Source: Clostridia bacterium
GTDB lineage: Bacteria; Bacillota; Clostridia; Oscillospirales; Acutalibacteraceae
Direction of reading: 5' to 3'
Assembly: GCA_017409265.1 (NCBI GenBank)
Contig: JAFQSY010000034.1
Coordinates: forward strand, 1 to 37,175
DNA: 37,175 bases
Of this stretch, positions 1-37,175 are shown piece by piece (the stretch's first letter is position 1; every line of letters starts with the position of its first letter). A program made the position numbers and the translations under genes. The notes beneath the pieces were generated by a model, which was not told the origin of the DNA, did not search any database, and saw only the letters and a list, made by a program, of their open reading frames with translations.

Positions 1-133
1 GCCGCCTCCAAGATAAGATATCCCATAGCGTAAGCTAGTAAGACCCCTCATGGACTATGAGGTTGATAGGTTGCATGTGTAAGCGTGGTGACACGTTCAG
101 CTTGGCAATACTAATAGGTCGAGGGCTTGACCA
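1..133 (+). rRNA. 23S ribosomal RNA, 3' end (partial)
   Basis: The sequence runs through the conserved last helices of bacterial 23S rRNA and finishes with the characteristic AGGTCGAGGGCTTGACCA end. That end pairs with the 5' end of the molecule, which lies outside the window. Only about the last 133 of some 2,900 nucleotides are present. No 5S rRNA follows before the terminator at 213-236. Confidence 0.95.
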
Positions 134-212
134 ATGTTTTTCTGGTTTTTCCTTTACTTCGTTTCTTCTATCTTTGTTCAGTTTTCAGGGTGTATTGAAT
201 ACTGATAATTAA

Positions 213-236
213 CCGTCTCAATAGAGGCGGTTTTTT
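213..236 (+). terminator. Intrinsic terminator of the rRNA operon
   Basis: A stem of CCGTCTC and GAGGCGG (one G-U pair) with a four-base loop is followed by six T. It lies 80 nt after the 23S end. Bases 134-402 hold only this terminator, the promoter at 320-348 and a dyad; I see no 5S gene or tRNA there. Confidence 0.85.
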
Positions 237-319
237 GTTTATTAATTATTGTTTAATTTATTACTAAAAGCTTCAAAAAATACAAAAGTAAAAAATATAA
301 TACGTACTGTAAAATATAA

Positions 320-348
320 TTGACAAAAAGTGATGTGTGTGCTATATT
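320..348 (+). promoter_or_regulatory. Promoter for the membrane protein / XRE pair
   Basis: TTGACA at 320-325, a 17-base spacer and TATATT at 343-348. This is a near-consensus vegetative promoter, 55 bases upstream of the start codon at 403. Confidence 0.8.
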
Positions 349-351
349 GAG

Positions 352-374
352 ATTGAAATCAAAATTATTTCAAT
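352..374. promoter_or_regulatory. Inverted repeat at the expected transcription start, candidate operator
   Basis: ATTGAAAT (352-359) is repeated inverted as ATTTCAAT (367-374) with a 7-base spacer. It begins four bases after the -10 box, where a repressor would block initiation. The XRE regulator encoded at 1025-1216 is the obvious candidate to bind it, giving autoregulation. That link is inference. Confidence 0.45.
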
Positions 375-402
375 TCATATTACATTTTCCGGAGGTACTG
401 TT

Positions 403-1038
403 ATGGAAATGTGGACTATCGGATTTTTTGCAGGGATTATCGCGGCTGTTGTGATTGGAGTTCTGGTTTATATTACTACAAAAAATCAATATAAGATAAA
501 AGATATTTATGATGAGCGACAGATTAAAGCGAGAGGAGAAGCGTATAAACTTAGTTTTATTGTTGCGATGTTAGGTTTTCTTTTGCTTTTGGTTTTTGCA
601 TTTTATGCAGATGAGAAAATGCTGAAACTCAATTTTATTTTGCCGATAAGTATTGTTGCATTTGTTTCGCTTACTGTTTTCGGTTGCGCTTGTATATGGA
701 AAGATGCGTGGCTGAAAATTTATGAAAAGCCGAAAAGAACGGTTGCGAGTATTTCGGTTATATGTGCTTTAAATTATTTTATTGGCATAAGCAACTATTA
801 TAATTATTGCAAAATGGTTGCGCAGGATATTAAAATTCTTGATGAAACAGCCTGGTTTAATATGCTAAACGGACAGCCGTATGAATCAACAACCTATGAG
901 ATACCCGCAATACAGATTTATATGCCATGGATAAATATAATCTGCGCTTCGGTGCTTTTAATTTTGATTATTAATTATCTGATTAAGCTTGCGGTTGATA
1001 AGTCAAGAGAAAAGAGAGAAGTTAATGAAGAATCTTAA
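403..1038 (+). CDS. Multi-pass membrane protein paired with an XRE regulator
   Basis: A 211-residue protein of unknown function. Hydrophobic stretches lie near residues 5-24, 50-70, 78-98, about 112-130 and 183-205, so roughly five membrane helices. A charged cytoplasmic-looking segment (about residues 27-48) carries a DERQ..ARGEAYK motif, common in small membrane proteins encoded beside YozG-like XRE regulators. I chose ATG 403 because GGAGGT at 391-396 lies 6 bases upstream; an in-frame ATG at 337 lies inside the promoter region. The gene overlaps the XRE gene by 14 bases, so translation is probably coupled. The role may be sensing membrane or envelope state and modulating the regulator; this is inferred from context only. 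Confidence 0.75.
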   Translation: MEMWTIGFFAGIIAAVVIGVLVYITTKNQYKIKDIYDERQIKARGEAYKLSFIVAMLGFLLLLVFAFYADEKMLKLNFILPISIVAFVSLTVFGCACIWKDAWLKIYEKPKRTVASISVICALNYFIGISNYYNYCKMVAQDIKILDETAWFNMLNGQPYESTTYEIPAIQIYMPWINIICASVLLILIINYLIKLAVDKSREKREVNEES

Positions 1039-1216
1039 ACTTAAGTCTGCACGCGCAGCGAAAGATATGTCACAGCAGCAGCTTGCTGATGCTGTCTGCG
1101 TTTCACGCCAGACGATAAATGCGATTGAAAAAGGGGATTATAATCCAACGATAAATCTTTGCATCACAATTTGCAGAGTGTTAGATAAAACTCTTGATGA
1201 CTTGTTTTGGGACTAA
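1025..1216 (+). CDS. Small XRE/Cro-CI family helix-turn-helix regulator
   Basis: A 63-residue protein that is essentially one HTH_3 domain: the QQQLADAVCVSRQTINAIEKGDY stretch is the classic helix-turn-helix, followed by an NPTINLCITICRVLDKTLDDLF tail typical of YozG/YgzD-like regulators. Dimer-forming DNA-binding protein by family. The start at ATG 1025, inside the end of the preceding gene, is preferred over the longer in-frame ATG at 989 because the HTH begins a few residues later and family members start with MKN-like ends. It is co-transcribed with the membrane protein and terminated at 1215-1249. It may act on the dyad at 352-374. Confidence 0.88.
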   Translation: MKNLKLKSARAAKDMSQQQLADAVCVSRQTINAIEKGDYNPTINLCITICRVLDKTLDDLFWD

Positions 1217-1249
1217 AAAAATGGGCTGTAAAAAACAGCCCATTTTTTT
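1215..1249. terminator. Bidirectional intrinsic terminator
   Basis: AAAAAAATGGGCTGT pairs with ACAGCCCATTTTTTT around an A5 loop. It serves the XRE gene from the left and the minus-strand symporter operon from the right. Confidence 0.9.
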
Positions 1250-1265
1250 ATGAATAATAAATATT

Positions 1266-2732
1266 TTATGCGTTTTCAGCAGTTGCGCCTCTTGCTTTTC
1301 TGACGTAAGAGTAAACCGGCTCAAGATTTGCTTTATTAAGCGGATAACCAAACTGCATGAGAATGAATACGAGCGTATAAACGATTGCGGGGATAACGGT
1401 ACAAACGAAGAGAATGCCTTCGCCGACTTCAGGAATATAGCCCTTGTCGCCCATGGTTGCACCGTCATAGCCTGCAACTTTATTAAGAAGCATGAGTCCC
1501 CCTGTATCAGCAGCCGTCTGACCAAGTTTGCGGCAGAAGGTGTAAACGGCATAGATGGCGCTTTCGCTTCTGATGCCTGTTTTATATTCCTGATAGTCAA
1601 TAACATCGGCAACAACAGCCCAGTTTGTGATGCTGACAAATGAATAACCGAAGCCGATAATGAAAAGGAATATCATGAAAACAACGGGTGCGGTTGTAAG
1701 TCTGTCGCACTTGGGAACGATGAAGAACATAAGAATTGATGCAGCCGCAGCAAAGAATGTACCGATTCCGCAAAGCTCCTTTTTGCCGTATTTTTTAACA
1801 AGCTTGGGCATGAGAAGAATCATAATAACCATCGGAAGGTAGTTTGCAATGGTACCAATAACTGAAAGGCTTGTGTTTTCAAAATAGTTTTTATAGAGAT
1901 ACTGGTTAAGCGATGCAAACTGAAGCTGACCGCTGATAAGCACGCCCGCAAGAGCGCAGGTGACAAAGGGTCTGCTTTTGAGCATACCGAGATATGTTTT
2001 TTTCATATCCACCTTGGGGTCTGCCTCTGAAGGTATGCGTTCCTTGGTGGTCTTGAAGCATGCGAAATAGAAAACAATTGAAAGAATACCCATGATAATG
2101 CCGAAAATCATCATGCCGTTTGCATCTGCAGCTTCAACGGGTTTACCTTCGCTGTTAACGCCGACTGTTTTGTAGATGATGAACGGAGCAATAAGCAGGG
2201 GAGCAGCGCCGCCGATACCGCCGCCTATTGAACGGAAGGTTGAAAGAAGAGTTCTTCCGTCAGGGTCATCTGTGATAACAGATGCAAGCGAGCCGAAAGG
2301 AATATTCATACCCGTGTAAAGCATACCAAATGCGATATATGTAATGTATGCAAAAAGAAGAACCATCGCATCGCTTGCGGAGAATGCTCTGAAATCAATA
2401 AAGCAGAGCATTGCGGAGATTCCGAGAGGAATTGCAAGCCATTTGAGATAAGGTCTGAATTTTCCGTCTTTGGTGGGTTTTTTCTTTGCAACAAGTGCAC
2501 CCCACATCGGGTCATTGACTGCATCCCAAAGTCTTGTTACAAGAAAAAGGGTTGCAACCTTGCTTTCTGCAATTTTTAAAACGTCCGTGTAAAAAACTTT
2601 AAGGAATGAAGAAACATAGGTGAGCACGAACAGATTGCCCGCATCGCCGAGCATGTAGCCTATGCCTTCCTTGATGCCGATTTTATTGGGATGCTGAAAT
2701 TCAGCAGCTTCAAGTGAACGTTCTTTAGTCAT
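1266..2732 (-). CDS. GPH-family (MFS) glycoside:cation symporter
   Basis: A 488-residue polytopic membrane protein with about 12 hydrophobic helices. The N-terminal GYMLGDAGNLF...FYTDVL segment, the LWDAVNDPMWG motif and the K-rich cytoplasmic loop with GKFRPYL are hallmarks of the glycoside-pentoside-hexuronide (melibiose carrier) family. These transporters take up glycosides or uronides with Na+ or H+. The ATG at 2732 is chosen because GGAGGT sits 7 bases upstream; a start at 2747 would overlap that SD. It is the last gene of a three-gene minus-strand operon (oxidoreductase, PHP protein, symporter), 15 bases after the PHP gene. The substrate cannot be read from sequence. Confidence 0.88.
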   Translation of the reverse strand: MTKERSLEAAEFQHPNKIGIKEGIGYMLGDAGNLFVLTYVSSFLKVFYTDVLKIAESKVATLFLVTRLWDAVNDPMWGALVAKKKPTKDGKFRPYLKWLAIPLGISAMLCFIDFRAFSASDAMVLLFAYITYIAFGMLYTGMNIPFGSLASVITDDPDGRTLLSTFRSIGGGIGGAAPLLIAPFIIYKTVGVNSEGKPVEAADANGMMIFGIIMGILSIVFYFACFKTTKERIPSEADPKVDMKKTYLGMLKSRPFVTCALAGVLISGQLQFASLNQYLYKNYFENTSLSVIGTIANYLPMVIMILLMPKLVKKYGKKELCGIGTFFAAAASILMFFIVPKCDRLTTAPVVFMIFLFIIGFGYSFVSITNWAVVADVIDYQEYKTGIRSESAIYAVYTFCRKLGQTAADTGGLMLLNKVAGYDGATMGDKGYIPEVGEGILFVCTVIPAIVYTLVFILMQFGYPLNKANLEPVYSYVRKARGATAENA

Positions 2733-2747
2733 GTTGATTACCTCCAA

Positions 2748-4118
2748 TCAGAATGCAAAATATTTTTCTCTTTGTTTCTGGATTCTGCCGCTGATAAATT
2801 CAAGAGTTTCCTTGGCTCCTTCAACACCGCAGACATAATCCTTCATTGCTCTTCCTTCTTCATAGCAGAGGTCGTCATGGAGCGGAAAATAGTCCTGAAG
2901 AAGGAAGGTTGCATAGCGTGCAAGCCTGAAATCGCCCACAAGTCTGAATTCCTTGCTGATTCCGTCAATGGCAATTGAATAATAATTCTTTATTGAGTCA
3001 ATAATGGCAACTCTTTCATTCTTGGGCGAGAATACCATTGTTGATGCAACATAAGCATTTTCGTTGTTTACTGAGCTGTGGCTGTCGGTGCTGCCGACTA
3101 TTGGGAAATTATATCCCTGTGCCTTGATTTCATAATACTTATGAGTCTGGAAACCGTTGTGCTCATAATAATTCTCGCCGCCGAGAACTTCGAATGCATC
3201 AAACGGATGGGTTTTGAGCATGTAGTTTGTGATATTTTCGGGAACTTGATGAACGTTTGAAAGCCAATATGGGTGACAGAATATTCCGAGACCCTCTGCT
3301 TTTTTGATGTGGTTGAATACCCAGACACAGCTTGCATAGGTGAAAGGCTCAATGCCTTCGGGAATATTGAGAGTTGCTGCGAATGCATCAACCTCTGCTC
3401 TGTATCCGTCTTCGTCAAGCTGTTCGGGGGCAGGGAATCCTTCAAAACGACGCTTGTCAATATCATTGCCAAACTCGTCGGTATGTTCATCCTTAAGTAT
3501 AGCATTTACGGAATATTTTCCTCCGAAATTTACTATATGAACATCATTTATATGATCGGGAGGAAGGTCGGGGAGATGAACTTCTTCGCCGGGAACAATG
3601 TTGAACTCAATGGGAACATCCTTATATGCTTCAATTGCCTCAAGAGAGGGATAATAGCGGTTATGATCAGTTATTGCGAAGAAATCATAACCGTGCTTTC
3701 TGTAATTAGCGCAGACGATTGCCGGAGCCTGTCTGCCGTCAGAACGGCAGGTATGCATATGAAGATCACCGATGAGCGGATATCTGCCGCAAAGGTCCTC
3801 GTCAAGAGCATATACGCTTAACTGAAGCAGGCGTTTATCTGTTTCTTTATCAAAAATACGGATAAAATACTGCTGTTCACGGGGAAAGGTATAAGTGAAT
3901 TTTATGCATCCGTTAAATTCAAACGGAACTTTTACGCCGTTTTTTCTGTGGGGATAATCTCTGGGATTTCCGTCATCAAGGCCGAAAATCTTAAGAACGA
4001 TTTTATCGGGATTTTTAAATTCCGCATGAGCGCCGAGAGGCTTGATTGTGACCGTGATCTCTTTGCCGGCAGGGAATACCTTCGGGAATATGTCATAATA
4101 ATGAAGCTCTGTTTTCAT
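2748..4118 (-). CDS. PHP-domain metal-dependent phosphoesterase with N-terminal beta domain
   Basis: 456 residues. Residues 1 to about 105 look like an Ig-like beta-sandwich of unknown role. A PHP domain starts at about 114 with the metal-binding D118-L-H120-M-H122 motif, continues with an ITDHNRY segment and ends with a GSTDSHSS segment. PHP enzymes are multi-metal phosphoesterases acting on nucleotides, histidinol phosphate or sugar and cyclic phosphates. No signal peptide is seen, so it is probably cytoplasmic. SD GGAGT lies just before ATG 4118. It sits between the Gfo/Idh oxidoreductase (4-base gap) and the GPH symporter, which suggests a phosphorylated sugar or polyol intermediate. The substrate is unknown. 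Confidence 0.8.
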   Translation of the reverse strand: MKTELHYYDIFPKVFPAGKEITVTIKPLGAHAEFKNPDKIVLKIFGLDDGNPRDYPHRKNGVKVPFEFNGCIKFTYTFPREQQYFIRIFDKETDKRLLQLSVYALDEDLCGRYPLIGDLHMHTCRSDGRQAPAIVCANYRKHGYDFFAITDHNRYYPSLEAIEAYKDVPIEFNIVPGEEVHLPDLPPDHINDVHIVNFGGKYSVNAILKDEHTDEFGNDIDKRRFEGFPAPEQLDEDGYRAEVDAFAATLNIPEGIEPFTYASCVWVFNHIKKAEGLGIFCHPYWLSNVHQVPENITNYMLKTHPFDAFEVLGGENYYEHNGFQTHKYYEIKAQGYNFPIVGSTDSHSSVNNENAYVASTMVFSPKNERVAIIDSIKNYYSIAIDGISKEFRLVGDFRLARYATFLLQDYFPLHDDLCYEEGRAMKDYVCGVEGAKETLEFISGRIQKQREKYFAF

Positions 4119-4122
4119 ATTG

Positions 4123-5115
4123 TTACTCCTTTATTTCAACGGTTTTTCCGCTTTCATAGGAAATATAAGCGTTTTCAAGAAGAACAGCAAGCTCAATTGC
4201 ATCTTTCATGCCGAGCCCCTCGGGCGAGCCTGTTCCGTTAAGGCAGGCATCAACAAAACGTACGACAGGTTTTTCGTCTTCTTTGGGAAGATTGTCGGGG
4301 GAGATAAATCCTTTATTGAGCTTTGCGGTTTCTGTTGTTTTATATTTGATTTCTCCGCCCTGCCAGAGAAGTATGCCGTCTGTGCCGTGAACCTCAATAG
4401 TGTAGGGAGATGAGTATGCAAGGAACGAAGTTTCCGAAACACCGATTGCACCGCCCTCAAATTCGATAATTGCAATTGCATTTTCGTCAACGGGAGTTCC
4501 GAAAACGGAGTTTGCGATGCCTGTAATTTTTTTTGGCTTTCCGCAAAGATAAGAAAGAAGATACATCGGATGGCAGCCAAGATCCATCATTGCTCCGCCG
4601 GCACAGTCTTCTTTGATAAACCAATATTCGGGAAGCCACTTTCCGCTGACACCGTTGTGTGCGTTGCGGATTCTGACATTTGTAACTTTTCCGAAATCTC
4701 CGTTTTCAATATGCTCTTTTGCAAATTTGACAACAGGCCATGCCTTGTGGGGGAACGAGATAACAAAGGTGACCCCGTTTTTTTCAACGGCTTCAGCAAT
4801 TTGATTGCATTCCTCAACGGTGCATGCAAGAGTTTTTTCGGTAAAGATGTGTTTGCCTGCTTTTGCTGCGCGGATAAGAACATCTTTGTGCATGGTTGTC
4901 GGCGTGCAGCAGCATACTGCATCAACATCTTCTCTTGCAAGAAGAGCATCAAGGTTTGATTCAAAATCACAGCCAAGCTCTTTTGCCCATTCCGAGCCTC
5001 TGTCGGGCTTTTCATCCCATACTGCGGTTATTTCCGCCTTGCCTGTTGCAAGAAATTCTCTTGCATAGCCGGCAGCGTGAACATGCCATTTTGAAAGCAT
5101 TGCGACCTTAAGCAT
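4123..5115 (-). CDS. Gfo/Idh/MocA family NAD(P)-dependent oxidoreductase
   Basis: 330 residues. An N-terminal Rossmann fold with VWDEKPDRG after strand 2, a CCCTPTTMH segment and the EKTLACT motif (EKP in most members) is followed by a C-terminal alpha/beta domain with the DLGCHPMYLLSYLCG substrate-site helix. By family it oxidises or epimerises a sugar, polyol or derivative. Oddly, the usual GxGxxG dinucleotide loop reads LSKWHVHAAGYA; a similar form occurs in a recognised subset of the family. The start at 5115 is chosen because GGAGGC lies 7 bases upstream; a start at 5121 would be one base from the SD. It is the first gene of the operon with the PHP protein and symporter. Confidence 0.88.
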   Translation of the reverse strand: MLKVAMLSKWHVHAAGYAREFLATGKAEITAVWDEKPDRGSEWAKELGCDFESNLDALLAREDVDAVCCCTPTTMHKDVLIRAAKAGKHIFTEKTLACTVEECNQIAEAVEKNGVTFVISFPHKAWPVVKFAKEHIENGDFGKVTNVRIRNAHNGVSGKWLPEYWFIKEDCAGGAMMDLGCHPMYLLSYLCGKPKKITGIANSVFGTPVDENAIAIIEFEGGAIGVSETSFLAYSSPYTIEVHGTDGILLWQGGEIKYKTTETAKLNKGFISPDNLPKEDEKPVVRFVDACLNGTGSPEGLGMKDAIELAVLLENAYISYESGKTVEIKE

Positions 5116-5182
5116 TATCATTGCCTCCCTTAAACATGAATTTGATTATATCTATAAAATTAATAATATCATATATAAATAC

Positions 5183-5218
5183 AAAAGTCGAGAAAAAAGT
5201 TAATTTTTCCCGACTTTT
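5183..5218 (-). terminator. Intrinsic terminator after the small membrane protein
   Basis: A 15-base inverted repeat with one mismatch (AAAAGTCGAGAAAAA / TTTTTCCCGACTTTT) lies 39 bases beyond the stop of the 5257-5502 gene. It separates that gene from the downstream minus-strand operon, whose own promoter must lie in the AT-rich 5129-5180 interval. A TATAAT on the minus strand is visible there, without a clear -35. Confidence 0.75.
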
Positions 5219-5256
5219 TGGTGCTGTTGAATTTTTGAATTGTGTATGATATAATT

Positions 5257-5502
5257 TTACTTGCTTTCTTTTGTCTTAAAGAAATATTCAATACCCAAAG
5301 ATCCTGCGCAGACCGTTACCGAAAGGGGACGCACGCTTGCAAGCAGATTTTCGCTGATATCTGTTGCGCTGTAATAGTCAAATATCCGTCCTGCTCCTAT
5401 GTAGAGAACGGTTGATGCAAGAAGAATTGCGATAACAGCAGCCGCGCCTATTATAAGAAATCGCTTTGAACATCGGTGGATTTTCAATGTTGTGTTTTTC
5501 AT
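5257..5502 (-). CDS. Small single-span membrane protein, unknown function
   Basis: 81 residues. A basic N-terminus (KNTTLKIHRCSKR) is followed by one hydrophobic helix at about residues 17-38 (IIGAAAVIAILLASTVLYIG), then a polar outer segment containing DYYSATDISENLL and a second mildly hydrophobic stretch near LSVTVCAGSLG. ATG 5502 is used because GGAGGT lies directly upstream; a longer in-frame start at 5532 would fall inside the promoter. It has its own promoter (5524-5552) and terminator (5183-5218), so it is a single-gene transcript. I do not recognise the family. Confidence 0.65.
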   Translation of the reverse strand: MKNTTLKIHRCSKRFLIIGAAAVIAILLASTVLYIGAGRIFDYYSATDISENLLASVRPLSVTVCAGSLGIEYFFKTKESK

Positions 5503-5523
5503 GTTAAACCTCCCTATATAGAA

Positions 5524-5552
5524 ATTATACATAAAAATCTGCCTCCGTTCAA
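5524..5552 (-). promoter_or_regulatory. Promoter of the small membrane protein
   Basis: Read on the minus strand: TTGAAC (5552-5547), a 17-base spacer and a perfect TATAAT (5529-5524), 22 bases before the start codon at 5502. Confidence 0.75.
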
Positions 5553-5585
5553 ACCTAAAATAATACCAATTAAGGAATGAATATC

Positions 5586-6359
5586 ATGCCGTACGGAATA
5601 TCAACATCATGTCTTTATCCCATGAACACCGAGGATTCTCTGAAAACGCTCGGAGAGATGGGTGTTAAAACCTGCGAGGTATTTCTTAATTCAATAAGTG
5701 AAACAACTGCGGATTTTGCAGAGCTTCTCAACTCAATAAAGAATGAATACGGCATGAAAATAACCGCTGTTCACCCTTTCTCCTCTTTTTCGGAAACCTA
5801 TATGCTTTTCGGCGAATATGAGAGAAGGTATCGGGATGCTGCCGATTTCTATAAGCGTTGTTTTGAAGTAACTGCCATGCTTGAAGCGGATATTTCAATT
5901 ATTCATGGAATGCGACATAGCGGAAAGCTGCCGCACGAAAAATATTTTGAGCGGTTTGCAGGATTGATTGAGTCTGGCAAAAAACACGGAGTGAGGGTAG
6001 CGCAGGAAAATGTCAATGGACATTTCAGTTCATCTCCCGATTTCCTTAATAAAATGAAAACATCTCTCGGCAGGGATTTTAAGCTTGTGTTTGATGTGAA
6101 GCAGGCGGTAAGGTCGGGCTATAACCCATATGAATTTGCCGAAGAATTTAAAAATGATATTGTAAGAATCCACATAAGTGATAACGATTTGCAGAGCGAC
6201 TGTCTTCCGCCGGGGAAAGGCGTTTTTGATTTCAGAAAGCTTTATTCAATAATGGAATCGGTAAATTATGCGGGAGAATATATAATCGAGCTTTACAGAG
6301 CGGATTTCGGCGATGCTTCGGAGCTTAAAGAATCCTTGATATATCTGCAAAGTTTATAA
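5586..6359 (+). CDS. TIM-barrel sugar phosphate isomerase/epimerase (xylose isomerase-like, AP endonuclease 2 superfamily)
   Basis: 257 residues. It starts with a GISTSCLYP strand, then carries the successive barrel signatures KTCEVFLNS, ITAVHPFSSF, ISIIHGM, RVAQENVNG, KLVFDVKQAV, IVRIHISDND and GEYIIELYR. The E and H/D residues in the AQEN, FDVK and HISDND segments match the metal ligands of the family (IolE, IolI, hydroxypyruvate isomerase, endonuclease IV). ATG 5586 is chosen with AAGGA 9 bases upstream; an ATG at 5577 would overlap the SD. It stands alone, divergent from the small membrane protein. The exact substrate is unknown; the inositol-like IolE/IolI activity is only one possibility. 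Confidence 0.82.
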   Translation: MPYGISTSCLYPMNTEDSLKTLGEMGVKTCEVFLNSISETTADFAELLNSIKNEYGMKITAVHPFSSFSETYMLFGEYERRYRDAADFYKRCFEVTAMLEADISIIHGMRHSGKLPHEKYFERFAGLIESGKKHGVRVAQENVNGHFSSSPDFLNKMKTSLGRDFKLVFDVKQAVRSGYNPYEFAEEFKNDIVRIHISDNDLQSDCLPPGKGVFDFRKLYSIMESVNYAGEYIIELYRADFGDASELKESLIYLQSL

Positions 6360-6366
6360 AATTGAC

Positions 6367-6394
6367 TTGAAAAATGCCGAAATTGTGCTATACT
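6367..6394 (+). promoter_or_regulatory. Promoter of nrdR
   Basis: TTGAAA (6367-6372), a 16-base spacer and TATACT (6389-6394). The NrdR box begins 12 bases after the -10 box, over the expected transcription start. Confidence 0.65.
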
Positions 6395-6405
6395 GAAAAT
6401 AATAA

Positions 6406-6421
6406 ACACATTATATTGTGT
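6406..6421. promoter_or_regulatory. NrdR box, autoregulatory operator
   Basis: The 16-base palindrome ACACATTATATTGTGT matches the published NrdR box consensus acaCwAtATaTwGTGt at 15 of 16 positions. It lies 19 bases upstream of the nrdR start, just downstream of the promoter, which fits repression of nrdR by its own product. Confidence 0.85.
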
Positions 6422-6440
6422 ATTTAAGGAGATTAAGCCT

Positions 6441-6896
6441 ATGAAATGCCCGTTTTGCGGTTATGAAGAAAGCAAAGTTATCGACTCAAGACCTACCGAT
6501 GAGGGTGAGCGCATTCGCCGCCGCAGAGAATGTATCAGCTGCCAGAAGCGTTTTACTACATATGAAATAATTGAAAGCGTACCTGTTATCGTTGTCAAAA
6601 AAGATAAGTCGAGAGAGGTTTTTGACCGCAGCAAGCTTTTCAACGGCATGTTAAGAGCCTGCGAAAAACGCCCTGTTTCGCTTGAAAAAATCGAAACTGC
6701 CGTTAATGAAATTGAAGCAACTCTTCAGAATTCGTTTGACAGAGAGGTGACCTCCGTTCATATCGGCGAGCTTGCAATGGATAAACTTAAGGACCTTGAC
6801 GAGGTTGCATATGTCCGCTTTGCTTCAGTTTACCGTCAGTTTAAGGATATTAACACCTTTATGGATGAGCTTGCAAAGCTTTTGAGCGAAAAATAA
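6441..6896 (+). CDS. nrdR: Ribonucleotide reductase transcriptional repressor NrdR
   Basis: 151 residues, the usual family length. A four-cysteine zinc ribbon uses C3, C6, C31 and C34 with the conserved RRRREC stretch between. An ATP-cone domain follows at about residues 49-139 ([16 protein letters not shown]...). NrdR senses adenine nucleotides through the cone and represses ribonucleotide reductase genes by binding NrdR boxes. SD AAGGAG precedes ATG 6441. The box at 6406-6421 indicates autoregulation. No ribonucleotide reductase gene lies in the window. The lipoprotein gene follows one base after its stop codon. Confidence 0.97.
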
Positions 6897-6897
6897 A

Positions 6898-7755
6898 ATG
6901 AAAAAAGTTTTGGCGCTTATATGCGCAGTTCTTTTGATTTTTTGTTCCTGCTCATCACGCGGGGAAACTCCTGAAATCAAAACGGCGGATATGCTTGAAA
7001 TATCAAACACCGACATGGATTTTCAGGGCGGCAGAAGCCGGTTTGAGTCTGTTGTTTCGGCAATGAAATCAAAGGTGTCTATTCTTGAGAATGCTCATAA
7101 TAACCATATAAAAACCAACGCAGAAAATGAATATTTTCTCGAAAGAGACTATGTTCTTACTGCGTTTGAACCTTTTATCATGTCGGATTTTTCGGTCACA
7201 GCTCATTTCAATTCCGATTTGACTGCAGAAACCGCAAAGGATATTTATGAACATGAGAGAAACGGAATGGATATAATTCTTGATTCCGACGGTAAATCAA
7301 AATTTGATTTGCAGATGATTTCCGAAATACTTGTAAAAAATTACAGTGTTGAATATAACGAAAAAACAGACAGTTTCAGATATATTTATACTCTTGAGGA
7401 TTCAAACAGCGAAGAAATTCAGGAATTTCTTGAGTTTATCAGCCATGAAGACGGAGCTTATATTATCCAGACCAACAAAAGCAGATGTTATATTGAGTTT
7501 GACGATGAAGATAACATAGTTTATTTCTGCTGCGGTGAGCTGATGAACGGGGAGTTTAATATTGACGAATCCCTTTTTGAACAGAAAAAAATTGAACTTT
7601 CTAAAAATTGGGTTCTGGCAAGAGGCAAGTCGAATTATTCCAACATTCATACTTATGACAGCGGGATCCTGACTCATGAGGATTGCAGCAGCGGTCCGTG
7701 GAAATCTGTTAAAATCAATGAGTCTGATTATGCATCTGCTTTTTATGCGGGATAA
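6898..7755 (+). CDS. Putative lipoprotein, unknown function, coupled to nrdR
   Basis: 285 residues with a lipoprotein-type N-terminus: two lysines, a hydrophobic core and a FCSC lipobox, so C18 is the likely lipid-anchored residue. The mature part is acidic and hydrophilic, with predicted mixed alpha/beta content and no motif I recognise. Segments such as DSFRYIYTLED and CYIEFDDEDNIVYFCCGE suggest beta-strands. The start codon is one base after the nrdR stop, with no good SD, so translation is probably coupled to nrdR. Transcription under the NrdR-controlled promoter would follow, but a functional link to nucleotide metabolism is not supported by the protein itself. Confidence 0.75.
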   Translation: MKKVLALICAVLLIFCSCSSRGETPEIKTADMLEISNTDMDFQGGRSRFESVVSAMKSKVSILENAHNNHIKTNAENEYFLERDYVLTAFEPFIMSDFSVTAHFNSDLTAETAKDIYEHERNGMDIILDSDGKSKFDLQMISEILVKNYSVEYNEKTDSFRYIYTLEDSNSEEIQEFLEFISHEDGAYIIQTNKSRCYIEFDDEDNIVYFCCGELMNGEFNIDESLFEQKKIELSKNWVLARGKSNYSNIHTYDSGILTHEDCSSGPWKSVKINESDYASAFYAG

Positions 7756-7763
7756 AAACATCA

Positions 7764-7792
7764 TTGACAATATCCGTAAAATATTATATAAT
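7764..7792 (+). promoter_or_regulatory. Perfect consensus sigma-A promoter
   Basis: TTGACA (7764-7769), exactly 17 bases, TATAAT (7787-7792). Both hexamers match the consensus fully. It drives the small secreted protein at 7828. Confidence 0.92.
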
Positions 7793-7827
7793 CTAACAAA
7801 TAATAATGATAAGGAGCTACACATAAC

Positions 7828-8112
7828 ATGAAAAAGATTATTTCCGTATTGCTTGTTTTTGCAGCAATTGCATCACTTATGTCAGTTTGCGGTTTTGCAG
7901 CCGAAGCAACTTCGGTTAACGGTATTCTTAACGAAATGGTTTCAGCCTACACAGATTTTGTTGCACCCATCGTTGAAGATTTCAACTGCGGCGCAAACGA
8001 TATTGTTTTTGATATGGGCGTTAACGATTTCCTTGCAAGTATTGATGCATTCTTTGAGAGCATCTGCGTTGCTATTGTTGACCTTGTTGCAACAGTAGAA
8101 AATCTTTTCTGA
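7828..8112 (+). CDS. Small secreted protein, unknown function
   Basis: 94 residues. A signal peptide (KK, then a hydrophobic core, ending CGFA-A) should be cut after about residue 24, leaving about 70 acidic residues. The mature peptide is alternately hydrophobic and acidic (FVAPIVEDFN, VFDMGVNDFLASIDAFFESI, IVDLVATVENLF) with two cysteines, suggesting amphipathic helices. SD AAGGAG at 7811-7816 is 11 bases before ATG. It has a perfect consensus promoter and its own strong terminator (8131-8164), so it is a monocistronic and probably abundant transcript. I do not recognise a family. Confidence 0.8.
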   Translation: MKKIISVLLVFAAIASLMSVCGFAAEATSVNGILNEMVSAYTDFVAPIVEDFNCGANDIVFDMGVNDFLASIDAFFESICVAIVDLVATVENLF

Positions 8113-8130
8113 TTTAAAAAAAATGAAGGT

Positions 8131-8164
8131 AAGCTGCGTCGGTAACCGATGCAGCTTTTCTTTT
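8131..8164 (+). terminator. Intrinsic terminator of the small secreted protein
   Basis: The arms AAGCTGCGTCGGT and ACCGATGCAGCTT form a near-perfect stem with a two- to three-base loop, followed by TTTTCTTTT. Confidence 0.9.
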
Positions 8165-8180
8165 AATCCGAGGAGAAAAT

Positions 8181-8681
8181 ATGACAGAAAACAAAAAAAT
8201 CAGCTTTGTTTGCAGATGCCTTGAAGAGCATTTTATTGAATATGAGATATTTTATCATGATGCGGCTTTTACCATTGCCGAATGTGAGAATATAGAAAAG
8301 AAAATCGGCAGTAAAATCTGCAAAAATCTTTTGCTGACAACAACTTCGGGAAATGTGTATTATCTTCTGATGCTTTCCGGCGAAAAGAAATTTGTTACAA
8401 AGGATGTTTCAAAAAAGCTCGGAACATCAAGGCTTTCTTTTGCTTCTCCCGAAAAAATGCGTGAGTTAATAAATACAGAGCCTGGCTCATTAAGCGTTAC
8501 AAGTCTTATCTTTGACAGCGAAAAGGCAGTTAAGCTTGCAATCGACTGTGATATATTAAAGGGTGAATATATCTGCTGCCACCCGAGTGATAACACAGCT
8601 ACTCTTAAAATAAAAACAAAGGATCTGACCGAAAAGCTTTTACCATTTCTCGGTACAGATCCCGTAATAATTGATATTTAG
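8181..8681 (+). CDS. YbaK/ProX-type aminoacyl-tRNA deacylase
   Basis: 166 residues, matching the stand-alone prolyl-tRNA editing domain. Visible signatures are CKNLLLTTTSGNVYYLLMLSG (family KNLFLxD...YL), KFVTKDVSKKLGTSRLSFA, PGSLSVTSLIFD (family GSVSPFGL) and the HPSDNTATL active-site segment (usually HPCxNTASL). The family hydrolyses mischarged Ala- or Cys-tRNA(Pro) in the cytoplasm. SD GAGGAG precedes ATG 8181. No separate promoter is obvious after the terminator at 8131-8164. Its stop codon overlaps the stop of the convergent HAD gene. Confidence 0.85.
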   Translation: MTENKKISFVCRCLEEHFIEYEIFYHDAAFTIAECENIEKKIGSKICKNLLLTTTSGNVYYLLMLSGEKKFVTKDVSKKLGTSRLSFASPEKMRELINTEPGSLSVTSLIFDSEKAVKLAIDCDILKGEYICCHPSDNTATLKIKTKDLTEKLLPFLGTDPVIIDI

Positions 8682-9271
8682 ATTTTCTTTCGGATTTCCT
8701 CAATGCTCATTTCGGTAAGGGTGCCTTTCTTTGCGTAAAAGCATCGCTTACCGAGCTCAAAAATATGAATGTCATTTTTGAGTGAATCCGAATACACATT
8801 AACAAATTCGGCGTTCGGTAAAGCCTCTGCAATACGCAGGGGTTTTTGTTTATCCTTACAGTTAAATCCATCTATTTCTCCCGTTCTGGGATTCATTCTT
8901 GTTGCAATCAGAACATCAACCTTATATCTTTCACAAATCGGTTTTAAGAAAAATTCGGGAGATGCCGAGCATACGACAATGGGTCTTTCTCTCTTTTCGG
9001 GATTGAATATCGGATAAATATTTTTCTGCTGATTATTCCAGAACTTTTCAGCCATCTTTTCTCCGTCAATAAAACGTAGAAAAGAAAAGCATCTGCCCTT
9101 GAACTTATCTCCGAAGCCAAGGAAAAACAGAATGAGATTCAACAAAAGCCACGGAGTAATGAATATCAGATAAGGTCTGTGAAGAATGCAATAAAACAGA
9201 AAAACTGTTTCGGAATCCTGCGGATAAACGGTTTTGTCAAAGTCGTAAAGGTCAAACTTATTATCAGGCAT
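8678..9271 (-). CDS. HAD superfamily (IB-type) phosphatase
   Basis: 197 residues. Motif I is YDFDKTVY with nucleophile D10 and general acid D12. Motif II is the serine in VCSASPEF, and the metal-binding DS.KND segment near residue 165 (VYSDSLKNDIHI) serves as motif IV. A hydrophobic cap segment (FITPWLLLNLILFFLGFG) near residues 36-53 is typical of phosphoserine-phosphatase-like HAD-IB proteins. The substrate is unknown. The start at 9271 lies inside the end of the fucosidase gene (8-base overlap), so it is translated from the same transcript. Confidence 0.83.
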   Translation of the reverse strand: MPDNKFDLYDFDKTVYPQDSETVFLFYCILHRPYLIFITPWLLLNLILFFLGFGDKFKGRCFSFLRFIDGEKMAEKFWNNQQKNIYPIFNPEKRERPIVVCSASPEFFLKPICERYKVDVLIATRMNPRTGEIDGFNCKDKQKPLRIAEALPNAEFVNVYSDSLKNDIHIFELGKRCFYAKKGTLTEMSIEEIRKKI

Positions 9272-11555
9272 TGAATGTTACCTTCTTACCGCAAAGCTCA
9301 ATCTTTTTTTCTTTACCGTCAATGATAACGGTGTAATTTCCGTTGCCCTCAAGGCTGTATGAGAGAAGCTTGCCGTCTTTCCATTCAATGTCAACAACAA
9401 CGCCGCCTTTTGCCCAAAGACCGCTGATTTTGCCGTTTTTCCACTTTGAAGGAAGAGCGGGAAGAATATAAATTCTGCCGTCGCGGCTCTGCATGAGCAT
9501 TTCTGTTATGCCGCTGACAAAGCCAAAGTTGCCGTCAATCTGGAACGGGGGATGAGCATCAAAAAGATTTTCGTATGTACCGCCGCCCTTTGTGTAGTTG
9601 ACACCGACACTCTTGACGGGTCGGAGCTGCATTTCGATAAGCTTGAGTGCGTGATCGCCGTCAAAAAGTCTTGCCCAGAAATTGATTTTCCAGCCGAGGC
9701 TCCAGCCTGTGCCGTTATCGCCTCTGCGTTCGAGAGTTCTGCGGCAAGCCTTTGCAAGTTCAGGTGTTCCGTCAACAGTGATAAGGTGAGCAGGATGAAG
9801 CGCATAAAGATGCGAACAATGTCTGTGGTGGATTTCTGTTTCGGGATAATCGTCATCAAACTCAAGAAGCTGACCGTCGCCGCCGATTTTGAAATCAGCC
9901 ATTTTTGAAATAGTATCTTTGAGAGTGTTTGCAAATTCGCCGTCAATGCCGAGAATCTCACAGCATTTTATGCAATTTTCAAAAAGCTCTCTTGAAATTG
10001 ACATTGACATGGTGCTGTATTTTGCGACGCAGCGTTTGTCACCCTCATATTCAAATGAATTTTCGGGAGATGTGCCGGGTGCGAGAACGAGCTTGCCGTC
10101 ATATTCAACCATTATGTCGAGATAAAATTCTGCGGCCTTTTTCATTATGGGGTAAGCTGTTTTCTCAAGGTATTCTTTATCGTTTGTGTATTCATAATGC
10201 TCAAAAAGGTGCTCGCAGAGCCAGCCTGATGAGCCGTGCCAGAATGCCCATTGTGCACTTCCGCTGACGGGTGTTGAAAGTCTCCAGAGGTCAACGTTAT
10301 GATGAGAGGTCCATCCCTTTGCACCGTACTGACCCATAGCAGCTTTTTCACCGCTGATGCTGAGTTCTTCAACCATTTTGATAAGAGGAAGATTGATTTC
10401 GGGCATGCGGCACATAAGAACAGGCCAATAGTTCATTTCGGTATTGATGTTTACCGTATAGTTTGAATGCCAGGGCGGAATAAGCCTGTCATTCCATATT
10501 CCTTGAAGAGTTGAGGGTTGTGAGCCTTCTCTTGATGAAGAAATTGCAAGGTATCTGCCGTAGTTATAAACAAGAGTAATAAGTGAAGCATCGTCTTTCT
10601 TTCTCTTGAATGCGGTGAGACGCTTGTCAGTAGGAATATCTCCGTTTCCCTCGCCGAGGTCAAGGTTTACTCTGCCGTAAATAGCTTTGTAATCATTAAG
10701 ATGTGCAGATTTGATGCTATCATAATCAGAAAGAGCAGCAATTCTTTCCATGCAGGGCTTTAGATATTCCTTGCCTTCAAGGTACGGCTGCTTGTCAAAG
10801 CCGTTGAAGCTTGTTTCGGCAGTAAAGAAAAGAACAGCTTCTGTTGCGTCTGTAATATTAAGACGGTTTTCGGTAAGCTTTTTGTTGCCGTCTGTAATAA
10901 CCTTTACAACAGCTCTGAAGTGAATGCCCTTCTTTTCCGGCTCTTTAAAATATCCCTGTTTGCATGATTCGTTGTTAAGATTGTTTTCGCCAGGGCATTC
11001 GCCGTCAAGAACAACGTAATCTCCGTCAACATAGCTGCTGGTGCGAAGCTTTGATGTGAGACCGAAGTTGAAATTCATTTTACCGCCATCAGATGTGAAT
11101 TTTGCTGCGATTGCCTTTGCAGGATATGATGCAAAATATTCTCTTTTATAGTTTACGCCCGAACAGTTAAATTCAACTGTTGAAACCGCATTTTCAAGGT
11201 CAAGCGTTCTTTTGTAATCTTTAGCTCTGCCTTTTAATGAAAAAGCAATTTCAAGATTGCCGAGAGGCATGTATGCTTGGCTCCAGACACTTTGAAATCT
11301 CTCTTCAATTTCTTCTTCAGCTTCGCGAAGCTTGCCGTTTAAAGCAAGGTCACGGGCTTTTCTGAAAGATTCGGGAGCGCCTTCTCTGACTGTATTTTTC
11401 GGCATGCCTGTCCAGAGTTCATCATGGTTAAGGCAGAGAGTTTCTTTTGCTGTACCGCCGTAAATCATTGCGCCGAGAGTGCCGTTGCCGATAGGCAGAC
11501 TCTGGGTCCATGCTTTGGCGGGTGACTTGTACCATAAAACGGTTGATGATGACAT
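9264..11555 (-). CDS. GH95 family alpha-L-fucosidase, intracellular
   Basis: 763 residues, full length for GH95. The N-terminal beta domain carries LPIGNGTLGAM and CLNHDELWTG. The (alpha/alpha)6 barrel contains VNINTEMNYWP (the two Asn of the family's base-activating pair), APGTSPENSF (catalytic acid Glu) and FQIDGNFG (Asp about 674, family base region). The C-terminal ILPALPSKWKNG stretch is typical. GH95 enzymes hydrolyse alpha-1,2-fucosyl linkages by inversion, acting on fucosylated host glycans or xyloglucan. There is no signal peptide, so it acts on imported oligosaccharides. SD AAGGAG precedes ATG 11555. It is divergent from an RpiR regulator and co-transcribed with the HAD phosphatase. 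Confidence 0.93.
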   Translation of the reverse strand: MSSSTVLWYKSPAKAWTQSLPIGNGTLGAMIYGGTAKETLCLNHDELWTGMPKNTVREGAPESFRKARDLALNGKLREAEEEIEERFQSVWSQAYMPLGNLEIAFSLKGRAKDYKRTLDLENAVSTVEFNCSGVNYKREYFASYPAKAIAAKFTSDGGKMNFNFGLTSKLRTSSYVDGDYVVLDGECPGENNLNNESCKQGYFKEPEKKGIHFRAVVKVITDGNKKLTENRLNITDATEAVLFFTAETSFNGFDKQPYLEGKEYLKPCMERIAALSDYDSIKSAHLNDYKAIYGRVNLDLGEGNGDIPTDKRLTAFKRKKDDASLITLVYNYGRYLAISSSREGSQPSTLQGIWNDRLIPPWHSNYTVNINTEMNYWPVLMCRMPEINLPLIKMVEELSISGEKAAMGQYGAKGWTSHHNVDLWRLSTPVSGSAQWAFWHGSSGWLCEHLFEHYEYTNDKEYLEKTAYPIMKKAAEFYLDIMVEYDGKLVLAPGTSPENSFEYEGDKRCVAKYSTMSMSISRELFENCIKCCEILGIDGEFANTLKDTISKMADFKIGGDGQLLEFDDDYPETEIHHRHCSHLYALHPAHLITVDGTPELAKACRRTLERRGDNGTGWSLGWKINFWARLFDGDHALKLIEMQLRPVKSVGVNYTKGGGTYENLFDAHPPFQIDGNFGFVSGITEMLMQSRDGRIYILPALPSKWKNGKISGLWAKGGVVVDIEWKDGKLLSYSLEGNGNYTVIIDGKEKKIELCGKKVTFNA

Positions 11556-11587
11556 ACTATTTTCTCCTTTTTAGGAAGTTTTAAACA

Positions 11588-11616
11588 ATTATACACCATT
11601 GATATTAAACAGTCAA
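11588..11616 (-). promoter_or_regulatory. Promoter of the fucosidase-HAD operon
   Basis: On the minus strand: TTGACT (11616-11611), a 17-base spacer and TATAAT (11593-11588). The dyad CATTGA / TCAATG (11597-11602, 11613-11618) overlaps the spacer and -35 and could be the operator. Confidence 0.8.
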
Positions 11617-11618
11617 TG
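11597..11618. promoter_or_regulatory. Dyad inside the fucosidase promoter, candidate RpiR operator
   Basis: CATTGA and TCAATG are inverted around a 10-base spacer between and over the promoter elements. A second dyad, GCATT-TTC-AATGC (11661-11673), sits inside the divergent rpiR promoter. Both contain an AATG/CATT core. Binding by the adjacent RpiR-type regulator is inference. Confidence 0.35.
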
Positions 11619-11658
11619 AATAAAAATGAAAGAAATCTTGCAGGATTTTAAATTTCAC

Positions 11659-11687
11659 TTGCATTTTCAATGCTGTTGGTGTAAAAT
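11659..11687 (+). promoter_or_regulatory. Promoter of the rpiR-cmk-ispH/rpsA operon
   Basis: TTGCAT (11659-11664), a 17-base spacer and TAAAAT (11682-11687). The dyad GCATT-TTC-AATGC lies at 11661-11673 within it. It is the only clear promoter upstream of the tightly packed genes from 11714 to 17182. Confidence 0.65.
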
Positions 11688-11713
11688 TAAAAAGTATGAA
11701 ATGAGGTGCGGAT

Positions 11714-12586
11714 ATGGCTGAGAACTTTAATCGGAAAATAGATGCAATCTATAAAAGCCTTTCAAAAGGACACAAAAAAATTGCTGATTACATTAAAAAT
11801 AATTACGAAAAAGCATCATTTATGACTGCTGCAAGCCTCGGCAAGGCGGTTGGTGTCAGTGAGTCAACGGTTGTGCGTTTTGCTTCAAATATCGGCTTTG
11901 ACGGCTATCCTGAATTGCAGAAATATCTTCAGGAAATGGTTAAAAGCCATCTGACAAGCGTTCAACGAATGGATGTTGCCGCAAGCCGTTTTGAAGGCGA
12001 CGATATGCTTAACACGGCATTTGCCGTTGACATTGAAATGATAAAGGCAACAAGAGACGGAATTTCACGCGATGCATTTGAAAAGAGCGCAGATGCTATT
12101 AACAGCGCAAAGAAAATCTATATTCTCGGAGCCAGAAGCTCTGCAGCTCTTGCAAGCTTTGCGGCTTTTTATTTCAGATTTCTTTATGAAAATGTTGTTC
12201 TTGTCGATACCTCCGCTTCAAGTGAAATATTCGAGCAGATGTTTCGTATTGACAGCGATGATGTCTGCATTGCGATAAGTTTCCCGAGGTATTCAACCCA
12301 GACCGTAAAGGCGCTGAATTTCGCAAAGGACAGGGGAGCAACTATTGTTTCTATAACTGACGGCGAACTTTCGCCCATTGCGCAGCTAGCAACACATCTT
12401 CTTGTTGCAAAGAGCAGCATGGTATCTTTTGTTGACTCTCTTGTAGCACCTTTAAGCCTTATAAATGCTCTTGTTGCGGCTGCTGCAAGAAAAAAGCAGG
12501 ATGACGTTTATAAAGATTTCAAAGAGCTTGAAAAGATATGGGACGAATATCATGTTTACCGCACGGGCGGGGAGGGTAACTCATGA
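11714..12586 (+). CDS. RpiR/MurR family transcriptional regulator (HTH plus SIS domain)
   Basis: 290 residues. The N-terminal HTH_6 domain (about 1-80) includes KGHKKIADYIKNNYEKASFMTA, then VGVSESTVVRFASNIGFDGYPELQ, the signature recognition helix. The C-terminal SIS sugar-phosphate-binding domain (about 105-265) contains KIYILGARSSA, ISFPRYSTQTVKAL and VSITDGELSPIA. Members respond to sugar phosphates and usually control carbohydrate genes. It is divergent from the GH95 fucosidase, the likeliest target. SD GAGGTG precedes ATG 11714. Its stop overlaps the next start (ATGA), placing it at the head of a housekeeping operon. Confidence 0.92.
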   Translation: MAENFNRKIDAIYKSLSKGHKKIADYIKNNYEKASFMTAASLGKAVGVSESTVVRFASNIGFDGYPELQKYLQEMVKSHLTSVQRMDVAASRFEGDDMLNTAFAVDIEMIKATRDGISRDAFEKSADAINSAKKIYILGARSSAALASFAAFYFRFLYENVVLVDTSASSEIFEQMFRIDSDDVCIAISFPRYSTQTVKALNFAKDRGATIVSITDGELSPIAQLATHLLVAKSSMVSFVDSLVAPLSLINALVAAAARKKQDDVYKDFKELEKIWDEYHVYRTGGEGNS

Positions 12587-13842
12587 AAACCTCATTGCTC
12601 GTAATCGGCGGCGGCGCTGCAGGGCTTATGGCCGCGGGTACTGCTGCTCACGAAGGCGTTGAAACAATAGTTCTTGAGAGAAATGAGCGCCCTGCAAGAA
12701 AGCTGATGATAACAGGCAAGGGAAGATGTAACGTTACAAACAACTGCACATCTCTGCAGGAGCTTATTTCCAATGTTCCAAGAAACGGAAGATTCTTATA
12801 TGGGGCATTCTCGAGATATATGCCGTCGGATGTTATTGAGTTTTTTGAAAACAGCGGTGTTGAGCTTAAAACAGAAAGAGGAAACAGGGTTTTTCCCGTT
12901 TCGGATAATGCGGTTGATATAGTTGATGCTCTTGCAGGCTACGCAAAAAAAAGAGCAAGATTTATGCAAGGCAGAGCCGTTGAACTTTTGCATGACGGTG
13001 AGTGTGTAAAAGGTGTAAAAACCGAAAGCGGCGAAGAAATACTTGCAGATAAAATAATCATTGCAACAGGAGGACTGTCATATCCCGGCACAGGCTCGAC
13101 CGGCGACGGCTATGAACTTGCAAGGCAGGTAAGTCACAAGATAACCGACCTTGTCCCTTCGCTTGTTCCTCTTGAAATTCATGAGGGATTCTGTAGCGAG
13201 CTTATGGGTCTTTCGTTGCGCAATACCGCAATCAAGGTTGTTGATACCGAAAGCGGAAAGCCGGTTTATACCGATTTCGGTGAGATGCTTTTCACTCATT
13301 TCGGTGTATCGGGTCCGATGATATTGAGTGCATCGGCGCACATGCGAAACATGAAAAGCGGAAAGTATAAAATATATATCGATTTGAAGCCTGCGCTTAC
13401 TCTTGAACAGCTTGATGCAAGAATATTGCGTGATTTTTCCGAAAATACTAACAAGAATTTTATCAATGCTCTTAATTCACTGTTGCCTAAAAAGATTGTA
13501 CCGGTAATTGTGAAATTGAGCAAAATCGGACTTTCAACAAAGGTCAATCAGATTACAAAGGAACAGAGATTGGCGCTTGCACAGCTTCTTAAAGGTATGT
13601 GCGTAACCGTTACAGGATTCAGACCCGTTGCAGAAGCCATCATAACCTCGGGCGGAGTTGATATTTCTCAAATCAGCCCTAAAACAATGGAATCAAAACT
13701 TATTAAGGGACTGTATTTTGCAGGTGAAGTAATTGATGTTGACGCTTATACGGGCGGATTCAACCTTCAGATAGCATTTTCAACAGGCAGGCTTGCAGGT
13801 TTGAGCGCTGCCGAAGAAATAAAAATAGGACGTGGAGAGTAA
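12583..13842 (+). CDS. HI0933/YhiN-like FAD-dependent oxidoreductase
   Basis: 419 residues. An N-terminal dinucleotide-binding GGGAAGLMAAGTAA motif (GxGxxG type, about residues 9-22) is followed by ERNERPARKLMITGKGRCNVTN, the diagnostic HI0933-family segment. ATGGLSYPGTGSTGDGY and a C-terminal GLYFAGEVIDVDAYTGGFNLQIA complete the FAD-binding elements. The physiological substrate of this family is not settled; it is sometimes named aminoacetone oxidase-like. It overlaps the rpiR stop by four bases and is followed by cmk after two bases, so translation is coupled across the operon. Confidence 0.9.
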   Translation: MKTSLLVIGGGAAGLMAAGTAAHEGVETIVLERNERPARKLMITGKGRCNVTNNCTSLQELISNVPRNGRFLYGAFSRYMPSDVIEFFENSGVELKTERGNRVFPVSDNAVDIVDALAGYAKKRARFMQGRAVELLHDGECVKGVKTESGEEILADKIIIATGGLSYPGTGSTGDGYELARQVSHKITDLVPSLVPLEIHEGFCSELMGLSLRNTAIKVVDTESGKPVYTDFGEMLFTHFGVSGPMILSASAHMRNMKSGKYKIYIDLKPALTLEQLDARILRDFSENTNKNFINALNSLLPKKIVPVIVKLSKIGLSTKVNQITKEQRLALAQLLKGMCVTVTGFRPVAEAIITSGGVDISQISPKTMESKLIKGLYFAGEVIDVDAYTGGFNLQIAFSTGRLAGLSAAEEIKIGRGE

Positions 13843-13844
13843 CT

Positions 13845-14516
13845 ATGAATAATATTATCAATGTTGCAATTGACGGTCCTGCAGGCGCAGGAAAAAGTAC
13901 TATTTCAAGAGCAGCCGCAAAGGCTGTTGGTTTCATATATGTTGATACCGGTGCACTTTACAGAACAGTCGGTGTCAATGCGTTGAGAAAAGGGATTGAT
14001 ACCAAGGATAAGCCTGCTGTTGCAGCAACTCTTTCAGATATCAGCGTGGACCTTGTTTTTGAAAACGGCGAACAGAAGGTACTTCTTAACGGCGAAGATG
14101 TTTCGTCGGAAATCAGAACTCCGCCTGCATCAATGGCTGCATCCGATGTTTCGGCAGTTCCGGAGGTCAGAGCTTTTCTCTTTGATTTGCAGAGAGATAT
14201 TGCAAAGCGAAATAATTGTGTAATGGACGGCAGAGATATCGGTACGGTTGTTCTTCCAGATGCTAAAGTGAAAATTTTTCTTACTGCATCTTCCGAGGCA
14301 AGAGCAATGAGAAGATATAAGGAGCTTGTTGAAAAAGGCGCACAGGTTGAATATAAGGATGTTCTTGAGGATTTGATTCAGAGGGATTATAATGATTCCC
14401 ACCGAGAAATCGCTCCTCTAAAGCCGGCGGAAGACGGTGTTATTCTTGACACTACAAACCTTAATCTTGAGGAATCCATAAATGAAATCATAAGAATTAT
14501 CAAGGAGGCTATATAA
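13845..14516 (+). CDS. cmk: Cytidylate kinase
   Basis: 223 residues, family length. The P-loop GPAGAGKST lies at about residues 10-18, followed by YVDTGALYRTVG, the NMP-binding RTPPAS and NCVMDGRDIGTVVLPDA segments, and the LID region RDYNDSHREIAPLKPAEDGVILDTT. It phosphorylates CMP and dCMP for nucleotide supply. The start is two bases after the flavoprotein stop, with GGAG upstream. The cmk-plsC-ispH/rpsA order is familiar from Clostridia. Confidence 0.97.
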   Translation: MNNIINVAIDGPAGAGKSTISRAAAKAVGFIYVDTGALYRTVGVNALRKGIDTKDKPAVAATLSDISVDLVFENGEQKVLLNGEDVSSEIRTPPASMAASDVSAVPEVRAFLFDLQRDIAKRNNCVMDGRDIGTVVLPDAKVKIFLTASSEARAMRRYKELVEKGAQVEYKDVLEDLIQRDYNDSHREIAPLKPAEDGVILDTTNLNLEESINEIIRIIKEAI

Positions 14517-15158
14517 ATGAAGGGATTTGATTATTCAAAAATCAAAGAAGGAAAATTGTATGACAACATGCGTCCTATAGGAAAGATGATTGAAAACGGA
14601 CTTTATGATGTAGAATATGTCGGCACCGAAAATATTCCGGAGAAGGGCGGATTGATTCTTGCATCAAACCATATGAATGCTCTTGACCCCGTTTTTATTG
14701 CTTTGGGAATGGAAAAAAGACAGCTCCATTTTATGGGTAAAAAAGAGCTTTTTGAAAATCCCATTGTAAAATATTTTCTTTCAAAGCTTAATGGTTTCCC
14801 GATTGTCAGGGGCGGAGCGGATTCCGAGGCTCTTAACTATGCTATCAGAATAGTTAAGGAGGGCTATATTCTCGGAATTTTCCCCGAAGGTACACGTTCA
14901 AAGGATTTCAAGCCTGCAAGAGCAAAGTCTGGTGTTGCTGTTATCGCAAGAGCTGCAAAGGCTGATGTTCTTCCTGTTGCCATTTATACATCCGATGATA
15001 TGAAGAAGCACACAAAGCTTACAATCAGATTTGGCGAGGTTATTCCTTATGAAAGTCTTGGTATCAATGATGACAGTTCAAGGGAAGAGATCAAGGCTTG
15101 CGCGCAGAATATTATGGACGAAATCACAAAGCTTTGGGAGATGGGACATTGCGAATAA
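14517..15158 (+). CDS. plsC: 1-acyl-sn-glycerol-3-phosphate acyltransferase (PlsC family)
   Basis: 213 residues. Acyltransferase block I is SNHMNALDP (HxxxxD), block III is FPEGTRS, and a KKELFENP plus GFPIVRGG segment lies between. It makes phosphatidic acid from lysophosphatidic acid at the membrane; related lysophospholipid acyltransferases share these motifs, so the exact acceptor is inferred. It begins immediately after the cmk stop, with AAGGAGG about 10 bases upstream inside cmk. Its last 10 bases overlap the TTG start of ispH. Confidence 0.9.
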   Translation: MKGFDYSKIKEGKLYDNMRPIGKMIENGLYDVEYVGTENIPEKGGLILASNHMNALDPVFIALGMEKRQLHFMGKKELFENPIVKYFLSKLNGFPIVRGGADSEALNYAIRIVKEGYILGIFPEGTRSKDFKPARAKSGVAVIARAAKADVLPVAIYTSDDMKKHTKLTIRFGEVIPYESLGINDDSSREEIKACAQNIMDEITKLWEMGHCE

Positions 15159-17182
15159 CTCTTGCAAAAACAGCGGGCTTTTGCTTCGGTGTTGACAGAG
15201 CGGTTAACATGGCATATGACCTTGCAAAAAAAGAAATTCCATGTGCGACTCTCGGTCTGCTTATCCATAACACAAGAGTAACAACAGAGCTTGAAGAGAT
15301 GGGCGTACGCACCATCGACTGTGCAAGCGAAGTAAACAGCGGCGAAACCGTTATAATAAGAGCTCATGGAGTTGCAAAAGCTGTATATAATGAGCTTGAA
15401 GCAATGGGAGCCGATATATGCGATGCAACTTGCCCGTTTGTTAAGAAAATCCATAACATTGCTGACGAAAACTCGGCAGAGGATATTCCCGTTTTGATAG
15501 CCGGTGACCCTAATCATCCCGAGGTAATCGGAATCATGGGTTATTGCAAAGGTGACGTTTATGTTTTTAACAGCGCCGAAGAACTTGACAAGATTCTGTC
15601 TGAAAACCCGGATTTATGCGAAAAAAGAATAATGATCGTTTCGCAGACAACATTTTCGCAAAATGTATGGAATTTTTGTAAAGAAAAAATAAAAATATAC
15701 TGTACAAATCCGAAATTTTTTGATACAATATGCTTTGCGACCCGTAAAAGACAGGATGAAGCGGAGGAGCTTTCAAAGAAGAGCGACCTTATGATTATCA
15801 TAGGCGGGCGCCACAGTTCGAATACGGTGAAATTAAAAACCGTGTGCAGCGAAAACTGTGAAACATTCCTGGTGGAAAGAGCTGACGAGCTCAGGACCAT
15901 AGATTTTTCCAATCACGCCGAAATCGGCGTCACGGCAGGGGCTTCAACCCCTTCCGCAATAATTAAGGAGGTACTTTTAGAAATGTCCGAAATCGTAAAG
16001 GAAACCACAAATATGCAGGTAGAGGAGGTGCCTTCTGAAGCAGCGATCACAGATGAGATGAATTTCTCCGAAGCACTTGAAGCTTCCCTTAGCAGCATGA
16101 GCACAGACCAGAAAGTTAAGGGCGTTGTTATGGGTATTACACCCACAGAGATTCAGGTTGATATCGGCAGAAAGCATGCAGGCTTTGTTCCCATGGACGA
16201 ATACAGCGCTGATCCTACTGCTAATGCAGCAAAGGAGCTTAAAATCGGCGATGAAATCGATCTTATTATAATGAAGACAAATGATGCTGAAGGAACTGTT
16301 ATGCTCTCAAAGAAACGCTTCGATGCTCAGAAGTCCTGGGTTGACGTCATCGACGCAGCAGAAGACGGCAGAATCCTTGAAGGCACAGTTGCAGAAGTTG
16401 TTAAGGGCGGCATCCGCGTTGTTACAAATGGTGCACGCGTTTTCATTCCTGCATCACTTGCAACAGAGCGTCGCGACGAGAATCTTGAAGATCTTCTCAA
16501 GCAGACCGTTCAGTTCCGCGTTATTGAGGTAGACAAGCACCGCAGAAGAGCTGTCGGCTCAATCCGTGCTATCATCAAGGAGCAGAAGAAGGCAGCTGCA
16601 GAAGCATTCTGGGCACAGGCTGCAGAGGGTCAGCAGTATCACGGCGTTGTTAAGTCAATGACAAATTACGGCGCATTCGTTGATATCGGCGGTGTTGACG
16701 GTATGGTTCATATTTCCGAAATGTCATGGAAGCGCATCAAGAATCCTTCAGAGGTTCTTGAAATCGGTCAGGAAGTTGATGTTTACATCAAGTCGCTTGA
16801 TGCTGAAAACAAGAAGATTTCTCTCGGCTACAGAAGAGATGAAGATAATCCCTGGGAGATTCTCAAGAAGAACTATCCCGAAGGAGCAGTTGTTGAAGCT
16901 GAAATCGTCGGAATGACAACCTTCGGTGCTTTTGCAAGAGTTATTCCCGGCATTGACGGTCTTATCCATATTTCACAGATTGCTGACCGTCATATCAGCA
17001 AGCCTCAGGATGTACTTAAGGTTGGCGAAACCGTAACATGCAAGATTACTGCAATTGATTACGATAAGAAGCGCGTAAGCCTTTCGATCCGTGCTCTCAT
17101 TGAGCCCGCAGAGGAAGTAGCAGAGGAAGCTGTTGAAGAAGCAGCTGCTGAAGAAGCTCCCGCAGCAGAAGACGCAGAATAA
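15149..17182 (+). CDS. ispH: IspH (HMBPP reductase) - ribosomal protein S1 fusion ORF
   Basis: 677 residues from TTG 15149 (GGAG 8 bases upstream). The longer ATG at 15098 would add 17 residues overlapping plsC. Residues 1-278 are IspH, last enzyme of the MEP isoprenoid pathway, with [4Fe-4S] ligands C12, C95 and C195, and active-site H40, H73, H123 and E125. Residues 279-677 form ribosomal protein S1 with four S1 RNA-binding domains, beginning near DQKVKGVV, GRILEGTV, GQQYHGVV and GAVVEAEI, and an acidic tail. Such fusions are annotated in Clostridia. A strong SD and in-frame ATG at 15983 sit exactly at the junction. The S1 half also prefers CGC/CGT arginine codons over the AGA used in the IspH half, so separate S1 synthesis is plausible. 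Confidence 0.92.
   Translation: MRITLAKTAGFCFGVDRAVNMAYDLAKKEIPCATLGLLIHNTRVTTELEEMGVRTIDCASEVNSGETVIIRAHGVAKAVYNELEAMGADICDATCPFVKKIHNIADENSAEDIPVLIAGDPNHPEVIGIMGYCKGDVYVFNSAEELDKILSENPDLCEKRIMIVSQTTFSQNVWNFCKEKIKIYCTNPKFFDTICFATRKRQDEAEELSKKSDLMIIIGGRHSSNTVKLKTVCSENCETFLVERADELRTIDFSNHAEIGVTAGASTPSAIIKEVLLEMSEIVKETTNMQVEEVPSEAAITDEMNFSEALEASLSSMSTDQKVKGVVMGITPTEIQVDIGRKHAGFVPMDEYSADPTANAAKELKIGDEIDLIIMKTNDAEGTVMLSKKRFDAQKSWVDVIDAAEDGRILEGTVAEVVKGGIRVVTNGARVFIPASLATERRDENLEDLLKQTVQFRVIEVDKHRRRAVGSIRAIIKEQKKAAAEAFWAQAAEGQQYHGVVKSMTNYGAFVDIGGVDGMVHISEMSWKRIKNPSEVLEIGQEVDVYIKSLDAENKKISLGYRRDEDNPWEILKKNYPEGAVVEAEIVGMTTFGAFARVIPGIDGLIHISQIADRHISKPQDVLKVGETVTCKITAIDYDKKRVSLSIRALIEPAEEVAEEAVEEAAAEEAPAAEDAE
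15965..15985 (+). promoter_or_regulatory. rpsA: Internal ribosome binding site and ATG for the S1 part (rpsA)
   Basis: AAGGAGGT at 15965-15972 precedes an in-frame ATG at 15983, 11 bases after the GGAGG core. Translation from here would give a 399-residue S1 protein starting MSEIVKETTN, close to the length of stand-alone Firmicutes S1 proteins. The position coincides with the domain boundary. Confidence 0.6.
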
Positions 17183-17195
17183 TGGCTTTTATTGT

Positions 17196-17227
17196 CCGCC
17201 CGCAGGCTTTTTCCTGTGGGCGGCTTT
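17196..17227 (+). terminator. Intrinsic terminator after ispH-rpsA
   Basis: CCGCCCGCAGG and CCTGTGGGCGG form an 11-base stem (one G-U) around a T-rich loop, then CTTTTG. The T tract is short, so read-through into the transporter gene is possible; no separate promoter for that gene is visible. Confidence 0.8.
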
Positions 17228-17257
17228 TGCAATCATTAAGTTTTGGAGTGATAAATT

Positions 17258-18169
17258 ATAAAAAAAGGAAAAATTCTCGGACCTTTTTATTGTATACTCG
17301 CGGCAGTTGTATGGGGTCTTTCGTTTGTTGCACAGAGTGAAGGCGCAAGTATAGGAACATTCACTTTTAACGGAATCAGAACTCTTATCGGGGGCATAGT
17401 GTTGATTCCGCTCGTAGCTTTAAGTATTAAAAAAGAAAATTCGCATCTCCCTGCTGAAGAAAAGAAGAAATTTCCGATAAAGGATGTTATTATTGGCGGT
17501 GTTTGCTGCGGCATACCTCTTTTCATCGGTGGAAATCTTCAGCAGCATGCTTTCAATTATATTGAGGTCGGCAAGGTTGGATTTATAACAGCACTTTATA
17601 TGGTGCTTGTGCCCGTAATCGGAATTTTTCTTAAGCAAAAGGCGAAATTCAATATTTGGATTGGTGTTGGACTTGGTGTTGTTGGTCTGTATTTTTTAAG
17701 TATTCCAAAAGGTAATTTCGCAATCGGTAAGGGTGAGCTTATAACAGTTCTTTGCTCTTTTGCGTTTGCAGCGCATATACTTGTTATCGACCATTTTTGC
17801 AAAAAGGTCAATAATATTGCTCTTTCATGTGCGCAGTTTTTTGTTGCGGGCACGGTTTCTGTAATATGCATGTTTATATTTGAAGAGCCGAAGCTTGATG
17901 AAATTATAGGTGCGGCTGTGCCCATCCTTTATGCAGGTGTTATGAGCTGCGGTGTTGCATTTACTGCCCAGATTTTCGGTCAGAAATATACAGAACCGGC
18001 TGTCGCATCTCTTCTTCTCTGCCTTGAATCCGTTTTTGCGGTTCTTTTCGGCTGGCTTCTTCTGAAAGAACAGCTTTCATCAAGAGAGCTTTTCGGTTGT
18101 GCGGTAATGTTTATCGCAATTGTATTTACGCAGATGCCTTCGGAGAAATTTGTATTAAAGAGAAAATAA
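17258..18169 (+). CDS. EamA/DMT-family transporter with apparent ATA start codon
   Basis: 303 residues if translation starts at ATA 17258. Ten hydrophobic helices in two EamA repeats are present: ILAAVVWGLSFVAQ opens repeat one and GVMSCGVAFTAQIFGQKY with PAVASLLLCLESVFAVLFGWLLLKE is the hallmark of repeat two. Drug/metabolite exporters of this type move amino acids or metabolites; the substrate is unknown. The reading frame opens at 17255 after a TAA. GGAG (17245-17248) is 9 bases before ATA, and the coded start KKGKILGPFYC is typical after Met. The first ordinary start, GTG 17399, would delete the first helix. Either a rare ATA/ATT start is used, or a mutation or indel in the A7 run (17260-17266) has damaged the start. 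Confidence 0.82.
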   Translation: MKKGKILGPFYCILAAVVWGLSFVAQSEGASIGTFTFNGIRTLIGGIVLIPLVALSIKKENSHLPAEEKKKFPIKDVIIGGVCCGIPLFIGGNLQQHAFNYIEVGKVGFITALYMVLVPVIGIFLKQKAKFNIWIGVGLGVVGLYFLSIPKGNFAIGKGELITVLCSFAFAAHILVIDHFCKKVNNIALSCAQFFVAGTVSVICMFIFEEPKLDEIIGAAVPILYAGVMSCGVAFTAQIFGQKYTEPAVASLLLCLESVFAVLFGWLLLKEQLSSRELFGCAVMFIAIVFTQMPSEKFVLKRK

Positions 18170-18190
18170 AATCAAAGGGAAGTGAATTGA

Positions 18191-19948
18191 ATGCTCAACA
18201 AAATAATTTCGGTAATCATGTCATTTGCGATATCTTTAACGGGGATGGTTTATTCCTCGATTAACGATATGATTGATGCTGTCAGTGAATTTATTTTCGG
18301 CATTCCTTGTTCAATTGAAGCGATTAAGGATGATTTCTTCAGCGACATTGATGCTTCGGATATTGAAACAGTCGATGAGGATAAGGGATTTGTTAACGAC
18401 AAGATTGCCGTTTTTCTCAATCCCGATATATCTTTTTCGGAAAAGCTTTCGTTTTTTAACAGCATCGACGGAACACTCGTCGGCTGGAGTGCACCTGCCG
18501 ATTTGTATGTTCTTGATTATGATGAGATGACGTTTGAAAATGTTATGTCGGAATGTGAGCGCATTTATGAAAATGAAAACGTTGAGCTTGCAGTTCCCGT
18601 TACCGCTTTTAAATACAGCAGCAATAAAACTCCTGTGGATGATTTCGGATATCCCGATATCAGCGGAGAATGGGATGAGCTCAATCCCGAGGGTCGCAAT
18701 TGGTGGCTTGAGGCGATTGATGCAAGGCAGGCATGGGATTATGAGAAATATTTCAGTCGTATTGACATCGGCGTTGTTGATGCAGGCTTTGATGTTGACC
18801 ACAATGACCTTAACGGAAAAATTTATTTCCCCGATTCAAAGCAGGCAGGCAGAAACCGCCAGAATCCCCACGGCTGCCATGTTGCAGGTATAATTGGTGC
18901 AAACCATAACAGCAGCGGAATTGCCGGAATCTGCAATAATTCAAGGCTTATCTGCGTTGATTGGGAACCGGAGCTTTTGCAGCTGTGGATAAGCGATCTT
19001 GAAATTTATTTTGCGCTTTCAACCCTTGTTGAATCAGGCGCAAAAGTTATTAATTTTTCGCTTGGAACTTCAGGTACAAAACACGGTAATTCTTCAAATC
19101 TGTGGGAAAGACTTATAACTCCTGCCGCATATTCTTACACAATGAGCTCTCTCCTGGCTAAGGGCTATGATTTTGTTGCTGTTCAATCGGCAGGCAACGG
19201 CGATGCAGACGGAAATCCCATTGATGCCAAATATAACGGCAGTTTTACAACCATAAATAAAAACAATGTTTTTACGGGTTCCAACAATGTTTCGGCTGAT
19301 GACATTCTTAACAGAATAATTATTGTCGGTAGTGTTGACAATAATGGAGACGGAACATATACCCAATCATTTTTCTCCAATGTCGGTAGCACGATTTCTG
19401 TCAGTGCGCCCGGTGAAAGCATTTACAGTTGTTCAATAGACGGCGGATATGAATATCTTTCGGGAACATCAATGTCAGCACCGATTGTAACGGGAGTTGC
19501 ATCGCTTGTGTGGTCGGTAAATCCCTCATTTACAGGCGCCGATGTTAAAGATATCATCCACACCTCAACCGACTCTGTTGCGGAAATTTATACAAGATTG
19601 CCTTATGCATATGACGTTGAGCTTGAGGAATATCCCGTTGTCAACGCAAAGCTTGCGGTTGAAGAAGCTATAAGAAGAACAGATTCCTCGGTTGGTACAG
19701 TTAGCGGAAAGATAACGAAAAACGCTGCTGAGATAGTCTGTGACGGTGTATCGCATACTGTATTTTCAGACGGAACATTCTCTTTTGTCAGCTCTGCAGG
19801 TACCTCAACAGCACAGGTACTTGACAGCAGCGGAAATATTGTCGGAAGCTTCGCACTTTCAATTTCCGCAGGCGAAACTGTTGATATCGGTGAGATCATT
19901 TTTGAGCAAAGCATCCCTGCAACAAACAGTGATGCGGTAAAAGAATAA
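18191..19948 (+). CDS. S8 (subtilisin) family serine peptidase, secreted
   Basis: 585 residues. An N-terminal hydrophobic segment (about 4-22) looks like a signal peptide; residues about 65-140 may be an inhibitor-like prodomain (KIAVFLNPDISFSEKL...). The catalytic domain shows D197 (VVDAGFD), H227 (NPHGCHVAG), oxyanion N336 (SAGNGD) and nucleophile S427 (SGTSMSAP). The C-terminal 90 residues form a beta-rich domain resembling a carboxypeptidase-regulatory fold. No LPXTG anchor is seen. It degrades extracellular protein or peptide. It lies 21 bases after the transporter and 16 before the GH13 gene, so the three are probably co-transcribed. It may be an accessory gene, since S8 proteases are not usually linked to either neighbour. 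Confidence 0.9.
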   Translation: MLNKIISVIMSFAISLTGMVYSSINDMIDAVSEFIFGIPCSIEAIKDDFFSDIDASDIETVDEDKGFVNDKIAVFLNPDISFSEKLSFFNSIDGTLVGWSAPADLYVLDYDEMTFENVMSECERIYENENVELAVPVTAFKYSSNKTPVDDFGYPDISGEWDELNPEGRNWWLEAIDARQAWDYEKYFSRIDIGVVDAGFDVDHNDLNGKIYFPDSKQAGRNRQNPHGCHVAGIIGANHNSSGIAGICNNSRLICVDWEPELLQLWISDLEIYFALSTLVESGAKVINFSLGTSGTKHGNSSNLWERLITPAAYSYTMSSLLAKGYDFVAVQSAGNGDADGNPIDAKYNGSFTTINKNNVFTGSNNVSADDILNRIIIVGSVDNNGDGTYTQSFFSNVGSTISVSAPGESIYSCSIDGGYEYLSGTSMSAPIVTGVASLVWSVNPSFTGADVKDIIHTSTDSVAEIYTRLPYAYDVELEEYPVVNAKLAVEEAIRRTDSSVGTVSGKITKNAAEIVCDGVSHTVFSDGTFSFVSSAGTSTAQVLDSSGNIVGSFALSISAGETVDIGEIIFEQSIPATNSDAVKE

Positions 19949-19964
19949 GAAAGGATTGAGCTTT

Positions 19965-21647
19965 ATGGCTGAAATCAAAAAGAATTGGTATAAAGAAATG
20001 TCTGTTTATCAGATATGGCCGAGAAGCTTTAAAGATGGAAACGGCGACGGTATCGGCGATATCAAGGGTGTTATGGAAAAGCTTGATTACATAAAGAGTA
20101 TCGGTGTTGATGCTATCTGGTTTTCTCCGCTTTATAAGTCACCCCAACATGACTATGGTTATGATATTGCCGATTATAAATCAATAGCGCCCGAATACGG
20201 CACTCTTGAAGAGTTTAAAGAGCTTCTTGATGCTGCGCACAGTAAGGGCCTTAAAATCATCATGGACCTTGTTATTAACCATACATCCAACGAGCATGAA
20301 TGGTTTAAAGAAAGCCAGAAGGGTCACGACAATCCTTACCATGATTATTATTTCTGGCGAAAGGGTAAGAAAAGCGGTGGCAAAAAGCCCCCTAACAACT
20401 GGCTTTCAACCTTTGCAGGTCCGGGTTGGCATTATAATGAAAACCTTGATGAATGGTATCTTACTCTTTTTGCAAAGGAACAGCCCGACCTCAATATGGA
20501 TAACCCCAAGGTCCGTGAAGAAATAAAGGATATTATTCGATTCTGGCTTGATATGGGCGTTGACGGTTTCCGTGAGGATGTTATAACCTTTATTTCAAAG
20601 AAAGAGGGACTTCCCAACGGATTTCCGATTCCCGTTGCATGCGGTATGGAGCATTACAAATGCGGCCCACACCTTGATGAATATCTTAAGGAGTTCAGAG
20701 CAGTTACTGATAATTATGACTGCATGACAGTCGGCGAAGCTCCGATGATGACTCCTAAGCTTGCACTCCGTTTCATAAAAGAGGGTGCAGGTCAGACCCT
20801 TAACATGATGTTTAACTTCCAGCACATGGAGGCTGACTCTTTCATGGTCAGCTGGGTGCCGATGCCTTTCAGCCTTAAAAAGCTCAAGAATGCTTATAAC
20901 AGATGGCAGCATAAACTTTACGGTATTGCATGGAATGCAAACTATATCGAAAATCACGACCAGCCCAGAATTATCAGTCGTTACGGCAATGAAAAATACA
21001 GGGTTGAAAGCGGAAAAATGCTTGCAACAATGTATATCTGCCAAAGCGGTACACCTTTCATCTATCAGGGTCAGGAAATCGGTATGCTCAATATTAAGAT
21101 GAACAGCGTTGACGACTATACCGATACGCAAGTTAAGAGCACATATCAGCTTTTTAAAAAGCTTGGTTTCAGCGATAAGATGTTCCTTAAAATTGCAAAC
21201 CGTGCATCGAGAGATAATTCGAGAACTCCTGTTCAGTGGAGTGCAGAAAAGAATGCAGGTTTTACAACAGCCGATGAAGCATGGTTTAAGGTTAATCCCA
21301 ATTATACGGAGATTAACGTTGAGGCTGAAGAAAAGGATGAAAACTCAATTCTTAACTATTACAGAAAGCTTCTTAAATTTCGCAAGGAAAACGAAATCTG
21401 TATTTACGGTGATTTCAAGCTTCACTGTAAGAACAGCAGAAAGCTCTTTGTTTATGAGCGCAACTATGAGGGTAAGAGAATGCTTGTTATTAACTCATTT
21501 GTTGAGTCGCCCGTAAACTTTACAGCCCCTTCAGGCTTTGATTTGAGCAATGGCAAACTTGTTCTTTCAAACTATGGAGTTTCCGATAATACCCTCAATA
21601 CATTTATGACAAAGCCCTACGAAACAAGAGTTTACCTTTTTGAATAA
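19965..21647 (+). CDS. GH13 oligo-1,6-glucosidase / alpha-glucosidase (GH13_31-like)
   Basis: 560 residues, full length. The (beta/alpha)8 barrel has region I DLVINHTS, region II GFREDVITF with nucleophile D205, region III TVGEAP with E258, and region IV IENHD with D332. The start segment VYQIWPRSFKDGNGDGIGDIKG is typical. Val after the nucleophile Asp is the residue associated with alpha-1,6 specificity in oligo-1,6-glucosidases, whereas maltases usually have Ala or Thr. No signal peptide: it cleaves imported isomalto-oligosaccharides or related alpha-glucosides in the cytoplasm. ATG 19965 has AAAGGA 9 bases upstream; a TTG at 19956 lies next to the SD and is rejected. A terminator follows at 21658. 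Confidence 0.93.
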   Translation: MAEIKKNWYKEMSVYQIWPRSFKDGNGDGIGDIKGVMEKLDYIKSIGVDAIWFSPLYKSPQHDYGYDIADYKSIAPEYGTLEEFKELLDAAHSKGLKIIMDLVINHTSNEHEWFKESQKGHDNPYHDYYFWRKGKKSGGKKPPNNWLSTFAGPGWHYNENLDEWYLTLFAKEQPDLNMDNPKVREEIKDIIRFWLDMGVDGFREDVITFISKKEGLPNGFPIPVACGMEHYKCGPHLDEYLKEFRAVTDNYDCMTVGEAPMMTPKLALRFIKEGAGQTLNMMFNFQHMEADSFMVSWVPMPFSLKKLKNAYNRWQHKLYGIAWNANYIENHDQPRIISRYGNEKYRVESGKMLATMYICQSGTPFIYQGQEIGMLNIKMNSVDDYTDTQVKSTYQLFKKLGFSDKMFLKIANRASRDNSRTPVQWSAEKNAGFTTADEAWFKVNPNYTEINVEAEEKDENSILNYYRKLLKFRKENEICIYGDFKLHCKNSRKLFVYERNYEGKRMLVINSFVESPVNFTAPSGFDLSNGKLVLSNYGVSDNTLNTFMTKPYETRVYLFE

Positions 21648-21657
21648 GGCAAAAATA

Positions 21658-21690
21658 AAGCTCCCCGAAATTTAATTTCGGGGAGCTTTT
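21658..21690. terminator. Bidirectional terminator between GH13 and the foldase gene
   Basis: A 14-bp perfect stem AAGCTCCCCGAAAT / ATTTCGGGGAGCTT with a 3-base loop, A-rich on the left and T-rich on the right. Confidence 0.92.
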
Positions 21691-21701
21691 CAATGTTTAA
21701 A

Positions 21702-23378
21702 TTATGCGCCGTAAGCTGCTGAATATGCGTTATTCTTTCTGATCTTATCGCAGTAATCCTTTGCAGCGTGATTTGTCCAAGTGTCGTTAGCGGTAATCTT
21801 GTATTCGCCGTCTTCGGCAAGGAGTGTTTCCTGATATTCTGTGAATGATTCTGAACCCATTGTTGATTTTATGGTATTCTTCCAATCAAGGTCATCTGTG
21901 TTATCGCTTACGAAATACATGATATGATAGCCAAATTCTGTTTCGATGATACCGCTGTCGCCTGCTTTTCTTGAAGAATCGAAGCTCCAATCCTCGAATT
22001 CAGCAACGTAGCTGTCGCTGATTCTGATGCCTTCGTAAAGACCACCTGTTGATGCGGAGCCTTCATCTTCTGAATTTTCGGTAACCATTTTTTCAAATGA
22101 TTTCTCTGTCTTATCGCCTGCAAGCCATGCATCATAAAGAGCTTTTGCTTCTTTATGTGCTGCTTTCTTTTCTTCGTCTGTAACGTTATTTTCGTCGGCA
22201 GCGTCAAACTTGATGAGGCAGTGACGTACGTCAACGCTGTTCATTGCATAGATGGGATTAACCGTAACGATGATATAAACAGCCTTTTCACCGGTAATCA
22301 TTGTTTTATCTCCGGCTTTGCGTGCGGCATCAAATGCCCAGTCAGCGCCTTCTTCAGAGATAGCGGTAACAAGTGATTCATACTGTGCATTCTTTGTGAA
22401 GGTTGTGTAATCTGTATCAGAGGGCTTTTCAGCATCCTTGTTTTTGTATTCCTTAACGGCGGCAATGAGAGTTTCCTCATTTGTTACCTTATCAAAAACA
22501 GCCTTTGCTTCTGCGATAACCTTATCGTTTTCAGCCTTCTGTCTGTCCTTAAGCTGTGCTTCTGTTTCGCCTTCGTTTGCCTTAAGAGTTGTGAATGCGA
22601 ATGAATAATAACGAATGTCGGTATAGTCATAATCTTTTCTGTTAGCATCATATTCAGCCTTAACAGCTTCGTCTGTAACAGCGTCTGTGAGTTCGCTCTG
22701 CTTGTCTGAATAGTAATTCTCTGCAAGATATTCCATTGTAATCTGCTCGGTGAATGCCTTCTCGTTGAAGCCGGGGCCGAAGTTCTGTCTGAGGAATGCG
22801 TTGAGAGAATAGTTACTGCTTGCAGCCTGCTCTCTGTAGTTTTCAATAAGCTCGTCAATTTCAGCCTGGGTTTCCTCTGAAAGTTTATAATCATTCTTTA
22901 CAGCTTCGTTATAATATGCAGTTACAAACTGTGCGTAGTCAACAGCGTTATCCTTGATAACTTCGCTCCATGTTGTATCGTTGCCGTCAGCATCCTTTGT
23001 TGTCTGCTCGTCGGGGGGGAGTGTGGTATCAAAGCCGATATCATAGCCCATCTGTGAATAATAGTTTGACTGTGAAACCATCTGATTATATTGGCTGGAG
23101 TAGTAATAGTTAAACTTTGCGGCGGAGATTTTTTCATCGCCGATTGTTACTGCTGTTGCAAATTTCTCGATAACTCCGAGCTCGTCGATTGTTTTCCATG
23201 CGATGCCGCCTACGATAGCAACTGCAAGAACAATTGCGACAGCCTTTTTAGCTATTTTTGCAGCGGTTGATCTTTTTTCTATGCTCTTTGCGTTCTTTTT
23301 AGCTGCTTTAGCAATTCTTGCTTTTCGCTCCTCGCGATAAATTTCAGCCTTGCTCTTTGAGCTTTCATTTTTTGCCAT
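21702..23378 (-). CDS. Membrane-anchored PrsA/SurA-like peptidyl-prolyl isomerase (foldase)
   Basis: 558 residues. A strongly basic cytoplasmic N-terminus (1 to about 45, many Lys) is followed by one transmembrane helix (about 46-64), so the protein is anchored with its bulk outside. A SurA-N-like helical region (about 80-270) precedes a PPIC rotamase domain (about 386-500) with DVRHCLIKF, NSEDEGSASTGGLYEG and GDSGIIETEFGYHIMYF. Foldases of this class help exported proteins fold after Sec translocation; the nearby secreted proteins are candidate clients. SD AAGGA precedes ATG 23378. It has its own AT-rich leader with TATAAT on the minus strand near 23450. Confidence 0.87.
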   Translation of the reverse strand: MAKNESSKSKAEIYREERKARIAKAAKKNAKSIEKRSTAAKIAKKAVAIVLAVAIVGGIAWKTIDELGVIEKFATAVTIGDEKISAAKFNYYYSSQYNQMVSQSNYYSQMGYDIGFDTTLPPDEQTTKDADGNDTTWSEVIKDNAVDYAQFVTAYYNEAVKNDYKLSEETQAEIDELIENYREQAASSNYSLNAFLRQNFGPGFNEKAFTEQITMEYLAENYYSDKQSELTDAVTDEAVKAEYDANRKDYDYTDIRYYSFAFTTLKANEGETEAQLKDRQKAENDKVIAEAKAVFDKVTNEETLIAAVKEYKNKDAEKPSDTDYTTFTKNAQYESLVTAISEEGADWAFDAARKAGDKTMITGEKAVYIIVTVNPIYAMNSVDVRHCLIKFDAADENNVTDEEKKAAHKEAKALYDAWLAGDKTEKSFEKMVTENSEDEGSASTGGLYEGIRISDSYVAEFEDWSFDSSRKAGDSGIIETEFGYHIMYFVSDNTDDLDWKNTIKSTMGSESFTEYQETLLAEDGEYKITANDTWTNHAAKDYCDKIRKNNAYSAAYGA

Positions 23379-23508
23379 TACTGTTCATCCTTTTCTGTTA
23401 TGTTTTGAATGCTGACCGAACAAAATCAGCATAATGCATATATATTATACTATTTTAAAAGATTTTACAAGCTTTTTTGCAAAAATTTATTTTATATTTG
23501 TATTTTGT

Positions 23509-24489
23509 TTACATTTTGCCGCTTGATGTAAGACTTCCGTTAAGAAACTCCGTGCGGAACCAGACATTACTTATTTCAAAGTTTTTACCGTTGAGATATT
23601 CAAGACAGCCCGCATCGGAAGTGAATGTGAATTTGAGTCTGTAAGAATATAAAAACTGTTTTTTATATCCCAGCGCCTTGTTCAAAGAGTTTGTGCCGTA
23701 TTTTCCGTCGCCGAGAAGGGGATGACCTATGCTTGCAAAGTGCGCCCTTATCTGATGAGTTCTGCCTGTCAGAAGCTCAACCTCAACCAGACTTAATCCG
23801 TCTTTTTCATTTATAACATTATATTTTGTCCTGATTTCTTTGGAACCGGGTTTTTCTGATTTGAAAACATCAACCTTGTTTTTCTTTTCGTCTTTTGAAA
23901 GCCATCCCGTAAGCAATCCGCTTTTTTTGTTGAGCGTGCCGTGGATAACGCAGAGATAATATTTTTCTATTTCTCTGTCCTTCAGCTTTTGATTGAGAAT
24001 GCGCAGGCTTTCGGCGTTTTTTGCCGCAATAACAATTCCGCCTGTATTTCTGTCAATTCTGTTGACAAGCGCGGGAGCAAATGAGTTTTCATCCTTCGGG
24101 TTGTAATCTCCTTTTTCGTAAAGATAGCGTTTGACTCTTGTTATCAGCGTGTCATTATATTCCGTTTCATCGGGATGTGAAAGCAATCCGACTTTTTTGT
24201 TGAGAAGAATAATATTTTTATCCTCATAAACTATATCAAGATTTTTAGATGCGGAAAGAAAATCGTAGCGTTCGTCGGCAGGAGCAAAAAACTCATCATT
24301 GATATACATATCAACAACATCGTTTTCGCACAGCTTTGCTGAAATGTCGCTGCGCTTTGAATTGACTTTGATTCTTTTTGTTCTGATATACTTATACATT
24401 AGTGATTTGGGCAGGGCAGGAACTGCTTTTGAAATGAATTTGTCGAGCCTCTGACCCGAATCGTTTTTTGAAATTATAAAACTTTTCAA
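23509..24489 (-). CDS. RluA-family pseudouridine synthase (RluC/RluD-like)
   Basis: 326 residues. An N-terminal S4 RNA-binding domain (SGQRLDKFISKAVPALPKSLMYKYI..KRIKVN, about 11-66) leads into the RluA catalytic domain, with D146 in NRIDRNTGG (usual HRLDxxTSG), GRTHQIRAH and HPLLGDGKYG. It isomerises uridines in 23S rRNA or tRNA. The usual His before the catalytic Asp motif is Asn here. The gene starts with TTG 24489: AAGAGG lies 6 bases upstream and there is no ATG upstream of residue 31, which would cut off the S4 domain. Confidence 0.9.
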   Translation of the reverse strand: MKSFIISKNDSGQRLDKFISKAVPALPKSLMYKYIRTKRIKVNSKRSDISAKLCENDVVDMYINDEFFAPADERYDFLSASKNLDIVYEDKNIILLNKKVGLLSHPDETEYNDTLITRVKRYLYEKGDYNPKDENSFAPALVNRIDRNTGGIVIAAKNAESLRILNQKLKDREIEKYYLCVIHGTLNKKSGLLTGWLSKDEKKNKVDVFKSEKPGSKEIRTKYNVINEKDGLSLVEVELLTGRTHQIRAHFASIGHPLLGDGKYGTNSLNKALGYKKQFLYSYRLKFTFTSDAGCLEYLNGKNFEISNVWFRTEFLNGSLTSSGKM

Positions 24490-24593
24490 TTTATACCTCT
24501 TGCAATCAAACCGAAAGAATTTTAAAAAAAGCTTTTCAAATTTGATAATTCGTTATATAATCAATAAAAATACGTCTTAAGGACGGTGTATCG

Positions 24594-25307
24594 GTGGAAA
24601 ATAAAGACACAAAAATCAATAACCCTCATCAGCATCATAGGGCAAGAGTACGCGAAACTTTCAAAAAAGCCGGTGTTGACGGAATGCCTGACCATAATCT
24701 GCTTGAACTGCTGCTGTTTTATTCCATTCCGAGAAAGGATACAAACGAGCTTGCTCACAGGCTTATTGAAACCTTCGGCTCGCTCAACGGAGTTTTTGAT
24801 GCGTCATATGAACAGCTTATTGAGGTTGAAGGAATGGGTGAAAGCTCGGCTTTGTTGCTGTCGCTTGTGCCCGGTATCTGCAGGCGCTATATTGAGGGAA
24901 TGACGGATAAAAAGAAAATCAATTTAAGCACTCCCGAAGCAGCAAAAGAATATATTGTTAAGAAGTATTACGGCTGCAAAAATGAGGTTTTTTATATGCT
25001 GTGTCTGGATTCAGCCGGCAATCTTATAAACTGCTGCAAGCTCAGCGAAGGCTCATCGGGCACGGTTGTTGTCGATAAAAGAATCATGCTTGAAGCTGCG
25101 ATGAGAAACAAGGCAGACAAGGTGGTTTTTGCCCATAACCATCCCAACGGAGTTGCTGCTCCTTCAAAGGATGACCTTGAGCTTACGTATGAGTTTTCAT
25201 CCATTCTGTCAAACATCGGAATAAGAGCTACGGATCATCTGATTGTTTCGGGTGATGATGTTCTTTCTCTTGTGTCTGTGGAAAAATTTAAAACTCTTTT
25301 TCTTTAA
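24594..25307 (+). CDS. radC: RadC/YeeS family JAB domain protein
   Basis: 237 residues. An N-terminal helix-hairpin-helix-like region (GMPDHNLLELLLFYSIPRKD, then VEGMGESSALLL) is followed by the RadC JAMM domain with FAHNHPNGVAAPSKDD, the metal-binding HxHPxGxxxPSxxD motif. Historically called a DNA repair protein; its real role is uncertain. It starts with GTG 24594, with AAGGA 10 bases upstream. It converges on the GH5 gene, and the two stop codons overlap. Confidence 0.93.
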   Translation: MENKDTKINNPHQHHRARVRETFKKAGVDGMPDHNLLELLLFYSIPRKDTNELAHRLIETFGSLNGVFDASYEQLIEVEGMGESSALLLSLVPGICRRYIEGMTDKKKINLSTPEAAKEYIVKKYYGCKNEVFYMLCLDSAGNLINCCKLSEGSSGTVVVDKRIMLEAAMRNKADKVVFAHNHPNGVAAPSKDDLELTYEFSSILSNIGIRATDHLIVSGDDVLSLVSVEKFKTLFL

Positions 25308-26785
25308 AATTCAATTATAACCTTATGGATTCCCGGTGCCGCTGTGATTTTGAGCATGGCGGCGCCGTTTTCGTTTATTGGTTCAAGAGTATATTCGCCG
25401 TCGCATTCAATGCTCTTATATGCCTTGTGAATATATATTTCGGTAGGAACGGGATATTCTTTATCTTGGTTGTATGTAAGGGTAAAAATATTGTTATTTC
25501 TGTCAAAACAGTATTTTTCAATTTTTCCGCAGACCGCAACAGGGGCTGTTCTTATAAGACTGCCCATAATCGGGTTTTCAAGCAGACCTTCATAATATGC
25601 CCAATATGTCTGGCTCCACTGATAGCTGTCAAATTTGTCAAGCAGATAATCAATGTGGTAAAGCCAATCGGTTCCTTCCGATGCTCCGCCCCATTCACCG
25701 ACAAGCAGGGGAACACCGAGCCTTTCCTGTGAACGCCTGTGTTCATCAAAAATTGAACCGACTCGGTTGTTGCTTGCGTATTTATATGCAGGTGTATCAA
25801 CCATAAGGTCATACGCGTGAGGTGCAAAGCAGAGCTGATCCTCGCGCTTTCCGTCGTAGTTTACCGCCGGAGCCGAATAGGGAATGCCGAGATTTGAATA
25901 ATAGCTGTTTTCCATAATGATAATGCCGTTATCCGTAATCTCTCTGATTGCTTTTGCTGTTTTGTTGATGAATTTTGAATATGCGCCAGTGTCAAACTTT
26001 CTGATAAGCTCATCTCCTGCGCTTGTTACCTTGCGGAAGAGGTTCGGGTCATCAAACGGGTCAAGGCATTTTACAGCATTGCCCGTTACAAGATTTTTAA
26101 GCATCTGAAACTTCTTACAGCGTTTATCGGTTAAAACGGTTTTTGCAACGCTCAATATGAGTTTTCTGAAAACCTTTCCACCGTCGCTGCCGGGGAAAGG
26201 TTCATTGAGAATGTCAAAGCCGAAAAGGGCAGGATGATCCTTGAATCTTTCCGCAACATGCTTCCACATATTGCAGAAATAGGTCTGAAGAGGAACTCCG
26301 TTATATTCTTTGTCTGCCCAGAAATTATCAAAGCAGTTGTGAGTTGCTTTACCCCAGAAATATCCTTCGGCCCATACAAGTCTTGTCGGGTGGAATTTTG
26401 CGCCGTCGGTAAGGCATGCCCATTCGGGCGCACCGTCGCCTGCCATGTTGTAAAAACCGGCATAAAGGTCCTGGTGCATATCGAGGTAAAAATAGATGCC
26501 GTATTTTGAGCATAAGTCGGCAACTTTTTCAATCTTATCAAGATATTCCTCATTATATTTACAGGGTTCGGGCTCAACTGCATCCCATGTAAGACCGAGA
26601 CGGATAATATTGAACCCGTGTTCACTCAATTTTGAAATTAGTTTTTCATCAAAAGGTACATCGTAAGTTCTTCTTTCATGCTCTGATTTGTTATATCCCT
26701 TGTCGCAAAGATTCATGCCGTTGAAAATTCTTTGTCTGCCCTCGGAGTCAACAAATCGGTTTTCAAATGTTGAGATTTTCAGCAT
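25304..26785 (-). CDS. GH5 family glycoside hydrolase (endoglycoceramidase-like)
   Basis: 493 residues. The TIM barrel has IIRLGLTWDAVEPEP, DMHQDLYAG, the acid/base E195 in DILNEPFPG and nucleophile E364 in LVGEWGG, with a C-terminal beta-sandwich (about 400-493). The D-M-H-Q-D stretch and NEPFPG context resemble endoglycoceramidase/glucocerebrosidase-type GH5 proteins more than cellulases. These cleave glucosyl-ceramide or steryl-glucoside type linkages, but sequence alone does not fix the substrate. No signal peptide is seen, which is unusual for a lipid-glycan enzyme. The promoter is at 26820-26848 on the minus strand. Confidence 0.85.
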   Translation of the reverse strand: MLKISTFENRFVDSEGRQRIFNGMNLCDKGYNKSEHERRTYDVPFDEKLISKLSEHGFNIIRLGLTWDAVEPEPCKYNEEYLDKIEKVADLCSKYGIYFYLDMHQDLYAGFYNMAGDGAPEWACLTDGAKFHPTRLVWAEGYFWGKATHNCFDNFWADKEYNGVPLQTYFCNMWKHVAERFKDHPALFGFDILNEPFPGSDGGKVFRKLILSVAKTVLTDKRCKKFQMLKNLVTGNAVKCLDPFDDPNLFRKVTSAGDELIRKFDTGAYSKFINKTAKAIREITDNGIIIMENSYYSNLGIPYSAPAVNYDGKREDQLCFAPHAYDLMVDTPAYKYASNNRVGSIFDEHRRSQERLGVPLLVGEWGGASEGTDWLYHIDYLLDKFDSYQWSQTYWAYYEGLLENPIMGSLIRTAPVAVCGKIEKYCFDRNNNIFTLTYNQDKEYPVPTEIYIHKAYKSIECDGEYTLEPINENGAAMLKITAAPGIHKVIIEF

Positions 26786-26819
26786 AGTAATTGCACCCTT
26801 TCAAAATTTATCCATTTTG

Positions 26820-26848
26820 ATTATACCATTATAACTTTATTTATGCAA
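26820..26848 (-). promoter_or_regulatory. Promoter of the GH5 gene
   Basis: On the minus strand TTGCAT (26848-26843), a 17-base spacer and TATAAT (26825-26820), 34 bases before the start codon. Confidence 0.7.
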
Positions 26849-26879
26849 TATTATTTTTAGTTAATGTTTCAAATTCGTG

Positions 26880-26908
26880 TTGCGTTATGAAAATATGTGT
26901 GGTATACT
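26880..26908 (+). promoter_or_regulatory. Promoter of the iron alcohol dehydrogenase
   Basis: TTGCGT (26880-26885), a 17-base spacer and TATACT (26903-26908), 37 bases before ATG 26946; SD TAGGAG lies 5-10 bases before the ATG. Confidence 0.55.
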
Positions 26909-26945
26909 TTATTTGTATAATTTTATTTGAAATAGGAGTAATATT

Positions 26946-28163
26946 ATGGCAGCATCAACACTTTTTAAAATGTATTGCAGAACTTATCAGGGTATTTTCA
27001 GAGTTGCGGTTAATTTCCTTAATTGGAAAGAACCCGAACTTGTGAAGGGCGCAGGCAGCGTTAAAAAGCTTCCTGAGGTAGTTAAGGCGAACGGTCATAA
27101 CAGCGTTCTTGTTGTAACCGATAAGGGCCTTATGGGGCTTCATCTGCTTGACGGTCTTTTTGAGGGACTTGAAAAGGCAAATGTCAAGTATGCAGTATAT
27201 GACGGAACACAGCCTAATCCCACCATCAACAACATTGAAGATGCACGTCAACTTTATGTTGATAACAATTGTTCTGCAGTTATCGCATTCGGCGGCGGTT
27301 CGCCCATGGACTGTGCAAAGGTTGCGGCAGCAAGAATTGCAAGACCTAAAACCAGCGTTCAGAAGATGAGGGGAACTCTTAAAATTCTCAAGAAGCTTCC
27401 GACAATTTATGCAGTTCCTACAACTGCGGGAACAGGCTCCGAAACAACCATCGCAGCCGTTGTTTCTGACCCGACAACTCATGAAAAATATGCTCTTCAG
27501 GATCCCGTTCTCCGTCCCAAGTATGCGGTTCTTGATCCTGAGCTTACAGTCGGTCTGCCTCCTCACATAACTTCAACAACAGGTATGGATGCTCTTACCC
27601 ATGCAGTTGAGGCATATATCGGTCACAGCAACACAAAAGAAACTGCTGCTGCTGCCGAAAAGGCAACCAGGATGATTTTTGAAAATATTCTTAAAGTATA
27701 CGAAAACGGCAAGGATCTTGTTGCAAGAGAAAATATGCTCGAAGCCTCATATCTTGCAGGTATCGCATTCACAAGAGCTTATGTCGGTTATGTTCATGCA
27801 ATCGCTCATAATTTCGGCGGTATGTACGGAACTCCTCACGGTCTTGCAAATGCTGTTATTCTTCCCTATGTTCTTGATGCATTCGGTGAAACCGCTCATA
27901 AGCCCCTCGCAAAGCTCGCTGATATTGCAGGTCTTGAAACAGCGGGTATGAACGAAGCACAGAAAGCAAATCTCTTTATTTCTAAAATCAGAGAGTATAA
28001 CAAACTTCTCAATATTCCTGAGCACCTTGAGGTTCAGGAAAAGGATATTGACACAATCGCAAAGAGAGCAAATAAAGAAGGCAATCCTCTTTATCCCGTT
28101 CCCAAGATTATGGATGTCGATGATTTGAAGGCTGTTATCCGTAAAGTAGGAAATCTTAATTAA
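26946..28163 (+). CDS. Iron-containing alcohol dehydrogenase
   Basis: 405 residues. After a 30-residue N-terminal extension, the NAD(P)-binding domain shows VLVVTDKGL and FGGGSPMDCAKV. The metal site is formed by GMDALTHAVEAY and HAIAHNFGGMYGTPHGLANAV (Asp and three His of the class III family). It interconverts alcohols or glycols and aldehydes, likely in fermentation; the substrate is unresolved. Its own promoter and the lack of close partners suggest a single-gene unit, possibly running into the lipase gene 58 bases downstream. Confidence 0.93.
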   Translation: MAASTLFKMYCRTYQGIFRVAVNFLNWKEPELVKGAGSVKKLPEVVKANGHNSVLVVTDKGLMGLHLLDGLFEGLEKANVKYAVYDGTQPNPTINNIEDARQLYVDNNCSAVIAFGGGSPMDCAKVAAARIARPKTSVQKMRGTLKILKKLPTIYAVPTTAGTGSETTIAAVVSDPTTHEKYALQDPVLRPKYAVLDPELTVGLPPHITSTTGMDALTHAVEAYIGHSNTKETAAAAEKATRMIFENILKVYENGKDLVARENMLEASYLAGIAFTRAYVGYVHAIAHNFGGMYGTPHGLANAVILPYVLDAFGETAHKPLAKLADIAGLETAGMNEAQKANLFISKIREYNKLLNIPEHLEVQEKDIDTIAKRANKEGNPLYPVPKIMDVDDLKAVIRKVGNLN

Positions 28164-28221
28164 ATGTTTAACAAAATATTAACACAATTTTAGTTAATTA
28201 TTACTGAAAGGAAGTGTTGTT

Positions 28222-29493
28222 ATGAAGCTGAAAAAGATTATTTGTACTATTGTTGCAGCGGTAATTGCGATGAGTTCATTTTCTGTTTCGGTATTTGCGG
28301 CAGACTCAAAATGGGAAGCCAAAAACGAAGAGCCATTTATTTTTGTTCACGGGCTCAACGGTTGGGGCGGTGCTGAAGGTATCAATGGTGTTATTCCTTA
28401 TTGGGGTGCGACAACGGGCGATTTGATGGATTATCTGCGTGGTGAAGGATACGAGTGCTATTCGGCATCTGTCGGACCTTTAAGCAGCGCATGGGACAGA
28501 GCCTGCGAGCTTTATGCCCAGCTTACGGGAACAACCGTTGACTACGGCGAAGCTCATTCAAAAGCCCATAACCATGACCGCTACGGAAGAACTTTTTATC
28601 AGCCTCTTGTTCAGGATTGGGGAGAGCTTGATGAAAACGGAAAAATTCAGCAGATTCATCTGATAGGACACAGCTTCGGCGGTACCACCTCGAGAATGCT
28701 TGTTCATCTTCTCGGCAAAGGTTCTGCGGAAGAGATGGCTGCAACACCTTCCGATGATATTTCACCGCTTTTCACGGGCGGCAAATCCGACTGGGTGAAG
28801 AGTGTGACGACAATATGCACACCTCATAACAGTGCATCTGTTTATTATCCTCTGGAACTGCTTGGTCTTGATGTTTTTGTTCAGACCTTCAGTTATATTT
28901 ATGCGGGAACGATGGGCAGGTCTTATCTGAACGGCAGAATTGTTGATTTTTATCTTGAGCAGTTCGGACTGACGGATATTCCCGGCGGAGAAAAGGCGGA
29001 TAATTTTTTTGTGGCTCTGAATCGCATTCTTGAAAACAAGGAAGATTCATGCCAGTATGACCTGACCCCCGAGGGAACAAAAAAGCTTAATGAAAAGCTT
29101 TCTGTTAATGAGGATATATACTATTTTTCATATGCTTTCTCAACAACAAATGAGGTTCTTGGGGTTCATCTGCCGAGTATAAAAACCAATCCTGTTATTT
29201 ATCTTACCTCGCTTGCAATGGGTATCGGAAAATTTACAGACCCCGTTCTCGGAACGGTTTATGACGGCGAGTGGCTTGCAAACGATGCTCTGGTTAATAC
29301 CGAAAGTGCAAAATATCCGCTTGATGAGCCCCACAAGGATTTTGACAGCGAAAACATTGAACGCGGAATATGGCATGTTATGCCTGTTGAGAGAGGCGAC
29401 CACGGTACGGCTATCGGGCTTTTTGCCGATGCCGGTGAAACACATGGATTTTATCTTGAGCTTTGTGAAATGCTCAACGCACTTCCCGATTAA
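28222..29493 (+). CDS. Secreted triacylglycerol lipase, staphylococcal/Geobacillus I.5-I.6 type
   Basis: 423 residues with a signal peptide cut after VFA (about residue 26). The family features are FVHGLNGWGG (oxyanion), VGPLSSAWDRACELYAQLTG, VDYGEAHS and HDRYGRTF. Nucleophile S151 lies in GHSFGG, with acid D355 in NDALVNT and base H394 in RGDHG. It hydrolyses esters of long-chain triglycerides or phospholipids outside the cell. SD AAAGGAAG precedes ATG 28222. No clear -35/-10 lies in the 58-base gap from the ADH gene, so read-through is possible. It is followed by a hairpin and a second secreted protein. Confidence 0.92.
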   Translation: MKLKKIICTIVAAVIAMSSFSVSVFAADSKWEAKNEEPFIFVHGLNGWGGAEGINGVIPYWGATTGDLMDYLRGEGYECYSASVGPLSSAWDRACELYAQLTGTTVDYGEAHSKAHNHDRYGRTFYQPLVQDWGELDENGKIQQIHLIGHSFGGTTSRMLVHLLGKGSAEEMAATPSDDISPLFTGGKSDWVKSVTTICTPHNSASVYYPLELLGLDVFVQTFSYIYAGTMGRSYLNGRIVDFYLEQFGLTDIPGGEKADNFFVALNRILENKEDSCQYDLTPEGTKKLNEKLSVNEDIYYFSYAFSTTNEVLGVHLPSIKTNPVIYLTSLAMGIGKFTDPVLGTVYDGEWLANDALVNTESAKYPLDEPHKDFDSENIERGIWHVMPVERGDHGTAIGLFADAGETHGFYLELCEMLNALPD

Positions 29494-29502
29494 TCGAATA
29501 AT

Positions 29503-29527
29503 AAGGGGCTGTTTTTTACAGCCCCTT
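29503..29527 (+). terminator. Intercistronic hairpin after the lipase gene
   Basis: AAGGGGCTGT and ACAGCCCCTT pair around five T; no T tract follows (next bases GAATTTTAAGGAGG). It is weak as a terminator and may instead protect the lipase mRNA or attenuate the next gene, whose SD starts six bases later. Confidence 0.55.
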
Positions 29528-29545
29528 GAATTTTAAGGAGGAACA

Positions 29546-30595
29546 ATGAAACAGAAAAGAATCATAGCGGCAGTTCTGATTTTATCCGTTTTATTCAGCG
29601 GATTTTCGCTTACGGGTGAAGTCAGTGAGTTAAGAAGAACTCTTGACGGATATACCGAAACAGTTGTAAGATTTTTCAGAAGCAATTTCGGAATAAGAAG
29701 CTATTCAAATTATGAAGAACTATGTGTAATTCCCGAAACCGAAAACGGGTATGTTCCGCAGGGATACTGCTACAACGAAAAAATAAAACTTCATTTTATT
29801 TCTTATTATCACGATGAGTCAGCATCTGTTATTGCGGTTGTCGATGCAGAAAGCGGCAAAAGACTTAAAACGCTCATTCTTAAGCAGTCAAACGGCAAGG
29901 ATTTTAAGGGACATGCAGGCGGAATTGCCGAAGACGGAGAATATTTTTACCTTGCAGACGGAAAAAAATTCTACCGTTTGCCTTTGAAGAGCCTTGTTGA
30001 TGCCGTTGATGGCGGAGAGATTGTTCTTTCCGAAAGAGTTGTTACGGACGTTAAATGCTCGTATCTTAACAGCGACGGTACATATATTTATGCAGGTGAA
30101 TTTTATACTTTCACGAGCGGTGGCAGCTATGATACGGATAAATCTCATTACATGGCAATTTCACTCTTTGAAACATCATACTCACGCTGCAATGCTTACA
30201 GAATTTCCGATATTTCCGCTCTGTTTTCAGCTGAAGGCGGAGAAACGGCAGTTCCCGAGATGATTTTCACAACTCCAAATTGCGTTCAGGGTTTCACAAG
30301 ACTTTCTGACAGCGGATTTGCTTTGAGCATTTCTTACGGCAGGGATAATAACTCGAAACTTGCATTTTATGAAGATGTTACGGCAGGTAAAAGTGATTTT
30401 TCTGTTGATTTTAATGGCAAAGCAGTTCCGGCATATCATCTTGATAACAACGCAAGAACTGTTCAGCTGCGGCAGCCGCCTTTGCTTGAAGGCATTGACG
30501 ATGCCGACGGAAAGGTTGCGGGCATTTTTGAATCGGGAGCAAAGAAATACAGCGACTCGGCTTTTATCGTTAACAGCATTTGTGTTTTTGGGTAA
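29546..30595 (+). CDS. Secreted protein of unknown function, beta-propeller-like
   Basis: 349 residues with an N-terminal signal peptide or anchor (about 5-23). Segments repeat a blade-like pattern: FISYYHDESASVIAVVDAESGKRLKTLIL, GGIAEDGEYFYLADGKKFYRLPL, SDGTYIYAGEFY and FTRLSDSGFALSISYGRD. Together these suggest a small beta-propeller. No catalytic motif is evident. A very strong SD (TAAGGAGG) precedes ATG 29546. It lies 52 bases after the lipase and is probably co-expressed, so a lipase partner or substrate-binding role is possible. That link is inferred from position only. Confidence 0.7.
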   Translation: MKQKRIIAAVLILSVLFSGFSLTGEVSELRRTLDGYTETVVRFFRSNFGIRSYSNYEELCVIPETENGYVPQGYCYNEKIKLHFISYYHDESASVIAVVDAESGKRLKTLILKQSNGKDFKGHAGGIAEDGEYFYLADGKKFYRLPLKSLVDAVDGGEIVLSERVVTDVKCSYLNSDGTYIYAGEFYTFTSGGSYDTDKSHYMAISLFETSYSRCNAYRISDISALFSAEGGETAVPEMIFTTPNCVQGFTRLSDSGFALSISYGRDNNSKLAFYEDVTAGKSDFSVDFNGKAVPAYHLDNNARTVQLRQPPLLEGIDDADGKVAGIFESGAKKYSDSAFIVNSICVFG

Positions 30596-30643
30596 TTTTC
30601 CAAAAAAACTTTAACAAACTTTTTTGATGAAATAATTAGTTAT

Positions 30644-30680
30644 AAGCTGTGATTTGTTCGCAATTGACAAATTACAGCTT
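30644..30680. repeat. 14-bp inverted repeat with 9-base loop
   Basis: AAGCTGTGATTTGT (30644-30657) pairs fully (one G-U) with ACAAATTACAGCTT (30667-30680). No T tract follows on either strand, so it is not a clear terminator. It lies 48 bases after the preceding stop codon. Confidence 0.7.
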
Positions 30681-30770
30681 CTTAATATGTGCAAGTTCAC
30701 TAAAATAATTTTGCTTGTTTAAGTTTAACTGTTAAGGCTGAATAATTTCAAAGATTCATTTCTTTGTTGG

Positions 30771-30806
30771 TTTTGCACAAAACACATGCTTTGCTTTTGT
30801 GCAAAA
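30771..30806. repeat. 12-bp perfect inverted repeat directly upstream of a promoter
   Basis: TTTTGCACAAAA (30771-30782) and TTTTGTGCAAAA (30795-30806), 12-base spacer. It ends four bases before the -35 box at 30811, a position suited to an operator or activator site. Confidence 0.7.
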
Positions 30807-30810
30807 TTAC

Positions 30811-30838
30811 TTGACTTTTTCACGAAATGGTGTATAAT
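30811..30838 (+). promoter_or_regulatory. Promoter of the small ORF / structured RNA locus
   Basis: TTGACT (30811-30816), a 16-base spacer and TATAAT (30833-30838). The transcript would start near 30845, giving a short leader before ATG 30872. Confidence 0.75.
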
Positions 30839-30871
30839 AAAGCCACAACGAAAAGAAAGGAATGAATGTTA

Positions 30872-31006
30872 ATGAATTTCGAAAACACAACTTACAAAGC
30901 TGAAAGAAAGCTCATCGAGGAAATCGGCAAGGAGAAGAAGTTTCTTACATTCAAAAAACTCTGCAAAATCTTTGAGTTGAACGCTCTTCTCACCAGCCAC
31001 AACTAA
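30872..31006 (+). CDS. Small basic protein of 44 residues, unknown
   Basis: Starts MNFENTTYKAERK and ends LLTSHN. The middle is a lysine-rich, probably helical stretch (EEIGKEKKFLTFKKLCKIFEL). An in-frame ATG at 30866 would add two residues. AAAGAAAGG (30852-30860) is the SD, 11 bases before 30872 or 5 before 30866. Two-fold codons almost all end in C (TTC, AAC, TAC, ATC, CAC, TGC) and AAG/GAG are common, as in highly expressed genes, which supports real coding. It could be a leader peptide or toxin-like peptide, or simply part of a longer ncRNA. I do not recognise it. The stop codon lies in the loop of a small AGCCA/TGGCT hairpin. Confidence 0.6.
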   Translation: MNFENTTYKAERKLIEEIGKEKKFLTFKKLCKIFELNALLTSHN

Positions 31007-31014
31007 TGGCTGAA

Positions 31015-31115
31015 GAGGGCTGATTCCCTCAACCCCGTGAAATATCATCCCCAACGGGTGATTTCATATATTCTGACGCAGGAGCCAAGCCTGCGCAGAG
31101 CTTCAGAAAATCAGC
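31015..31115 (+). ncRNA. Candidate structured RNA / riboswitch-like element upstream of ymxH
   Basis: GCTGATT (31019-31025) is complementary to AATCAGC (31109-31115). This 7-bp helix either closes a three-way junction, or forms a pseudoknot with the loop of the GAGGG/CCCTC hairpin (31015-31019 with 31026-31030). Between the arms lie two long hairpins. One is 31037-31067 (GTGAAAT..ATTTCAT outer, CATCC..GGGTG inner). The other is 31071-31108 (TTCTGA..TCAGAA outer, CGCAGG..CCTGCG inner). CCCGT (31034-31038) can also pair with ACGGG (31054-31058), giving mutually exclusive folds. A terminator follows at once. It does not match the riboswitch classes I can recall. Confidence 0.55.
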
Positions 31116-31157
31116 ACAGACCGAAAAAGGTTAAATCCTTCTTCGGTCTGTTTTTTA
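31116..31157 (+). terminator. Intrinsic terminator after the structured element
   Basis: CAGACCGAA and TTCGGTCTG form a 9-bp outer stem (31117-31125, 31142-31150) with an inner AAGG/CCTT, followed by six T. It ends 37 bases before ymxH, which has no other clear promoter, so it could act as an attenuator. Confidence 0.9.
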
Positions 31158-31193
31158 TTTATGCTCATATAGTAAAGTAAAGGGGGAAAAAAG

Positions 31194-31463
31194 ATGAATT
31201 GCTGTATTACCGAGCTTCGGTGCAAGGAAGTTATAAACAAATCCAATGGATGCCGACTGGGACTTGTGAGTGATGTTGAAGTCGATTCCTGCTGCGGGAG
31301 AATAACTGCTCTTATAATTTACGGCAGACCGAAATATTGGGGAATTTGCGGGAAAAGAGAGAGAATCCGAATCTGCTGGGAGGATATAGAAGTTATCGGC
31401 AGTGATACAATCCTTGTCTGCAAAGCTCAATGCGAGGATAACGGCAGACGCAGAAACAGATGA
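31194..31463 (+). CDS. ymxH: YlmC/YmxH family PRC-barrel sporulation protein
   Basis: 89 residues. A PRC-barrel fold is indicated by ELRCKEVINKSNGCRLGLVSDVEVD and GRITALIIYG, then RIRICWEDIEVIGSDTILV, the family pattern. YlmC/YmxH proteins are conserved in endospore formers; their function is poorly known. SD AGGGGG precedes ATG 31194. The C-terminus is rich in Arg. The gene is sandwiched between terminators at 31116-31157 and 31464-31500. Expression may therefore depend on read-through of the upstream structured RNA. Confidence 0.85.
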   Translation: MNCCITELRCKEVINKSNGCRLGLVSDVEVDSCCGRITALIIYGRPKYWGICGKRERIRICWEDIEVIGSDTILVCKAQCEDNGRRRNR

Positions 31464-31500
31464 AACAACACCCCGAAACACTATGTTTCGGGGTGTTGTT
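31464..31500. terminator. Bidirectional terminator, 17-bp stem
   Basis: AACAACACCCCGAAACA pairs perfectly with TGTTTCGGGGTGTTGTT around a three-base loop, starting right after the ymxH TGA. It also serves the convergent lipoprotein gene. Confidence 0.9.
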
Positions 31501-31510
31501 GAATTAAGAA

Positions 31511-32422
31511 TTAATACTTGAAGTTTCTGTAGAAGATGTGAGTTGTGCCTGTTGCATTACCGCCGCCTGCTGCTTCGATAACAACGTCGATGTCGAATTC
31601 GACAGTAAGGCTTACAAGGTGGCCTGTTGCAGCATCAATAACAGCTACAACCTTTGCGTTTGAGTAGCTTTCCTCAATAACTGCGCTGCTGAGAACCTCG
31701 CCGATTGCACTGTAGATAACGGGAGCAGTCTTGTGGTCAAAGTAGCTCTTGTCTGCATCGCCGACGCAGATACCGCACTTGTCAATGGGAGCCTTAGTCC
31801 ACTTTTCTGATTTTGAAGCCTTGCTTGTGCCGTCTTTAACTTTAAGAACGATTGTATACTGACCGTTCTTTTCGGTGCAGTTGGCGCTTGTTAAATCGGC
31901 TGCTGTGAGTGAGCTCTTTCTGAGGTAGTGGTGAGGAACATCGCTTTCCCACTGACCCTTTGTAACGTCCATTGTGTATTTGTTTTCAGCGCCGATACCC
32001 ATGAAACTATAAATAAGGTCGCCGAATGTCTTGAGAAGGAAACCGGCATTGAGTGTTTCGTTATCTGTGTAACGCTCTTTGTTGAAGCCAACCTTTGCTG
32101 CGTATGCATCGTTGATTGTCTTGTTGTAAAGAGTGAGGATTTCTTCTGTTGTTGCGGGTGCTGCTGCGATTGCGGGAACGGTTGATTCAGCAACGGTTGT
32201 TTCTTCTGCTGCGGTTGATTCTTCGGTACCGCTTACTGCTTCTGTTGCATCGACAGCATCGCTTGCTGCTTCTGTTACATCTGCAACGGGGTCTGTTTCG
32301 TCGATAACTTCAGCTTCTGTTTCGGGTGCTGCAGTTGTGGTTTCTGCTGTTTCGTTGCCGCCGCATGCTGCGAGGCTGAAAACAAGCATACCTGCGAGGA
32401 TAAGTGCAAGAATTCTTTTCAT
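31511..32422 (-). CDS. Lipoprotein with Thr/Glu/Ala-rich linker, unknown function
   Basis: 303 residues. The signal peptide ends in lipobox LAAC, so C20 is the lipidated residue. Residues about 22-92 are a low-complexity linker of T, E, A, V and D; a folded domain (about 93-303) follows, without a motif I recognise. It contains KNGQYTIVLKVKDG and a late AGGGNATGTTHIFYRNFKY segment. The linker would hold the domain away from the membrane through the cell wall. SD AAGGAG precedes ATG 32422. It is 51 bases downstream of galT on the same strand and may share its transcript. The role is unknown; a substrate-binding or sensing domain is possible. Confidence 0.8.
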   Translation of the reverse strand: MKRILALILAGMLVFSLAACGGNETAETTTAAPETEAEVIDETDPVADVTEAASDAVDATEAVSGTEESTAAEETTVAESTVPAIAAAPATTEEILTLYNKTINDAYAAKVGFNKERYTDNETLNAGFLLKTFGDLIYSFMGIGAENKYTMDVTKGQWESDVPHHYLRKSSLTAADLTSANCTEKNGQYTIVLKVKDGTSKASKSEKWTKAPIDKCGICVGDADKSYFDHKTAPVIYSAIGEVLSSAVIEESYSNAKVVAVIDAATGHLVSLTVEFDIDVVIEAAGGGNATGTTHIFYRNFKY

Positions 32423-32473
32423 TGGGTTTTATCTCCTTTTAGTTATTTTATGCCTTTTGGCATCGTTACCTTA

Positions 32474-33961
32474 TTAAACCGATTCAATGAATCGTATGAA
32501 AGCGGCTTTTCCGCTTTCGTTGCGCTTGAAGACGCCTGCATGCTCAAGAACGGTTGCAAAAACTTTTCCGACTTCTGCATGAATAATATCTGTGATGTTA
32601 TCTGCGTTGATATTACTGTAATTACGGATGAATCCGTCAACCCAATCTGCATGAAGAGCTGTGGATTCATCTGCGTGAAGGTCTTTACCTGCTATGATTG
32701 CGTCTGCAAGAACTTCAAGCTCTTTTTTGAGCCTTGCGGGAAGAACGGCAAGACCCATAACCTCAATAAGACCGATGTTTTCTTTCTTGATGTGATGAAG
32801 CTCTGCGTGGGGATGGTATACTCCCAACGGATGTTCATCGGTTGTTATGTTGTTGCGCAGAACAAGGTCAAGCTCATATTTTTTACCTCTGCGTCTTGCG
32901 ATGGGTGTTATTGTGTTGTGAGGCGTTCCGTTTGTTTCAGCAAAAATGAAGGCACTTTCATCTGTGTATGAACGCCATGATGTAAGGATTTTGTCCGCAA
33001 GCTCAACCAGACTTTCGCGGCTGTCTGACTGAAGTCTGATTGTTGACATCGGCCATTTTACTATACCTGCATCAACATTGTCAAATCCTTTAAAATTAAG
33101 CTTTGTTTCAATAGGTGCACGTTCCATTGCAAACTCAAATCTGCCGCCTTGAAAATGCTCATGGCTTAAAATTGAGCCTCCGACTATCGGTAAATCTGCA
33201 TTTGAACCAATGAAATAGTGGGGGAACAAAGATTCAAATTCAAGAAGTTTTGCAAAAGCGGATTTATCAATTTTCATCGGAGTGTGTTCTCCGTTAAAAA
33301 CGATGCAATGTTCATTGTAATAAACATAGGGCGAATACTGCAGGAACCATCCCGAGTTATTGATTGTTATGGGAATGATTCGGTGGTTTTGTCTTGCCGG
33401 AAAATCAATTCTGCCCGAATATCCCTCGCATTCTCTGCAAAGCTGACACTTCGGATATCCCGACTGCGGTGCGTTCTTTGCAGCTGCAATTGCCTTGGGG
33501 TCTTTTTCGGGCTTTGAAAGGTTGACGGTTATATCCATTGTACCGTAATCGCCGGTATACTTCCACTTGAGGTCTTTTTTTATTCTGTCTCGGCGGATAT
33601 AATTTGTGTCACAGCTGAAATTATAATAATAATCTGTTGCTTTTTCGGGAGATTCAACGTAAAGTGAGCTGAAATTTTCAATAACCAGTGAGGGTCGGGG
33701 CGTAAGCGCACCCATAAGAGCGGTGTCGAAAAGATCTCTGTATGTAATCGAATCTTCGATTATTCCGTTTTCAGCCGCATAGTCGCAGAGCTTATCAAGT
33801 ATTTCGTTGATTTCTCCGTCGGCGGCAGTACAGTCGGAATCGAATGAATTTCTTTTGAGGAGATACATAACTGCATTTGTGCAGTAAACTCTATCGCAGT
33901 CTTCAATAAGCTTGCGGGAAACGGCATAGTTTATCAGAGCTTTGATATATGAGTCTGTCAT
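32474..33961 (-). CDS. galT: UDP-glucose-hexose-1-phosphate uridylyltransferase, type 2 (GalT)
   Basis: 495 residues, the length of the Firmicutes type 2 enzyme rather than the shorter E. coli-type GalT. Segments include KIDKSAFAKLLEFESLFPHYFIGSNADLPIVGGSILSHEHFQGG, which carries the HEHFQGG of the type, LRNNITTDEHPLGVYHPHAELHHIKKENIGLIEVMG and the N-terminal YIKALINYAV. It transfers UMP to galactose-1-phosphate in the Leloir pathway. No galK or galE is nearby. ATG 33961 has AAAGG about 12 bases upstream. The promoter is at 33995-34023. Confidence 0.94.
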   Translation of the reverse strand: MTDSYIKALINYAVSRKLIEDCDRVYCTNAVMYLLKRNSFDSDCTAADGEINEILDKLCDYAAENGIIEDSITYRDLFDTALMGALTPRPSLVIENFSSLYVESPEKATDYYYNFSCDTNYIRRDRIKKDLKWKYTGDYGTMDITVNLSKPEKDPKAIAAAKNAPQSGYPKCQLCRECEGYSGRIDFPARQNHRIIPITINNSGWFLQYSPYVYYNEHCIVFNGEHTPMKIDKSAFAKLLEFESLFPHYFIGSNADLPIVGGSILSHEHFQGGRFEFAMERAPIETKLNFKGFDNVDAGIVKWPMSTIRLQSDSRESLVELADKILTSWRSYTDESAFIFAETNGTPHNTITPIARRRGKKYELDLVLRNNITTDEHPLGVYHPHAELHHIKKENIGLIEVMGLAVLPARLKKELEVLADAIIAGKDLHADESTALHADWVDGFIRNYSNINADNITDIIHAEVGKVFATVLEHAGVFKRNESGKAAFIRFIESV

Positions 33962-33994
33962 AAAATCATCTGCCTTTAAATCGTTAATAATTTA

Positions 33995-34023
33995 ATTATA
34001 CACGTTTACAATGCTGTATGCAA
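33995..34023 (-). promoter_or_regulatory. Promoter of galT
   Basis: On the minus strand TTGCAT (34023-34018), 17 bases, TATAAT (34000-33995). Confidence 0.75.
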
Positions 34024-34082
34024 GAGTCATGTTAAATATTTATTCGTTTTTTGCGATTAATAAATTTTTTCTCGTTTAGATA

Positions 34083-34111
34083 TTTACATTTTATATTTCA
34101 TATGTTAAAAT
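34083..34111 (+). promoter_or_regulatory. Promoter of the yerC-like operon
   Basis: TTTACA (34083-34088), 17 bases, TAAAAT (34106-34111), divergent from the galT promoter. Confidence 0.65.
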
Positions 34112-34152
34112 ATTAAAGCGTGAAAGTATTCTGAAAGGAAGGCATTCCCATT

Positions 34153-34440
34153 ATGGATAATAAAATAAAAGACAAGAATGTAGATTTTCTTTTTGAGGCG
34201 ATTCTGAATCTTCAGACTCTTGAAGAGTGCTATGATTTTTTTGAGGACCTCTGTACTGTTCCCGAAATAAAAGCAATCTCGCAGAGAATCGTTGTTGCAA
34301 AAATGCTCCGCGATAAAAAAGTTTACAGCGATATTGTCGCCGAAACAGGTGCAAGTACCGCAACCATCAGCAGAGTCAACCGTTCTCTTCAGTATGGCTG
34401 CAACGGCTATGAAGAGATATTCAAGAGGATGGAAAAATAA
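34153..34440 (+). CDS. YerC/YecD family TrpR-like regulator
   Basis: 95 residues, full length. The single TrpR-like helical domain includes TLEECYDFFEDLCTVPEIKAISQRI, then MLRDKKVYSDIVAETGASTATISRVNRSLQYG, a helix-turn-helix with the STATISRVNR recognition helix. By analogy with TrpR it is a small dimeric DNA-binding repressor, but the ligand and target of YerC proteins are not known to me. SD AAGGAAGG precedes ATG. The methyltransferase ATG follows its stop directly, so the genes are coupled. Confidence 0.92.
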   Translation: MDNKIKDKNVDFLFEAILNLQTLEECYDFFEDLCTVPEIKAISQRIVVAKMLRDKKVYSDIVAETGASTATISRVNRSLQYGCNGYEEIFKRMEK

Positions 34441-35181
34441 ATGCCATATGATGATTTTTCCCGTTTTTATGACAGACTGACAGATAACGTTGAGTATGAG
34501 AAGCGTGCAGATTATTTTTGCAGGCTTCTTTCAATGTGCGGATTAACCGAAGGTATTCTGCTTGACCTCGGCTGCGGTACGGGCAGTATGTCTGTTGAAA
34601 TGGCAAAGAAGGGCTTTGATGTTATCGGTGTTGACAGCAGCATCGGTATGCTCAATGCAGCCAGACAGAAGACTTTTGAAAGCGGAGTGCAGGTGCTTCT
34701 TCTTAATCAAAGTATGCAGGAAATTGACCTTTATGGAACCGTTGACTGTGCAATATGCGTTCTTGACGGAATAAATCACCTTTCTGACGAAGAAGAGGTT
34801 AAGGCAGCGTTCGGAAGAATTTCGCTTTTTATGAATAAAGGCGGAGCATTCGCTTTTGATGTCAATACAATATATAAACATAAAAATATACTTGCCGATA
34901 ATTCGTTTGTATATGATTGTGATGACTTTTTCTGTGCATGGCAAAACAATTATAATCCCGACGATAACAGCGTTGATATCACTCTTGATTTTTTTGAAGA
35001 AGAGGAAGGCGTTTATTATCGCAGTGGAGAATCTTTCAGCGAGCAGGCATATGAACTTCCCGAAATATTGGAATGGCTTGAGCAGGCAGGTTTTGAGGTT
35101 ATCGGAATTTATGATGATATGACAACCGAAAGTGTTAAGCCCGACACTCAAAGGGCAGTATTTTTAGCGAAAAAGAAGTGA
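34441..35181 (+). CDS. Class I SAM-dependent methyltransferase
   Basis: 246 residues. A methyltransferase-25 fold with SAM motif I LLDLGCGTGSMS (about residues 40-51), motif II VIGVDSSIGML and a motif IV-like DCAICVLDGINHLSD. The N-terminal YDDFSRFYDRLTDNVEYEKRADYF is typical of the group often placed beside YerC. The methyl acceptor is unknown; small-molecule or nucleic acid substrates are both possible. The start is immediately after the yerC-like stop. The hslO gene follows after 7 bases. Confidence 0.88.
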   Translation: MPYDDFSRFYDRLTDNVEYEKRADYFCRLLSMCGLTEGILLDLGCGTGSMSVEMAKKGFDVIGVDSSIGMLNAARQKTFESGVQVLLLNQSMQEIDLYGTVDCAICVLDGINHLSDEEEVKAAFGRISLFMNKGGAFAFDVNTIYKHKNILADNSFVYDCDDFFCAWQNNYNPDDNSVDITLDFFEEEEGVYYRSGESFSEQAYELPEILEWLEQAGFEVIGIYDDMTTESVKPDTQRAVFLAKKK

Positions 35182-35188
35182 GAAAATT

Positions 35189-36058
35189 ATGAGTGAACTT
35201 GTAAGAATGATTTCAACTGACGGCACATTGACCGTCATTGCGGCAGAAACAACCGATATTGTTAAAAAAATGAAAAGGATTCATCGGACATCTCCTATAG
35301 CATCCGTGGCATTGGGCAGACTTATAACAGCTGCTTCAATGATGGGAGCTGTTCTTAAGGGTAAGGATAATACCATAACGCTGCGAATTAACGGCGGAGG
35401 CCCTGCCGGTTCTCTTATTGGTGTTTCGGACAGCGAAGGCAATGTCAGAGGTTATGTTTCAAATCCCGCTGTTGAAGATATGATAAATGATAAGGGTAGG
35501 CTTGACATCGGCGGTGCGGTCGGAAAAGAAGGAACACTTACCGTTATGAAGGATCTCGGAATGAAAGAGCCGTATATCGGTCAAATTCCTCTTGTTTCGG
35601 GCGAAATTGCAGAGGATATAACAAGCTATTTTGCAATCAGTGAACAGTTACCAAGCGTTTGTGCTCTCGGAGTTTCTCTTAAAAAGAGTTCTGCAATTGA
35701 GGTTGCGGGCGGATTTATAATTCAGCTTCTTCCCACCGCAATGGATGACACAATAGATAAGGTGGAAGAATGCCTCAAGGGCCTTGAACCCATAACAAAA
35801 ATGCTATCAGACGGAATGACCGCAGAGGAAATCTGCCGCCATGTGCTTAAGGGCTTTGAACTTGAAATCCTTGATACATCAAATCCTGAATATAAATGTA
35901 ATTGTTCAAAAGAAAGAACTGCAAAAGCGCTTCTGACTCTTGGAAAAGAAGAGCTTCTTGATATGGCAAATGACCCTCAAACAGAGGTTTCATGCCATTT
36001 CTGTGATAAAAAATATGTATTTACTCCCGAGGAAATCAAGGTATTGGCAGATAAATAA
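35189..36058 (+). CDS. hslO: Redox-regulated chaperone Hsp33
   Basis: 289 residues. The N-terminal domain has GRLITAASMMGAVLKGKDNTITLRINGGGPAG, typical of Hsp33. The zinc-binding redox switch at the C-terminus has CNCSKE (CxC) and VSCHFCDKKY (CxxC). Under oxidative unfolding the cysteines form disulfides and the protein holds aggregation-prone clients in the cytoplasm. SD AGTGAGAA-like bases precede ATG 35189. It is within a four-gene plus-strand operon with the yerC-like gene, the methyltransferase and the IolB-like gene. Confidence 0.97.
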   Translation: MSELVRMISTDGTLTVIAAETTDIVKKMKRIHRTSPIASVALGRLITAASMMGAVLKGKDNTITLRINGGGPAGSLIGVSDSEGNVRGYVSNPAVEDMINDKGRLDIGGAVGKEGTLTVMKDLGMKEPYIGQIPLVSGEIAEDITSYFAISEQLPSVCALGVSLKKSSAIEVAGGFIIQLLPTAMDDTIDKVEECLKGLEPITKMLSDGMTAEEICRHVLKGFELEILDTSNPEYKCNCSKERTAKALLTLGKEELLDMANDPQTEVSCHFCDKKYVFTPEEIKVLADK

Positions 36059-36075
36059 TAAAGGAGTTTTTGATT

Positions 36076-36861
36076 ATGGGAAAGCTATTCGGTTATCCCG
36101 AATTTGATGCAACCGGTGAAGAGATTCTTTGCACCTATGATAATGATTACAGCGAAATGCTTATGGATGTGCGTGTTTACCGCATGAAGGCAGGGGATGA
36201 GAGAAAGTTCTGCCGTGCAGGTGAAGAAACCGCAATTCTTCTTCTTTCGGGTAAGATAACTTACAAGTGGAATGATAATGCGGAAACTGTCGGCCGTGAA
36301 AGTGTGTTTACGGAAGGACCGTATGCCCTTCACGTTTGTGCGGATTCCGATGTTGCCGTAAAAGCGGAAGAGGATTCCGAAATCCTTGTTCAGTGTACTT
36401 ATAATGACGAAGTGTTTGATGCGAAACTTTATGTGCCCGAAGATGCACCGTGGGGTTATTCCTGTGTGGGTAAATTCGGTAATGTTGCAAAGCGCCGTGT
36501 CAATACTATAATAGATAAGGAAATTGCGCCTTATTCAAACATGGTTCTCGGCGAGGTTCTGAATGACAGAGGAAATTGGTCGGGATATCTTCCTCACAGA
36601 CATCCGCAGCCCGAATGCTATTATTTTAAGTTTGACAGACCCGAGGGCTTTGGTGCAAGTTTTGTTGGTGATGAGGTTTTCAAAAGTGTTGATAACAGTT
36701 TTTCGGCAATTCCCGGCGGTGCACTTCATCCCCAATCGGTTGCCCCCGGATTTCAGATGTATACCTGCTGGATGATTCGCCATCTTGACGGTGACCCTTG
36801 GCTTCAGACTACCCGTAATGAAGATGAAAAATATATCTGGCTTCATGAAGCTGAATTCTGA
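36076..36861 (+). CDS. KduI/IolB family isomerase (5-deoxy-glucuronate isomerase-like)
   Basis: 261 residues. A double cupin with zinc-site segment LPHRHPQPECYYFKFDRPEG (His, His, Glu ligands) and SFSAIPGGALHPQSVAPGFQMYTCWMIRHL matches IolB, which isomerises 5-deoxy-glucuronate to 5-dehydro-2-deoxy-gluconate in inositol breakdown. No other iol cluster gene is in the window, so iolB is not claimed as a symbol. ATG 36076 with AAGGAG 9 bases upstream is chosen over an in-frame TTG at 36070. It lies 17 bases after hslO, probably in the same transcript. A distinct carbohydrate acid isomerase is possible. Confidence 0.88.
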   Translation: MGKLFGYPEFDATGEEILCTYDNDYSEMLMDVRVYRMKAGDERKFCRAGEETAILLLSGKITYKWNDNAETVGRESVFTEGPYALHVCADSDVAVKAEEDSEILVQCTYNDEVFDAKLYVPEDAPWGYSCVGKFGNVAKRRVNTIIDKEIAPYSNMVLGEVLNDRGNWSGYLPHRHPQPECYYFKFDRPEGFGASFVGDEVFKSVDNSFSAIPGGALHPQSVAPGFQMYTCWMIRHLDGDPWLQTTRNEDEKYIWLHEAEF

Positions 36862-36981
36862 TTTACTGAAGGTCAAGCAGTAGTTTCATGAGGTTTTCAA
36901 CGTGTTAAGTTGTCGCAAAATTGTTCGCAAAAAGAAATAAAAAATAATTTAAAAAAATTTGAAATTTTTTTTAAAAAAGGG

Positions 36982-37010
36982 TTGACAATTCCGAAAAAGT
37001 AGTGTATTAT
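36982..37010 (+). promoter_or_regulatory. tRNA operon promoter
   Basis: TTGACA (36982-36987), 17 bases, TATTAT (37005-37010). Bases 36862-36981 hold no gene: a few non-repetitive bases and an A/T-only stretch upstream of this promoter that could act as an UP element. Confidence 0.88.
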
Positions 37011-37016
37011 AACGTA

Positions 37017-37037
37017 CGTCGCTTGACGAAAGCGACG
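37017..37037 (+). other. Leader hairpin before tRNA-Val
   Basis: CGTCGCTT (37017-37024) pairs perfectly with AAGCGACG (37030-37037) around GACGA. It sits in the expected transcript leader, eight bases before the tRNA, and may be a processing or stability element. Confidence 0.55.
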
Positions 37038-37044
37038 CCAACGT

Positions 37045-37120
37045 GGGAGCATAGCTCAGCTGGGAGAGCATCTGCCTTACAAGCAGAGGGTCACAGGTTC
37101 GAGCCCTGTTGTTCCCACCA
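37045..37120 (+). tRNA. tRNA-Val (anticodon UAC)
   Basis: A 76-base cloverleaf: acceptor GGGAGCA/TGTTCCC with discriminator A, D-arm AGCTCAGCTGGGAGAGC, anticodon stem TCTGC/GCAGA with loop CTTACAA, T-arm ACAGG-TTCGAGC-CCTGT, and an encoded CCA end. Confidence 0.96.
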
Positions 37121-37123
37121 TTT

Positions 37124-37175
37124 GGCCCGGTAGTTCAGCTGGTTAGAACGCTAGCCTGTCACGCTAGAGGTCGAC
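37124..37175 (+). tRNA. tRNA-Asp (anticodon GUC), 5' part
   Basis: Starts GGCCCGGTAGTTCAG; the D-arm is followed by anticodon stem CTAGC/GCTAG with loop CTGTCAC. The window ends in the variable/T-arm region at GGTCGAC, so about 25 bases are missing. Confidence 0.93.

Follow-up and report, generated by a model that had tools for sequence, protein, structure and literature searches.

A conserved small-protein gene with a putative TTGTGCA operator and a covarying 3′ hairpin module upstream of ymxH in Clostridia

The stretch of DNA analysed in this work (37,175 nucleotides, hereafter the window) contains, upstream of the gene ymxH, a promoter and a short open reading frame (ORF), followed by a series of hairpins that ends in an intrinsic terminator. 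The question raised by this locus is whether its folded RNA controls ymxH, in the manner of a riboswitch aptamer followed by an expression platform as proposed in a preliminary description, or whether it belongs to a gene of its own. We lean toward the latter answer and regard the region 30764–31152 as, on balance, a stand-alone transcription unit, viz. a regulated small-protein mRNA with a functional folded 3′ UTR. All of the features described below, from the upstream palindrome to ymxH, are on the plus strand.

The promoter and the 44-codon ORF that had been noted earlier are both present as stated. The sigma-A type promoter (TTGACT-16-TATAAT, 30811–30838), identified in a consensus scan, has 11 of 12 consensus matches, with the −35 at 30811–30816, the −10 at 30833–30838, and a spacer of 16 nt. 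The ORF (30872–31006) is preceded by a Shine–Dalgarno (SD)-like AAAGGA at 30856–30861, and an in-frame ATG at 30866 provides an alternative start. A DNA search of 40 genomes, including the window's own, gave matches in 10 of them. In the alignment of relatives, the promoter region and the ORF are conserved most, and the part stressed in the preliminary description is variable in sequence; 15 columns are invariant among 10 members of the genus. The dN/dS ratio was 0.06–0.37 in 10 of the 14 pairs compared and 0.71 and 1.23 in two further pairs, the remaining two (L030/L031 and L053/L060) being void as they were mis-anchored; in a recount of L030/L031, five codons and one residue differ over the first 39. 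In most of the pairs tested, this comparison indicates selection at the protein level. Conserved as a protein and provided with an SD sequence, the ORF has the properties of a small-protein gene and is presumably translated.

An HMM profile of the protein (A1) matched 35 of 45 genomes of the genus at E ≤ 0.01, and 26 of 300 genomes of the family. One of the latter matches (L064), a frame of 485 aa which by eye is a kinase, was judged false and left out of all counts on the 52 loci referred to below. A wider profile (A2), built after adding members that were found by the promoter alone, matched 43 of the 300 family genomes at E ≤ 0.001, representing 18 of 135 genera. When A2 was applied to 394 genomes of the order, 11 matches were obtained, nine from the same family (f1) and two from f3. 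The two matches from f3 lie within frames of 313 and 341 aa and were judged to be due to chance, and the small-protein family was not convincingly found outside its taxonomic family. Two A2 matches each were seen in four genomes (G301, G319, G348, and G068), and in two loci (L049 and L051) the small ORF is directly followed by another copy that has diverged from it.

With the analyst's choice of start, the proteins are 39–47 residues long over the 52 loci, and 51 residues in the longest of the loci found by the promoter pattern (see below). The 52 proteins have a median pI of 8.2, two prolines in all and no membrane segment, and the highest mean hydropathy over 19 residues among them is 1.11. 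The protein from the window has two amphipathic stretches (residues 3–19 and 24–36, approximately), and the members of this family are probably charged, two-helix proteins. No match to a known protein family at curated cut-offs was found for the three members scanned against Pfam, NCBIfam, and PHROGs; NCBIfam and PHROGs gave no match for them, and the sole match in Pfam was sub-threshold (DUF7381, E 0.054). A search of PDB with profile A1 found no relative, and a literature search with the peptide string found no match. An origin from phages or plasmids was also considered and rejected, the window protein giving two records at E = 10 against phages and none against plasmids.

The region upstream of the promoter contains a putative operator. 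A palindrome (half-sites 1 and 2, TTGTTGG-TTT-TGCACAA, 30764–30780) corresponds to the family consensus TTGTGCA-NNN-TGCACAA, and its three mismatches out of 14 in the window are all in half-site 1. A third half-site (TTGTGCA, 30797–30803), recognized by a pattern count in family genomes, is located 6 nt before CTTGAC. The layout thus consists of three half-sites in fixed geometry: the palindrome, 16 nt, and then the single half-site 7 nt before the −35. The distance from the palindrome to half-site 3 is 16 nt in 51 of the 52 loci and 15 nt in the other one. The best palindrome has at most three mismatches of 14 in 48 of the 52 loci, in each of them 16 nt from half-site 3, and a recognizable palindrome is absent in four. 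Comparison of the loci shows a promoter geometry that is fixed across them. The pattern of half-site plus −35 was found at 57 sites in 54 of the 300 family genomes, versus five sites for the reversed control; of 30 such loci that were read, 19 (the window included) head a member ORF and 11 head none. A search of 341 genomes of the class for the full geometry with at most two mismatches returned the window and two other places, which were rejected, both being without a TATAAT-like −10 in place and neither being member-like.

The palindrome alone was found 33 times, in 27 of the 150 family genomes searched, versus once for the control. Of 27 palindrome loci that were read, six (L118, L120, L121, L131, L134, and L136) head genes with G5, DUF348 or 3D domains, and in the genome of the window, a palindrome with two mismatches also heads a gene of the same G5/DUF348/3D type (L205, C61). 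The palindrome lies 19–20 nt before the −35 of these seven G5/3D-type (YabE-like) genes. These G5/3D/DUF348 genes are likely to be part of the regulon of a TTGTGCA-binding regulator, the link being drawn from the shared motif. Two other palindrome loci, L130 and L139, represent the locus of the small protein, and several further sites are without an evident promoter. In the window's own genome, there are 24 sites with at most two mismatches versus three for the control. Of the 15 near-palindromes from this genome that were read, 14 lie in frames of at least 90 codons, and a wider TTGTGCA regulon in this genome was rejected on this count; two of these 14, L194 and L205, look promoter-proximal by eye. 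A c-di-AMP riboswitch ahead of the G5/3D genes, which was a guess from their leader, was not confirmed by Rfam in 10 loci. In L132 the gene headed by the palindrome codes for a carbohydrate phosphorylase and in L137 for a type IV leader peptidase, and a TTGTGCA dyad in L066 precedes a gene that by eye looks like one for SmpB. The window itself encodes at 34153–34440 a TrpR-related regulator of the YerC/YecD family (TIGR02531, E 1.9e-40), which is followed by a gene for a methyltransferase.

In most loci of the genus, the stop codon is followed by a hairpin (H2), the linker AUAUA, a second hairpin (H3), and then the terminator. In the window H2, with an AUC..GAU core, extends from 31037 to 31067, the linker from 31066 to 31070, and H3 from 31071 to 31100; the last three bases of the linker are invariant in all 30 sequences aligned and the whole of it is nearly so. 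Both hairpins had been proposed previously, the second of them as 31071–31108, and both are supported by covariation, H3 within the shorter limits. A further hairpin, H1 (GAGGG-CCCTC, 31015–31030), comes from folding only. RNAalifold on the alignment (A3) found only H3, and therefore H2 rests on columns that were first chosen manually, on the basis of the window row, and subsequently counted. The count was made on 10 pairs in 30 sequences of the genus with 500 shuffles, rows with shifted stems being scored as gaps or unpaired. The pairs were formed in 90.9% of cells versus 70.8% when shuffled, 56 cells were doubly changed versus 17.6, and the covariation score was 0.488 versus 0.213, none of these values being reached by any of the 500 shuffles; slid versions scored at most 0.099. 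A weaker measure is how many pairs have a double change: nine were observed versus 6.8 when shuffled, a value reached by 25 of the 500.

A motif of the hairpin-AUAUA type, the pattern for which was written after the data were seen, was present in 43 of the 52 loci versus a mean of 3.5 (maximum 8) in shuffled sequences. With a covariance model, matches at E ≤ 0.1 were obtained in 33 of the 45 genomes of the genus. The hits at E ≤ 0.01 number 32 and are all located just 3′ of the ORF; 30 of them are the model's own training sequences, and those in G053 and G011 are independent. No stand-alone copy of the module was seen at E ≤ 0.01 in the 45 genomes. Five weaker hits (E 0.01–0.1) are off the ORF, one of which, in G044, falls within a long coding frame and was attributed to chance, and the other four are on contigs other than that of the ORF. 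The covariation and the adjacency to the ORF, both established by comparison, show a conserved RNA structure outside the ORF, on what would be the same transcript. The module may nonetheless be dispensable: the motif was missed in nine of the 52 loci, the terminator directly follows the stop codon in L042, and, among the genus genomes, no module hit accompanied the ORF match in G017, G045, and G055 or the ORF in G012 and G043. The loops are not conserved in the alignment. In L030 and L031 the loop of H2 is CUCCUCC, which is anti-Shine-Dalgarno-like.

The covarying structure H2-AUAUA-H3 is different from the helix on which the preliminary description had centred. The pairing of GCTGATT (31019–31025), most of which forms the loop CTGATT of H1, with AATCAGC (31109–31115) is present in the window, but in nine sequences, viz. 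the window and eight close relatives, it exhibits no covariation and is 60.0% paired versus 59.9% when shuffled. The alternative pairing CCCGT/ACGGG can form fully in two of the same nine sequences. Therefore, a three-way junction or pseudoknot involving these elements is not conserved. The earlier impression that the RNA looks undescribed agrees with our results, as Rfam 15 contains no family that matches there at the gathering threshold; the matches at a low threshold are chance-like, one being to a microRNA model, on the terminator stem in both orientations, and the other to a coronavirus UTR (E 2.4). Literature searches on RNA motifs found nothing. The RNA may be called undescribed in the sense that it was not found in the libraries and literature examined, and catalogues of small proteins may hold the ORF. 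What stands of the claim of a new RNA is that it is structured, outside Rfam and with real compensatory change; the part that made it a riboswitch with an expression platform for ymxH does not, as the structure is 3′ of a conserved ORF and has its own terminator. The other option offered, a small RNA whose 5′ part codes, comes close to our result, the structure being tied to an ORF that is conserved as a protein.

The terminator is present at about 31116–31152 as a U-tailed hairpin, as had been described. A simple scan reports its stem on the minus strand only, the plus-strand stem having one internal mismatch in the fold. The ymxH gene (31194–31463), coding for a YlmC/YmxH sporulation protein (TIGR02888, E 1.4e-19), is a neighbour that lies outside the unit. 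It was found downstream within about 1.5 kb in 11 of the 52 loci, all from one genus (L012–L022), or in 11 of the 17 closest loci, and by this comparison it is an occasional neighbour of the small-protein gene. Besides ymxH, no ORF of at least 80 residues within about 1.5 kb is common to more than three loci across genera, so far as the 52 loci are concerned, which indicates that there is no fixed neighbour gene across the family. The earlier view that ymxH has no other clear promoter is at odds with an element CATAT(A/G) which, counting by eye, is 15–16 nt past GGTCTG in eight of the 11 linked loci; in the window it is represented by CATATAGT (31166–31173), a candidate −10 located 15 nt after GGTCTG. 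The element was not seen in L012, L013, and L015, and it lies a long way from ymxH in L017. It is plausibly the own promoter of ymxH, and it resembles a sporulation sigma-E promoter. The stem sequence CGGTCT is constant in the 11 ymxH-linked loci, and the terminators of L023–L028 differ; in the window (31117–31173), the stem CAGACCG/CGGTCTG is of the kind kept with ymxH and not in these six near loci without it. As the stem is kept only where ymxH follows, it may double as the −35 region of ymxH.

We infer from the promoter and the terminator that the region between them is transcribed as one RNA. Folding is significant beyond chance, with z scores of −7.3 for 30980–31155 and −5.1 for 30841–31160, no shuffle being as stable in either case, though both stretches include the terminator, which contributes to these scores. 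The most likely mechanism would be that a signal triggers a burst of synthesis of a small regulatory protein, with the 3′ UTR determining the output. Controlled by a putative TTGTGCA-binding regulator, a strong sigma-A promoter would give rise to an mRNA of about 300 nt, coding for a soluble, charged, probably two-helix protein of 44 residues and ending in a folded 3′ UTR composed of H2-AUAUA-H3 and then the terminator. The same regulator could switch the small-protein gene together with the G5/3D cell-wall proteins, which have the palindrome in common with it. The small protein might be an adaptor or regulator that works by binding a partner. The 3′ module might set the stability of the mRNA or present AUAUA to a partner, and the transcript may therefore be dual-function.

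Two alternatives overlap with this interpretation and differ from it in what the 3′ module does. A plain small-protein mRNA, in which the hairpins only guard against 3′ decay or serve as a tandem terminator, is a serious contender to which we give slightly less than an even chance: a hairpin followed by UUU(N)AUAUA resembles a weak terminator and some members have a terminator only (L042), but AUAUA and the arrangement of H2 and H3 show more conservation than a generic hairpin would require. A good deal less probable is a dual-function small RNA of the SR1 kind, with the module base-pairing to mRNAs in trans via AUAUA or a loop, and with a protein whose role is separate or linked. A unit of about 300 nt with its own promoter and terminator, a covarying module with a near-invariant AUAUA adjoining the ORF, and the CUCCUCC loops of L030 and L031 are consistent with such a role; the lack of conservation of the loops, the shortness of AUAUA for a seed, and the nine of 52 loci in which the module was missed are against it. 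A bolder proposal, which we rate as a long shot, is that the peptide, two-helix and mostly basic, binds to AUAUA, the near-invariant linker in its own 3′ UTR, as a peptide-sized RNA regulator that also binds other AUAUA-bearing transcripts and whose synthesis is triggered by the regulator of G5/3D cell-wall remodelling. If true, RNA and peptide would form a regulatory pair of a new class in gut Clostridia.

The cis-regulatory RNA (riboswitch or attenuator) for ymxH, with which this inquiry opened, accounts for the succession of hairpins, terminator, and ymxH in the window and 10 relatives, but we now consider it highly improbable and have rejected it. An aptamer should be linked to the gene that follows it, and ymxH was not found downstream in 41 of the 52 loci; additionally, a conserved ORF precedes the structure, the helix 31019–31025/31109–31115 is not conserved, and the candidate promoter of ymxH lies past the terminator in eight of 11 loci. 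We give as little credence to a type I toxin-antitoxin locus, which a short ORF with a folded mRNA and the tandem second copy in L049 and L051 could bring to mind, but the 52 proteins have no membrane segment and their hydropathy stays low, and a simple consensus scan of the window detected no promoter-like site on the minus strand opposite the ORF or the UTR.

The stand-alone small-protein unit is of broader interest in a number of regards. Genes of this kind escape annotation because they are short, and the present one occurs in 35 of 45 genomes of the genus and, at the family level, in 18 of the 135 genera sampled, with a very regular operator layout and a covarying RNA tail; its protein has no match in Pfam, NCBIfam, PHROGs, or PDB and its RNA tail none in Rfam. 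The locus also illustrates how the folding of a 3′ UTR may lead to its being taken for a riboswitch that acts on the gene after it. The 15 named contigs that carry a relative are all labelled as Clostridia, Oscillospiraceae, or Ruminococcaceae MAGs, gut samples from goat, sheep, water buffalo, deer, yak, or horse being named for 12 of them; the genome of the window is 2.50 Mb in 91 contigs and 80% complete. Naming the TTGTGCA-binding regulator would connect a small protein with the control of the cell wall (G5/3D) in gut Clostridia that are largely uncultured, and the unit is compact enough for transfer as a whole into a laboratory host.

Among known systems, SR1P of Bacillus subtilis has about 40 residues, and SR1 has its own promoter and terminator. 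The present unit is like SR1/SR1P, as that system is described (PMC8501984; PMC8152036), in that a small protein is encoded on a small RNA, whereas here the conserved RNA module follows the ORF on its 3′ side, and any base pairing is putative. With a riboswitch aptamer and terminator platform the unit shares conserved hairpins followed by an intrinsic terminator, but the structure is 3′ of a conserved ORF, the downstream gene is not conserved, and no Rfam family applies. The GMSC catalogue of microbiome small proteins (PMC11364881) and work on smORFs (PMC13376575) concern unannotated, conserved ORFs of fewer than 50 codons in gut bacteria, as is the case here; such catalogues could already hold this ORF, without its operator or RNA. 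Lastly, the YabE-like G5/3D genes resemble the small-protein gene in having a TTGTGCA palindrome upstream of a sigma-A type promoter, but there the palindrome is 19–20 nt from the −35, whereas here it is 30 nt away and is accompanied by a third half-site.
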